64,000 nucleotides of DNA from Dasypus novemcinctus (Eukaryota > Chordata > Mammalia > Cingulata > Dasypodidae), in the NCBI RefSeq assembly GCF_030445035.2, contig NC_080694.1, forward strand, positions 73,795,147-73,859,146, written 5' to 3'. This document shows positions 1-64,000 of the stretch, in pieces. Numbering within the stretch: position 1 is the stretch's first letter; every line of letters starts with the position of its first letter. The notes beneath the pieces were generated by a model. It saw only the letters and a list, made by a program, of their open reading frames with translations. It made no database searches and was not told where the DNA came from. The position numbers were made by a program, and so were the translations under genes.

Positions 1-3000
1 GGCAGCGCCCCCTGCCGGCCAGGTCGAGGGAGCTGGGGGCGGCAGCGCCCCCTGCCGGCCAGGTCGAGGGAGCTGGGGACGGCAGCGCCCCCTGCCGGCC
101 AGGTCGAGGAGCTGGGGACGGCAGCGCCCCCTGCCGGCCAGGTCGAGGAGCTGGGGGACGGCAGCGCCCCCTGCCGGCCAGGTCGAGGGAGCTGGGGGAC
201 GGCAGCGCCCCCTGCCGGCCAGGTCGAGGGAGCTGGGGGACGGCAGCGCCCCCTGCCGGCCAGGTCGAGGGAGCTGGGGACGGCAGCGCCCCCTGCCGGC
301 CAGGTCGAGGGAGCTGGGGACGGCAGCGCCCCCTGCCGGCCAGGTCGAGGAGCTGGGGGACGGCAGCGCCCCCTGCCGGCCAGGTCGAGGGAGCTGGGGG
401 ACGGCAGCGCCCCCTGCCGGCCAGGTCGAGGAGCTGGGGGACGGCAGCGCCCCCTGCCGGCCAGGTCGAGGGAGCTGGGGACGGCAGCGCCCCCTGCCGG
501 CCAGGTCGAGGAGCTGGGGGGGGACAGCAGCGCCCCCTGCTGGCCAGGTCGAGAGCTGGGGACAGCAGCGCCCCCTGCCGGCCAGGTCGAGGAGCTGGGG
601 GCAGCAGCGCCCCCTGCTGGCCAGGTCGAGAGCTGGGGACGGCAGCGCCCCCTGCCGGCCAGGTCGAGGAGCTGGGGGACAGCAGCGCCCCCTGCCGGCC
701 AGGTCGAGGAGCTGGGGGCAGCAGCGCCCCCTGCCGGCCAGGTCGAGGGAGCTGGGGGGCAGCAGCGCCCCCTGTCGGCCAGGTCGAGAGAGCTGGGGAC
801 AGCAGCGCCCCCTGCCGGCCAGGTCGAGGAGCTGGGGGCGGCAGCGCCCCCTGCCGGCCAGGTCGAGGGAGCTGGGGACGGCAGCGCCCCCTGCCGGCCA
901 GGTCGAGGGAGCTGGGGGACAGCAGCGCCCCCTGCCGGCCAGGTCGAGGGAGCTGGGGGGCAGCAGCGCCCCCTGCCGGCCAGGTCGAGGGAGCTGGGGG
1001 GCAGCAGCGCCCCCTGCCGGCCAGGTCGAGGGAGCTGGGGGGCAGCAGCGCCCCCTGCCGGCCAGGTCGAGGGAGCTGGGGGGCAGCAGCGCCCCCTGCC
1101 GGCCAGGTCGAGGAGCTGGGGGCGGCAGCGCCCCCTGCCGGCCAGGTCGAGGGAGCTGGGGACGGCAGCGCCCCCTGCCGGCCAGGTCGAGGGAGCTGGG
1201 GGACAGCAGCGCCCCCTGCCGGCCAGGTCGAGGGAGCTGGGGGCGGCAGCGCCCCCTGCCGGCCAGCTCGAGGGAGCTGGGGGACAGCAGCGCCCCCTGC
1301 TGGCCAGGTCGAGAGCTGGGGAGAGTAGCGCCCCCTGCTGGCCAGGTCGAGGGAGCTGGGGGCAGCAGCGCCCCCTGCCGGCCAGGTCGAGGGAGCTGCA
1401 GGGACAGCAGCGCCCCCTGCCGGCCAGGTCGAGGGAGCTGGGGGCAGCAGCGCCCCCTGCCGGCCAGGTCGAGGGAGCTGGGGACAGCAGCGCCCCCTGC
1501 CGGCCAGGTCGAGGGAGCTGGGGCGGGGGGGGACAGCAGCGCCCCCTGCCGGCCAGGTCGAGGGAGCTGGGGGGCGGCAGCGCCCCCTGCCGGCCAGGTC
1601 GAGGGAGCTGGGGGCGGCAGCGCCCCCTGCCGGCCAGGTCGAGGAGCTGGGGGCGGCAGCGCCCCCTGCCGGCCAGGTCGAGGGAGCTGGGGACGGCAGC
1701 GCCCCCTGCCGGCCAGGTCGAGGGAGCTGGGGGGCAGCAGCGCCCCCTGCCGGCCAGGTCGAGGGAGCTGGGGGGCAGCAGCGCCCCCTGCCGGCCAGGT
1801 CGAGGAGCTGGGGGCAGCAGCGCCCCCTGCCGGCCAGGTCGAGGGAGCTGGGGGGCAGCAGCGCCCCCTGCCGGCCAGGTCGAGGGAGCTGGGGCGGGGG
1901 GGGACAGCAGCGCCCCCTGCCGGCCAGGTCGAGGGAGCTGGGGACGGCAGCGCCCCCTGCCGGCCAGGTCGAGGGAGCTGGGGGCAGCAGCGCCCCCTGC
2001 CGGCCAGGTCGAGGGAGCTGGGGGGCGGCAGCGCCCCCTGCCGGCCAGGTCGAGGAGCTGGGGGCGGCAGCGCCCCCTGCCGGCCAGGTCGAGGGAGCTG
2101 GGGACGGCAGCGCCCCCTGCCGGCCAGGTCGAGGGAGCTGGGGGGCAGCAGCGCCCCCTGCCGGCCAGGTCGAGGGAGCTGGGGGCCAGCAGCGCCCCCT
2201 GCCGGCCAGGTCGAGGAGCTGGGGGCCAGCAGCGCCCCCTGCCGGCCAGGTCGAGGGAGCTGGGGACAGCAGCGCCCCCTGCCGGCCAGGTCGAGGGAGC
2301 TGGGGGCAGCAGCGCCCCCTGCCGGCCAGGTCGAGGGAGCTGGGGGCAGCAGCGCCCCCTGCCGGCCAGGTCGAGGGAGCTGGGGCGGGGGGGGACAGCA
2401 GCGCCCCCTGCCGGCCAGGTCGAGGGAGCTGGGGGGCGGCAGCGCCCCCTGCCGGCCAGGTCGAGGGAGCTGGGGCGGGGGGGGACAGCAGCGCCCCCTG
2501 CCGGCCAGGTCGAGGGAGCTGGGGCGGGGGGGCACAGCAGCGCCCCCTGCCGGCCAGGTCGAGGGAGCTGGGGGGCGGCAGCGCCCCCTGCCGGCCAGGT
2601 CGAGGGAGCTGGGGGCGGCAGCGCCCCCTGCCGGCCAGGTCGAGGAGCTGGGGGCGGCAGCGCCCCCTGCCGGCCAGGTCGAGGGAGCTGGGGACGGCAG
2701 CGCCCCCTGCCGGCCAGGTCGAGGGAGCTGGGGGGCAGCAGCGCCCCCTGCCGGCCAGGTCGAGGGAGCTGGGGGGCAGCAGCGCCCCCTGCCGGCCAGG
2801 TCGAGGAGCTGGGGGCAGCAGCGCCCCCTGCCGGCCAGGTCGAGGGAGCTGGGGGGCAGCAGCGCCCCCTGCCGGCCAGGTCGAGGGAGCTGGGGGCAGC
2901 AGCGCCCCCTGCCGGCCAGGTCGAGGGAGCTGGGGACAGCAGCGCCCCCTGCCGGCCAGGTCGAGGGAGCTGGGGGCAGCAGCGCCCTCTGCCGGCCAGG

Positions 3001-3715
3001 TCGAGGGAGCTGGGGGGCAGCAGCGCCCCCTGCCGGCCAGGTCGAGGGAGCTGGGGACAGCAGCGCCCCCTGCCGGCCAGGTCGAGGAGCTGGGGGGGGA
3101 CAGCAGCGCCCCCTGCTGGCCAGGTCGAGAGCTGGGGACAGCAGCGCCCCCTGCCGGCCAGGTCGAGGAGCTGGGGGCAGCAGCGCCCCCTGCCGGCCAG
3201 GTCGAGGGAGCTGGGGGGCAGCAGCGCCCCCTGCCGGCCAGGTCGAGGGAGCTGCAGGGACAGCAGCGCCCCCTGCCGGCCAGGTCGAGGGAGCTGGGGG
3301 CAGCAGCGCCCCCTGCCGGCCAGGTCGAGGAGCTGGGGGGGGGACAGCAGCGCCCCCTGCCGGCCAGGTCGAGGGAGCTGGGGGCAGCAGCGCCCCCTGC
3401 CGGCCAGGTCGAGGGAGCTGGGGACAGCAGCGCCCCCTGCCGGCCAGGTCGAGGGAGCTGGGGGGGGGGGGGACAGCAGCGCCCCCTGCCGGCCAGGTCG
3501 AGGGAGCTGGGGGGCGGCAGCGCCCCCTGCCGGCCAGGTCGAGGGAGCCGGGGGACAGCAGCGCCCCCTGCGGGCCAGGTCCAGGGAGCTGGGGACAGCA
3601 GCGCCCCCTGCCGGCCAGGTCGAGGGAGCTGGGGTCAGCAGCGCCCCCTGCTGGCCAGGTCGAGGGAGCTGGGGACAGCAGCGCCCCCTGCTGGCCAGGT
3701 GGAGGAGCTGGAGCA
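1..3715 (+). repeat. ~40-bp minisatellite, about 90 units, derived from a TRIM15-like coiled-coil exon; each unit carries a CTCF-like motif
   Basis: Head-to-tail units of about 38-48 bp, most often 39-41, run from the left edge and so begin outside the window. The unit reads CAGCGCCCCCTGCCGGCCAG then GTCGAGGGAGCTGGGGACGG. Units differ mainly in the length of the G-run and in GACGG versus GACAG or GGCAG. Read as codons it gives QQRPLLARSREL, close to the recalled TRIM15 stretch QQRCLLLARLRELEQ, and the last units run directly into the rest of that exon. The reverse strand contains CCGGCAGGGGGCGCTG, which fits the CTCF core consensus CCRSYAGRKGGCRSY at every position. A few units, including the last two, have CCAGCAG instead. 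There are three CpGs per unit. Unit length is usually not a multiple of three, so the array is not a coding repeat. CTCF binding is inferred, not shown. Confidence 0.95.
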
Positions 3716-3827
3716 GGTCCTGCAGGAGCGCGAGGACTAAGCCCAGAAGGCCCCTGAGGAAGTCACGGCTTGGGGTCTCGACAAGGAGCTGGAGAAGCGT
3801 CGGCCGCCAGCACACGAGCCCCTAAAA
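3640..3827 (+). pseudogene. TRIM15: TRIM15-like coiled-coil exon remnant (the 231-nt exon class)
   Basis: After the last minisatellite units the sequence continues as LARxRELEQVLQERED, a stop, then AQKAPEEVTAWGLDKELEK and RRPPAHEPLK. This matches the recalled TRIM15 order RELEQQIWKERDEY, KVSEEVTRLGAQVKELEEK, CQQPASELLQ. The match ends at a GTGAGC donor after 3827, as expected for the end of the 231-nt TRIM coiled-coil exon. An in-frame TAG-type stop replaces the Glu-Tyr region and one base is lost where the array joins, so it is broken. The coiled coil would mediate TRIM dimerisation. Upstream RING and B-box exons would lie beyond the left edge. No B30.2 exon was recognised downstream. TRIM10 is a less likely parent. 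Confidence 0.7.
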
Positions 3828-4525
3828 GTGAGCGCCTCCTGCCGCATGGGGTAGAGGAGGGAGGCGGAACGCCCTTTGGGGGCGCTGGAGAGAGGGAGGA
3901 GGGCTGGGGATTGTTTCTAATGGGGTCTGGGGGCACCTGACTCCTTCAGCCCAGAGAGGAGGCGAGGATGACCCTGCGGTGACCGCCCTGGTCACTGGGT
4001 CTTGTTAGGGCGCTGGGCTGAGTCTTGACTGAGATGGCCCTTCTAGCTGGGGGGTCCTGGCAAGTTTCTCAGTCTCTGTAGACAATGGAGTATGAACAGC
4101 ACCTCCTCACGGGGCTGTGGGTAAGATTATGAGAACTAGTCCAGGTAAACACTCAGCATGGTCCCAGCACCCAGGAAGACAGCAGGAGGCGGTGGCTGCT
4201 GTGGTGTCACCAGCGTCATCCTCCCAGTTAGCAGAGCTGGTTTGCATCCCGAGGCCCGACTGATAACTCCAGCTCCAGTCCCTGATCCCACACACTCACC
4301 TGCTGGAGGCAGAACACCTCCCAGGACGAGGTGGAGACAGGAGCCAGCGCAGGGGAACGGGCAGCTCCATTAGTGAGGAAAGTCCAGGGGAAGGAGCTCC
4401 AGGAGCAGGTCCTCCAGCAGGGGCGCTCTCTCAGGAGGAGCCTTTGAGCTGTTCTTCAAGGAGGAAGGACGAGCAGGACCAGGGAGGGCGCGTGGAGCCA
4501 AGGTCTGCTCTTTCTGCTCTCGTAG
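3828..4525 (+). other. Intron-like stretch after the TRIM15-like exon, containing a MIR SINE
   Basis: The stretch starts with the GTGAGC donor. Positions about 4005-4180 resemble a MIR core on the + strand (tttctcagtctctgta followed by gctgtgggtaagattatgag). The part at 4300-4450 is purine-rich and could encode a short coiled-coil-like peptide (QGKELQEQVLQQG), but no exon structure supports that. Confidence 0.4.
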
Positions 4526-4546
4526 GACGTGGAGTCACGGGAACAG
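4526..4546 (+). pseudogene. TRIM15: Possible 23-nt linker exon of the TRIM15-like gene
   Basis: A pyrimidine-rich tract ending in CTCTCGTAG is followed by GACGTGGAGTCACGGGAACAG. This resembles the tiny TRIM exon coding DVRVNQSR, with one or two bases missing. The donor is GGGAGT rather than GTRAGT, so the splice site is lost or the match is chance. Its position 700 bp after the coiled-coil exon is what the family would predict. Confidence 0.35.
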
Positions 4547-5590
4547 GGAGTCCGGACCCCAGCCCCTCCTCCTTTAAATGCAGCATTTCCAAGGAAAGGG
4601 GCTCTCACCGCCCCCCCCCCACACACACACACACACGAGGACGACTCTGCAGAAAAGCATGGGCACTAGATATACACACCCTGTCAATCACTCGCACAGA
4701 CACCCAAGCCCACCACAGGGCTGTGCTCAAAGGGTCACAGTGTTAAAAATTATTTGGTATTGGGGGGACACCTTCACCCTCAGAAATGATTATAAATAAT
4801 AATCACATTTTTAGGCTGGTCCTGGAATGGCTGTTTAAACTATGAAATGAATAGTATTCAAGCCAGTGTCTAATACCACTTTAAATGTTAAATTCGAAGG
4901 GGAACTCTCTTCTATAGAATACAGATAATCTGAACTGAGAGGACCAGAGATGCCTTTCACTCCTCTTTCCCACCCAACTCCCCTTTTCCTCCAGAACTTT
5001 CAAATGCCGTGTGGCAGGGCAGCTCCAGGGTCTGGCAGGCTCTGGAATGCAGGCGTTTTCCTTCCTCAGTGCTCAGGCACTAGCCGTCTGCCCTGGGAGG
5101 GAAGAGAACACTTGCCGTGCGCTGTGTGCCCTTCATGAGCTGAGGGGTGAACCAGGTAAACTGAGTCAGGAGGTGCCTCTCACCTGCTTGTCCAGGAGAC
5201 TGGAAGGGCCTTGGGGCTCCTGGGGAAACAGCGGTTACCTTGGGTGGGGAAGGAGAGGGGGGGGGGGGGAAATGGGATTGGAAAGACGTAACTGCTATGT
5301 TTTATCTCCTACGGAAAGTCTAAATCCATTTGTCAAAAGATATGGATTGGATGTGCTTGGGTGTTGGGTACACGGTTATTCATTAGGTCCCTTAGAGCAC
5401 CTGTAGGACTGAAATATTCTATAAGAAAAAAACCAAAACAAGTTCTTCATAAGGTTTGTGCATTTTTCATAGGCTACATGATATCTGTATGGTTTTTTTT
5501 TCGTAATTTGTTTCCTTTTCGAAGTCAATCTTGTTTTCACTCTCTTAATTCTCATAGTGTATTGATACTGTAGGGCTGCAAATTATTTTA
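4547..5590. other. No gene seen; short CA and G/C runs
   Basis: A C-run and (CA)n lie at 4611-4637, and a G-run at 5259-5270. The rest is AT-balanced DNA without splice-supported reading frames. No recognised repeat. Confidence 0.5.
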
Positions 5591-5599
5591 TTTTTTTAA

Positions 5600-6380
5600 G
5601 CGAAGAAAAGCAGTTTATTTCAGGGCGCTCCAGCTGCCCAGCACCCCTGCAGGTGCCTCTCGGTCCTCAGCCGAGCGCGGAGGCGGCGGCTCGGGAAAGG
5701 CCCACCCAGGGGCAGGCCCGGCGGCGCGAGAGCGGGAGACGGAGCTGAGGAAGGCAGAGCTGCTGCCCGCAGCCCCCGGGCACCTCGAAGGCGGCCCCGG
5801 GGCCTGGACGGAGCCCGCGAGCCGCTTCCCTCCCCGCGCCCCGAGCAGCATCTCCTGGGCGGGACGGGGGCGAGGCCCGGGCGTCTCGCTCGCGCAGGCG
5901 CAGAGCCCCCTGCCTCCTCCTCGATGGACTAACGCCCGCCTGCGCGCCCAGCGCGGACAATGTCCTTTTCCTATTGGTCCACATGGGGCCCGCCCCCTCA
6001 GTCATTGGTTTTCCTTCCTGTCCGTCACTGAGCCAATCTCCAAGGCTGGCCCTGCGGCTTTTTTCAAATAAGCGCGCAAAAGGGGCGAAGTGTCGCAAGT
6101 GCGATAGGCTCATCTGAAACGGTCACACGCAGAGAGTCCGTGGGGACCCTCCCTGTCCTGCGAGGACGCGCCCCCTTATTTGACCTCTAGCCTCGAGTAA
6201 AACAAGCCCCTGGAAGGACCCGCGGGCTGTTCAGTTATGGGGGCGCAGGTCTAGTCCCGCCCGGAATGGCCGTGGCTTGGCCGCTGATTGGCCAACAAAC
6301 TCCTCCCAGGCCCTCATTGGAGGATGCTAACGCCTCTCTTTGGCATAGAGACCGGAAGGGGCCGCCCAGGCGAGGCGAGG
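5600..6380. promoter_or_regulatory. CpG island with at least five CCAAT/ATTGG boxes, candidate promoter
   Basis: The GC- and CpG-rich block contains ATTGG or CCAAT at about 5975, 6004, 6032, 6286 and 6317, an ACCGGAAG ETS-like site at about 6351 and several GGGCGG-type boxes. Spaced CCAAT boxes are typical of NF-Y-driven, often bidirectional, housekeeping promoters. On the - strand the island ends with GAAATAAACTGC at 5612-5625 and then an A-rich stretch. This looks like a polyadenylation site, so the island may instead cover a short retrocopied transcript. No encoded protein was recognised in either direction. Confidence 0.45.
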
Positions 6381-6424
6381 ACTATTTAAGTTTTTTTTTA
6401 TTGTTGTAGTTCGAGTATTTGCTT

Positions 6425-6802
6425 GTTTTTTTTTTTGATTTGTTTTTATTTATTTAATTCCCCTCCCCTCCCCCGGTTGTCTGTTTTCTGTGTCTTTTTT
6501 TTTTTGCTGCGTCTTGTTTCTTTGTCCGCTTCTGTGTTGTCAGTGGCACTGGAAGTGTGTGTGGCGCCATTCCTCAGCAGGCTGCTCCCTCCTTAGCGCT
6601 GGGCGGCTCTCCTTACGGGCGCACTCCTTGTGCGTGGGGCTCCCCTACGCGGGGGACACCCCTGTGTGGCACGGCACTCCTTGCACGCATCAGCACTGCG
6701 CATGGGCCAGCTCCACACGGGTCAAGGAGGCCCGGGTCTTGAACCGCGGACCTCCCATGTGGTAGACGGACGCCCTAACCACTGGGCCAAAGTCCGTTTC
6801 CC
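6425..6802 (-). mobile_element. DAS-type tRNA-derived SINE (armadillo family)
   Basis: The element is inverted: a T-rich tail at 6425-6470, a body with CAGCACTGCGCATGGGCCAG, then the tRNA-related head. Its box B shows as TTGAACCGCGGACC and its start as CTGGGCCAAAGTCCG at 6785-6800. The same body recurs at 43.5, 53.7 and 58.4 kb. Confidence 0.85.
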
Positions 6803-7303
6803 CTGAGTATTTGCTTTTATTATTTTTTTTAACTTCGATACCTTTTTAAATTGGAATGTCTTTAAAATATTTTTTTTTGGTCAAAAATGTGTGTTTGTGT
6901 ATATTTTTTTCCTTGAATCATTTTAACTTTACCAAGTGAAACCAAGATATACAGTTTTTGAGCCAATTAAGAAAGCTGCAATTTTTAGAATGTAGCATTT
7001 TGAGGTAGTGAACAAACATGAAATGACTTAGTATATTCCAGACTACTGAAAGAAAAGCACCTTAAGAATTTTGTGGGAAGTTTTAGTATCTGAAAAGCGA
7101 GAAGGAAGGCAAATTGATGGCAATACTTTAAAAAAAAAAAAAAAAGACAGGAAATGAGAGTAACTTTGTCCTAAAGTAAAAATGGTTTTGCCAGAAGGTG
7201 AAAGAAGGTAGTCAAAGCTAAACTTGAGGTGTATAGTAAGTTGTAGAAAACTTGGGAGGAAATGAACTTTATTTTGAAGTAGAGAAAGCATAGTAAACAC
7301 AAC
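6803..7303. other. AT-rich sequence, nothing recognised
   Basis: T- and A-runs (for example 7132-7145) and no supported reading frame or repeat assignment. Confidence 0.4.
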
Positions 7304-7711
7304 TGGGCCTATTCACAACCTGAGGCTGAACCTGCTTCCGGCCTCACATCCACCCACCCTGGGGTAAACACCCTAACCCCCTATAGCTCGCTAAGCGCCC
7401 ATGTTTCCCTTTTGTAACTTGCTTGTTTGCAACACCCTAAGCCCCCATAGCTCGCTAACTGCCCATGTTCTGCTTCTGTAACTTGCTTGCTTGCTCAGCA
7501 TTAGAAAACAATTAGCTTAACCAATAAAACTTCTCAGTGTGTGAAAACGACTGCTCCTTTTGAATGGACCCCTATAAAACCCAAGTTCCCCTGACTCAGG
7601 GTCTCCTCACCTACTTATGGTGGAGGGTGACCGGCTGAAAAATAAAGGTTCTCTAAATGTATACCTCCTGGGTGTCTAGCTGTCTGATTTATGAAGTGGT
7701 ATTACGCTTCA
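7304..7711 (+). mobile_element. Solo LTR fossil, gammaretrovirus-like (ERV1 class)
   Basis: The layout is that of an LTR: duplicated U3 segments (tagctcgctaa at 7384 and 7450), a CCTATAAAA box at 7571, a GACTCAGGGTCTC segment, AATAAAGG at 7642, and an end in CA near 7711. No internal viral genes adjoin it. Ends are approximate. Confidence 0.7.
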
Positions 7712-8190
7712 ATTTGCCTTGGTTTATAATGCCTGCAAATAATAAGCTTGAAAAGAAACAATGACATGTGTTGAAAATTTCACAATGTGAAATCAGTTTT
7801 GGTGGATTAATTGATTAGCTGGAAAAAAGACTGGTGAATCTTACTGTAAATTTTCACATGGGTGATTATAGGAAGTGAAGTTGGATTTAATTTCTCTGTT
7901 AAACATAACAGCGAGGCCGTCCCCCCCTCCTGTCCGCGGCACTGCTGGTCTCGAGCCTCCTGGAGGAGAACTCCCAGGGCTAGTGATTCTCTGCTGGAGG
8001 CAGGGACCCCCAGGCCAGGGGACTTGGGAAAACGCCTGGCTTTGCGTGATGGGCTGTCGGAGGGGAGGGCCTGCGGCCCCAGAGGGTCGTAAAGGGCAGG
8101 AAAGGGGGTGGCAGGGTCCATTGCCCAAGGGGAGGGGCGTGGCCTGGGACGGGTGCCTCCTCCTGGAGCCCAGGGTGTCTGCGATCTCTG

Positions 8191-8783
8191 AAAATGTTTC
8201 ACTGTTCCCTTGACAGAAAACCTCGGAAAATTATGTAAAACAAGAAGTTCAAATCTTTTTGTCACTTTAAGAACACCCAAGAAACTGCCCAGGCCATCAA
8301 GGGTGTGCATATTGGAAAAGCCACCAAGTATCTGAAAGATGTCACCTCACAGAAGCAGGTGCGCCATTCCATCCTCACAGTGGTGGCTTGGGAGGTGCGC
8401 CAGGCTGAACAGTGGGCTGGACACAGGGTCGGTGGCCCAAAAAGGGCTGAATGTTTGGGGCACACGCTTCAAAATGCAGAGAGTGATGCTGAACTTAAGG
8501 GTTTGGATGTAGATTCTCTGGTCACTGGGCACTTCCAGGTGAACAAAGCCCCCAAGATGCGCCGGCTCCTTACAGAGCTCATGGTCGGATTAACCCACAC
8601 GTGAGCTCCCCCCACAGCATGGAGACCATCCTTATGGGAAAAGAACAAATTGTTCCTAAACCAGAAGAGGAGATTGCACAGAAGGAAAAGATATCCCAGA
8701 AGAAACTGAAGAAACAAAACTAATGGGAATAACTTCAGCATACAATAAATGCAAATAAGGTTAAAACAAAACAAAACAAAACA
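8191..8783 (+). pseudogene. RPL17: Processed pseudogene of ribosomal protein L17
   Basis: A single intronless stretch matches the uL22-family protein RPL17: [53 protein letters not shown] and, near the end, the lysine-rich QKKLKKQN, a stop at 8721-8723, AATAAATG and an A-rich tail at about 8762-8782. The start codon region (ATGTTTCACTGTTCC at 8194) corresponds to MVRYSLDPENP. Frameshifts in the first 25 codons, after QKQ, and after KMRR break the frame. The A-rich tail and lack of introns indicate L1-mediated retrocopying. The parent protein is a large-subunit component, and this copy should be inert. Confidence 0.93.
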
Positions 8784-8789
8784 CAGCGA

Positions 8790-9272
8790 GCTCATAGTCT
8801 TAAAAGGCCCGGACAATAAAGCCCTAAGTCCTGGCATGTTTATAATGATGTCAGTTAAAGGGAATGCTGACTATTATATGAAATACATTCAGCCAGTGGA
8901 AATGAAAATTGGAAGACTGTAAATAGATCACTGCAAATGATTTCTCTGTATAAATGAATTATGAAATTAAAAAAAATACTGGGAGGAAACAAATAGAATT
9001 CATAACTTCCAAACTAGAAAATGAGAAACAATGGAATAAAGAAAGCTCACTCAATTCAACAAAGATATGGAAAAAGGAGAGAAAGTAGCTAGAAAAAATG
9101 ATAAAAAGAAGTCACAAAATAATATGTTAGAATCTGATGTATCAATAATCCTAATAAATGTAAACAGAAAAAACTCATTTGCCAAAAGACGAGCTCCTAG
9201 ATTCGATTTTAAAATGTAGCTATGCTATTTACAAAAGGACTCAAATGATGGTACTGAAAGATTTAAAATTAG
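8790..9272 (+). mobile_element. Old L1 ORF2-region fragment
   Basis: A-rich sequence with L1 ORF2-like phrases, continued beyond a SINE insertion at 9600-9840 (ggaaatgacaaccaaaggaa and aattcattgcacaattacac). Too degenerate to translate. Confidence 0.45.
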
Positions 9273-9597
9273 GGAAGCAGATGTGGCTCACATAATTGGT
9301 CTCCTGCCTACCATATAGGAGGCCCAGGGTTTGATTCCCAGAGCCTCTTGGTGAAGGTGAGCTGGCATGCACAGGAGTGCTGGCCCACGCAGAGATCTGG
9401 CACAGAAAGACGATGCAACAAAAGATACATGGAGGACAGACAATGAGAGACACAGCAGGCCAGGGTCCTGAGGTGGAGCAAGAGATTGAGCGACTCTCCC
9501 CTACTCCGGAAGGTCCCAGGATCTGTTCCTGGGGCAAGCTAAAGAGAAGAACACAGAGAGAGTAGACAGCAAAAAGGGCAGGGGAATGAGTAAATCA
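9273..9597 (+). mobile_element. DAS-type SINE inserted in an L1 fragment
   Basis: The head reads gggaagcagatgtggctcac with box B GGTTTGATTCCC at about 9329. The body ctggcacagaaagacgatgc follows. L1-like sequence flanks both sides. Confidence 0.8.
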
Positions 9598-9599
9598 TT

Positions 9600-10200
9600 T
9601 TAAAAAGAAGATTGAAAATGATACTCCAGGAAATGACAACCAAAGGAAAGTGGGGGTAACTGTACCAATTTCAAACAGGGGCAATATATACTGGTAAGTG
9701 AACAATTTATCTGGAAACTGTAACAATTCTAAGCTTTAATACATCTAATAATTCATTGCACAATTACACAGAGACTTTGATAAGGCAACATAGTAGCAGA
9801 TTTTAAATACATCTCTCTCAGTTGTTGATATTTAAAGACAAAAAATAAGGATACCGACTATTTGAACCACAAAATAAGATTCTTCTGTGGGAAGGAGAGG
9901 AAGCTTGGAAAAAATACAATGAATGTGACCTATGGACTATAGTTAACAACAAGACTGTAATATCCTTGTGTCAATGCCAAAGATGTACTGTGTTAATAAT
10001 AGGAGGGTGTGGAAAACATATGCCTAATGTACTCTATGGGCCAGAGTTAGTGGAATAGTCTAATGATATTATCTCATAAAGTCTAACAAATGTTCTATGA
10101 TGGTGTGGTGTGTTGGTGAAGGGTGTTGTATGTGAATTCTACACAAGTACATGATTGTTTTGTAAGTTCCCAACTTGTGTAATAAAAAATATTTTTTAAA
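9600..10200 (+). mobile_element. L1 fragments, including a 3' UTR end
   Basis: 9600-9840 continues the ORF2-like L1 sequence. 9920-10195 reads ctatggactatagttaacaa, then ttaataataggagggtg, then acttgtgtaataaaa, the usual tail of mammalian L1 3' UTRs. Confidence 0.6.
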
Positions 10201-11030
10201 GATATTTTTTAAAAAATATTTTTTAAAGATCCTGATCAGATATATAGCATATCTGAAGAGCAAAATGAGATTCTTCTCCAGGGCATACACAGAATCCTGA
10301 ACTTAGTGAAAATATACACTTTTTGAGCACTCATGAAACAGGAAACAAATGACCAAGATCTGGGCACAAAAGCAAAACAATGTACCTGTCAAAGCAAAAC
10401 ATTCTATTTATAGAAAATTCTCTTCCTTTTCTTCTTCCATGTGTAAGTGTTGCAGCTTCTCAGCCTGCTCTTCTCTCCTGCTGCTAACTCATAGAATACC
10501 GTGTGGTCTAGGAATGTTGGCTCTTCTAGGAACAGTGGGTAAAGAACTATGATAAGAAAGGTCAGGCGGTGATGCCCTCTGCTCAGCTTGTCCTGGCGAG
10601 GAGTCCAACCAAGAGCCAAGACCATTGCAGTTCCGTGGTTGGAGCTGTGTGATGCCTTAAAAGCACACTGTTCTTTCTCTTGTCACAAGACTGTTCTTGC
10701 AAATATTATTTGTAGCAAAAGATTCTTTCAAGACCCTTGAAATCCTGATATTGTCACTATGCTTTGTAGGAAGCAGTAAAACTTGTAATTTCCAAAGTGT
10801 CCGCTTTGTTAGTGATTTTCTATTTGATAATAAAAACTGTGGAAAAAATATTTTAATAGACATCTGTTTCTACAAGGTGTAAATACTTGTAAGATTTCTT
10901 TATTAGTCAGAAGAGCTTTGAAAGCTCCCTCCAACCCTCCATCCAAAAGATCGTAATAAAGGGTCCTTTTCTTCAGTGTGTTTGAGTGATTATCATCCCG
11001 TCAATCATGTAGACACTGATCTCTGACAAG
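10200..11030. other. Unassigned sequence
   Basis: Short A/T runs at 10190-10225. No reading frame with support and no family recognised. AATAAAGGGTCC at 10955 could be a decayed polyadenylation site of an old retroelement. Confidence 0.35.
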
Positions 11031-12700
11031 GTAATATTAAAAGTAAAATAAACAAAGGCCCTTAAACAACATGTACATTTACAAAACTTAAAAGCACACT
11101 TCTAATTATTCATGAATCAAAGAGGAAGTCATAAGGAAAATTTTTAAATTCTGGAATTTAAAGACAATGAAACATCAACTGACGCAGCTGAAACACTTGT
11201 ACCAGTTCTCGAAAGCTGCAAAATAACACACCCCCACCCTAGAGCTCAAGACAACACGCGTCTGCTCTTACAGTTTCTGAGTCAGGGTCGTGCGGCTTGG
11301 CTGGGGGTCCTGGCTCAGGTCTCCAGGACATCCCCTTCCAGGGCACTCCCGTGGCTGGGGCAGGTTCCAGTTGTCATGGCTGCTGGACTGAAGCCTCAGG
11401 GCCCTCCCACACTGACCTCTCCAAAGGTTCTGAGGGTCCCCAGACCTGACAGCTGACTCCAGAGCAAGGGGGGAGAGAGGGAGGGGGAGAGGGTGGAGAG
11501 GAGGTCCAGGGCCTTTTACGACAGGCACACCCCTCACTCCCCCCTTATTCCTTTAGGTGCCAGTGAGTTACTAAGGCCAGTCCACACCCAAGGGTGGGCT
11601 TAAGCGCCTCCTGTTGATGGGAAGAGGATCAAAGAATTTGCCACCACAGCATCATATGAACAGAAATTTATCAACTTAAATGCATATATTGGGAGAAATA
11701 ATGAAATGAATTATCTAAATCAATAAGTTTTCAAAAATTTAGTAAAGCTAAAGAAATATGAGCAAAAATAAATGAAGTGGAAAGCAAAGAAATAAAAATG
11801 TTCAGCAACACTGAAAGCTTCTTTGAAAAGAATACTAAAATAGCAAGTCTGTGGGAAAGGTGACCAAGAAAAATAACAATCACAAATAAAAAAGGTCAGA
11901 AATGAAAAAGAACACAAAAGTACACTGCAAAGGACCTTATGTCAATATCTTTTATGCTGATAATGGGCACTTTTCTATGAAATGAGTTACCAAAACTGGC
12001 TCATGATGACATAGAAAACCTGGATAGATCTGTATCCATTTTTTAAATCAAATTATAAATTAATATTCTAATCTCTCTTCCACACAAAAATAAGTACCCA
12101 GTCCACTTGAATTTTACAGGCATATTCCATCAAACCTTCAAAAACCTCAGATAACCCTCACAACAGAGTATACCAAAAACAGTGAGAATGCTTCTCAAGC
12201 CATTTCAGGGGTCCAGCATAAAGTTGATACTAAAACTGGACGTAGAGAAGGGAAATCTCCAGGCCAATTTTACTTCTGAACATAGATATAAAAATCCAAA
12301 CTAAAATAATGCACGGAATCCAGCAAAAATATTTTAAATAATAGTTTATCCCAGGAACACACACATTTTAAAAATCATGTCATTCCCCAATGAACAGATT
12401 AAAGGACAAAAACATGATTACTTCAATAGATGTAACAAAAGCACGTGATATGATGTAATATCCTTTTAAACCAGGAATTGAATTTTCCTGCCCTCTAAAA
12501 AATATGCTAGTCATACTTCAGACATCAAATTTAACATATTTAATTCTGACAAAATAGAAGCATCCCTTTAAAATCAGGAATAAGAGAATTATGCTATCAT
12601 TGCTTCTGACAACCACACACTAGATGTCCAAGGCAATTAAACAAAAGAGAGAGAAATTATAAGTATTAATACTGAGATGAAAGAAATAAAGCTACTGTAT
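11030..12700 (+). mobile_element. Old L1 ORF2 fragments, split by another repeat
   Basis: 11030-11170 (aacacacttctaa-like sequence, then gaagtcataaggaaaa) and 11640-12700 (aatgcacggaatccagcaaa at about 12310, gaggaattgaattttcctgc-like at about 12475) match the + strand of L1 ORF2. Stops abound. A GC-rich inserted block occupies 11200-11600. Confidence 0.55.
11200..11620. repeat. GC-rich interspersed repeat fragment, possible MaLR-type LTR fossil
   Basis: The stretch cagtttctgagtcagggtcg followed by tggctgggg resembles an old LTR body that recurs loosely near 41.7-42.5 kb. Family and orientation are uncertain. Confidence 0.3.
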
Positions 12701-12709
12701 TCTCTGTCA

Positions 12710-13225
12710 GGGTGACAGTTTCATGTTGGATGGACCCAGAAAATCACATCCTTAGAGCTAATCCATTCCTGTGGGTTGAGCCTGTTGTAGGTGGGAAATT
12801 TTGATTTGGGCACTTCAGTTAAGGGACTTTTGATTAGGTAAATTCAGTAAGACATGGGCTAGGGTGAATCTTAATCTTCTCACTGGAGTCCTTTATAAAT
12901 GAATATGGATGAAATCAGAGACACAGAGAAACCCCCAGAGGTGAGAGAAAGATCCAGAAGCCAGAAGATGAAATCAGTGGACACAGAAGCAGAGAGAAAG
13001 CCATAAAGAGGGAATCTGAGAGCAAGGAAGCCTGGGGGAGGGAGAGCCCAGGAGCCGCCTGTGCCCCGATCACTGGTAGCTGGTCCTCAGGGAGAAAAGC
13101 CCCACCTGCCAAAGCCTTGACTTTCATCACCTTAAACTGTAAGCTCTAAGTTAACAGGTCCCCATGCTAAAGCAAACCCATTTTTGCACTATTGCTTTTG
13201 GCAGTTTGTAACAGACTAAGAGAGT
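12710..13225 (+). mobile_element. MaLR-like LTR fossil
   Basis: It starts around cagggtgacagtttcatgtt, contains cttataaatgaata-type spacing and paired gagagaaag blocks, and ends with ggcagtttgtaacagactaa, the usual MaLR/MLT1-type end. A related partial copy follows at 13430-13710. Confidence 0.5.
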
Positions 13226-13429
13226 CATCATTTCGTTTCTTTCTCAACCACTCCCGAGCCCTCTAAGAAGATTCTTCAGGAACCTCCAGTCTTTCCTCTG
13301 TCCACATCCCTGAGTTGGGCTGAGCACCTCCCATCACTTCCACGCCCTGCACTCAGCAAGCTCTCCACTCCATTTTCTCTTCTCTTCATCCCTCCCCCAA
13401 GAACTATCCCCTTGTTATCTCATCATACT

Positions 13430-13712
13430 TAGTGCCTTATGCTAACCTACAGCTGAGATCAGAAGGGACAGGGACCACAGAGCCTTATGAGGAAAGAGGA
13501 AGGCTGAACCCTCGTAGACCTTGCTTACCATCTTGCATCAACACGTGGCAACAGACTTTGGGTGGGAAAGCACCTCTCATGGTACCTTGAGTTGGGCTCA
13601 TTAGGGCCTGGCAACTGTCAGCTTCCACCCCAATAAATACCTTTTATAAAAGCCAACCGATTTCTGGTACTTTGCATCAGCACCCCTTTGGCTGACTAAT
13701 ACACCCTGAGTT
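13430..13712 (+). mobile_element. MaLR-like LTR fossil, 3' part
   Basis: It reads acagctgagatcagaaggga, then ataaataccttttataaaag, then ctttggctgactaatacacc. It closely matches 60.88-61.16 kb, so it is one repeat family. Confidence 0.6.
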
Positions 13713-13799
13713 ACAGCTATCAACGGAAACCGTAGCCCAAACTTTGGAAGGGCTGGTGATATGAGTTATTTTATCATTTACTGTTTTAGTTATAATAAA

Positions 13800-15151
13800 A
13801 ACATGCAGTTTATTGGTCAACAAGTTTTTATTGAGCACCTCCCCTGCCCGGCACTGCAGCTGGTGTTGTGGAGAATACAAGAGAAGTGTAAGCTACGGCG
13901 TCCACCAGTGAGCTGTGGAGTAGGATGTCTGTGTGACTGGGGCAGCAGGTGATATATACAGAGTGGGTGACTCCAGCCTGGAGACTCAGAGGCCACTGAG
14001 GCCACAGCAGTGTTATAGCTTTAGAGCAGGGGTGGAGGATTAAAACATAGGGAAGCAGGGAACCGGCCAAGCAAAGGGGCTATCACAGACAGTGGGCGAG
14101 GATAAGACTTGAGCTCTCTGGTGCATGGAGACGAGGGCACCAGAGCTGCAGGAGTGGGTGCCTGGCCTGGGGGCTCACTGCAGACCTCTCTGTCTTCCTT
14201 GCCTCCTCCCACACAGCACTGCCCTCCTCCCCCTTAGGAAGGTGGAACCTGGATGTTGAAATCGCAGCTGAGTGCGGTGGGGACAGCAGCTCACTGGAGC
14301 CCACCAGAGGTGCTCCGCTCCCTGGGCATTCCCCCTGGGGCTCAAATGGGCTGGTCCTGGCAGGATGCTCTATTCTCTTAGACCCCCCTCCAGGGACCGC
14401 CACAGGATGATGGATCCATCACAGCCATGACACCTTCCCAACGTCAGGCGGGCCTAACCCCACCCCCGAGGGCCACAGGTGGCTCAAAGAACAGCTTCAG
14501 GCTCAGCCCTGGCCACGAGGCACAGCCTGTGCTGGACCTCATGATGCTCATACGCAGTGACCCCAGGTGGCCTCTACCTGGCCTGGGAAGGCTCGGCGGG
14601 CTCTGCTCAGGCTCATTTTAGCCTTTCCTGCCTGCTGGGCTGAGCTGGGTGGGGGGGTCTGTAACCACCATGGAGGGTGGAGGGCAAAGTGCACCTGAGC
14701 AAGGGGGACCTACAGGATCTGAGGAAGCAAAACGGGCTTGGGTGGAGTCAGCCCCCCCAAGAGCCAGCTGGGCAGGAGAGAGCAGACAGGGGCCTTCAGT
14801 CCACAGGAGACTCAGGGCTGGGCCGCAGGTGGTCCAGAGACAGGTGGTGCCATCGTGGACATCACAAGGTCCCACAGCGGCCGGGAGGAGGCAGGGCAGT
14901 ACCTGGAGCTACGGCTCAGAAGGATGCCCCTGAATGGGCCACAGGGAGGTGACAGCCTGGGGAGGTGACAGCGGACAGGGCCTCTCCTGCCCCTGCCTGG
15001 GGAGGTGGCAGTGGACAGGGACTCTCCTGTACCTGCCTGCGGAGATGACAGTGGACGGGTCTCTTCTCTCCACTGCCCCAGGCTGGGCACACCCCCACCC
15101 CCAGGTCGCAGTGCCGGGGCGTCCTGGAGGACGGAGGCTTGGGCGCGGGCG
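13800..15151 (-). pseudogene. Probable 3' UTR of the TRIM26-like pseudogene
   Basis: Downstream of the stop at 15152-15154 the - strand runs 1.3 kb without a repeat match to an AATAAACTGCATG signal at about 13806-13818, in a plausible position for the polyadenylation site of a long last exon. Inferred from position only. A G-rich internal duplication (ggaggtgacagcggacaggg-type) lies at 14940-15060. Confidence 0.4.
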
Positions 15152-15834
15152 TCATGGCTGCAGCAGCAGGAGTGTCCCCAGCCACCTGAGCCACAGGAAG
15201 GGGACCAGGCGCTGCGTGAAGGCGGCCGAGAAGGTGTAGAGCAGCTCCTGCGACTCCGCGTTGGTGAACGTCACGTGCCGCCCTCGTGGTCCAGCGCCAC
15301 GCCCACCCTCCAAGGCCGCAGTGCCAGGAAGAGCTCAGCCTCAAGGCAGGTGTGGGCCCAGACGCCCGCGGGGGACAGTGGCAGGGCCCACACCCTGTCC
15401 CCGGCTCCAGGGGGAGCTCCCCCTTCCTCTCCATGGAGTCCCTGGCCACGCCCACCAGGCAGCGCCCCACCGCCCCGCCCCCTCCCTGCCACCCACCCCC
15501 TCGTCCTCCCCCAGCGAGTCCTTGTCCTCGTCCTCGTCCTCGGTGGTTTCGCACCCGTCATAACCATCACCGTAGCCCACCTAGTCGTCCTCCTCCTCCT
15601 CCCCCTCCCCCTCCCCCTCCTCCTCGCCGTCCCCCTCCCCATCCCAGGACCCGCCCCCTCTGCACCTCCTCCTCCACTAGCCCCTGCCCCAGGTGACGCC
15701 CTTGCTGCCAGCGCCCCGGGCTCGCAGGTGAACTGTTGGGGGAGGTGGGCCCGCGGCGCAGGCTGCTGCACGACACGCGCTTCCAGTCCTGCGACAGCAG
15801 CAGGTGGCCGCTGGCCGACTGCGGGTCCAGGGTG
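15152..15834 (-). pseudogene. TRIM26: TRIM26-like last exon (acidic tract and B30.2/PRY-SPRY)
   Basis: It opens [20 protein letters not shown], passes a Glu/Gly-rich low-complexity stretch (TRIM26 has a long Glu/Asp linker here), [21 protein letters not shown] and [19 protein letters not shown], and ends [20 protein letters not shown], then [11 protein letters not shown], then a TGA at 15152-15154. At least four frame changes separate these blocks. The dinucleotide before the exon is TG where the family has an AG acceptor, so normal splicing into it looks lost. Confidence 0.9.
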
Positions 15835-16173
15835 ACGCTCACAGCGGGACAGGGAGGGGCGTGTCAGCGGGCGGGCGGGGTCCCCAGCCCTGGGATGTGC
15901 CCGCGCAGGCCTGGGGGCCGGGGGCGGAGCGGGGCTGCGGCGGGGCTGGCCGGGCCCTCGGGGCGCTGCTGGCTGGACGCTGGCGCCAAGGGCCAGGCGC
16001 TGAGCTGGGGAAGCCCAGGGAGGTCCGTGAGGCCAGGACAGGCGAACGGGGGGAGCAGAGCCTCGACCAGACTCCAGACAGGAGCTGCCGGGCGCGCCAG
16101 GGCTCGGGCTTGGGGAGCTCTGGGGGCGCAGGGGCAGCCGCTGTCCTCACCAGCGCCGACCCTGGGCACTCAC

Positions 16174-16206
16174 CTGTTGTATACTCCAGGTCCCTCAGCA
16201 GCTTCC
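16174..16206 (-). pseudogene. TRIM26: TRIM26-like 33-nt exon
   Basis: The acceptor is CCCCGCAG and the donor GTGAGT. It encodes [11 protein letters not shown] (TRIM26 [11 protein letters not shown]). Intact. Confidence 0.9.
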
Positions 16207-16372
16207 CTGCGGGGAGAAGAAAGGATGCGGTGAACCCCAGGCCAGCATGTGTGCCGCCTTCCCTGAGCAGAGGCGGATATCCTGGAAAGGCCCATCCCCA
16301 GACGCCCAGGAGAGAACCGCCAGGCCCAGGAGCCAAGCCCGACTCCGACGCCCGCCGGGCCCTCCCCATTAC

Positions 16373-16488
16373 CTTGGAATTCTCTCAGGCCTTGCTGCAG
16401 GGAGAGGAGTTTATCCGAGAGTTCTCTAGTCCTTTTCTTAACCACCGGAGCAATGGGCTTCCCGATCCAGACCTTCTTCCGGGGATAC
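16373..16488 (-). pseudogene. TRIM26: TRIM26-like 116-nt exon
   Basis: The acceptor is CCATCAG and the donor GTAATG. The full-length open translation [20 protein letters not shown] then [18 protein letters not shown] matches TRIM26 [38 protein letters not shown]. It is the best-preserved exon, with no break. Confidence 0.93.
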
Positions 16489-16835
16489 CTGATGGGACGG
16501 CAGCCCAAGAACCCACTTCCCTCCTCTTCCTCAGGACAGCTGAGGGGGCAGGGCGGGCATGACCCCCCACTTCAGAGGGAAAGCGGGGCTTGGAGACCAC
16601 GTGAAGTGCCCAAAGCAGGGGTCAAGCCATCAGAGCGCTTCCGTCTGCACCACGTCCCGCCCTGTCCACCCCCAAGGCGCTTAGTGGCCAGGAGCTGGGC
16701 TTGGAGACCTTGCTCGGGTGCAGAGCAGGTCTCCAGCTCCCCAAGGATGTGCTCCTGCTCCCCAGGAGGGAGGGTCCCCGGATGGGCCCTGGGTGAGGGT
16801 CCTCTAGAGCCCTTATCACTGCCCTGTCGATTCAA

Positions 16836-18075
16836 ACGGACCATGGAGAGGAGGGGAGGGGGCTCAGGGTGGAGGGTCAAGTGGACCATGGAGAGGAGGG
16901 GAGGGGCTCAGTGTGGACGGTCAAGTGGGCCATGGAGAGGAGGGGAGGGGCTCAGTGTGGAGGGTCAAGGGGACCATGGACAGGAGGGGAGGGGGCTCAG
17001 TGTGGAGGGTCAAGGGGACCATGGACAGGAGGGGAGGGGGCTCAGTGTGGAGGGTCAAGGGGACCATGGACAGGAGGGGAGGGGCTCAGTGTGGAGGGTC
17101 AAGTGGACCATGGAGAGGAGGGGAGGGGCTCAGTGTGGAGGGTCAAGTGGACCATGGAGAGGAGGGGAGGGGGCTCAGTGTGGAGGGTCAAGTGGGCCAT
17201 GGAGAGGAGGGGAGGGGCTCAGTGTGGAGGGTCAAGGGGACCATGGAGAGGAGGGGAGGGGGCTCAGTGTGGAGGGTCAAGTGGACCATGGAGAGGAGGG
17301 GAGGGGGCTCAGTGTGGAGGGTCAAGTGGACCATGGAGAGGAGGGGAGGGGGCTCAGTGTGGAGGGTCAAGTGGACCATGGAGAGGAGGAGAGGGGCTCA
17401 GGGTGGAGGGTCAAGTGGACCATGGAGAGGAGGGGAGGGGCTCAGTGTGGAGGGTCAAGTGGACCATGGAGAGGAGGGGAGGGGGCTCAGTGTGGAGGGT
17501 CAAGTGGACCATGGAGAGGAGGGGAGGGGGCTCAGTGTGGAGGGTCAAGTGGACCATGGAGAGGAGGGGAGGGGCTCAGGTTGGAGGGTCAAGTGGACCA
17601 TGGAGAGGAGGGGAGGGGCTCAGTGTGGAGGGTCAAGTGGACCATGGAGAGGAGGGGAGGGGCTCAGTGTGGAGGGTCAAGTGGACCATGGAGAGGAGGG
17701 GAGGGGGCTCAGTGTGGAGGGTCAAGTGGACCATGGAGAGGAGGGGAGGGGGCTCAGGGTGGAGGGTCAAGTGGACCATGGAGAGGAGGAGAGGGGCTCA
17801 GGGTGGAGGGTCAAGTGGACCATGGAGAGGAGGGGAGGGGGCTCAGTGTGGAGGGTCCAGGGGACCATGGAGAGGAGGGGAGGGGGCTCAGTGTGGAGGG
17901 TCAAGGGGACCATGGAGAGGAGGGGAGGGGCTCAGTGTGGAGGGTCAAGTGGACCATGGAGAGGAGGGGAGGGGCTCAGGTTGGAGGGTCAAGTGGACCA
18001 TGGAGAGGAGGGGAGGGGCTCAGGTTGGAGGGTTCAGTGGACCATGGAGAGGAGGGGAGGGGGCTCACTAGGGAG
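16836..18075. repeat. 44-45-bp G-rich minisatellite, about 28 units, in a TRIM26-like intron
   Basis: The unit is GTCAAGTGGACCATGGAGAG followed by GAGGGGAGGGGCTCAGTGTG and GAGG, with an optional extra G. Variants include GGACCATGGACAGG and GTGGGCCATGG. All long open frames across it (up to 559 codons) arise because the unit lacks stops. It sits between the 23-nt and 116-nt exons and accounts for most of that 1.6-kb intron. G-runs on the + strand give G-quadruplex potential. Confidence 0.95.
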
Positions 18076-18087
18076 GAAGCTCCTCAC

Positions 18088-18110
18088 CTGCTTAGGAAGT
18101 CCCTGGTGTC
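18088..18110 (-). pseudogene. TRIM26: TRIM26-like 23-nt exon
   Basis: GACACCAGGGACTTCCTAAG plus CAG, read DTRDFLSR across the junction, versus DTRDFLNR in TRIM26. It is flanked by CTTCCAG and GTGAGG. Intact. Confidence 0.9.
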
Positions 18111-19309
18111 CTGGAAGGAAAGCACAAGATAAGGTGAGTGACTGGGCACCTCACGTGTCCCTAGTGCTGCCCTAGAGGCTGGAACACATCCCTGGAAAAG
18201 ACAAACGTGGTCTCTTCACAGGAGCTGAGATTCTAGTGGGGGCAGCGGATCAAAAGAAGAACAAAAAACAAAACAAAACAAAATAATCGCAGTCTGAAGC
18301 AAACAGGGAGGGGAGAGAACGACAGCAGTGACCCCTGGAGACACGTGTACTGAGTAGTGACGGAAGAGGAGGCGTGGGCTGGTGACGTGGGCAGGGGCGG
18401 GGCAGGGAAGGCAGGGCCGACGGCGCTCAGGAGGGAGGATTTCATTTTACGTGGAGTGGGAGGTCAGCGAGGGGCTCAGGGCATGTAGGCGTGTTTTACG
18501 GTGTGAAGACGGCCAGCCCCAGGACCCCCTTCCCCTCGGTGACAGAACGGGGGTTACAGGTGCAGGCGGCCCCCCACCCAGAAGCTATACTCCTGATTTC
18601 CTGGCAACTGGGTCTGGTCATGTGACCCAGTCCCGCCAATGGAAAGGGATGGAGAAGGAAGCAGCGATCGTCACGTTGGGGTCACGTCCTTTAAAATGGG
18701 AACTGCCCTCGACTTCCCCTCTGGGCCTCCTGCTGCTCCGTGGGGGGCTGACCGGCCAGTCCTGACTGCGGGTCTGAACCCACAAGGTGGGAAAAAGGCG
18801 GAGCCCACCCCGGCGCGACCCTGCACTGCCCGGTCCTCCGTGCCCTGCCCCTGGCTGCGGACTGCCGGGACAGCGTTTTCAGGAGCATCCGGGGGTTCTG
18901 CTGCTGAGACAGGCCCGAGACCCCCACGCAGGCGGGCACTGCCCACCCCGACCCAGGAGGCAGGACAAACACGCCCTGTCCCAAGGTGGCCGAGCCCTAC
19001 TCAGGCTGTAGCTGCTCCGGGAGGCTGCAGTGTCTGTCTTCTGTCTGTAGAACGTCTCCGCCTCCAGGGAGCCCTCCCAGAGGGCCCTACCTCTCTCCAA
19101 CTGGTTTCTCCAGTGGTATTTCCAGGATCACCCATCTCTGCTCCCTCCCCAGTTACCCGTCCTCTCCTGACCCTCCCAGCGCTTGGGAGAAGCCGCGGTG
19201 CAGCCCTCTGGCATCTCAAGACCTCAGAAACCTTCACTAGAGAGGCACCTGCAGGGACCCAGAGGGGCTAGTGGTGGGGTGAGGATGGTGATGAAGTCAG
19301 CACCCCCCC

Positions 19310-19465
19310 CCCATCTCTACGGCACTTGTTCATTTCTAAGTGTTTCCTGAGACAGGGGGTCAAGCCACCCTGGCAGGTACCCATTTATGCCCACTTGATC
19401 CTTAACAGGTGGGGAGGGTCACAGGTGACACCCCGTGTCCAGATGAGAAAACGGAGGCCTCAAGC
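19310..19465 (+). repeat. MIR-like SINE remnant
   Basis: It resembles the MIR core and end: ggcaggtacccatttatgcc, then ccagatgagaaaacggaggc. Old and partial. Confidence 0.4.
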
Positions 19466-19497
19466 GCATGCCGGGTGGCCCGTGGGGACCCGCTGAC

Positions 19498-19733
19498 CTG
19501 CAGGAGCTGTGCGGGGGCTGCTGGGCCTTGTCCTCCAGCTGGAGATGACCACGGCCAGGCTGAGAGCTCGCCGGCTGCCCTGGCCAGGCCCTTCCCCTGG
19601 CCCTCCACGAGCTCCTGCTCCAGCCTCGCCAGCTGCTCCAGCAGGTGCTGCTCCCGCTCCCTCAGGACCTGGTGGCCCTGCTCGAGGGCGGCCAATGTCC
19701 TGCCTCTGCTCCTGGAGCTTCTTCTGCAGGGCG
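19498..19733 (-). pseudogene. TRIM26: TRIM26-like exon 3 (coiled coil)
   Basis: The acceptor is CGCCCTGCAG and the donor GTCAGC. It encodes KLQEQRQDI, then after a shift [20 protein letters not shown] and RLEQELVEG, close to TRIM26 FEQGHQFLREREEHLLEQLA. Further shifts follow in the end part (LALVISELEGKAQQPAAELMQ in the family). At 236 nt it is slightly longer than the usual 231. This is the exon class from which the minisatellite at 1-3715 arose in the TRIM15-like gene. Confidence 0.92.
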
Positions 19734-20820
19734 GGAGGGGGGAGGGGGGAGCCCCCCAAGGCTGAGCCCCTCCAGGCCCCCGCGCGGGTGAGGCTGCCTC
19801 TTCCTGAGTCGGGGGTTTCAGGGAGCCCCTGGTCCCCTTCTCTCCTCCCGGCTGCTGTGCCATCAGGACCTGATCCCGCAGGCTGCTCAGCTCAGGGCTC
19901 TGGCCACGGAAGCCCGGGCTCTCTGCTGAGCCAGCCAGAGGGCGGGGCTCACGCCTGAGCCGCACACGCTTTCCTCCCTGGGAGGCTGGCCTGCGCGTCC
20001 CTGCTCGGGGACCACGCCCTCCCCTGCCCCGGAGCCCCTGCCCGGTCCAGGCTGCCCTCCGCCAGTCCTCAGACCCTGCCGCAGGCCGCTGTGGCCTGGA
20101 GGTGGCCCTGAACGTGGCTGACCCTGCCTCGCTCTCCCTTTGGAGACTGACTCTCCGCCCGGCTGGCCCCCATCCCTCTACTGCCCCCTCCCCACACACA
20201 CACAGACGCCCCTCGAGGCTGGAACCTCCGACCTCCCCACCAGCTCTGAGCAAGCAGGAGCCAGGCTGCCTTAGTTCTGTTACTTGAGCCCTAGGGCCTG
20301 GCCCCAGCGGACCCTGCAGGGCGCCAGGAGCTGGGGGCCTTGGAGCCTTCCCGCTCTCCCCGCAGGTTCTCAGCCTGCAGCCAGCGCCTTCCTTCCGAGC
20401 CCGCGGCTTCTCGCCACAATCAGGGATCATGCCCTGCCCCACTTAACCTTTAATTTTATCACCTCCGTTTGGAGAAGAAGGAAGCAAAGCCCACAATTCC
20501 TTCCCTCTTAGCTCTCCCTGGGAAAACAGGAGCGAAGGTGGAAGTCAGAGAAGGAAACTTTCATCCAGGAAACCACGCCCTTGTCGGCGGAGAACAGCTC
20601 AGGCTGCAGGGCCTGCACCAAGGCGGCCCCTCCAGCCCCGCTCGGCTCCGGAGCGCCTCCCAGACGCTGCCCCGATCCCGGGCTCATGAGCCCCTCCGCA
20701 CTGCCCGCGGGAAGCGCCTCCACGCTGCAGTCCCTGGCTCATGCGCTCCCCCCTGCCTGCCCCCGTCCCTGGCTCTGGGGCTCCTGCGCCCCTCCGCTGG
20801 GCCTCCCCAACCTCACTTAC

Positions 20821-20915
20821 CAGCGCCCCCAGGATGCTGGGGTCTCCTTTCGCCTGGAAGCCCTGACTTTGTCCCTGTCTCTCCTTAGTGCACTGAGGTG
20901 GTTCAGGATTTTCTC
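20821..20915 (-). pseudogene. TRIM26: TRIM26-like exon 2 (96-nt class, 95 nt here)
   Basis: The acceptor is TCTTTCCACAG and the donor GTAAGT. It encodes [16 protein letters not shown], loses one base, then [14 protein letters not shown] in the next frame. The one-base loss accounts for 95 rather than 96 nt. Confidence 0.92.
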
Positions 20916-21012
20916 CTGTGGAAAGACACAAGCAGCGAGTCGGTGGGTGCTCTGGACGGGGATAGACGCCTTGGGGGGCAGGGCTGAGCCCCGCAGGACG
21001 GGGAGGGCTCAC

Positions 21013-21443
21013 CCTGTGCGGTGGGCGGCCTTGTCCACCAGGACGGCCGTGGGCGGCCGGTGCTTCCACGACTCCCGGCACAGGACGCAGAGCAGCTGGC
21101 CGTCGTCCTCGCAGAAGCAGTGCAGCTTCTCCCGGCGCCTGCGCACAGCTTCGCGTCCTGCTGCTCCTGGACGGCCTCTCCCGGCCGCCGGCTCTTGTCC
21201 ACCTCAGCCGCTCGATGTTCCCCACCAGGCTGGCCAGCTGCCACACGGGCCGGACGTTCTCCTTAAAGGGCTTCTTGCAAAGCGGGCAGACGGGGCGGTT
21301 CCCCGCCGCGGGGCAGATGTCGGAGGCGCAGCCACAGCAGAATACATGGCCTCAGTCGATGTCATGTGGTCCCACAGGTAATTGAGGCAGATGGAGCAGG
21401 TCACCTCCTCCTCCAGGCTCCGCAGGGGGGCTGATGCGGCCAT
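21013..21443 (-). pseudogene. TRIM26: TRIM26-like exon 1 (RING and B-box)
   Basis: ATG is at 21443-21441. RING residues CSIC are present. Then a base is missing after the Asp-His-Met codons, and the cysteine of the family's IDCGHVFC is a TGA. After the shift the other frame reads [20 protein letters not shown] and [11 protein letters not shown], then another shift leads to [17 protein letters not shown] and the B-box [19 protein letters not shown]. The exon ends at GCACAGG before a GTGAGC donor. Without the RING cysteine and frame it could not act as a ubiquitin ligase. Confidence 0.92.
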
Positions 21444-21559
21444 GGTGCCAGCAGCACAGAGGGGCCTCTGTTCAGAGGGGGGCTTCTCCTCCTTGGAGAC
21501 CAGAGTAAGGAGTCAAGAGCAGCAGGGCAAAGGGGTGGGGCAGGCAGCCCGTGCAGAGC

Positions 21560-21765
21560 TGCCCGTTCTGGCCGTCCACCCACCCAGCCTTCCATCTACC
21601 CACCCATCCACTCATCCACACGTCCATCTATCCATCCACCCATCCACACATCCATCACTCCTTATCAGCTCCTGCAAGGCTCACACAGCGTCATTTTACT
21701 GATCATCTAGTCCAACCCCTCATTTTACACACAAGGAAACTGAGGCCAGAGAGGCAGCTTGGGGT
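21560..21765. repeat. (CATC)n simple repeat followed by a MIR/L2-like tail
   Basis: Imperfect ATCCACCC/ATCCATC units occupy 21575-21662. Then 21690-21760 reads ccctcattttacacacaagg and aaactgaggccagagaggca, a MIR-type end. Confidence 0.65.
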
Positions 21766-22239
21766 GGGCAAGACTGGAAAGCAAGGCCCTCTCCATCCAC
21801 CTGCTGAGAAGCTGCTCCAGCACACCCATTCTGATAGTCGAAGACATTAATCATCATCTGCTGAAAATTCATAATAAAACTCATGTCTGCAATGTCTGCT
21901 GTGTAAGATGTCCCTGTGGGTGTGCAATGCACAGGAAAAGGAGCACAGCATTCAGGAGGGCCTCAGTGGAAACAAGAGCCTTCTGCTGCTGGCTCCAGGT
22001 CTCCAGCTTCAAGGACAAGGACTGACAGGAGAGGCACCCGGTGTCCCACCTCTGGTGTCCCCATTTGGGCACTTCCTTGGACTGGGCTCACTCTCCTAGG
22101 ATGCCAGACACCACCTGACCTCAACCGGCCTTAGCAGACCCGGTGGCCCAGCTCCTCAGCTGTGCACAGGGTGGACCTTTCTGGCTAAACCATGAAGGAA
22201 GAAAGTGTGGGAGGAATCCTCCGTGCTGTCAAGAGCCAG

Positions 22240-22500
22240 CCCCAAGGAGGTGCCCAGAGGACTTAGGGAGCATGAGGCTCAGCACCCAAAGGACTCAGGG
22301 AGCACAGGGCTCAGCACCCAGGGGACTCGGGGAGCACAGGGCTCAGCGCCCAGAGGACTTAGGGAGCACAGGGCTCAGCGCCCAGAGGAATAAGGGACCA
22401 TGGGGCTCAGCTCCAAGAGGACTGAGGGAGCACAGAGCTCAGCTCTGAGAGGATTTACGGAGCACGGGGCTCAGTGCTGAGAGGACCTGCTCCTGTTTAC
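22240..22500 (+). repeat. ~32-bp tandem repeat, about eight units
   Basis: The unit is CTCAGCGCCCAGAGGACTTA then GGGAGCACAGGG, with drift at both ends (AGCACCCAAAGG, AGCTCTGAGAGG). The unit lacks stops, so short open frames here are artefacts. A MIR-like remnant follows at about 22560-22740. Confidence 0.85.
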
Positions 22501-22769
22501 CCTTGGGGCCAGGCCCAGGTCCTGTCTAGGTTTGAGCCTCAGCACATCCAAACCCACATAGGCAGGTGGCACCAGCTCCACTGACAACAGAGTCATTTAA
22601 GAGCTCTGAGTCTCAGTTTATCTACCCATGAAGTGCACAGAGCATGATGCTTACCTCCAAGGGTTTCTAAGAGGGTTGAATGAAAGAATTACATTGAAAG
22701 TCCTAAGCAATACATGGGAGGAAGTTCACCTGGTTATACATATAAGGCATATAAATGTATTCAAATGTT

Positions 22770-23830
22770 CATGGGGCATCATCACAGGGGGTGGAGATTC
22801 ACATAGTAACCAAAAGAATATCAAATTCCCATCTCGGGGAACGCTGCCACATTTGCTATTGGAACAAGAAGAATGCTCCAAGTACAAGACAGTGACCTAT
22901 GAAGGAGTATGGTCCATTGAAGGACCCTTGATATTGATGACTATGCTTATAAGCCTTTGCTCTTGAAATTGAAACTTAACCTAGCAAAATAGGGGGCCTA
23001 AGAATTATCTACTGGGAGCCATCTTGTTGCTCAAATATGGCCTCTCTCTAAGCCAAACTGAGCATATAAAAGCAATAACTTCCCCCCAGCATGGGACATG
23101 ACTCCTAGGAATGAGCCTCCTTGCCACCGAGGGATTGCTACCATGTACCAACCAGCAATGCATCTGGGGGAAAAAATAAGACCTTGACGAAAATGGGGAA
23201 ATGCTGAAGACAAATGAGTTAGTGAGTCAGGAGGCCATCCCCGTGGTAATGCTTATGCATATCTCAATAGGATCTCATTGACAGCCAAAGTAGATACTAC
23301 CCCACATAAAAAAGCTCCTCAGGGATATGGAGACATTCAGACACTGTAGTCAGGGCAGGTAGCTCAGGAATTTGACCCTTGCCAGTGGGCCCTAATCTGG
23401 TATTTATGCTCCCCAATGTGGCAGAGTTAGACTAAGTCATGTTTTCCCTATGCGTGACTCTTTTGTCCTTCTATTTGAACCTGTAGTCAGTACTAGAGTT
23501 GGTAGATGGACATCCAAGAGACTTAAATCTTTGGAGCGTCCATGTGCCACCTGAGCCCTCAATCTCAACAGAGTTGTAACACTTACTCTCCAGTTGAATG
23601 AACTCACCCAGGACAACTAACAGGAAGGAGATGATGGCCAAACAACGTACCAAGGAACCAAGAGTGCAAGCAAGAGTCCCATCCATCAGATGTATGGGGT
23701 CAAAGCCCTTCTCAATTAATGGTGGAATGGGCATCACCATTCCAGAGTCCTCAGGATTTGGAAACAAACTATGGACTAAAATAAACTTACTATTCTACTA
23801 TAGAATACTATTCTATAACTAAGTCTATTC

Positions 23831-23876
<46 letters not shown>

Positions 23877-24300
23877 TACTATATACTATATATATATATA
23901 TATTCTACTATAGACTTATTGAGATTCTAGCAAAGGAAGAAATACCATTGTTGTGGAGGCAGTGACCTTTGGATATTCTGGGGTTACAGAGACAGAAAAA
24001 ACAGGTGTAATGAGGGGTGCATTTTCAGGACTTGAGTTGAATGGGACAGAGTGTAAACTACAATGTAAACTATAATCCATGTTTAGTGGCAATTCTCCAA
24101 AATGTGTTTATCAATTGCAATGAATGTACCATACTCATAAAAAATGTTGGAAAATGCGGGAGGGGTGAGAAGCGGGGCACATGGGAATCCTTTATATATT
24201 CTCTGTAACATTTATGTAATCGAAGTATCTTTTGAAAAATAAGAAAAATGGGGAAAAATATCTTATGGAAAATAAAAAGATCATAAGATGAAAAAAAAAT
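22770..24300 (+). mobile_element. Xenarthran L1 3' UTR copy
   Basis: It shares ordered blocks with 34.2-35.6 kb: agccaaactgagcatataaa, catgggacatgactcctagg, aatgagcctccttgcc and catgtgccacctgagccctc. It ends in a tail with cagtgaccttt, cttttgaaaaataag and an A-run at 24290-24298. A (TA)n expansion at 23836-23910 interrupts it. Confidence 0.75.
23836..23910. repeat. (TA)n simple repeat
   Basis: About 20 consecutive TA steps, then tattctactatatacta and a second TA run, within L1 3' UTR sequence. Confidence 0.9.
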
Positions 24301-24960
24301 GCAGTTACTTTGTTTAGATATTACACTTTCCACCTTAGGCATTACAACATTATTGTTTAAAATATTTCTGTGATATTCCTATTATTTTTTAGCACCTCAA
24401 GCATTTAGATTTTAAGTTGTCATACAAGTTTATGCTGTATGGTCAAACATCAAAACCACATACCAACACACATATAACCCACAATGACACACGTGTTCAT
24501 GTGAAAAACTGCATAATACTAACATGCATGGCACACACACACATGAATATTATTCTAAGTATTTTATTCATTTGAATTTATTTGTTTGTAGTATGTAGTA
24601 GTAGTTAAAAATTATTTTCTTCTTTGTGCATGCCTGTATATACCAACCCAAATTAAATATATTTACATACATGCTTATGTGACTGAATATAAATGCTTTG
24701 CATCCTCAATATGATTGTAAAGTGGTGTTCATTTTATGGTTTTGTGTTAGTTTTCCTACTTGTGCCAATACTATGCATTCTAATAATACTATCGGTGACA
24801 TTAATAAATTTCATAAATAATGTGACAAATGTGATTTAATTTAATTTTGTAAATATTTATAGGCATGAATTAATTTTCTTTTTTGTAATTACTGGTATGA
24901 ACTTTGGATTAAAGTTAACAAATTTATTTTCCAGATAGAGAAGAAAAGAAAAGAAAGTAC
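24300..24960. other. AT-rich DNA, nothing recognised
   Basis: Very AT-rich with no repeat match or supported reading frame. It ends with a GAAAAGAAAAGAAAG purine run at about 24941. Confidence 0.4.
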
Positions 24961-24989
24961 TAATCACACACCTGGAGCAGAGCGGAATC

Positions 24990-25240
24990 TGGAGGGAACC
25001 CAGAACTGGTTTCCCAAATCCAGGAGTGTTCAGACGCGAGAGAGAGCAGGGGTGGAGGCTGCAGGGGCAGAGGCCGGGGCAGCCCCGGGCTAAGGCGGGG
25101 CAGCCCGGCGGGCTCGGACGGAGCTGCTGTGCCGAGAGCCCCGGAGGCCGCCGGAGCAGGCGGGAGGACAGCGACAGGCGCAGGGCGTCCAGAGGCCGGG
25201 TGAGGCCACGGGGCCACAGCAGCGTCGGGCGTTACTGACG
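24990..25240. promoter_or_regulatory. Short CpG-rich patch
   Basis: A CpG-dense 250 bp (ggcccagcccggcgggctcg-like) between AT-rich flanks. On the + strand GGCCGG is followed by a GTGAGG donor at about 25199, which could be a non-coding first exon. It may be the remnant of a promoter upstream of the TRIM26-like pseudogene, but direction is unknown. Confidence 0.3.
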
Positions 25241-25339
25241 TTATTGGTTATGGAGGCAACGTCCGCACAGCTCAATGGCCTCCGCGTTAATGTAACACAA
25301 TGTTGTTAATGAGCCAGATATAAATCCAGGCTTTTTTAA

Positions 25340-25412
25340 AAGCAGGCATCGAGAATTGAACCCGGGACCTCCTGAAGGGCAGGCGCTCAACCGCTGAGCT
25401 CCACCCGCTTCA
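25340..25412 (-). mobile_element. tRNA-like SINE head fragment
   Basis: The inverse of a tRNA-Ala-like sequence: gaattgaacccgggacctcc (box B) and aaccgctgagctccacccgc (box A). The same head is seen at 36.87 kb on the + strand. Confidence 0.75.
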
Positions 25413-25539
25413 CTCCCCCAGTCTTTCTCTTTTTTTCTTCAAGTTTTGGGAAAAGGAGGAGAGGGAGGAAAAAGGGAGGAAAAAAAAAAACCTCACCAAA
25501 CCAACCAAAAAGACAAAAACATCCCTGTAGAAAAAACGA

Positions 25540-27330
25540 AATGAACCAGGTTAACCACAGCCGCTTCGCTCCAAGGAGAAAACAGGTGAGAGTTCACCCG
25601 CGGGCCATGGCCCGCACAGTCAGAGGGCGCCCGCCACGCAGCAGCCCCGGGGCGCCCCAGCGCACGCAGCCCACGCCCCCACGCCCACGCGCAGACCCCC
25701 TGCCCGCCGGGGCCCCGCTGCCACCAGCCGCGTCCTCCTCTAGTGTAACAGGGCACCAGGAGGCCTGGTCCAGCCTTCCGCCTCCTCGGCACAGAGCGGA
25801 GGTGGAGCGAGTCCATCTTACCTTTTCCTCTTTGTCTCCAGGAGCCTCTGGTGACTGGACAATGGGGGCAGGTCCCTCTGAGCCCGCCGGGACCGTCGCG
25901 GTGGCAGACGGAGAGTGTCCAGTGTCCAGGGGACTTGAGGCCGCTCCTGGACGGCCCATCGCCTTAAGCTGCAGAAGCAGCGGGTGCCGAGGGCTGCCGG
26001 GGTGCAGGGGCTCATGCTGCCCGCTGGCCGGTCGGGGAGGGCGCGAGGGGCAGGTCTGCTGGCTCTGCCGGATGGCAGTGGTCAGCGGGAGGTCGGCCTG
26101 CACCCACCGCTCCTGGAGGCCGCTGAGCTCCGTCCTGCTCTTGACCAGGCCAGCTGGGCCTCGGCTCCTTCCCGGGGTCCTCCTGGAGGTCCAGCTGGGC
26201 CTCGGCTCCTTCACGGGGTCCTCCTGGAGGTCTAGCTGGGCCTCGGCTCCTTCACGGGGTCCTCCTGGAGGTCCAGCTGGGCCTCGGCTCCTTCACGGGG
26301 TCCTCCTGGAGGTCCAGCTGGGCCTCAGCTCCTTCACGGGGTCCTCCTGGAGGTCCAGCTGGGCCTCAGCTCCTTCACGGGGTCCTCCTGGAGGTCCGGC
26401 TGGGCCTCGGCTCCTTCCTGTGGTCCTCCTGGAGGTCCAGCTGGGCCCTGGCTCCTTCACGGGGTCCTCCTGGAGGTCCAGCTGGGCCTCGGCTCCCTCA
26501 CGGGGTCCTCCTGGAGGTCCAGCTGGGCCTCGGCTCCTTCGCGGGGTCCTCCTGGAGGTCCAGCTGGGCCTCGGCTCCTTCGCGGGGTCCTCCTGGAGGT
26601 CCAGCTGGGAGCGCAGCCGTGGGGAGGTCCGTGGCTCCGTTGGCTGGCACTGCAGCGCCCACTTCTCCGGCTCCAGCAGGTCCTCAGCCAGCACCTTGAC
26701 CGCGGCCTCACTCTCCCGGGGCTGCTCTGGTTGCGGATGGATGCGGAGCTGCCCCGCACTCTCCAGGTGCGCACAGCTGCTGGCCGGGCTCACCAGGTCT
26801 GTCCTCCGGCCTTCGAGCCTTCCCCGGCGATCGTGGCCCGTGAAGCTTCTCGGGCCCTGGCTGGCTCCTCTCCTTCGGGGTGGCGGGACCCTGAGCTCAG
26901 GGCCGAGAGCGCCTCGGGGGACTTGCCGCCCGCGACTGCTCTTGTCTTTCCTCAACACCTTCACCTGCCGGGAAGGTGGATTCCTGCTGGGCCTGACTCT
27001 TCCTCCCGCAGCAGCGCGGGCTGGCCGCGGGCACCGTCCACTGGAATGGGGACCCCAGCGCGGAGCCGATCCTGGGGTCCCGCCGCCTCCTCCCACAGCC
27101 CGTGGGCGGCGGCTCGCCCTGCGCCGGGAGCTGGCGGAGGCGCTCCTGGAGCCCGAGTGGGCCGCCCGCTTGCCGCGTGCCAGGGGGCGGTCACAGCCCC
27201 CAGGACGGCCGCCGCCTCGGGGCGCAGCCGAGCGCGGGGCTCAGGGCGGGACCAGGCTCTCAGCGCCGCAGGACGCCGGCAGTCCACGCAGCGAGGAATG
27301 TCGCCGTGGAGGCTCCCACGCGGGAACGAC
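25540..27330 (-). pseudogene. Degenerate coiled-coil-like sequence of unknown source, with an internal minisatellite
   Basis: On the - strand 26640-26780 reads AAVKVLAEDLLEPEKWALQC and 26600 RSQLDLQEDPAKE. After the minisatellite, 26090-26150 reads LVKSRTELSGLQERWVQADL. Charged and leucine-spaced residues suggest a coiled-coil protein, but prolines and shifts break the pattern and no parent was recognised. The whole block is GC- and CpG-rich. An open + strand frame of 629 codons over the same block has no family match and is probably a shadow. Confidence 0.35.
26150..26615. repeat. 41-bp minisatellite, about 11 units, from coiled-coil-like sequence
   Basis: The unit on the + strand is GGGGTCCTCCTGGAGGTCCA followed by GCTGGGCCTCGGCTCCTTCA and C. 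Starts at 26174, 26215 and 26256 give an exact 41-bp step. On the - strand it reads AEAQLDLQEDPVKE, then changes frame in the next unit because 41 is not a multiple of three. It therefore looks like expansion of a former coding segment, as with the array at 1-3715. Confidence 0.9.
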
Positions 27331-27439
27331 CTCCAATATTTTTCTGCTCTTGTTCTCTTTTTTTATTTTTGTTTTTGTTTTTTATTTGTTTGTCTCTCAT
27401 GATTTTCAATTCTTTTTCCTCCAGTCTTGATAAGACTTA

Positions 27440-28800
27440 AAGAGAGAACAAAACAGGACTATAATAGCTCTTTGAGGAGATAATGGGCTAATATGTAAAA
27501 GTGCTTCATCACTTTAGTGAAAATATGGCACCAACTAAGGGTTTATTATACTGCTGAGAATAAAGTCCAGCTGGGAGCTCCAATGTATTCAAACAGGTGA
27601 CTTTAAGAGGCATAAAGGGTGTGAAAAGAACGTTAACGTACAAAGCCTGGACTGAAATACCTCAGTGGAAAAGTGCGCTGACTCGCGCCATCTGCTGGCG
27701 CCTCTGGAAACTGCATGGGCAAAAACTGCGCTCTCTGTGTCCAACCCCTGGGAGAAAAATCTGCACCCCATTGGTGAGTCTCTGGCCCGATTTTGAAAAC
27801 TTAAGCTGGGCAGTTTTAAACACTGAGGATAAGTTGAACCAAATATCAAAGAAGAGCTATGGTTTTGTGTGACCTATGTATCTTTAAAAAAAAGAATAAA
27901 AAATTAAAAGGAAAAAAAAAAAAAAGAGCTGTGGGGTAAAAAATAAGCAAGAGAGAGAAATTAGCCATCAGAGTACATACACCAACATATTCAGATGCCT
28001 AGACATCAACAAAAAATTGCAAGCTATGCTAGAAAACAAGAAGAGATGGCCCAGAGAGAACAAACCAAATATCCTAAAGAGATATTGGAGTTAATACAAT
28101 TAATCAGTGATAATCTCACAGCTCTCCTAAATCATTTCAAAGAATTTAAAGAAAATATGACTACAGAAATGAAGGATATTAAGAAGACACTGGGAGAGCA
28201 TAAAGAACAATTTGAAAGCCTGCAAAGAAAAGGAACAAACCTTATGGGAATGAAAGCCATGATGGATAAGATTGAAAATGCATTAGAGGCACATAAGAGC
28301 AGATGTGAATTGCTTGAAGACAAAATAAGTGATTTCAAGGACAGAACATCTGAACTGCAAAAGACAAGAAAACAGAATGGAAAAAATAGAACGGAGTCTT
28401 AGGGAACTGAGTGACAATGCAAAACACACAGATATTTGCATTATCAGTGTCCCAGAAGGAGAAGAGAATGGAAAATAGGCAGAAAGAATATATAAGGAAA
28501 TAATGACTGAGAACTTCCCAACCCTTATGAAGGACATAAATATCAATATCCAAGGACAGTGCAGCCCAAACAGAATGAATCTCAATAGATCTACCCCCAA
28601 GACAGCTACTATTCAGAATGATGAATATCAGAGATAAAGAGAGGATTCTGAAAGCAGCAAAAGAAAAGCATCACATGCAAATCCCCTATACATTTGATGT
28701 AACTTTTCTGTAATCTAAAAACTCTTTGAAAATAGTTTTTAAAAAAAAATCCACCCCCAAAAAAATCACATACAAGGGAAACTCAATAAGATTATGTGCC
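27440..28800 (+). mobile_element. L1 5' region and partial ORF1
   Basis: 27995-28399 is an open frame of 135 codons with the coiled-coil character of L1 ORF1p: QKIASYARKQEEMAQREQTK, LGEHKEQFESLQRKG, NALEAHKSRCELLEDKISDF. It breaks, and further ORF1-like sequence follows in other frames to about 28690 (IISVPEGEE; then NFPTLMKDINI). Before it, 27550-27990 would be the 5' UTR, with the CTCF-like site at 27685. No ORF2 follows directly. Confidence 0.7.
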
Positions 28801-28856
28801 AACCTTTCATCAGAAACCAAGGAGGAGAGAAGAAAATGGTATGAAGTAGTTAAAGT

Positions 28857-29100
28857 ACTGTAGCAGTTTGATATAATTGATGAATTCCAAAAAGAAATCT
28901 TGGATTATGCTTGTTATCTGATCTGTATCTGGGCATGACTGAGTTATGATTAGGGCGTTGATGAAGAACAGAGTAGGGCTTTTAATGCTGAAGTTTTGAT
29001 GTTGGAGTTTGATGCTGACGACTTTAACTGGAGCCCTGGGAAGCAGCACACAGAGATTTGGAGAAGAGTTTATCAAAGCCTGATGAAGGAAAATGCACAG
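28857..29100 (+). mobile_element. MaLR-like LTR fossil, 5' part
   Basis: It opens tgtagcagtttgatataatt, then gaattccaaaaagaaatctt and ggattatgcttg, matching the opening of the copy at 60.53 kb (ggcagtttggtattgtttgt, gagttccaaaaataaatatt). Confidence 0.45.
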
Positions 29101-29770
29101 CATGCATTATTGAATCTGTCTTTTTTGATAGTAATTTAAAGTTTTAGACACAGGGACATTTACTCTGGAGAAACAGGGCAAAATTCCTGTTTGTAAGATA
29201 AGTCTTTCAGATGAAGCACATAAATGTAAATGGTGCAGTATTTGGACTATGCTTTGATAAATTATGGTTTCTATCTAAGATTAGAATTTTAAGCATGTTT
29301 TTACATATAAGTTTAATACAAATATATGGATGGGTACATTTTAAACACAACTTGAAAAGCAATTTCTTGAATAGAAAATAACTTGGTCAGTGTTACTAAA
29401 ATGGTGACCTTTGCTTTATGATAAAAGAAGTAAGTGATTGCTTTCTCTCTTAGAAATATACTACTGTTACTATTCACTGTTTTTCCTGCTTCTGTAGAGT
29501 AAGTTTGTCAGATGGACTAAATATTTTTAATATTCATTTTGCCTCAAAGTTGTGCTTTTGTTATATGTGCAATCTTTGAAAATTCAGCTAAAAATCTATA
29601 CAAATGTAAACATTCTGATTTGTGCTTAAGTTTTTGGCTTTAAAGAAGTGATAACAATGGTAGTTGACTCCTTCAGTATTTGTTAGATGTGTGAAATACT
29701 GATAAATGTCACAATGATGGTTTTATTTTTTTTTATTATTGTAGGTAGGTTAGTCCTTACCACAAGTGAG
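29100..29770. other. Unassigned AT-rich sequence resembling an mRNA 3' UTR
   Basis: Few long A/T runs, several TTTTTAATATT-type motifs, no family recognised. It could be part of a retrocopied 3' UTR. No coding match. Confidence 0.3.
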
Positions 29771-29779
29771 TCATTTTTT

Positions 29780-31265
29780 TAAATGTGCATTTTAAATTTA
29801 TTTTTAATTATCTTTTAAAATATACATAGATCACACACAATGTTATATTAAAAAATATAATAGGTTCCCATATACCCCACTCCCCACACCACTCCTCCCA
29901 CATCAACAACTTCTTTCATTAGTGTGGTGCATTCACTGCATTTGATGAATAATTTTGTGCTGCTACACAGCATGGATTATAGTTTATATTGTAGTTTAGA
30001 CTCTCTCAGTCCATTCAGTGGGTTATGGCATGATATACAATGCCCTACATCTGTCCCTGCAATATCATTCAGGACAACTCCAAGTCTCAAAAATGTCCCC
30101 ATATCACACCTCTTTTTCCCTCTCCTTTCCTTCAGCAACTTCCAGGGCCACTGTCTCCACATCAAGATACAATTTCTTCCATTGCCAGAGTCACAATAGT
30201 TCTATAGTAGAGTAACAGTATGTCCACTCTAATCCATATTTTATTCCTAATCTTGAGGACCCTGGGATGGTGATGCCCACTCCTTAAATTGAGAGGGGGC
30301 TTAGATGCCACATGTTTGATGGATGGGATTCTCCTGTTTGCAGATGTAGACTCTCTCAGTTCCTTAGTATGGTGGTTGACCATCCTCATCTCCTTGTTAG
30401 CTGTCCTGGGTAAGTCCAACAAACTGGAGAGTAGCAACTGTGCTGAGGCTGAGGGCACAGCTGGCACATGGACAGTCCAGAGATTCAAGTCTTCTGAGCA
30501 TACACCAACCCCAACACCAACCACAAGTTCAGTAAAAGAGACAGAAGAGGCGTATAGAGAAGTCACATCTGAGTCCAACTCCATCACACTCAGGAGCACA
30601 AATTCCAAAGTAGGACCCACTGGCAAGGCACTGAACTCGAAGTCATCTGCCATAACCATAGATCCTAGGTGTCTCCATAGCCCTCAGGGGCACCACTACC
30701 TGGTTTTGTATCTACTTTGGCTGTCTCTGAGATCCTGCTGAGATGTGCATGAGCGCAACCCCTCTGATGACCTCCTGGCTCATTTTGAAGTCTCTTAGCC
30801 ATATAAACTCATTTGTCTCTACCATTTCCCCCTTTTCCTGGTTGCATCACCAGCTGGTGTTGGTACTAATCTCTTGGGGCCAGGGAGGCTCTTCCCCAGA
30901 AGTCATGTCCCACACTGCAGTGAAGGTAATGTGTTTACTTGCTGAGTTTGGCTTAGAGAGTGGCTACATTTGAGAAACATGGAGGCTCTCAGGAGGTAAC
31001 TCTTAGGCACCCTGCAGCTCTAGGCCTAGCTGAAATTTCAAGCACACAGGCTTACAAGCATAGTCATCAGTATCAAGGGGCCATCATTGGACAAATGTGC
31101 ATTTTTTTTAATGAGTGGATTTTACAGATACATCATAATAAATTGTACTGCTACATTTCTTTTAATGGGATGATGTGGGAGAGAGAGACAGGTACACAGG
31201 AATCCCTCATAATTTCAAAGTAACTTTTCTGTAATCTAAAACCTCTTTAAAAATAAAGTTTATTA
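29780..31265 (-). mobile_element. Xenarthran L1 3' UTR copy, inverted
   Basis: It begins with the reversed tail (cccatataccccactcccca, then catggattatagtttatatt) and continues aactccaagtctcaaaaatg, ccatttcccccttttcctgg and agaagtcatgtcccacactg, the complement of blocks in the + copies at 23 and 34-35.5 kb. The far end has ctctttaaaaataaagttta at 31240-31260 and probably belongs to an adjacent L1 end on the + strand. Confidence 0.7.
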
Positions 31266-31269
31266 AATT

Positions 31270-31960
31270 AAAAAAAATCTGCACCAGCAGCCACCTCTGC
31301 ACTTAGGCAGATGTCCACATCCTAGGCTCCATGCTGAAGGACCTTTAAAACCTGCCACCAGCAGCCACCTCTGCACTTAGAGACGTCCACATCCCAGGCT
31401 CCAGGCTGGGCTTGAAAGGATCTTTAAAACCCCTAAAACTGGATAAAAATGAGCGGATATGGACTAAATGAGTAAACCTGGGGATTAAAGAATGCCAGTT
31501 AAGTATATAAGGGACAACAGAATTAGCATCACCATTCTATTAAGACAAGGACTATAGCAGATGCTAAGCCATGAGGTGAAAGTGCTGGGACGGCCAGCCC
31601 CATGACACCAGAGCGCCCCGCTCCCCCAGACCACCTCCTGAGCTCTCTGTGAAGGGCGAGAGCAGGTGGTCTCCAGCTTACAAGGAGCCAAACGCAGCCC
31701 TGCCGGCAGAGGGTCAAATCAGCACACGCTTCCAGCATGACGCCACATGAAGCATACACCCTCACCTTTGAAATATTCTTGCCAAAAATGTTTGACCTGA
31801 TGAATCATTTCAAATCTCTAGAACTGACTTCCAGTTCACAGATAATAAGAAGGATAAAGAATGACCTAAATAAACCATGCTCTGAAGAAAAGTCAGATAT
31901 ATCCAGAATATGGGACATTCTATAAGACAACTTTTGAAAAGTCAGTGTCATAAAAAATAA
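31270..31960. other. Unassigned sequence with a ~90-bp partial duplication
   Basis: CCAGCAGCCACCTCTGCACT occurs at about 31284 and 31356, followed by tccacatcc(t/c)aggctcca both times. Possibly L1 5' UTR-like. A short open frame at 31737-31922 was not recognised. Confidence 0.35.
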
Positions 31961-31964
31961 AAAA

Positions 31965-32796
31965 TGGTTGTTCTTGATTTAAAGACTAAACAGAAGCAAA
32001 AGAACTAATAGATAAATGGGACTTCCTCAAAATTAAAGCCTTCTGCACCTCAAAGGAGTTTGTCAAGAAAGTAAAAAGGGAGCCCACACAGTGGGAGAAA
32101 ATATTTGGCAATCATATATCTGATAAGAAACTTATAACTTGCATTTATAAAGAACTCCTACATCTTGAAAATAAAAAGATAAACAACCCATTTAAAAAAT
32201 GGGAAAAAGACTTAAACAGATACTTCTCCGAAGAAGAAATACAAATGGCAAGAAAGCACATGAAAAAATGTTCCAAATCTCTAGCTATCAGGGAAATGCA
32301 AATCAAAACTACAATGAGATACCATCTTACACCCATAAGATTGGCAGCTATGAAAAAAACAGAAGAATACAAGTGCTGGAGAGGATGTGAAGGAAGGGGA
32401 ACACTCATCCACTGCTGGTGGGAATGCAGAAGGATCCAACCATTCTGGAGGACAGTATGGCGGTTTCTCAAAAAACTAACCACAGATTTGCCATATGACC
32501 CAGCAATACCACTGCACCCAGCAGAACTGAAAACAAGGACACAAACCGATATATGTACACCAATGTTCATAGCAGCATTGTTCACTATCGCCAAAAGTTG
32601 GAATCAACCCAAATGCCCATCAACAGATGAGTGGATCAATAAAATGTGGTATATACACACAATGGAATACTACTCGGCTGTAAGAACAAACACACTACAA
32701 ACACATGTGATAACATGGATGAATCTTGAGAACCTTATGTTGAGTGAAGCAACCCAGACATTGAAGGACAAATACTACATGACCTCAATGATATGA
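31965..32796 (+). mobile_element. L1 ORF2 C-terminal region
   Basis: It translates, with a few breaks, to the L1 ORF2p C-terminal part: KWDFLKIKAFCTSKEFVKKV, QWEKIFGNHISDKKLI, HMKKCSKSLAIREMQIKTTM, RYHLTPIRL, GTLIHCWWECRRIQPFWRTV, MFIAALFTIAKSWNQPKCP, MWYIHTMEYYSAV. It ends at TGA 32794-32796. This includes the cysteine-rich region (CWRGC, HCWWEC). 32245-32796 is uninterrupted. The EN and RT domains are absent: a 5'-truncated copy. Confidence 0.92.
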
Positions 32797-35594
32797 AATA
32801 AACAAGCTGCCCTAGATAGCAAGAGACTGAACGATAGGCTTACAGGAAATCGGAGGGTGGAGGAAGGATATGAGCCGATGTCTGCAGGGGTGGAACTTAA
32901 GACGAGATGGTGGTAAGTATGAACACAAAGAAGAGATAAAATGGGGGCAAGGGGTTGCCTTTGGTTGGGGCTTTACGGGTTTGAGGGTGGCTGGGGAGGG
33001 ACGGTTGGGTAACGTTGCCCAAAAGTGGGGGGAGGGAGGGGTAGCATACGAACACAGGAGAGGGTCAGGAGGTGGTGGAGAGTAAAATGCCGAGAAAATC
33101 ATATCAAAATATAGTAAAGAGGGTTACCTGTTTAGAATGCTCGGAGGGGAGGGTCTGATGCAGGACGGGCTCCTGCGGAATGTCTAAATGCTCATTCTGC
33201 CAGAGTGGGTGACACCATGGGGTAGAATCCCAAGTAGTGAGAGTGGGGGTGGACCCACATCCTGGGGAGGACTAATGCCACCAAATAGAGGGAACTGTAT
33301 CCCTCGAGAGAAAGGGTGGCTCCCAGGGCATTGGGGCAGGTGAGCAAGTTAGGCCCTGAACACTATTCCATCTATCTCTGGAAGTGGTTCCTCAGGAAAC
33401 GGAGGTTGGCTGTCACGGTGGGCACCAAGGTGGAAGGGAAAATGGACGTTAAATGTGTGGAACCAAAGTAAATGGGGGGCAAGAGAGGAGTTTCTTGAGA
33501 GTACACAAGGATGGATATAAAACATGTAATATTACACCATAACATATAGGAGATGACAGACTGATAATGTAAACCATAATGTAAAACATAGGATAACTAA
33601 AAATGTAAAGAACTGTGTATCCTAAAGTATGCACCATAATGTAAGCACAGATATTACCTTGTTAGAAAGCTAATATCTCAGACTCTGTACATCACCTTAA
33701 GTAAATATGATGTGAATAGGGTGTAAGAGTATCGCTGTGGAAGGAAAAAGGTTTTGTGGTGGATGTATGGGAGTGCTGTATATTATATATATGCATTGCT
33801 GTGGTCTAGGACTCCTGTGAAGAAATGCTGAATAATTAGGGGGAAAAAAAAAAAAAAGGATAGGATGTGGAATTTTCTCAAGTCAACATTCTTTATCTAA
33901 GTTCTTTTTCTAACTTTATCCAAGTTCTTTATCTATCCTTTAAACCCATCGCTATATGCCATTCCCTAGTAAGGGACCATGACATTATATTGGGCCTCAA
34001 ATTTCGGGGAGTTCTGGATCACAGAGTGTTTCAACAATGGCAATGGAGGGATACTGGTATGGGATACCAATGACAGGTGATATATGGCTGACAGGGAGCT
34101 GTACAGAACATATGTCCAGGGTGCATGGTAATGATTGGATATACTCATAGTGGCAACAATTAAAAACCACAGCAGGGGGGGTACTGGGTTCCTGGCCAGT
34201 GATGCTCTGTCGTGGTCCCTAGGGGAGCAGCGACAGTCTCCCAGGTACAGTGGCGGGGACCGGGAGGGAGTGAGGGTTCAACAGTGAGCCCCTGATGCTA
34301 ATGACCATGCTTGTGAGCTGATAAACTTAAAATAAGAACAAGGCCTAGAGCAACATTGTGCCTGGGAATTTCCTCCTGTCAGCCTTCATGTTACTCAAAT
34401 GTGGCCAGTCTCGAAGCCAAACTCAGCATGTAAATGCAATGCCTTCCCTCCAGCGTGGGACATGACACCCGGGGATGAGCCTCCCTGGCAACGAGGGACC
34501 ACTGTCAACTACCAACTGATGATGCAACTGGAAAAGGACCTTATACGGAAGGTTCAATGCGGATCAGCAGAATATCCATGTCTACATAAAATACCATGAC
34601 TTTAAAATGCTGTTTGACCTAAAGTAAGGGGGAAATGGAAAGGAGAAATGAGTTTATATGGCTACGAGTTTCTAAAAGAGTCTGGAGGCTGGCAGAAGGA
34701 TTGCCCTCATGCACAATTGAGCAGAGTCAGAGAGACAGATAAAGCAGATACAACCCCCAGATATTGGTTCCTTTGAAGGCTAAAGAGACCCATGAGAGTT
34801 ATGGTCATGGCCGATGGGGTTAACTACCAGGGCAGATGGCCCCTCTTTGGAAATGGTGTTTATGTGTGATGAATCTGGACTCAGATGGGATCTCCCTTCA
34901 TAAGACTTTCATGCTAATGTGCTGGAGGTGCAGTTAACGTTGGGGTTTAAGATATATTTAGGGGATTTGAATCTCTGGACTGACAATGTGATAGCCAGGT
35001 CCTGAGCCTCAACAGACTCCAGCACCTACAATCTGATTTATTGGACTTACCACACTCAGCTAAGATGGAGTTGAAGAAGGACAACCACCACACCATGGAG
35101 CCTAGAGTGATTACAACTGAAAATGGGAGGATTGCATCCAGCATCCATGTGGAATCTGAGCCTCCTCTTGACATAGAGGTGCAATGGACACAACCAATCC
35201 AATGTCCACATAGAAGAGGTGGCATTGGATTGGGAAAAGTGGACATGGTGGCTGATGGGTATGGGGAAAGGCAGGAAGAGATGAGAGGTGGGGGCGTATT
35301 TGGGACGTGGAGCTGCCCTGAATGGCGCCTCGGGTGTGATCACCAGACATCGTGGATCCTCACAGGGCCCACTGGATGGAATGGAGGAGAGTATGGGCCA
35401 TGATGTGGACCATTGACTATGAGGTGCAGAGGTGCCCAAAGATGTACTTAGCAAATCCAATGGATGTGTCATGATGATGGGAACGAGTGTTGTTGGGGGG
35501 GAGAGGGGGGGGTGGGGGGGTGGGGTTGAATGGGACCTCACATATATATTTTTAATGTAATATTATTACAAAGTCAATTAAAAAAAAAAAAAAA
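32797..35594 (+). mobile_element. Long L1 3' UTR with an internal A-run and a terminal poly(A)
   Basis: Sequence after the ORF2 stop continues for 2.8 kb to an A-run at 35580-35594. G-rich stretches lie at 32985-33080 and 35495-35525. A 15-A run at 33843-33857 could be an internal feature or the tail of the first of two adjacent L1 ends. The part after 34.2 kb recurs in two other copies in this window (22.8-24.3 kb and, inverted, 29.8-31.2 kb). Confidence 0.65.
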
Positions 35595-35669
35595 GACTAA
35601 ACAGAAATAATAACCAACCATGATGTGTGAAGTTTGGATCCTGGTTTTAAAAAATAAAAGCAATAAAAG

Positions 35670-36085
35670 TAGTTTTGCTCCTAGAGACAGCCAAAGTACA
35701 TACAACCCCAGGTACTGGTTCTCCTCAGGGCTATGGAGACACACAGGTTCTCCAGTCACGGCAGTTGGCTCTGGAGTTCAGTGCCTTGCCAGTGGCTCTA
35801 CATTGGATTCTGTGTCCCTGAGTGTGATGGAGCTGGACTCAGATGTGCCCTTTCTACACAAGCCTCTTCTGTCACTTTTACTGACCTGTTTGGCACTAGG
35901 GATGGTGCATACTCAGGAGACTTGACTCTCTGGACTGTCCATGTGCCAGCTGGGCCCCGAGCCTCAGCAGAGCTGTACACCTACTCTCTAGTTTGTTGGA
36001 CTTACCCAGGTCAGCTAACAGGGAGGTGAGGATGTCAACCACCACACCAGGGGTGCAGCAGGGAATGAAAACGGTCAAGTTCATC
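35670..36085 (+). mobile_element. Another L1 3' UTR fragment
   Basis: It shares gacagccaaagtacatacaa, tatggagacacacaggttct, tcagtgccttgccagtggct and ccatgtgccagctgggcccc with the inverted copy at 30.45-30.73 kb. Confidence 0.7.
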
Positions 36086-36179
36086 CTTCACAGACACTGC
36101 GGCTCATCCTTTAAGAGCTGACCTCAGGGCCAGTGAGCCCCGAGACCCTCCAGGGGCCCCCAACTACTCAAATCCATGC

Positions 36180-36375
36180 ACTCCACCACCCGAAGGGCCC
36201 CATCTCCTTGCCCTCCACCTCGCTGACCTCTGCCAGCCTCACTAATCTTCAGCCTCACTGACCTCCTCAGCCTCATGGATCTTTGGCCTCACTGACCTTC
36301 GGCCTCACTGACCTTCGGCCTCACTGACATCCTCCAGCCTCACTGACCGTCAGCCTCACCGACCTCCGTCAGCCC
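36180..36375 (+). repeat. Short tandem repeat CCTCACTGACCTTCGG
   Basis: About ten 16-22-bp units of GCCTCACTGACC(T)TCGG/TCAG at 36225-36365, becoming less regular outwards. The next 500 bp (36375-36865) holds nothing recognised. Confidence 0.85.
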
Positions 36376-36867
36376 CTCCCATGCTCAGGTCAAGTGTTAA
36401 GATGCAGGCTGCAGCCCCTCGAGGGAGAAAGTCAAGAAGCCTTTCCCTGCTCGGCCCTGGACAGCCCAGTCTTCTCCCAGCTCTTTTCCCACCACTGCCC
36501 GCCTTGACCCCACAGCCAAACCCAACCCTCTCCCGGCCTACAGAGAGCCACGCGCTTTCGGCCTGAGAACTCTGAAAACGCTGTTCCTCTGCCGAAAACA
36601 CCCTTCCTGTCCTGCTCAGCAAACTCCTTTCCAGCTGGAGGTCTCAGCTGAAAGCCCCTCGCTCTGCAGGTCTTCCCTGAGCTGTTGGGCTGAGTCCTGT
36701 GGAGACACCCCAGGGTGCACGGGGACTTCTCTGCAATTGTAACGTGCCTGCGTAATTACTCTTTAACATTGCTGCCCCCACTGGACAAGGAGTTCACAGG
36801 CCGAGTCCAGCTGACCCCAGCATCAAGCCCGGTGCTGCCAGAGCAGACAGTCAACTGCACAAGGAGC

Positions 36868-36950
36868 AGCTGTAGCTCAGTGGTTGAGTGCCTGCCTCGC
36901 ATGTATGAAGTCCAGGGTTCAATCCCCAGCACCACCTAAAAATAATAACA
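36868..36950 (+). mobile_element. tRNA-like (ID-type) SINE
   Basis: Box A region tgtagctcagtggttgagtg, a CCTGCCTCGCATGTATGAAG loop region and box B GGTTCAATCCC, then an A-rich tail. It resembles tRNA-Ala, but the cloverleaf is not intact, so it is not a tRNA gene. Confidence 0.8.
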
Positions 36951-37690
36951 TTACAGCACAGGCACACAGCTCCTGACACACAGCAGGTGCCTCCAAAGTT
37001 CCTGCTGGACGAGGGCAAGCAACCCTAGCCACGTTCTCCTGAAAGATGGGGAGTCCTGGGGAGAGGCGATTTCCTCCAGCTCCCGCAGCAGCACAGCGAG
37101 TGCATGCCACCGGCACTCAACTGCAGCTCACAGTGCCCGAGGATTGGCTCCAGGAATGTACAGAAACCAAGAAAAACAGTGAGAGCCTGTGACTGCGAAA
37201 ATAAGATGCTCAAGGGATGCATCATAATGGTGAGAATCACTCCCTCCCTGTTCTCAAGCTTTAGATCTAGCTGCAGCCATAAACAATAGTTCATTTTCAC
37301 TGGTGTTAACTCCATGTAAATGGGGTTTTTAAAAATCAGCATTAGGTTTGTGAGGTTCCTTGCCTGCACGACTCTGTTTGCAGCTGTATGTTCCCAGGAA
37401 AAGGAGGCCTTGAGTGAACCCCTCTGGTGGGTGTGGGCCTTTCAGAGGCTCCTTCAGGTAATGGGGCGTGGCCCACCAGGATGGGGGAACCCAGTTCCTG
37501 GAGTGAAAGCCAAGGGAGGAAGCCACGGAGGCAAAAAGCGGGATTTGACAGAACCTGCGGGGAAGGGAGAGCCCAGGAGACTCACTGCCATGTGACCCAA
37601 GGGGCCTCAGTTAGACCACAGGCGCCCCGCAGTGTCCTCTTCTGGGGTGGCCACGCCCACCTCTGGGCTGTTTCCTTCCTCTAGATAAGG
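36951..37690. other. Single-copy-like sequence, nothing recognised
   Basis: Mixed composition and no long frame with support. Possible weak LTR-like sequence towards 37700 (cacaataaaggagtct). Confidence 0.35.
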
Positions 37691-38813
37691 GAGAATAGCA
37701 ACACCCTTGCTAGGCTCACCAGGCCGTCTGAGGTTCACCGGAGAGCCCACAATAAAGGAGTCTGGAACAGCAAAAGGCCCTAGAAACACACAGGAGGGAG
37801 CACAGAAGTCAGCCTCAGGAGCTCCCAGTGGCCAAAGCGAGAACAGTTTGAACAGAATGAAGTAGTATTGGACTAAAACCCCCAAATTAAAATAAATACC
37901 CATAAGTCCATGCTGATCTAAATGACTGAATAAATTAATAGATGAGGGAGACACAGAGAGGAATCTCCCATGCGAAGAATCCCAAATAATTGATGTAGAA
38001 GCTGTGTGCTCAAGGCGGGGGAGCCTAACTCCCTGCTCCTGGGGTGGGGGCTGCACAGTGACTTCCTTTCCTTTTACAGGGGCTGTTACAGTGGAGCAGC
38101 TGGAGAACTGCCCCAGCACGCGGTGAGGCTGCCGCCAGTCATAAGCCAGGCTGGCAGGCAGCACCCTGATGTGATGAGAGCAGACATCCACCCTTGCCGG
38201 TTTCCTCCTAAGCCCGTTCTTACCATTGGAAAACCATCACAGCCCAACAGTGGTCGTCCTGCAATTCATCTGACCATCCTCCTCAAACCCATCAAAGTCA
38301 TCAAAAACAAGGAAAGTCTGAGAAACTGTGAGAGCCAAGAGGAGCCAGAGGAGAGGAGACCATGAAATGCTATGTGGTACCCTGGATGAGATCAACAGAC
38401 AAAGAAAGTCACTGGATAAAAAGGAAGGAAATGTGCACCCACTTTGGGCTTCAGGTAATAACAATGTATCAGCATGGATTCACCAGTTGTAACAATGTAT
38501 CATCTTAACCTAACCTGTTAAAAATAGGGGAAACTGTGTCTGGGGTGGGGGTGGGGGGGACTCTGTACTACCTTCCCCAATTTTTTGTAATCTACGACTG
38601 CTCTAAAAAAATAACCTCTGTTTTTTAAAAAAGTGACCCTCTGGAGGATGGGAGTTATGGCTCAGAGGGTACAGAGTTTCTGTTTGGGGTGCTGGGAAAG
38701 TTTGGTAATGGCCGGTGGTGATGGCAGCACAACTTTGCAAATGTAATTAAGACCGATGAATTGTATATTTGAAAGTAGTTGAAATGGGAAATTTATGTTG
38801 TATTGTTGTAGAG
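37690..38813 (+). mobile_element. Old L1 3' UTR, interrupted by a solo LTR
   Basis: It contains aacaaggaaagtctgagaaa (38309), aaataggggaaactgtgtct (38522), ctgctctaaaaaaata (38599), then caaatgtaattaagaccgat and gaattgtatatttgaaagta, the usual L1 3' end. It continues after the LTR as atgtcaccacagtaaaaaaa at 39274-39295. Confidence 0.7.
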
Positions 38814-39269
38814 AAATCGGGTGTGTGCGGTATCGAAGGACAGGACACGAGAGTACCGAGAAGGAAGTTGGTTTATTTCGACCAGCCGGGCTCAGCGGAC
38901 TCTGGTCCTAATAAAAACCGAGCCCCGAATAGAATTTTGGGTTCCCTTTTATACAGAAAAGATATAAGGGTAGGGAGTTAAATGGTGCTTTTGTGAAAGA
39001 AAATGACTTTCCTTGTTAGTTAAGTGTTTGAGTACCAATAAGTTTTTATAGTACCCCCATATTTTAGGTGAGCTTGAATTAACATATCCCTCACATCTCT
39101 GGTGAGCTTGAATTAGCATATCTTTCACATCGTCTGGAGGCAACCCTAAACACATTTGTCTCACATCCTTTTTGAACATTCAGAGACTATAGGGCCTATT
39201 ACTTATTTGGCCATCTTGGGGACTAGGTACTCTTGGAAACAATTTTGAATTTATGCACAGGCTATATCA
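38814..39269 (-). mobile_element. Solo LTR fossil, ERV1-type, inserted in an L1 tail
   Basis: It begins TGTTGTAG, the reverse complement of the CTACAACA end of the LTRs at 40.2 and 51.4 kb, and ends CTATATCA. A 4-bp target duplication GTAT flanks it (38810-38813 and 39270-39273), and joining the flanks restores the L1 3' end, so the borders are firm. A polyadenylation region (ggtttatttcga) is recognisable on the inverse strand. Confidence 0.85.
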
Positions 39270-39589
39270 GTATATGTCACCACAGTAAAAAAAATATTAA
39301 AAGTAATCCTCTCAAACGAAAAAAAAACAAAACAACAAAAACACATTTTAGGGATTATGATTTAAACAAACAGTTAACCAGGAACCTGACACACAGTTGC
39401 ACGAATGAACAAATTACATTTCCCGTTATTTTGAAGCAGACACGAAAACAGCTGCGGTGTCAAAACCGGGAATGTAGTGGGAATTGGGAAATCATTTATC
39501 TCACAGTTACCCAAAGATACATTTCCGGAGGAAACGAGCAGGGAGTGCACCCGGGGTACTAAAGGGCTGGAGGAGGGGTGAGCGCTCCG

Positions 39590-41600
39590 CCCGAGTACAA
39601 GTGGCCAAACCGGTTTAATCTGGGAAAAAAAAGTTGGGGAGGAGGGGAGTGAAGTGGAGGGAAGGAGCCTGGCTCGAGCACCTATTCAGGGCCATCGGGC
39701 ACCCCGCTCCCGCACCCCGGCCCTGCTGGCTTCTGCTGTCAGCGAGGAAGGGCTTGGGGGTGGGGAATGGGGGGCACCACGGCGCAGGTGGGGAGGACGC
39801 GGGACGCCGCGCGGGGGGGTGCATGGGGGTCGGGGTCCAGGCGGGGGGAGGCGCACAGCCCGGTGAGCCCCGCGAGCCCCGCCGCCCGACCCCGGCGCTG
39901 TGCGAGGCTGTGGCCCCGCCGCGTTCCCCGCCGCTCGCTCCCCAGTCGCCGCTAGCCCCGCGCGGGGTCCGTGCGTCCGCGAAGCGCTCTGCTCGGCTCT
40001 CCGCCCTTGGAGCGCAGCCTCCGCTCACGCGGACCCCGGCGAGATCTCTCCCCGGACAGCCCCGGGATTGGCCGCCGCCGACTCCCCCGCCACTGGAACC
40101 CGCGCCCGGTACTTCACGGGTCACCGGCGAATCCCCAGGCCGCGGAGGGGCGGGGGCGCCAGCCGAGCTCGCGCGGGGTGGGGGCTGGTTTGCCTGTGCC
40201 GAGGACTGGGCGGCCGCTGATGTGGGCTATGGGTGGGAGGCTTTGTCTCTTCAGAGATAACCTAGACTATCTGTGGCTTGTGAGTGTGGGATGATAAAGG
40301 CTGCAGTCCTGCCCTTGGTGAGCTGGAAACAGGTTAACAATGCAAGGTCTATAAACTTTAAGTATTCAGGGGAAATGCAAACCAAATGTGCTAAAAGCTT
40401 ATGGAATGCCTGAGGTCCATGCTAAAAGCTTACCTAAGATGTGGAAATATATGCTAATTCAAGCCTATTGAGAACTGAAACAAAGGAACCATTTGGCTTT
40501 TCCTCTCTGTATAAAAGGGACTAAAAAATCTTGTTCGAGTTCGGGGTTGAAACAGAAAGCTGAGTCTGGCCGGCTGTCAATAAACCATTTTTCCTTCTTA
40601 AAATCATTCCTGAGTCCTGGCCTCTCTGTACGCAAATAATTGAACCTCTCTCAAATTCTACAACACCGCAGCCGGGGTCCGCGCGCCGGCTGTGGGTGCA
40701 GGCGCCCCCTCCCCCGCCCTGGACGCCGCCCAGGGTGCTCAGATGGGCGCCCCCAGCGCAGCCTCCGTCCGCTTCCTGGGCCAGGCGGGGCCCTACGGGC
40801 GGGTCCCGGCGCCAGAGAGAAAGTTGGTGGCGTCGGGGCGCCCCCCGGGAGGGGCCTTGCGGGAGGCGCCGGGAGCCCAGTCGGCTGGACTGGCCCTGCG
40901 GCGGGAGGGGGCGGAGGGGCCGCAGCCTGGCTGCTCCGCTCCCGGCGCCGAGCTCGGAAACGGCAGGGCCTGCCCCGCGGTGGCCCCTGTGCGCCCTCCA
41001 CCGCGTGCGGCCTGGGCGGGGCCTGCCCCCCGCGCGGAAACCCCGGTCGCCGCCTCTGCTTGGGGGTCTCCAGATCAGGAGGGTGGGCTGGAGACGAGGT
41101 GGGCGCTGGTGGCGCTCAGGGATCTGATCCGTCCCGCGCCCCCGCCCCCGCCGCCTGCGCGGTCCGCGCCTGGGTTGCAGGGGTGGGGGCGTCTTCCTGC
41201 CAGGGTGTGTTCCAGGCCCGAAATCCTGGGACCTGCCCGCCTCCCTTCCCCCACAGGGGCCGAGAGAATGCGGAGGGCGCTCGGGGTCCTTGCTGGTGGG
41301 CGCTCAGAAGCCCGGGCCCCCCGCGGCCTCCCCCGGCCTCGCCTGCCGCTGCCCCGCGCGCCTCCTGCGGCCCCCGCCGCCTCGGGCCGCCCCTCACCGC
41401 CCACGGGCAGGGCCTGGGCTCGGGGTGGTCTCCGCGGGGTCAGCCCTGCGGACCTCCCTCCCCGTGCCTACAGGTGGTCGCCGCCTCCGGCCACAGCTCC
41501 TCGTTCTCCAACTTAAAGCCCCCAAGTCTTCCCTGCACGCGAGGACGGCGCCGGAGGCCTGGGGCACAGGCCACGGTGGACGGGCTCTCACGGGCCCAGC
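39590..41600. promoter_or_regulatory. CpG island, split by a solo LTR at 40218-40665
   Basis: CpG-dense from about 39590 to 40217 and 40666 to 41600. A GATTGGCC CCAAT-type box lies at about 40065 and there are many GGGCGG-type boxes. Long frames on both strands (up to 376 codons) have no recognised family, as usual in CpG islands. It is a candidate promoter of an unidentified gene. No exon with donor and coding match was recognised. Confidence 0.45.
40218..40665 (+). mobile_element. Solo LTR fossil, ERV1-type
   Basis: TGATGTGGGCTATGGGTGGG start, CTGTATAAAAGG box at about 40507, CAATAAACC signal at about 40578, CTACAACA end. Perfect CCGC target duplication at 40214-40217 and 40666-40669. Confidence 0.9.
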
Positions 41601-41739
41601 CGCTTCCGCTGAAAGCCCCCCACCCAGGCACATCAGGCCTCCCCTGGACGCCGTGCTTTCGTCTCCACGTCTCCACTGGAGAGCATCTTTCCATTCGTCG
41701 TGTGTTTATTTGCCCTCCCCCGCGTGAGAGTGGACGTGT

Positions 41740-42510
41740 TGCCTGCCTCAGTTTCCCAGAGCTGCTGTGACAGAGCCCACATTGGTGGGCTTAAAAACCA
41801 GGTTTTTGTTTTGTTTTTTAAATTTTGAATGGAATATCTTATAGGAAGCAAATACCACAACAAAACAAAAACAACCATTCTGTTTCTGGGGCCTGAATAT
41901 AGAACCAACTCCCATTCACGTGATCTCTATGAACTCTAGAAAATATGAATACCCAGTGGAGACACTGTGGAACAATGATCGAATAAATATATTAATATTT
42001 AATATATTAAAGTTGAAGATGTTGATGCTTGGGGGGATGCGACGTCAATGAGTGACTTTCCCAGTTTTAAATCCTGCACCTGATGCCGAGTTGAGCACAC
42101 ACCATGTGAAGAAACTGCCCCTGGGTATTAATATCATCATCACGTTATCTCCCTATATGAGACTTAAAGTCTATACCAGGCTTGAGGATAGAGGCTTAAA
42201 GCCGAGATGTCGGCAAGGCGGTGCTTGCCCCGAGCCCGGAGCCGGGAGCCGGCGGCCTTGTGGGGACGGCGGTCCCCTCCCTCCAGCTCTGGCTTCCGCT
42301 TCCACGGCCAGTTTCTGCTGCTCTGGAGACTGCAGCGTGCAGGAGGAAGGCCCACACTCCTCAGTCTGGCCTCCCCTCAGCGGATCCTAGCCACAAAGGA
42401 GCCCAGACTGGCTCACAGGGGGGTGCTCCTCACTGGAATGCGCGTTAAGACGTGAGCTTGTCTTTTGGGGAGACATGATTCAAACCACCAAATTAGCATC
42501 CTAGAATGGC
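41740..42510 (-). mobile_element. Old LTR-like repeat, interrupted, inside GC-rich flank
   Basis: 41745-41815 (cagtttcccagagctgctgt, ggtgggcttaaaaacc) and 42180-42510 (agatgtcggcaaggcggtgc, gagacatgattcaaaccacc) look like two ends of one old MaLR-type LTR. An AT-rich piece (41815-42180) lies between them. Confidence 0.4.
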
Positions 42511-42589
42511 CTCCTCTCCCACCAGCTAAATCTCCCCCACTGTGCCGCGTTCTGCGTCATCTACATCTGTCACCATTCAAGGGCATCTT

Positions 42590-43210
42590 ATTTCTTTATT
42601 TTTTTTCTTTTTTTTTTTTTAATAAAGGGTATTTATTTGGGGTAAAATATTACAGTTACAAGGCCCTAAAGAGTCCAAGTCAGGATATCGTAAGAGGCAC
42701 ATTCTCACCCGAGTCAGTCCCCACCTGTTGAAGCAGGATGGTGGGCCTGGTCTCCTTCCTTCTTCCTTTCAGGCTCCCGGAGCCCTGCTTCTTCTGATCC
42801 CAGCTGTAGGTGGGCATGTGGTTTGTTTCTTTCCAGGCTTCCTCAACTCAGCTGCTCTTTCCTCTTCAGCTGCAAACTTTCCGGCAAATGGCTCATCTCT
42901 CTTCCTGGAACCACAGGATCAAAGTTCTCTCCTCTGCTGTGTCTATGGAGCGCTCTTTCTTCCTGTGCCTTCTTCTGTGTATCTTCTTGAGCAAGTGTCC
43001 ATTTGTAGCCCACCAAGTGGGCGGGGACTCAACTCTGAGTCATCCCCCACTGACTGGTTGAATCAAAGCACTAATCTTAACATAATTTAATCGAAGACAT
43101 CACAGCTGAATCTAATACAATCAAAGGGTACCAGGCCCAGAGGAGCAGATGAGTTTACAAACATAATCTCTTGTTTTGGAATTCATAAATAACCTCAAAC
43201 TACCACATAT
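42590..43210 (-). mobile_element. MaLR-like LTR fossil, inverted
   Basis: It begins tttaataaagggtatttatt and ends tttggaattcataaataacc, tcaaactaccaca. The order of blocks is the reverse of the copy at 60.5-61.2 kb. Confidence 0.5.
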
Positions 43211-43479
43211 GTAAATTTTGTTTTTGGACTCTCTATTCTAATATGTGAAATGATACTATTAATCTCTAAAAGGTCTATAGTATGTTTAATATGTAACAAG
43301 GCAAGACAACTTCATTGCTTTATATACTTTTTTTTTCCAAAACTCAACTTAGAAGCAAATAACACTTTTTTTTTTACTTTAAAGTTACATGTGTTGGTTC
43401 AGAATATGCTTTTCACCTTTATTCATCTTTCTCATCAGAGTTGACCTAAGTGGTTTTTATCTGAATCAAAAATTAAATC

Positions 43480-43900
43480 CATGAGAAGCAGACTTGGTCT
43501 GGTGGTTAGGACATCCATCTACCACATGGGAGGTCCGCGGTTCAAACCCTGGGCCTCCTTGATCCGTGTGGAGCTGGCCTATGCGCAGTGCTGATGCACG
43601 CAAGGAGTGCCATGCGACGCAGGGGGGTCCCCGCATAGGGGAGCCCCACGCGCAAGGAGTGCGCCCTGTAAGGAGAGCTGCCCAGTGCGAAAGAAAGTGC
43701 AGCCTGCTCAGGAATGGCACCGCACACATGGAGAGCTGACACAACAAGATGATGCAATAAAAAGAAACACAGATTCCCGTGCCACTGACAACAACAGAAG
43801 CAGACAAAGAAGAACATGCAGCAAATAGACACAGAGAACAGACAATTGGGGGAAAGGGGGAAGGGGAGAGAAATAAATAAAAATAAATCTTCAAAAAAAA
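43480..43900 (+). mobile_element. DAS-type SINE
   Basis: The head reads gagaagcagacttggtctgg tggttaggac, with box B GGTTCAAACCC at 43540-43550, body cagtgctgatgcacgcaagg and an A-rich tail aaataaataaaaataaat. It is the fullest copy in the window. Confidence 0.92.
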
Positions 43901-44099
43901 TTAAATCCATTCTCAAAGGAGTCAACATCATTTTGCTAACAGCAATACCAGAAGAGGGGTTTCCCAAATATTCTGGGAAAAGTCATTGTTCTGGTAAGTT
44001 TAATGCCCCCTGCCTCCCAGCCCACTTCCCCAAGTCTTTGTCAAAGGGAGGGATAGTACTTCTTTAAAGGAGTAGTTTCTGGAGATTGCATTAAAAAAA

Positions 44100-47000
44100 A
44101 AAAAACAAAAAAACCCAACTCAGTCACAATGCATTGATGCCTATAAACCTTTTATCTTGGCCAGTGTTCTGTTTCCTCTTCCAGATGAATTTTAGATTTA
44201 ACATGTCAAATGATCCTAACTAAAACAATATTGTTGGGATTTTTTTGCCGGTAGGGGGGCGGGTACACTGACTTTACAGATTAATTGGGTAGAATTTATA
44301 ACATACAATATTGAATTGTTCCATTAATAGCATGCATAATTCCCCAATATTCAAGAATAATTTAGCAATTCCTGAACCTTTGAACATCCTTATATATTTA
44401 GAACAAACTTATCAAATTATATAATAGAAACACAAATGCAATGGTGGATATTAATAATGACTGCATGAAAATCTACAGAAAAGTTTGTATATTATTGACA
44501 TCTTTACAATATGGAGTCTTCTACTTCAAAAATATGATTTATCTCATTTATGCCTTCTGTAATTCTCTAAATAAAATTTTATAATTTTATCCATATGGGT
44601 AATACCTATCTTTGGTTAGATATATTCCTGTGTACCTTAAGTTTTTTGATGCTACAGTACAAAAATGCAACCGTTTTGTATATTGGATATTTTATAGATC
44701 ATTTTAGGTTTCCTTTGTGGACAATCATATCAAAAATTGTTTTGTTCCTCTTTGTCCTTGCTGCTGTGGGTAGGACTTTCCATAAGGTACTGAATAGAAA
44801 AGTTAACAGTCACTTGTCTTGTTCCTGATCTTCAAGAATACTTTCAACATTTCACCATTAGGGATGATGTCTGCTTGTATTTTTCAGGTGGATACTTATT
44901 ATTGGTTACAGAAGTTAACGTCTACTCCAAGCTTGCTAAGTTTTTTTTCATGAATATATGTTAAATTAAGCATTGAGATGAACCTATATTTTCTTTTAAT
45001 GTTTAATGTTATTAAGATATATTAATATGTTAATGTGTGTAGTGATTTACATTGATTTCTAATGTTAAATCAACCTTTTTTCTACCACATTGCTAGACTG
45101 TTTGCTACTATTTTGTTTAGGAATGTTTGTATCTATGTTCTTCAGTGAGATTGCACTTAATTTTCCTACCTTGTACTGTTCTTGTCAGATTTTGGATGAA
45201 GCTTATGCTAACCTTTAAAAATGAATTAATTAGTGGTTTTCCTATTTTATAGACTAGAATAGTTTGTGTAAATTTGGAATTATTTCTTGAAAAATGGATT
45301 GAACTTGTCTATAAAACTTTCTGGGCTGTAGTCTATTTTGTGACCTATTTCTAATTACTGATGCATTATCTTTAATGGTTAAACTAATTGGGCTTTCTAT
45401 TTTTTAATATGTCAGTTTCGGTAATTTCTCCTTTTCTAGAAATAGGCCTGTTTCATTAAGGTTTAAAAATTTACCGGTATAAAGTTCACAGTATCTTCTA
45501 CTTTTATTTTTTAAAGTTTTTGAGTATGAAGTACATGCAGAAAAGTGCACAAATGAAGAATACAGTGCAAATTTTCCCAAAGGAACACTCAACCATCAAT
45601 TAAGTAAAAAAGTAGAATATTATCCACATCCCAGAAGCCCTCTTTTCTGCCTTTTATCACTACCCCTTTCTTACTCCCCGAAGGTAACCACCATCCTGAT
45701 TTCTAATGTTACTTTTTAAAAAAAACTTTTAATAATACATTGGCTTCTTTTGGGAGATTCAGTCATACTGTTGCTAGAATTCTTGCATTTTCATTACTGA
45801 GTGTTATTCCACTGGACACATAAACTACAGTTTTTATCCATTCTACTACTGTTGGTGGATATTTGTGTTGCTTTCAGTTGTAAATAAAGCTGTTTAAAGT
45901 CTTTTACATGTCCTGTAATGTACTTCTGTACACATTTCTGTGAGACATAGAACTAGGAGAAAAACTGCTGAATCATAGAGTTTATCAATTTAGAAGTTAG
46001 TGAGTTTTACAAAGTGTTTAATTTCTACTCTTTATTATTTCCTTCCTTCTCCCTTCTTCAGGTATGATTTCCTGTTGTCTCTAACTTCATAAGACAGAGG
46101 CTTACATAGCTTAATGATTTCCAGGCTTCCTTCTTTTCTGATAAATACATTGAAAACTATAGATTTTCTTCTATATATAGTTTTAGCTACATCCCACAAA
46201 TTTTGATATGAAATATTTTCACTATTGTTTCAAATAGTTTATGATTTGAATGTGATTTATTCTTTGACCAATAGGTTGTTTAGAAGGGTATTTCCAAACA
46301 TAAGAGGATTTTCCAGTTACTCATTTATAGTTTAACTTCACTTTCACTGGAGAACATACTGTTTAATTTTAATCCTCTGAAATATTATGAGATTTGCTTT
46401 TTGCCTTATCTGATATTAATGTAACTTTCTAACTTCTGATTTTAATATAGCATACCAACTTCTTTTAGTTAATGGTGCAGTGGTACACCTTGATATCCTT
46501 ATATTGCATGTTTTGTATAAGTAGGTTAAAAAATCTCACGTGACCTTTGTCTTAATGTAATCCATTACATTACGGTAATTTGTAATAATATTTGGGTTTA
46601 AATCTTAATATTACCTTTACATTTGTCATGTCTGGTCTCTGTCACTTTTCATCTCCCTTCTTGCTTTAAAAATTGTTATTATTAATATCTTTCCCTGTAT
46701 TAGTGTTTTAGATATATATTCATTATTCTTTTAGTGGTCACCTAAAGAATTTACAGTATGTATCCTCAACATTTTAAAGTGAAGTACAAATTACTAATTC
46801 TACCACTTCCTGGCTGATTAAAAAAAACGTTGAAGAGTTTAATCTCTTTACCTCACCCTAATATTTAATTTTTTACATATATTTTAATTTTCTTATAAAT
46901 TTCAAGTCCACTAAAGAGTCTTATTTTTATAAGTTAATATTCATTTAGATTTACAAGGATAATTACCTTTTCCATGCTTCTCTTCCTTCCTGCACCTCTG

Positions 47001-47700
47001 ATTCCCCATCTGAGATAATTTGCCTTCTTCCTAAAGAATAACTTTGGTATTTGTTTCAGTGTAGGTCTGATAATGATGAATTCTCTTAATTTTTATTCAT
47101 CTGAAAATGTTATTTTTATTCTTGATAGATTTCTATATAACTCTAGGTAAGGAGTTATTTTCTTTCAGCACTTTTAATACATCGTCTTCTGACTTTCATC
47201 ATTTTATTTTGAATTTAAATCTCTAGGACTCCTTTGAAAATAATCCATCTCTTTGCTCTAGCTGCTTTTAAAATACTCTTCTGTTGTTGTGTAAGTGTAT
47301 ATTTTGTTTTATTTTAGCAACTTTACTCAATCAAGGTGTGGTTTTATCTTTCTCTTGGGATTTATGGTCCTTCTTAAATCTATGCCTTGATGTCTTTTGT
47401 CAATTTTAAAAATTTCTCTTCAAATATTACTTTATACCCATTTTCTTTCCCATATCCTTCTGAGATTCTATTTACATCTAAATTAGACCTTCTCACTATG
47501 TCCTATGGTCCTGTATATATCTTTTCTGTGCTCCATATTACTATATCCCAGCTTCCAGTTCATAAATTCTTCAGCTGTGTCTATACCTATTGTTAAATCA
47601 TCCAGTATGTTCTCAGTGAGTTCTAGCTGGTAAGTTCATTTAACCCATCTATAACTGAAGGATATGAGAAATTATCTTGTTTACCACAGATATATAATTT
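44100..47700 (-). mobile_element. Old L1 block, inverted, with a nested L1 3' UTR
   Basis: 44820-45100 reads cttgttcctgatcttcaaga, tttcaccattagggatgatg and catgaatatatgttaaatta, the complement of L1 ORF2. 45500-46000 (aagtacatgcagaaaagtgc, aggtaaccaccatcctgatt, tgaataaagctg-like) is an L1 3' UTR of another subfamily. 46300-47640 has further ORF2-like and 3' UTR-like sequence. Heavily mutated, so exact subfamily limits cannot be set by eye. Confidence 0.6.
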
Positions 47701-47739
47701 ATCTGTAAATTTACTTCAAGTCCTACAAAAATATTGGGC

Positions 47740-48270
47740 ATTTTATTAGAGGACTTAAGAGTACTAAAAACTGAAAATACTGAGCTGTATTCACCCATCA
47801 TCTTGACATAGATGGAAAACAATGAAAATATGCCATATTCGCCAGGGTATGGGGAGACAAGCACTTTCATATGTGGCTGACAGAATAAGAATTGGTACAA
47901 TCCTCACAGAGGGCAATTTAACAATAGGTATCAAAAACTTTCATAACCTTTGATTCATTCTAGGGATCTACCCTAAGGACATAAATCTAAAATACTGATC
48001 AGAGTTCCATCAAAACTAAAGAAAAACTGGAAATACTGCTGTAGAAGTTTATTTATTAACACAAGTAGTTCACAATATACTGTAAGAAAAAAAGCAGGCT
48101 ACAAATAGTATGATTCCATGTTTACATTAAAATATACAAATATATACCAAGAAAAATTTTACTTGTATATCCATTCCGTTTCTGGAATCATAAGTGATGT
48201 TTTAACTTCTTTTTGCTCATTTTTTGCCTGTTTCCTACAATAAGCATAAATTAATTGTACCGGAGTATCT
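47740..48270 (+). mobile_element. Old L1 3' UTR fragment
   Basis: It reads gggatctaccctaaggacat, gggcaatttaacaataggta and aaagcaggctacaaatagta, typical of older L1 ends. Confidence 0.5.
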
Positions 48271-48900
48271 AGCCATCATTTACAAAATGTTTCTCTGGGA
48301 AAATTCAGTCCAGATTTGAACTAAAACTATTAGTAATATATCCCTTATTCTAATAGTGCTGGAAGTGGGAATTCCTTCTCTTTAATTCATTCTACCCTTC
48401 CCAACCTCTACCTCAATTTTACCTCCAAAGAGCAGAAACAGCTCCTTTTGAAGTCCTGACAGTGTAGGCTGGAGGTCAGGAGGAATGTGGCCAGGATATG
48501 GAGGAGGACGGGACTTAACGCCTATGAAAAGCAGACTCTTGATGTTTGGAGGGAAACCTTAGGAAAAGACTTAGCTGGAGCCCTAAGGAAAAGGGCACTA
48601 CCCTAAGAAACATAATAGTTTCTCCTCTTAGCAATTTTCCCCTCATACAGGTGCATCTCCCCTGCTACAAGGTCCATACCAACTGCTGTAGACTCCAGAT
48701 AGCATAGCGCCAGTCTGATTAGGAAGTGCTTTCACCAGGGAAGTGGAATACAGCCTGCCTGCTCACGATTCCAGATTTTCTTGCTTTGCTCCTTCCTTAG
48801 GATATTTTAAGGTCTTTCTTTAGTATAGTTTTTGCTAGGTTAACCTAGTGTCTTTCAGCTTCTCTAATGTGACTTCTGCCCCTCTTACCAATAGGTCTTT
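48270..48900. other. Unassigned sequence
   Basis: No repeat, frame or motif recognised. Confidence 0.35.
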
Positions 48901-48904
48901 TTTT

Positions 48905-49135
48905 TTTTTAATAGACTTTTTAATTTTTTTAAAGATACATAGATCATACAAAATGTATGTTAAAAAATATAGGAGGACCCCATATACCCCCACTCCCCAC
49001 CCCCTAATCATCCCACATCACCAAATGCTTCCATCAGTGTGGCACATTTGTTGCATGTGATGAACACATTTGGTTGGAGCACTGCTTCACAGCATGGACT
49101 ATAGTTTACATTGTAGTTTACACTCTCCCCAGGGA
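48905..49135 (-). mobile_element. L1 3' UTR end, inverted
   Basis: It reads acatagatcatacaaaatgt, ccccatatacccccactccc, acagcatggactatagttta and cattgtagtttacactctcc, the same tail as at 29.82-30.0 kb. Confidence 0.75.
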
Positions 49136-49199
49136 ACTGGGGGGAGGGTTGGGGGAGAGCAGGTGAACACCATGGAGATTGTTGGGTATGTGGTTGAAA

Positions 49200-49566
49200 C
49201 TACAATTTTTTTTCTTCTCCCTTCCCCTCCTCCCACTCTCCCATTTTGCTATCTGTGGTGTCTTCTCTTCTCATTTTCTCTCCTTTAGGATTCACTGGGA
49301 TTTGATCCTGAAGACCTCTGATGTGGAGAGGTTCCCTGTCAATTGTGCCACCTCAGCTCCTGGTTTCTGTTGCACAGCACCTTGACTCTCCTCTTGTCTC
49401 TCTTTTGATGCCTCATCAACTTGCTGCATGACTCACTTGCACAGGCACTGGCTCACTATGTGGGCACACTTTCTCTTCTTTTTCACCAGGAGGCCCCAGG
49501 GATCAAACCCAGGTCCTCCCATATAATAGGGAGAAGCCTTAACACTTGAGCCACATCCGCTTCCCT
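49200..49566 (-). mobile_element. DAS-type SINE, inverted
   Basis: T-rich start and tctcttctttttcaccagga body. The head ends with box B as GGGATCAAACCC at 49499 and gagccacatccgcttccc. Confidence 0.8.
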
Positions 49567-49769
49567 TGAGAAAACTCTTTAGAAAATATAATAAGGGTTA
49601 CTGGTTTTAGGTGTTTGATGGGGGCATCTGGCACAGGGTGTACATGAGGCAGACCAACAGGTCTTTTGACATACCATGTCCATCTGAGATACTTCTTATC
49701 CCCTCCAATCCTATTCCCACTATACATTTTTAAAATCTCTGTTCAAGTATCTATTCCAGGGAAACCTCT

Positions 49770-50000
49770 AACACCCTAGTCTAGTCCACAACAGGTTTGG
49801 CCTTTATCTCGATTTGTAAATACATATTATGCATTTTTAGTATATCTGCCTAGTAACTACTTGGGCCAACAGACCCCAAGCTCCATGAAAGTAGTGCCTT
49901 TAGCTCTTTTTGCTCATCACTGTTTCCCTGAACTTGGAACACAGTAAGTGTTAACAGGTATTTGCCAAATGAGATAATGAATCAATGAACTAAGAAAATG
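49770..50000 (+). mobile_element. L2-like 3' end
   Basis: It reads ccaagctccatgaaagtagt, cactgtttccctgaacttgg, aacacagtaagtgttaacag, the usual L2 tail pattern. Confidence 0.6.
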
Positions 50001-50499
50001 ACCAGCAATCCAGAGGCCTTGGTGGAGTAAGAATTATAACTATATTAAGTATGTTGTCTCCTGGCATAAATGTAAACTGTAAAATTTTTCCTGTGATGCT
50101 GTTAATCTTGTTTGTGCACTCACAAGACAGTTTTGAAAATAAGTATTATTTCTAAAATTTCCTATAGCCCAAAGCACGGTCAAACATGAACAATTTATTT
50201 AATTTTCCAGGAAAAATGCTCGATACAGGTAACAGAGGACTGTAACCTAGCCCGGGAATTCCACAAATCCCCCCAAATCAGTAAAGACTCAAGGCTGCAA
50301 CCTTTTAGTACCTTGCTGGGCGCAAAGGAACTCACACACCCCTCAGGGAAAGTCAGGCACAACGTAAAGGCAACCTGACGGCTCCCTAACCTTGAGAAGC
50401 ACGCAGGCTTTGGGTAATATGTTAATGTCAGTTATTCAAAACGCATTCACTGAGCACCCACTGTGTACCAGGAAACCCAAGCGCTGGGCTGGTTCTGTG

Positions 50500-51360
50500 T
50501 CCTGCTGCTCAGCTTTAAGCCCTTCTCAGAGCCTCGGGGCCCCCGGGGTGCGCAATGGGGCCCGGGCGCGCCTACACCGAAGGGCCGCGCAGGGGAAGCC
50601 AGCCGGATAACAGCGATGCAGCGCCTCCGAAAGCGCCGGGCGGCACGAGGGCCAGCTGCCCGGGGAGACTAGCGAACCCCAGCCCGAGCCGGGGAGCCCG
50701 GGCGCCGTGCGGGCAGCAGAGGCCGGGGGGCGGACACCCGCCCTCGCAGGGGCAGCGCTCCCCGTCGGCGGGGACCCGGGCTGAAGGCGGCGCCGTGGGT
50801 GCGGGCACCGCGGCACACCGCGTCCGCGGGCGGATGGAACCGTGGAGGTGAGTCGCGGTGCGGGAACTGCCTCGCGCCGGGCCCGCGACAGCCCGCGACG
50901 CCGCTGGCTCTCAGCCACCCGAGGAGCCGCGCCCAGGGCTGGCCGCGCGCGGAGGCCCCGCGCCCCGGCCCCGCGCCCGGCCCCGCGCCCCACCCGGCCC
51001 TGCGGTCTGGTCGCCGCGGCGCGGGGAGGAGGACGCGGCTGCGCCTTCTGCGCGCCTGCCTTCCAGAACCCGGGGCTCCGGGTGGGCCGAGCTCCCCTTC
51101 CCAGCGGCCGGGGGCGGCGGGCGACCGGGAGGGGCTGCGCCAGCCCAGGACAGGGGGCGCGGGCGGGGAGGGGATGGCGGGCAGCTGACGCCTGCTCCCG
51201 CGGGGCGCCGCCCCTCAGCCCGGGCTAGGGGGCCGAAAGAAAACAGGACCGGCGCCCCACCCCCAGGCCGCTGCCCCGCCAGCCCGCCTCTTCCTTTCTT
51301 GGTCGTGCTCCTTTTCCGTCCTCTCCCCGCCCCCAGCTGCCTCTCCTCCATTTTAAGTCC
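50500..51360 (+). promoter_or_regulatory. CpG island with a possible first coding exon
   Basis: CpG density rises sharply at 50520 and falls at 51360. On the + strand ATGGAACCGTGGAG at 50834-50847 is followed directly by GTGAGTCG, a consensus splice donor, giving MEPWR across the junction. A gene starting here would read rightwards. The following 13 kb shows only repeats and no recognised next exon, and the parent gene was not identified. Frames of up to 181 codons on both strands are likely island artefacts. Confidence 0.4.
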
Positions 51361-51400
51361 GCTAGAGTGGAGCCATTTCCTCTTTTCCGTGCACTGGTGG

Positions 51401-52099
51401 TGATGTGGGCTATGGGTGGGAGGCGCTTTGTCTCTTCAGAGATAACCTTAACCTAAGCTGTCTGTCCTGACCTGTGGGTGTGGGACAGTGAGAGGCTGCA
51501 GTCCTGCCCTTCGTGACCATGGCAAGGACTCCAGTCCTGGGAGGCAATTTAGCCATGCAAACTCTATATACATACCAGTCAGTCCAGGGAAACTGATGGT
51601 GGTGATGCCAAAGCTTAAGGGAACTTGGACTTGGCCTCAAATGGGAGATATAATATTGCCTGAGTATAAATTCAAAATCATTTAATTCTGTACCCAAGTG
51701 TGCCTAGTCTCTAGAAATCCAGTTAAGTGATATGGGCTTTGAATGTTCAGAAAGGATGTAAGACTGAATGTGTATTCAGTGTTGCATCCAGACGGAATGT
51801 GGACAAGATGCTAATTCAAGTTCACCTGAGGTGTGGGCCATATGTTAATTCAAATCCTACCTGGTACTCAGGCAAAGACTTAACTAACAAAGAACGTAGT
51901 TTTCTTTGATAAAAGCACCATTTGACTCCCCACCCTGTATAAAAGGAGCTTGAAAATCTTGTTCCAGGCTCCAGTTCGAAACAGAAAGCTCCCGAGTCTG
52001 GCCAGCCATCAGTAAACCATTTTTCCTTCTCAAAAATCATTCCTGAGTCCTGGCCTTTCTATACGCAAATAATTGAACCTAGTACTAAATTCTACAACA
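51401..52099 (+). mobile_element. Solo LTR fossil, ERV1-type (longer variant)
   Basis: TGATGTGGGCTATGGGTGGG start, CTGTATAAAAGGAGC at 51947, GTAAACC for the usual AATAAACC, CTACAACA end. Flanks are GTGG and GTGT, so one side of the target duplication has changed or the match is chance. Confidence 0.87.
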
Positions 52100-52424
52100 G
52101 TGTGAATGTGTGTTGAATGAGTGTTCTCTGCCTGGACCTTCTGGAAGCTTCCTAAAGCCTGCAGTGTCAGTCGTGCACTCCCTTCTCCCATCAAACCAGG
52201 CAGGGCTGGGGTGGCTCAGGCCACGGAAGGACAAGAGATGGTTCCTGGGTCGCTGGGAACGCCAAGGCCCAGCTGGGGCCACCAGCGGTTTTACTGCAGC
52301 AGGCGGTGGTACCTGCCTGTGGACTCAGAGCAGAGTTGAACTTCCTTCAGTGCCCCAGCCCTGTGGCCACGCCGGTGGGAGCCAGGCAGCATGGGGGGAG
52401 GCAGGAGTTTGGGTTTGGAGACAG

Positions 52425-52898
52425 TGATGTGGGCTATGGATGGAAGTCTCTTTGTCTCTTCAGAGATAACTAAGTTGTTTGATTTGTGGGTGTGGAACGG
52501 TAAGAGGCTGCAGTCCTGCCCTTAGGGACTGGCAGCGGCTCCAGTCCCAGGAAATGTTTAACAATGCAAGGGCTATAAACTTTAAGTATTTAGGGGAAAT
52601 GCAAAAACCAAATATGCTAAAGGCTTATCTAGAATGTCTGGAGTCCATGCTAAAAGCTTACCTAAGATGTGGAAGATATATGCTAATTGAAGCCTATTGA
52701 GAACTGAAACAAAGGGACCATTTGGCCTTTCCTCTCTGTATAAAAGACGTTTGAAAATCTTGTTCAGGGCTCGGGATTCAAACTGAAAGCTCCCGAGTCC
52801 AGCCGGCCGTCAATAAACCATTTTTCCTTCTCAAAATCATTCCTGAGTCCTGGCCTCTCTATACTCAAATAATTGAACTTCTCTTAAATTCCACAACA
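52425..52898 (+). mobile_element. Solo LTR fossil, ERV1-type
   Basis: TGATGTGGGCTATGGATGG start, CTGTATAAAAGACG at 52736, CAATAAACC at 52811, CACAACA end. Perfect ACAG target duplication at 52421-52424 and 52899-52902. Confidence 0.9.
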
Positions 52899-52902
52899 AC
52901 AG

Positions 52903-53105
52903 AGCATGGGCTCCCATCCTCTGCCACTTTCTGCATGACCTGAGAGGTTTGCTCAAGCTCTGCATGCCACTGGTTCTCTCTCTGCAAAATGAGCCAATAA
53001 TTATATCAACCTCATAGAACCGTTGGGAGGATTAAATGAGATAGTACATGTAAAGCCCTTGAAACAGTGGAAAAGTATCCATTAGGCCAGGGCATGTGAT
53101 ATGAT
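52903..53105 (+). mobile_element. MIR SINE
   Basis: It reads cctctgccactttctgcatg, ctctctgcaaaatgagccaa, acctcatagaaccgttggga and ggattaaatgagatagtaca, tracking the MIR consensus in order. Confidence 0.8.
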
Positions 53106-53109
53106 CACT

Positions 53110-53725
53110 GGCAAATGAAATGAAAATCTTAAATCAGGTAAGATTTAGTATATATGTTCCTTGAGCAGCTCTGGTTTAAGCAGAGCAAGAACTAGGGGCT
53201 GCCTCAAAAAATTACTTTGCAGTGCTGTGAATTTTGGAAACCTAGTAGAAGTTACTGAGTTAAAATACACTATTTACAAATCTCAAGGTCCTAAAAAGGC
53301 CAGTTTGCTTGGAAAGATGCCCTGCAAATAAACTATTGAAACTACTTAAAAATATAAAGCTCCCAGTGGTGAAGGTGCAAAGAATTTGTTCAAATCTTCT
53401 GTGTGCAGGATACTTGGGTTTTGCAGCTAGAATGAATAAATGAGTGCATGTTTGTAAAGGTAAAGCTGAAAGTTAAGTGAACTAAACAATGTTTTAAGCC
53501 AGTATTTGTTTTCTAGCAGAGGCTTAAAGTAATGAACAAATAACTTCTATGCTACAATAACCAGCTGCTTTTATGCTAAGAACTGGCTGTAGGGTTAAAA
53601 AATAATAATGGGTTTAATTGCCCCTTTTAAAAGGAAATAAATGGCACCTTTGAATGCTGATAACATCAACTGCTGGGTTTTAACGGAAGTAGGCTAAATC
53701 CACCTCTTACATGACTTTGATTATC
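53110..53725. other. Single-copy-like sequence
   Basis: No repeat recognised. The part at 53570-53680 contains gggtttaattgccccttttaaaagg-type homeodomain-like AT motifs and could be conserved non-coding DNA, but nothing here proves it. Confidence 0.3.
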
Positions 53726-53729
53726 TTTT

Positions 53730-54142
53730 TTTTTTAGATTTTATTTTATTTATTTTATTTCTCTCCCCTTCCCCCCCACCCTGGTTGTCTGTTCTCTGTG
53801 TCCATTTGCTGCATCTTCTTTGTCCACTTCTGTTGTTGTCAGTGGCACGGGAATCTGTGTTTTTTTCTTTTGTTGTGTCATCTTGTTGTGTCAGCTCCTC
53901 CTGTGTGTGGCAACATTCCTGGGCAGGCTGCACTTTCTTTCGTGCTGGGAGGCTCTCCTTATGGGGTGCACTCCTTGCCATGGGGCTCCTCTGCACTGGG
54001 ACACCCTGTGTGGCAGGGCACACCTTGCGCACATCAGCACTGCGCATGGGCCAGCTCCACACGGGTCAAGGAGGCCCAGGGTTTGAACTGTGGACCTCCC
54101 ATGTGGTAGACAGTCACCCTAACCACTGGGCCAAGTCTGCTA
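53730..54142 (-). mobile_element. DAS-type SINE, inverted
   Basis: T-rich tail at 53729-53760, gttgttgtcagtggcacggg, gcactgcgcatgggccagct, box B as GTTTGAACTG and the head actgggccaagtctgc at 54125. Confidence 0.9.
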
Positions 54143-54309
54143 CATTGTATTTCAAATTTGGGGACTTTTATATTAAATGCCTTTTATGTCAAAAGTTGGT
54201 GAAAATACATTGTATAGTAAACAATGAGAAATTCAACCTTAGAATTTTTAGGAATTTTAAACTGCATGTGTTGGTGGTGCAATTACCCCAGAATATGAAA
54301 TGGTGATAC

Positions 54310-54830
54310 CAAGAAAAGTGGTTCCTTTCTCCAGGCGTGTCTTTAAAGCCAGTTCCTGAGACACTGGAGTTTCAAAGACAGAAGAGAGTTTTATTGGCTT
54401 GTGTGAGCAACAGAGCACAGTGACCTGATGGCCCAAAGCTTCCTCTGAGATCTGCAGAAATTCTAATATTTTATAACATTGGGGTGCCAATGAATAACGG
54501 GTGGAGCTGGACGGGGGCTCCTTCATTAGTAAACATTAAGGGGCTGAACAGGACAGAGGGGCGGGGGCAGGGGATGGGGAGCAGACCAGGGTCAGTCACA
54601 AGGACTCAGGATAGGGGTGCAGAGAACAAAGGTCAGCTACGAGGTCAGTCACAAGGACTCAGGATAGGGGTTAGAGAACAAAGTTCAGCTACAAGGTCTT
54701 TCCTATTGGCACTAAGCAGAGGCGGGTGGAGTGGTTTCCATCCCAATAGGAAGACACCCAGGTGTGCGCTCGATCTAGAATCACCAGCACAGTCGTCAGC
54801 ACAGCAAGGGTGAGGTTAAGTCTAGAGCAG
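54310..54830 (-). mobile_element. Probable LTR fossil, inverted
   Basis: The inverse polyadenylation signal gagttttattggcttg at 54390 sits near the start, as expected for an inverted LTR. A ~55-bp unit (cagtcacaaggactcaggat then aggggt) is duplicated at 54594 and 54650. The ends were not found. Confidence 0.4.
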
Positions 54831-55117
54831 GGACTCTTAGCGGGGGGGGGGGTGGTCCACGGACTCCCAAGGGGTTCAGGTAAAGACTTCAGAGGGTCCA
54901 TGAGCTTGAATTGAAAATTCAAAAAGCATCCTTCTTGTGGGGATGTGCTGGTGCAGGTGTGATCTATTTATTAAATACTTCACAGCCTAGTGTGGAATAG
55001 TGAGGGGTCTGTGGTTTTCACCTGCTGCCAAAGGGGTCTGAGTAGCCATTAATGGATTGGACCCTCTAGCCAGCCTCAGCAATTTCAGGTATTAACCTTT
55101 TGCCATTTTATAATATT

Positions 55118-56420
55118 GTGAAAGTGGAATGATAAATGTTTTTACTAACCACCTTGCTTTGCTTGAGCTTCCATTTACCCAGGGAATTATGAGAAAGAAA
55201 TGGAGGTTAAATGAAGCAAACTGACAAACCGATAATCCTTTTTGGTGCTGATAGGGAAAAAAAACAAAAAACACCTGCCCTGAATTGGTAAAAAGGGAGA
55301 AAATAACAAATCATAGGTCCCAGAGAGAGGAAGAGACTGAAGAGTGGTAAAGCGGGCTGCTTTACAGAATAGAGCCCCCATTATAGATTATAAATGCCCA
55401 GCTTTTACTTGTGTGTCCATCATGGCAGAGGGGAAATGGTGAGAGCAGGACACAGAAGGCAGAACAGGGGTGAAGGCAGAGGAAGATGCCTGATTTGGCT
55501 TCCTGCTTCCTTTTTAAGCAATTAATTACTCTGCCCCTTTGCTAATGTCAGGGGAGGGGTCCCAGCTGTTTGCTGTTTTGATTGATTGCCCCACCCATCA
55601 ATTCCCTGGGGGGCGGGGGGCAATGATAAGGCCCCTGGAGAATATCTGGGGCTTCCCCTTGTGGCAACATAGAGAAGTCGTTGGTACGGTATTGAAGGCC
55701 TGGACATTGAAGGCCAGGACGTGAGAATTCTCTGAGAAGGAAGATTTATCACAACTGGCTGGGCCCGGTGGACTCTTGCCCAAAAAAAAAGGAGCCCGGT
55801 GCCAGCCTTGTAGGTTACTTTTATGCAGAGAGTATGGGGTGGAGTTAGGAAGTGTTTGGCATGAGGAGTTAGGTTTCGGTTTCTCGGGCCTGGGGACTTT
55901 CCAGAATGAGGCAGGCTGGATGGGTGTGTGGTTACGAGGCAGGGCTGCAGTTCTTGTTGTTTGCTTGCACACATGGCTTATGCTGGAATGTGAAGTTCTG
56001 CGAGCTTAATACAGCCCAGGTCATTCTCGAATGCACACACAGGCTATGTTATCCTGGCTTCTGGGGAAGATCTCGTTCCAAATGGGATTTCTCGTGATGG
56101 GGTTCCAGCAGCTTTCTTGGGGTAACCAAAGGACATGTACTAATGGTGGCTGTTTTTCTGCCAGGTTCCAGATCCACCTATTGATTCCCTAAATAGCCTG
56201 CTTCAAAAGGGCCACACTCTGACATCAACACCCTGCCTGCTAATTAATGAACTGGCCCTCCAGGACACCCCTCCCAGGCAGCCCCCCTAGTAACCATAAA
56301 CCATGTCTCATTCCCCCGGCACCTTCCCTTTGTCTCAAGCAGCCAGCTCACCCCTTTGAGCAGAAACCTCTTGTTGCTGCCTGTGCATAAACACAACTAG
56401 CTCAATACACTTGCTCTCAA
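55118..56420 (+). mobile_element. LTR fossil interrupted by another LTR
   Basis: The opening (tgtgaaagtggaatgataaa, gaccaccttgctttgcttg-like) matches 63369-63535. The closing part (acatcaacaccctgcctgct, aattaatgaactggccc) matches 63.92-63.96 kb. Between them, about 55660-56160, is a different, inverted sequence with gagaaggaagatttatcaca and tggctgggcccggtggactc, resembling the LTR at 38.8 kb. Borders of the inner element are approximate. Confidence 0.5.
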
Positions 56421-56423
56421 ACT

Positions 56424-56862
56424 CTTTTTTTTATCCCCGCCCCCTCTGTGGCCTTTTGCATGCTGTCTGCTCTCTGTGTCCATTCTCTGTGCATTCTTCT
56501 GTGTCTGTATTTATTTTTTCTTTATTTCCCCCTCCCCTTGTTGCTTGCTTGCTGTCTGCTCTCGGTGTCCATTCATTGTGCACTCTTCTGTGTTTCTGTT
56601 CCTCTCCCTTTTTGTTGTGTGACTTTGCTGAGTCAGCTCTTGGTGGTGCTTTTGGGCCAGGGACACAATGTGGCACTTGTGGGCCAGGCAGCTCTCTGTG
56701 GTGCTTGCAGGTCGGGGGGCATTCCATGGCGCCTGGGCCTGGTGGCTCTCTACAGCATGCGGGCGAGCCTGCCTTCACAAGGAGACCCCAGGACATGAAC
56801 CCAGGGCCTCCCATATGGTAGACAGGAGCCCATCTGATTGAGCCACAGCCACTTGCCCCTGC
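56424..56862 (-). mobile_element. DAS-type SINE variant, inverted
   Basis: Two related T-rich blocks (tgctctctgtgtccattctc and tgctctcggtgtccattcat) precede the body. The head ends ggcctcccatatggtagaca, gagccacagccacttgcccc. Longer than the other copies because of the internal duplication. Confidence 0.75.
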
Positions 56863-56894
56863 AACTCCTTTTCTAAAAGCCTGTTGGTTTGTTT

Positions 56895-57313
56895 TTCTGA
56901 AAGATTGATTGATCGATTGATTGCTTTCCTACCTTCCCCTCCTCCCGCCCTGCTGTTTTTGCTGTCTATGTTGTCTTCTCTTCTCATTTCCTCTCCTCTA
57001 GGATTCACTAGAATTTGATCCTGGGGGCCTCTGATGTGGAGAGAGGTTTCCTGTCAATTGTGCCTCCTCAGTTCCTGGTCTCTGCTGTGCTTCACCTTGA
57101 CTCTCCCCTTGTCTCTCTTATGATGCGTCATCATTTTGCTGCGGGACTCACTTGTGGGGGACACTGGCTCCCCATGCAGGCACTCGCATGGGCACTGGCT
57201 TGCTGCATGGGCACGCTTTCTCTTCTTCTTCACCAGGAGTCCCCAGGGATCAAACCTGAATCTTCCCCTATGGCAAGTGGAAGCTCTATCACTTGAACCA
57301 CTTCCACTTCCCT
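56895..57313 (-). mobile_element. DAS-type SINE, inverted
   Basis: (TTGA)n tail at 56905-56922, tgttgtcttctcttctcatt, gcatgggcactggcttgctg, box B as GGGATCAAACCTG at 57245 and the end accacttccacttccc. Same subfamily as 49.2 kb. Confidence 0.8.
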
Positions 57314-57424
57314 TAAAAGCCTGTTTATTTCATTTTCAGCACAACAGTACAAAGGCATCTATATAATGATTTAGTAATTATAATTATTTGTTAATTCTTC
57401 ATCCTCAGTTACCATGGAAAACTG

Positions 57425-58085
57425 CTTTAGTTTCCTAAATATCCTGCTGGCTTAAATCATGGGAATTTACTAGCTCACAGTTTGGGGCTAAGCGAAAGCC
57501 TGAATCGGGACGTCATCAGGTTGATGCTTTCTTCCTGCAGCCTGGTGCTCTGGGCTGGCTGCAGTGGTCCCTGGTGCTGGCTCCTGTCACATGGCAGTGC
57601 ACATGGTGGCCTCTCCTGGCCTCTCCTGCTTGTTTTAGTTTACTAGGCTGCTGAAATGCAATATACCAGAAGCAGGTTGGCTTTTAAACAGGGATTTGTT
57701 AACTTGAAGCTTATAGTTGTGAGGCTGTGAGCATGTTCTGAGCCAAGGCATCAACAGGCAATGCTCTTTTCCTGAAGCCAGCTGCCAGTGACCCAGGCTC
57801 CTCTGTCATCAGGCAGGAAATGTGGAGGCATCTGCTGGTCTCCTCCTTCTCCTCGGGCTTCTGTGGATTTCAGGTTCTGGCTGCCCCCTCTGTGGCTTTC
57901 TCGCTATCTAAATTTCACTCTGCTTATAAAGGATTTCAGTAAGAGGATTAAGACCCATCCTGGGCCACACTGTAACTGACGTAGCCTCATCAAAAGGTCC
58001 TACTTATAGTGGGTTCACATCACAGGAGTGGATTAAATTTAAGAACATGTTTTTCTGGGATACATACAGCTCCAAACCACCACAA
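57425..58085 (-). mobile_element. MaLR-like LTR fossils, inverted (one and a partial)
   Basis: Two similar openings, ctgctttagtttcctaaata at 57422 and ttgttttagtttactaggct at 57632, suggest two copies. The second ends acatacagctccaaaccacc, aca at about 58084. Confidence 0.5.
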
Positions 58086-58099
58086 ATACTATCAAGACA

Positions 58100-59560
58100 T
58101 ATATATCTATTAAATTACTATGGATATTTTCAACCCTCACAAAAATAGAGTATCATGGACTACCATGTATGTGTTACTTTATTTCAGCAGTTATCAACAT
58201 TTTACTATGTTTCATTTATTTTTCCTCCCTGCATTTTTTTAAAAAAACTAGAATATTTCAAAGCAAATCCCAGGCTAATATCATTTCACCTGTAAATATT
58301 TCCATATGCCCTTCTAACAGACAGGTACTATATATGCTTATATAACCAAAATATCCGGGAAGCAAATTTGGCTCAACGGATAGAGTGTCTGCCTACCACA
58401 TGGGAGGTCCAGGGTTCAAACCCAGGGCCTTCTGACCCGTGTGGTGAGCTGGCCCACATGCAGTGCTGATGCACGCAAGGAGTGCTGTGCCATGCAGGGG
58501 TGACCTCTGCATAGGAGAGCCCCAAGCACAAGGAGTGCACCCCTGTAAGGAGAGCCGCCCAGTACAAAAAAAGTACAGCTTGCCCAGGGTGGCGCTGCAC
58601 ACATGGAGAGCTGATGCAGTAAGAATATACAACAAAAAGACACAGATTGCCAGTGCCACTGACAAGAATACAAGCAGGCACAGAACACATGGTGAATGGA
58701 CACAGAGAGCAGACAACTGGGGGTGGGAGGTGGGGAAGGGGAGAGAAATAAAAAAAAAAAATCTAAAAAAAACCACAAAAAACAAAATATCATTCTTACA
58801 CCAAACAAAATTTATTCATATAATTATTCAATAATTTTATATCATTTTGTACTTAGTTTATATTCAAATTCCCTGATTTTCTTAAAGATATCTTTTTATA
58901 GTTTTCTTGTTTGATGATCCAAATAAGGTGTACACTATTAAGAAAAAGAAATATCTCAAACTTAGAAATTGGCAAAATGATGTGTGTCCTTTCTGTGTGA
59001 AATTGGAACATTTTCTAACAGGCCTACCCAAGAATAAACTAATTCCCTAGGGATATGTTCCTTTTTTAAAAATTTCTATTTTAGGTTACTTTATAACTCT
59101 TTAAGGGTAGTTGTTAACAGGTAGAAAATGGGTATGGATGTTCAGTAGAGATATAAAAGATCTATGCCCAGTGCCCATGCATATTTGGTCTCTTGAATTC
59201 TCTTCAAACTAGTCCACTTTGACTGATCCCCCTGTTAATCCCCTTTGAAACATGCTTACTTTTCATTTGTATGAAGTCTTGATTTTAACTTTTTGAAAAT
59301 TACACTTTGACAACACAATGCATTTTATTATTATGTCTCTTAATTCTCTTGTTATCTATAGCAATCTGCTCTCCCCTTTTCTTTCATGCAATTAATTTGT
59401 TAGAGAAACCAGTTCATCCATCCAGTAGAATATTCTACATTATGAAGTTGGCTGGTTGCTTCCTCATGCTGTCAATTAACTTGTTCCTCTATCCCCTTTA
59501 TTTCTTGTAGTCAGAACTAGAAGCTTTACAAGATCCAGGTTCAAATTAATTTTATTTTTT
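58100..59560 (-). mobile_element. Old L1 3' UTR, inverted, with a DAS SINE insertion
   Basis: 58100-58340 (gaatatttcaaagcaaatcc) and 58800-59560 (atgtctcttaattctcttgt) belong to one old L1 3' UTR type. Related pieces recur at 59560-59680 (cccattttaaccactttcag) and 60300-60490. Confidence 0.5.
58356..58780 (+). mobile_element. DAS-type SINE
   Basis: Head gggaagcaaatttggctcaa, box B GGTTCAAACCC at 58412, body cagtgctgatgcacgcaagg and tail aaataaaaaaaaaaaatc. Confidence 0.9.
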
Positions 59561-59789
59561 TAAATTGTGTTCATATATATACTACCTAAAATTTCCCATT
59601 TTAACCACTTTCAGGTATATAATTCAGTGTTATATTCACAGTGTTGTGCTACCACCAACACCACAATCATGATCATAACAGCTTTTTGGGGTTTTGTGAG
59701 TCCTAGTGAATCACTGAAACTGAGCCTAGTTTTAGGGACTCCAACACATGCATTAATTTAGCAGCCCTTTTCTAAATAGCAATTTCTAT

Positions 59790-60110
59790 ATCATTTAAGA
59801 TGGGCTAGGTAATGCTGTACTATCAACCTCAAATTTCAGTGGCTAAAGCAATAAAGGTGTTTTTCTCACTCATATTTCACTGCAGATTAGCTGGGTCTTT
59901 ATGCCTTGTAGTTAGTCAGGATCCAGGCTGACAGAGTAGCTAAATCTCTGGGGTGTTGTTGGTCATTATGGCAAAGGGACCAAAGAAAGTGGCTCTTAAG
60001 CTTCTGCCCAGAAGCAGTGTGTGCCATGTTTGCTCACATTTCACTGCCCATAAAAACTACCTGGCCACACTTAACTTCAAAGGGGCAGTGGAAAGCCAGA
60101 AATAGTTTAA
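59790..60110. repeat. Old interspersed repeat, class unresolved
   Basis: It reads atgggctaggtaatgctgta, tttcagtggctaaagcaata and cactgcagattagctgggtc, a pattern found in several old mammalian repeats. I cannot name the family. Confidence 0.4.
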
Positions 60111-60529
60111 AAATAATACTGATGGCCACAGTCATCATTAACATGTATTCTGATTAGTAGCCTTTAATCTACTACAACCTCTCTTAAATATTTCTATAGA
60201 GTCTGTCAGGAACTTTAACTTTAGATAGAGCCCAATTTTTCAGAAATTTTATTTCTTAGTTTAGGGTAAGTTATGGCATAGGGACCCACCACATACAGGT
60301 TTCATTATGAAAAATTTGAAACATGGACAAAAAGAAAATAATAAAATAAAGTCCCATGTACTCCTATCCCATGTTCAACTATTATCAGCTCTTGGCCAAT
60401 CTTCTTTCATCCATAAACTCATTCCCTCTACCTCCTCTCTCTACCATCACACGCAATTATTTTGAAGCAAACCCAGACATGATATTTCCCCTATAAATGT
60501 TTTAGTGAGTATTATCTATATCCTGTTCT

Positions 60530-61165
60530 ATACTATGGGTGGCAGTTTGGTATTGTTTGTGAGTTCCAAAAATAAATATTGGATTGTGTTTGTAAACTGG
60601 TCTGTTCCTCTGGGCATTTTAGATTGCATTAGATTCATAGCTTTCACTTTTATTTTATTAAATCAAGATTACTGCTTTTATTTGACCATGTCATTAGGGT
60701 GCACAGGGTTGAATCCCCACCCCTTAGTGGGATAAAACAGACTCTCACATGGAAGTAAATACACAGGAGAAGAACACAGAGGAGTTGAGACAGCTCCATA
60801 GACACAGCAGAGGCCCTGGGAGGAGAGAGGAGCCTCATAGCCTACAGCTACAGCTGAGCCTGGGGATTAACAAGCCCCAGGGACAGAGACAAACCCTATC
60901 CCAGCCCACAGCTGAGATCAGAAGAAGCTGGGGCCACAGAGCCTTAAGAGGAAGAGGAAGACTGAGCCCTCACAAACATTACCTGCCATCTTGCTCAACA
61001 CAAGGCAAATGACTTTGTGTGAAAAAGTACAACTTATGGTACCTTGAGATGGACTCTTTAGGGCCTGGTAACTGTAAGCTTCTAACCAAAATAAATACCC
61101 TTTATAAAACCCTACAGATTTCTGCTACTTTGTATTAGGACCCCTTTGGCTGACTAAAACAATGT
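60530..61165 (+). mobile_element. MaLR-like LTR fossil, near full length
   Basis: It opens tgggtggcagtttggtattg, continues ggattgtgtttgtaaactgg and ataaatacccttttataaaac-type sequence, and ends cccctttggctgactaaaac. Parts recur at 13.44-13.71 and 28.86 kb. Confidence 0.6.
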
Positions 61166-61169
61166 GCAC

Positions 61170-62440
61170 TTGCTATAAATAGTATTTCTTAATTTGATTT
61201 CATTCTCTTCCAATTAGTAATGCTTTTCCTAAATGTATGGATTTATTCTATGCCATATCCTCTTGCTTCCTACATACATATTTGTTTTTAATCCCATCTT
61301 AATTGGCCTGTGATTCCCATAGCACCAACTCCAACCTCCCTTATATTCATTAGAACAAGATTTCTCAACATTCCTTATTTCTACCCACTAGATATTATTT
61401 CAGTCCCCCACTACTGTGATGACAAAAAAATGTCTCTAGACATAGTCAAATGTCCCCTGGGTTTTCAAACATTGCATTAGAGGCTTCTGTGAGGGTCTGA
61501 CTTGGCCTCAAAGATAATGGAAAATAATCTTAGTAGTTGTGAGGGTACAAAAGACTTTTGCATGGGAAACTGTAGTCTGTAAACCAGCCCACTTTATCAC
61601 TTCAGCCCCTTCCTCTCTACCTGGCACCCATGATCTGTTATTTTCTCCCACTTCTCTTCCTTCCGTACCTTAATAAAGTACTGGCCTAACTAACCTGATG
61701 TGCTCTTGAGATTCATTTCTGCTGCATAGTCAAGAACCTAGACAAAATCTGGCTACAATTCTACCTGCCTAGGGGTTGACCCACTGGCCTGTGACCTTTC
61801 CAAAAGGGACAGAGAGTCATGACATTTTGTAAGGACAAGAGCAAGTGAGTGGGGAATATGGGGGAGAATTGAGGACAATGAGGGTGCCCAGGGTAAAATC
61901 CCCAGTGGGGCCTGGAGCTTGAGGCCCAGTGCTGGGTTGCCAGGCAACCAGAGGGCTCCCTCCCTTGACCTGCAGGGCTCAGAGAGTGCTGGGCGCCATC
62001 TTGGTGGCTGGTGTAGGCCAGGGGTTCTTCACTGACCCCTTACTAAGTCCACACTACACTGTGTACTATTTAAGAATGTACCACACCTGCACCAACACGG
62101 CCCCACAAGAATAATGTTTATTATTCCAGTTCAAGCTCATAGACCCATGTTAAGAACCCCTGGAAAAGACTGCATTGTCCACTTTGCCCTCACTGTGACA
62201 TGGGACAACCAGCACCCATGCATCATGTCTCGAGGGATTGTTGAGCGTCTCCATATGACACAAATGGGAATTACTGCCAAAGCGTGTGTGGCCCATGGCT
62301 TCTCCTGGCCCCGGGCCTTCCCTAACAGTGGACCCTTGGCTGCCAGGCAGGCCTTACACAGGGCCAGGTGGTGCCCAGGGCAGAGGGCAGGTGGATGAGA
62401 GGAATGGGACAGTGATGCAGGGCTCCAGGGAAGCGCGGGA
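61170..62440. other. Mostly unassigned sequence
   Basis: 61600-61720 (ccttaataaagtactggcct) may be the end of an LTR fossil. Otherwise no frame or repeat recognised. Confidence 0.35.
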
Positions 62441-63365
62441 TGGCATTAAATCCAAACGCTGACTGAGTTCTCAGTGTGAGAATAATAGCACATTCTATTG
62501 GGTGCTTTGCTTTCCAAAGGCTTTTCCTTTATTAATCTGGCCTCGTGGGGTGACCTCTGCAGCCCATACAATGTGGGGATTATTGCTGTGCCCCTTTAAG
62601 GGGGGGTGGGCTGGTGTTGGGGATGGCAAGGCAGACAAAGGCTAAATGATGCCCTAAACAGCTCCAGTCACCCCCAAGGGTTTCTGCGAAGATCCTGAGG
62701 TGCCTTATACAAATCCACTGCTGTGTTAGCTTCCAGCAGCTCTGGTTACAACCCCGGAGGCCAGGCTGAGAGCTTTTGCCTTGAGACAAAAACATGTGAT
62801 ACTTGATGAAAAAAGTCATGTCGGAGCTCAGTTGGAGTTTACGCACTTTATTCGGGGCACCAAGTTTCCTGCAGTGAGGAAGCCTTGCCTTGCCACAGCA
62901 GAGCAGCTTCAGGTGGGAGCCTGTGTGCAGTTTAGTGATGGAAGGAAGGCAGTTGCTGGGTTTGGTTCTTTGGAGCAGGGTCTGTAGGCCTTTCAGGGGA
63001 TTAAGTGTAGGGGAACATCTGCCCCTTTCCAAGTTCAGCACCAGTCCAGGGTTCACCATTCAGCAAGACAAGCACTTGTTCTGGGAAGTCCCCCCAGGTG
63101 CCATGCCCTCCCTCTTTCACAGCACTCTCCACTTCAGTCAAATATTTTTGTAATTCTCTTTATCTGGTGTTCAATTTAAATCTGAAGTTTGAGAGAAAAA
63201 AAGTGGTAAGAGAGAGCCAGGTCAGATCCTGGCCACTCTTAGTGTCAGTCTGAATTCTCACACTTCTGAAATTCTCTTGTAATAATTCATTTCTCATTGA
63301 TAAATGGAAATAATGCCTGTCTCTCAGGGATGTTGGGAGTATGACAGGAGATAGAGAATATTGCT
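62440..63365. other. Single-copy-like sequence with an unrecognised 68-codon open stretch
   Basis: 62440-62600 has faint MIR character. The + strand at 62781-62984 is open (HVILDEKSHVGAQLEFTHFI, RGTKFPAVRKPCLATAEQLQ). On the other strand CCGAATAAAG at about 62852 could be a polyadenylation signal. Neither was matched to a known gene. Confidence 0.3.
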
Positions 63366-63368
63366 GGT

Positions 63369-64000
63369 GTGAGGTTGGAATGATAGGTGAATTTACTAAC
63401 CATCTTGATTTGCTTGAACTTCCATTTTATCCAGGGAATTGTAAAGAAGAAAGAAGTTAACTGAAGCAGGCTCACCAATAGTCCTCCGTGGTGCTGATAA
63501 AAACCCTGCCCAGCCTGGGATGAAGAACTGAAATAAAAACTTCAAGCTGGGGAGTGGATGTGGTTCAAGCAGTTGGGAGCCTGCCTCCCACATGGGAGGT
63601 CCCAGGTTTGGTTCTTGGTGCCTCCTAAAGAGATGATATCATGCAATGAGCAGATGCAATGAGCAGATGCAACAGGCAGATGCAACAAGTGCAGAGCAGA
63701 TGTGCCTCAAGCAGCTGGGCACCCATATCCACATGGGAGGTCCTGGGTTCAATTCCCAGTGCCTCTTAAAGAAAATGAAATAATGAGCAGAGACAGGAGG
63801 GAACCAGTGGTAGGGGGAATTCCAGATGACACCAGCAAATTCTGCTGACATTCACCAAATCTCCACCATCTTACATCAACAAAAGGCCAAAATTACCAAA
63901 GTCCATAATCTAACATCAGCATCCTGGTTGCTAATTAACAACCTGGGACATCCTGCCTGAATCCTACCCCACCCCCACCCCATAATTCACATACCCATCG
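63369..64000 (+). mobile_element. LTR fossil with a DAS SINE inserted, running off the right edge
   Basis: 63369-63535 (gttggaatgataggtgaatt, ccattttatccagggaattg) and 63790-64000 (taacatcagcatcctggttg, ctaattaacaacctggg) match the copy at 55.1 and 56.2 kb. Confidence 0.5.
63547..63780 (+). mobile_element. DAS-type SINE head, tandem double
   Basis: Two tRNA-like heads in a row: ggggagtggatgtggttcaa with box B GGTTTGGTTC, then gcagatgtgcctcaagcagc with box B GGTTCAATTCC. gcaatgagcagat is repeated between them. Confidence 0.85.

What the first reader, a model, noticed from the sequence alone, without database searches (positions are those of the whole stretch)
1..3715. About 90 tandem CTCF-like motifs made from a TRIM coiled-coil exon
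Seen: every ~40-bp unit contains CCGGCAGGGGGCGCTG (reverse strand), all in one orientation, and the array merges into a TRIM15-like exon at its right end. Known: CTCF binds CCRSYAGRKGGCRSY, and tandem arrays of CTCF sites (the DXZ4 macrosatellite) set large chromatin boundaries. Inference: coding sequence for QQRPLLARSREL happened to match the CTCF motif and was amplified into a possible one-directional super-boundary beside an MHC-type TRIM cluster. Three CpGs per unit, at least one inside the motif, would make binding methylation-sensitive. If bound, this would be a new route by which exon sequence becomes an insulator.
Basis: partly seen in the sequence, partly recalled or inferred. Interest (0 to 1): 0.88.

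Follow-up and report, generated by a model that had tools for sequence, protein, structure and literature searches.

The report
TRIM15-exon minisatellite carrying 91 CTCF motifs
Beside a broken TRIM15 gene in a mammal's MHC-type region, a 40-base piece of the old coding exon has multiplied into a tandem array whose every unit looks like a strong binding site for the genome-folding protein CTCF; binding has not been tested, and the sequence does not show that selection built it.

Summary
Window 1-3711 is a minisatellite of 38-49-bp units with 91 CTCF-like motifs, all on the minus strand. It runs off the left edge, so its full length is unknown. With a recalled JASPAR CTCF matrix, 91 of 91 units score 18.3-25.5 bits (maximum 26.1). 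Markov sequences made from the array average 0.5 hits at 15 bits or more.

The origin is traced. The array ends in a broken TRIM15 coiled-coil exon (best match anteater TRIM15) in the conserved TRIM15(+)/TRIM26(-) order. The unit spans two REL-like stretches 14 residues apart. Of TRIM15 windows sampled, those around QRLLLA most easily encode a CTCF match.

Function is not shown. Comparable motif and linker bases vary equally. Most units score 3.5 bits below the exon-edge motif and carry a CpG at methylation-sensitive C2. By chance 0.6-6 such tandem repeats per genome are expected. CTCF/CTCFL-bound VNTRs are known in human cells (PMC5007689). Most likely this is an exon-born, methylation-gated minisatellite able to bind CTCF: a new variant of a known kind.

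The parts
1..3711 (-). Minisatellite, 91 units of 38-49 bp, each with one CTCF-like 19-mer on the minus strand; continues beyond the left window edge
3679..3697 (-). Motif of the last unit (91), at the exon edge: TGGCCAGCAGGGGGCGCTG, 24.9 bits, no CpG at C2
3693..3827 (+). Remnant of the TRIM15 coiled-coil exon, with an in-frame stop; followed directly by AAAGTGAGC, a donor-like site read from the sequence
15155..21443 (-). TRIM26 pieces with frame changes and stops (pseudogene); convergent neighbour that fixes the locus as the TRIM15/TRIM26 interval
   Evidence: gene order from PMC4753418

Best explanation
An exon-born minisatellite that can bind CTCF. In a lineage where this TRIM15 copy is broken, unequal exchange or replication slippage between two similar heptad stretches (REL..., 14 residues = 42 bp apart) multiplied the segment between them. 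The coding strand of that segment, CAGCGCCCCCTGCTGGCCA, is on its reverse strand a near-ideal CTCF motif. Copying of blocks then homogenised the array, and the majority unit came to carry a CpG at core C2. Most likely working: where the array is unmethylated, CTCF (and in male germ cells its paralogue CTCFL/BORIS) binds some or many units at a ~41-bp pitch with one polarity; methylation at C2 would switch the array off as a block. If bound, the minus-strand motifs would hold cohesin arriving from the left (the off-window, TRIM10 side) and favour leftward contacts. Shown: array, orientation, matrix scores, TRIM15 origin, CpG positions. Inferred: the exchange mechanism, the direction of change of the motif, binding, methylation gating, cohesin stalling. 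Not indicated: selection for that role.
Against: No binding, methylation or contact data. A 41-bp pitch may leave no room for a CTCF on every unit (my inference). Motif bases are no more constant than comparable linker bases (11 of 1729 against 4 of 1092, p 0.43). Matches this good are expected about 0.6 times per genome among tandem repeats at uniform composition and about 6 times at 80% GC. On the TRIM15 origin: tblastn E-values for the remnant are weak (0.03 with human, 0.018 with Tamandua), tblastn with the sloth protein did not list it at E<=5 and a profile of 65 TRIM15 proteins did not report it at E<=10.
Confidence: 0.55

Rival explanations
1. Passive minisatellite: GC-rich exon debris in a dead gene that grew by unequal exchange. 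The CTCF match is a coincidence of the coding sequence, and the array is methylated and unbound.
For: Chance expectation 0.6-6 such tandem repeats per genome. No extra constraint on motif bases against the comparable linker bases. The majority unit is 3.5 bits below the exon-edge unit. The window holds three other GC-rich minisatellites without CTCF motifs, so this region makes such arrays anyway.
Against: CpGs at motif position 12 and in the linker show 0 changes to TpG or CpA in 182 copies, about 11 expected if CpGs changed ten times faster than other sites (factor assumed, copies not independent). The motif has no length change in 91 of 91 units while linkers have 29 forms of 19-30 bp.
Confidence: 0.28
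2. Selected boundary: the array is kept as a one-directional insulator between the TRIM cluster and the MHC class I kappa block.
For: Single orientation and high scores in 91 of 91 units. Position beside TRIM26, the border of the kappa block (PMC4753418). Tandem CTCF sites act as directional insulators (PMC7087399, abstract), and orientation of the Dxz4 CTCF bank sets contact direction (PMC5899087). No indel inside the motif in 91 units although linkers vary in length.
Against: Orientation and absence of indels follow from tandem copying alone. Motif and comparable linker substitution rates are equal. The derived majority motif is weaker than the edge motif.
Confidence: 0.12
3. Assembly artefact: the array was mis-sized or built from reads of a shorter repeat.
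For: The window starts inside the array; long GC-rich repeats are often mis-assembled (general knowledge).
Against: 33 unit types, more diverged units at the single-copy right edge and a duplicated 8-unit block look like real repeat evolution.
Confidence: 0.04
4. Coding array of a living TRIM15-like protein, as in other exonic minisatellites.
For: Two plus-strand frames are open over 1-3711 and the third has one stop, at 1326. Exonic minisatellites that stay coding exist (39-bp units in SPANX-N, PMC1831492).
Against: 77 of 90 unit lengths are not multiples of 3. The exon remnant has an in-frame stop. No TRIM15 PRY/SPRY was found on the plus strand by tblastn or by a profile of 65 proteins.
Confidence: 0.01

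Closest known systems
Human simple tandem repeats/VNTRs co-bound by CTCF and CTCFL (171 repeats, PMC5007689; section 6 read)
   Same: Tandem units each holding a CTCF-type sequence, so that neighbours form clustered sites; a ~40-nt window is the scale there too
   Different: Those were found by ChIP in K562 cells; here only sequence is known. Origin there not traced to an exon; here it is TRIM15
SVA VNTR (PMC5007689; passages)
   Same: GC-rich CpG-rich VNTR units bound in vitro by CTCF and CTCFL, binding lost on full CpG methylation
   Different: SVA is a retrotransposon; its two tested motif matches are weak (MEME p 7.95e-06 and 1.32e-05) against p 3e-08 here with my matrix
DXZ4/Dxz4 macrosatellite (PMC5899087, PMC6985041; passages)
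   Same: Bank of CTCF motifs in tandem, one per unit, orientation setting contact direction in mouse; methylation-dependent
   Different: 3-kb units on the X chromosome, 10-100 copies in human and 14 in mouse; here 41-bp units beside MHC-type TRIM genes
Paired CTCF sites, 2xCTS (PMC4562119; passages)
   Same: Motifs on one strand at short spacing; 19-30 bp gaps here fall in the 10-100 bp range shown
   Different: Two or a few motifs, not 91
CTCF-site reiterations of alphaherpesvirus genomes (PMC3192842; passages)
   Same: Short tandem repeats with CTCF sites whose copy number varies
   Different: Viral, few copies, other units
SPANX-N exonic minisatellite (PMC1831492; passages)
   Same: Minisatellite with a 39-bp unit grown at a coding exon
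   Different: 4-7 copies in human; CTCF binding was shown at the promoter, not at the repeat

Membership tests
CTCF/CTCFL-bound tandem repeat (VNTR) | Tandem units each with a CTCF motif | tested here: met
   91 of 91 units, 18.3-25.5 bits (recalled matrix)
CTCF/CTCFL-bound tandem repeat (VNTR) | Motif spacing that allows clustered occupancy | tested here: met
   Motif-to-motif gaps 19-30 bp within 10-100 bp (PMC4562119); simultaneous occupancy of all units not shown
CTCF/CTCFL-bound tandem repeat (VNTR) | Binding of CTCF or CTCFL in cells | not testable with these tools
   No ChIP data for this species in hand
DXZ4-type CTCF macrosatellite | Kilobase-size units on the X chromosome | tested here: not met
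   41-bp units; neighbours are TRIM15 and TRIM26 remnants; chromosome itself not known
DXZ4-type CTCF macrosatellite | Bank of CTCF motifs in one orientation | tested here: met
   91 of 91 on the minus strand
Chromatin boundary or insulator | Insulation, cohesin stalling, contact border | not testable with these tools
   Needs Hi-C, cohesin ChIP or a reporter assay
TRIM15 exon derivative | Homology of the single-copy edge to the TRIM15 coiled-coil exon | tested here: met
TRIM15 exon derivative | Conserved neighbour TRIM26 in opposite orientation | tested here: met
   TRIM26 pieces 15155-21443 minus; order as in bat (PMC4753418)
Functional TRIM15 gene | Open coiled-coil exon and PRY/SPRY exon | tested here: not met
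   In-frame stop in the remnant; no PRY/SPRY of TRIM15 on the plus strand. RING and B-box would lie left of the window
Coding (in-frame) exonic minisatellite | Unit length a multiple of 3 | tested here: not met
   13 of 90 units

The most novel reading that the evidence does not exclude
A coiled-coil coding exon became a very dense one-directional CTCF array: after TRIM15 broke, its heptad repeats supplied both the recombination substrate and the CTCF motif, and the array now acts as a methylation-gated, copy-number-variable boundary between the TRIM cluster and the class I kappa block, with a separate CTCFL-bound state in male germ cells.
Probability: 0.15. Interest if true: 0.85.

Novelty: new variant of a known kind. 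Interest (0 to 1): 0.52.

Why it matters
It gives a readable birth path, from exon to heptad-templated minisatellite to CTCF-motif array, at a framework position of the MHC class I region. If bound, it is a natural titration of CTCF-site number and of C2 methylation in one place, which would test how many sites make a boundary and whether CTCF molecules fit side by side at 41 bp. If unbound, it is a clean warning that 91 near-perfect motifs do not make an insulator. It also predicts that other mammals' TRIM15 exons may hold latent CTCF-like sites.

Tried and rejected
Coding reading: two plus-strand frames are open over the array and one has a single stop, but 77 of 90 unit lengths are not multiples of 3. 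Constraint on the motif: not found against 12 comparable linker positions (11 of 1729 against 4 of 1092, p 0.43; without the TGCTGG state 4 of 1638, p 0.72). For that count I left out the linker G-runs and all indels; counted as whole forms the linker is far more variable (29 forms in 90) than the motif (6 forms in 91), which I put down to slippage in G-runs without being able to prove it. TRIM10 or TRIM26 as source: rejected. Intact downstream TRIM15: not found. Imprinting-like element: the ZFP57 hexamer TGCCGC (recalled) occurs 14 times on the minus strand of the array; not pursued. Pfam on nine ORFs gave one match above its cut-off, PRY at 15570-15863 minus, in the TRIM26 region. G-quadruplex pattern: 6 start positions on plus, 0 on minus. 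PMC8282625 (KRTAP5-6) was opened as a lead to tandem CTCF sites; its passages do not describe such an array. This array in print: ten searches listed no paper whose title or abstract start names a TRIM15-derived or armadillo CTCF array; one search found none at all; the library lacks most subscription journals. Array length, polymorphism, species, other genomic copies and a second intact TRIM15 could not be tested because the own-genome search did not complete.

Full report
Observation. The left 3.7 kb of the window is one minisatellite (TRF 2-3711, period 40, 90.9 copies, 92% matches), cut by the window edge. I count 91 units spaced 38 to 49 bp (mean 40.8), of 33 sequence types. Each holds one CTCF-like 19-mer on the minus strand. 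With a CTCF matrix that I recalled (JASPAR MA0139.1; maximum 26.1 bits), 81 units have TGGCCGGCAGGGGGCGCTG (21.3 bits), six have TGGCCAGCAGGGGGCGCTG (24.9), one the same with a final A (25.5), and three others score 18.3, 19.0 and 20.6. In 200 Markov sequences made from the array the best score averages 14.8. The rest of the window has one match of 15 bits or more (27683, minus, 17.6), and three other minisatellites of the window have none of 11.5 or more.

State of the genes. This TRIM15 is broken: in-frame stop, and no TRIM15 PRY/SPRY found on the plus strand by tblastn or by the profile, whose better hits all lie in the TRIM26 region. TRIM15 is a pseudogene in dog and has premature stops in mouse and rat (PMC2533329, passage), so loss is not unusual. 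TRIM26 is broken here too although the protein is 95-96% identical between human and sloth or anteater. A second, intact copy of either gene elsewhere in this genome is not excluded.

Birth of the unit. In xenarthran TRIM15 the stretch is RELGEQQRLLLATLREL (sloth) or RELGEQQHLLLARLKEL (anteater): two REL-like stretches 14 residues, two heptads or 42 bp, apart. The spacing has no gap in 65 of 65 aligned TRIM15 proteins, marsupials included, where the repeat is less exact. The unit reads QQRPLLARSRELG in one frame: it runs from one REL to the next and carries the G that follows the first REL, while the single-copy edge has the E that follows the second (ELEQ). That is what unequal exchange or slippage between the two stretches would give (inference). 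Later growth copied blocks: units 39-46 and 63-70 are identical over 8 units, against at most 5 in 1000 shuffles of unit order. 77 of 90 unit lengths are not multiples of 3.

Why CTCF. I sampled synonymous DNA with an approximate recalled codon table. Over 149 windows of sloth TRIM15 the mean chance of a match of 13 bits or more is 0.3%; the three top windows, and four of the top six, cover this segment, at 3-7% (150 samples each). With 4000 samples the segments of sloth, anteater, baboon and the consensus give 4.5-6.6%; with proline for the first leucine, as here, 17.6%, and the best coding reaches 24.9 bits, the state of the exon-edge units.

Direction of change. Units 90 and 91, next to the exon, have TGCTGG (CTG, leucine as in TRIM15). 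Of 91 units, 83 have CG at core position C2, 7 have TG (14, 16, 33, 34, 77, 90, 91) and 1 has GG. If the edge is ancestral, as the homology suggests, the majority unit gained the C2 CpG and lost 3.5 bits; the inner five TGCTGG units may be old variants or CpG decay. C2 methylation impairs CTCF binding while position 12 is tolerated (PMC6222495, passages). The array thus seems to have moved from a strong site without the C2 CpG to a weaker but methylation-sensitive one.

Selection. Deviations from the majority base are 11 of 1729 in the motif and 4 of 1092 at 12 comparable linker positions (p 0.43); G-runs and indels were left out. Pointing the other way, the motif has 6 forms and no length change, the linker 29 forms of 19-30 bp. 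CpGs at motif position 12 and in the linker show 0 changes to TpG or CpA in 182 copies, about 11 expected under a tenfold CpG rate (the rate is assumed and copies are not independent), which weakly favours a young or germline-unmethylated array. With 228,486 curated human tandem repeats (PMC8096271, passage), a match this good in a 41-bp unit is expected about 0.6 times per genome at uniform composition and about 6 times at 80% GC.

What is known. CTCF and CTCFL co-bind 171 human repeats, mostly simple tandem repeats, in a staggered arrangement; the authors caution that co-binding of a single repeat cannot be proven (PMC5007689, section 6 read). Binding to the SVA VNTR in vitro is lost on full CpG methylation (same paper, passages). 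Motif pairs 10-100 bp apart are analysed as doubly occupied (PMC4562119, passages). Tandem CTCF sites act as directional insulators (PMC7087399, abstract) and the orientation of the Dxz4 bank sets contact direction (PMC5899087, passages). I therefore think binding in some unmethylated tissue likelier than not. A selected boundary is possible but unsupported. Under the convergent rule (recalled) the minus-strand motifs would hold cohesin coming from the left.

Verdict. The kind, CTCF-motif tandem repeats, is known; the exon-born, heptad-templated route and the density are what is new, as far as ten searches of an open-licence library can tell.

Noticed in passing
15155-21443 (-): TRIM26 in pieces with frame changes and stops, although TRIM26 is 95-96% identical between human and other xenarthrans; either a lost gene or a decayed duplicate.
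   Followed up: partly
16838-18067: A second large minisatellite, 44-45 bp x 27.6, lying among the TRIM26 pieces (between 16490 and 19498); no CTCF match of 11.5 bits or more.
   Followed up: partly
26150-26609: A 41-bp x 11.2 array without indels, in a GC-rich stretch (25-27 kb); no CTCF match.
   Followed up: no
27683-27701 (-): Solitary CTCF match of 17.6 bits, same strand as the array; the only one of 15 bits or more outside it.
   Followed up: no
   Followed up: no
27965-28402 and 31990-32796 (+): Open reading frames that look, from memory, like LINE-1 ORF1 and ORF2 pieces; Pfam gave no family for the second.
   Followed up: no
40447-40677 / 52676-52910 and 49244-49567 / 56957-57314: Two sets of direct repeats, 78-90% alike, about 12.2 kb and 7.7 kb apart; local duplications or an unlisted interspersed repeat.
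   Followed up: no
36866-36937 (+): tRNA-family match just above Rfam's cut-off (32.2 bits against 29); may be a tRNA-derived repeat.
   Followed up: no
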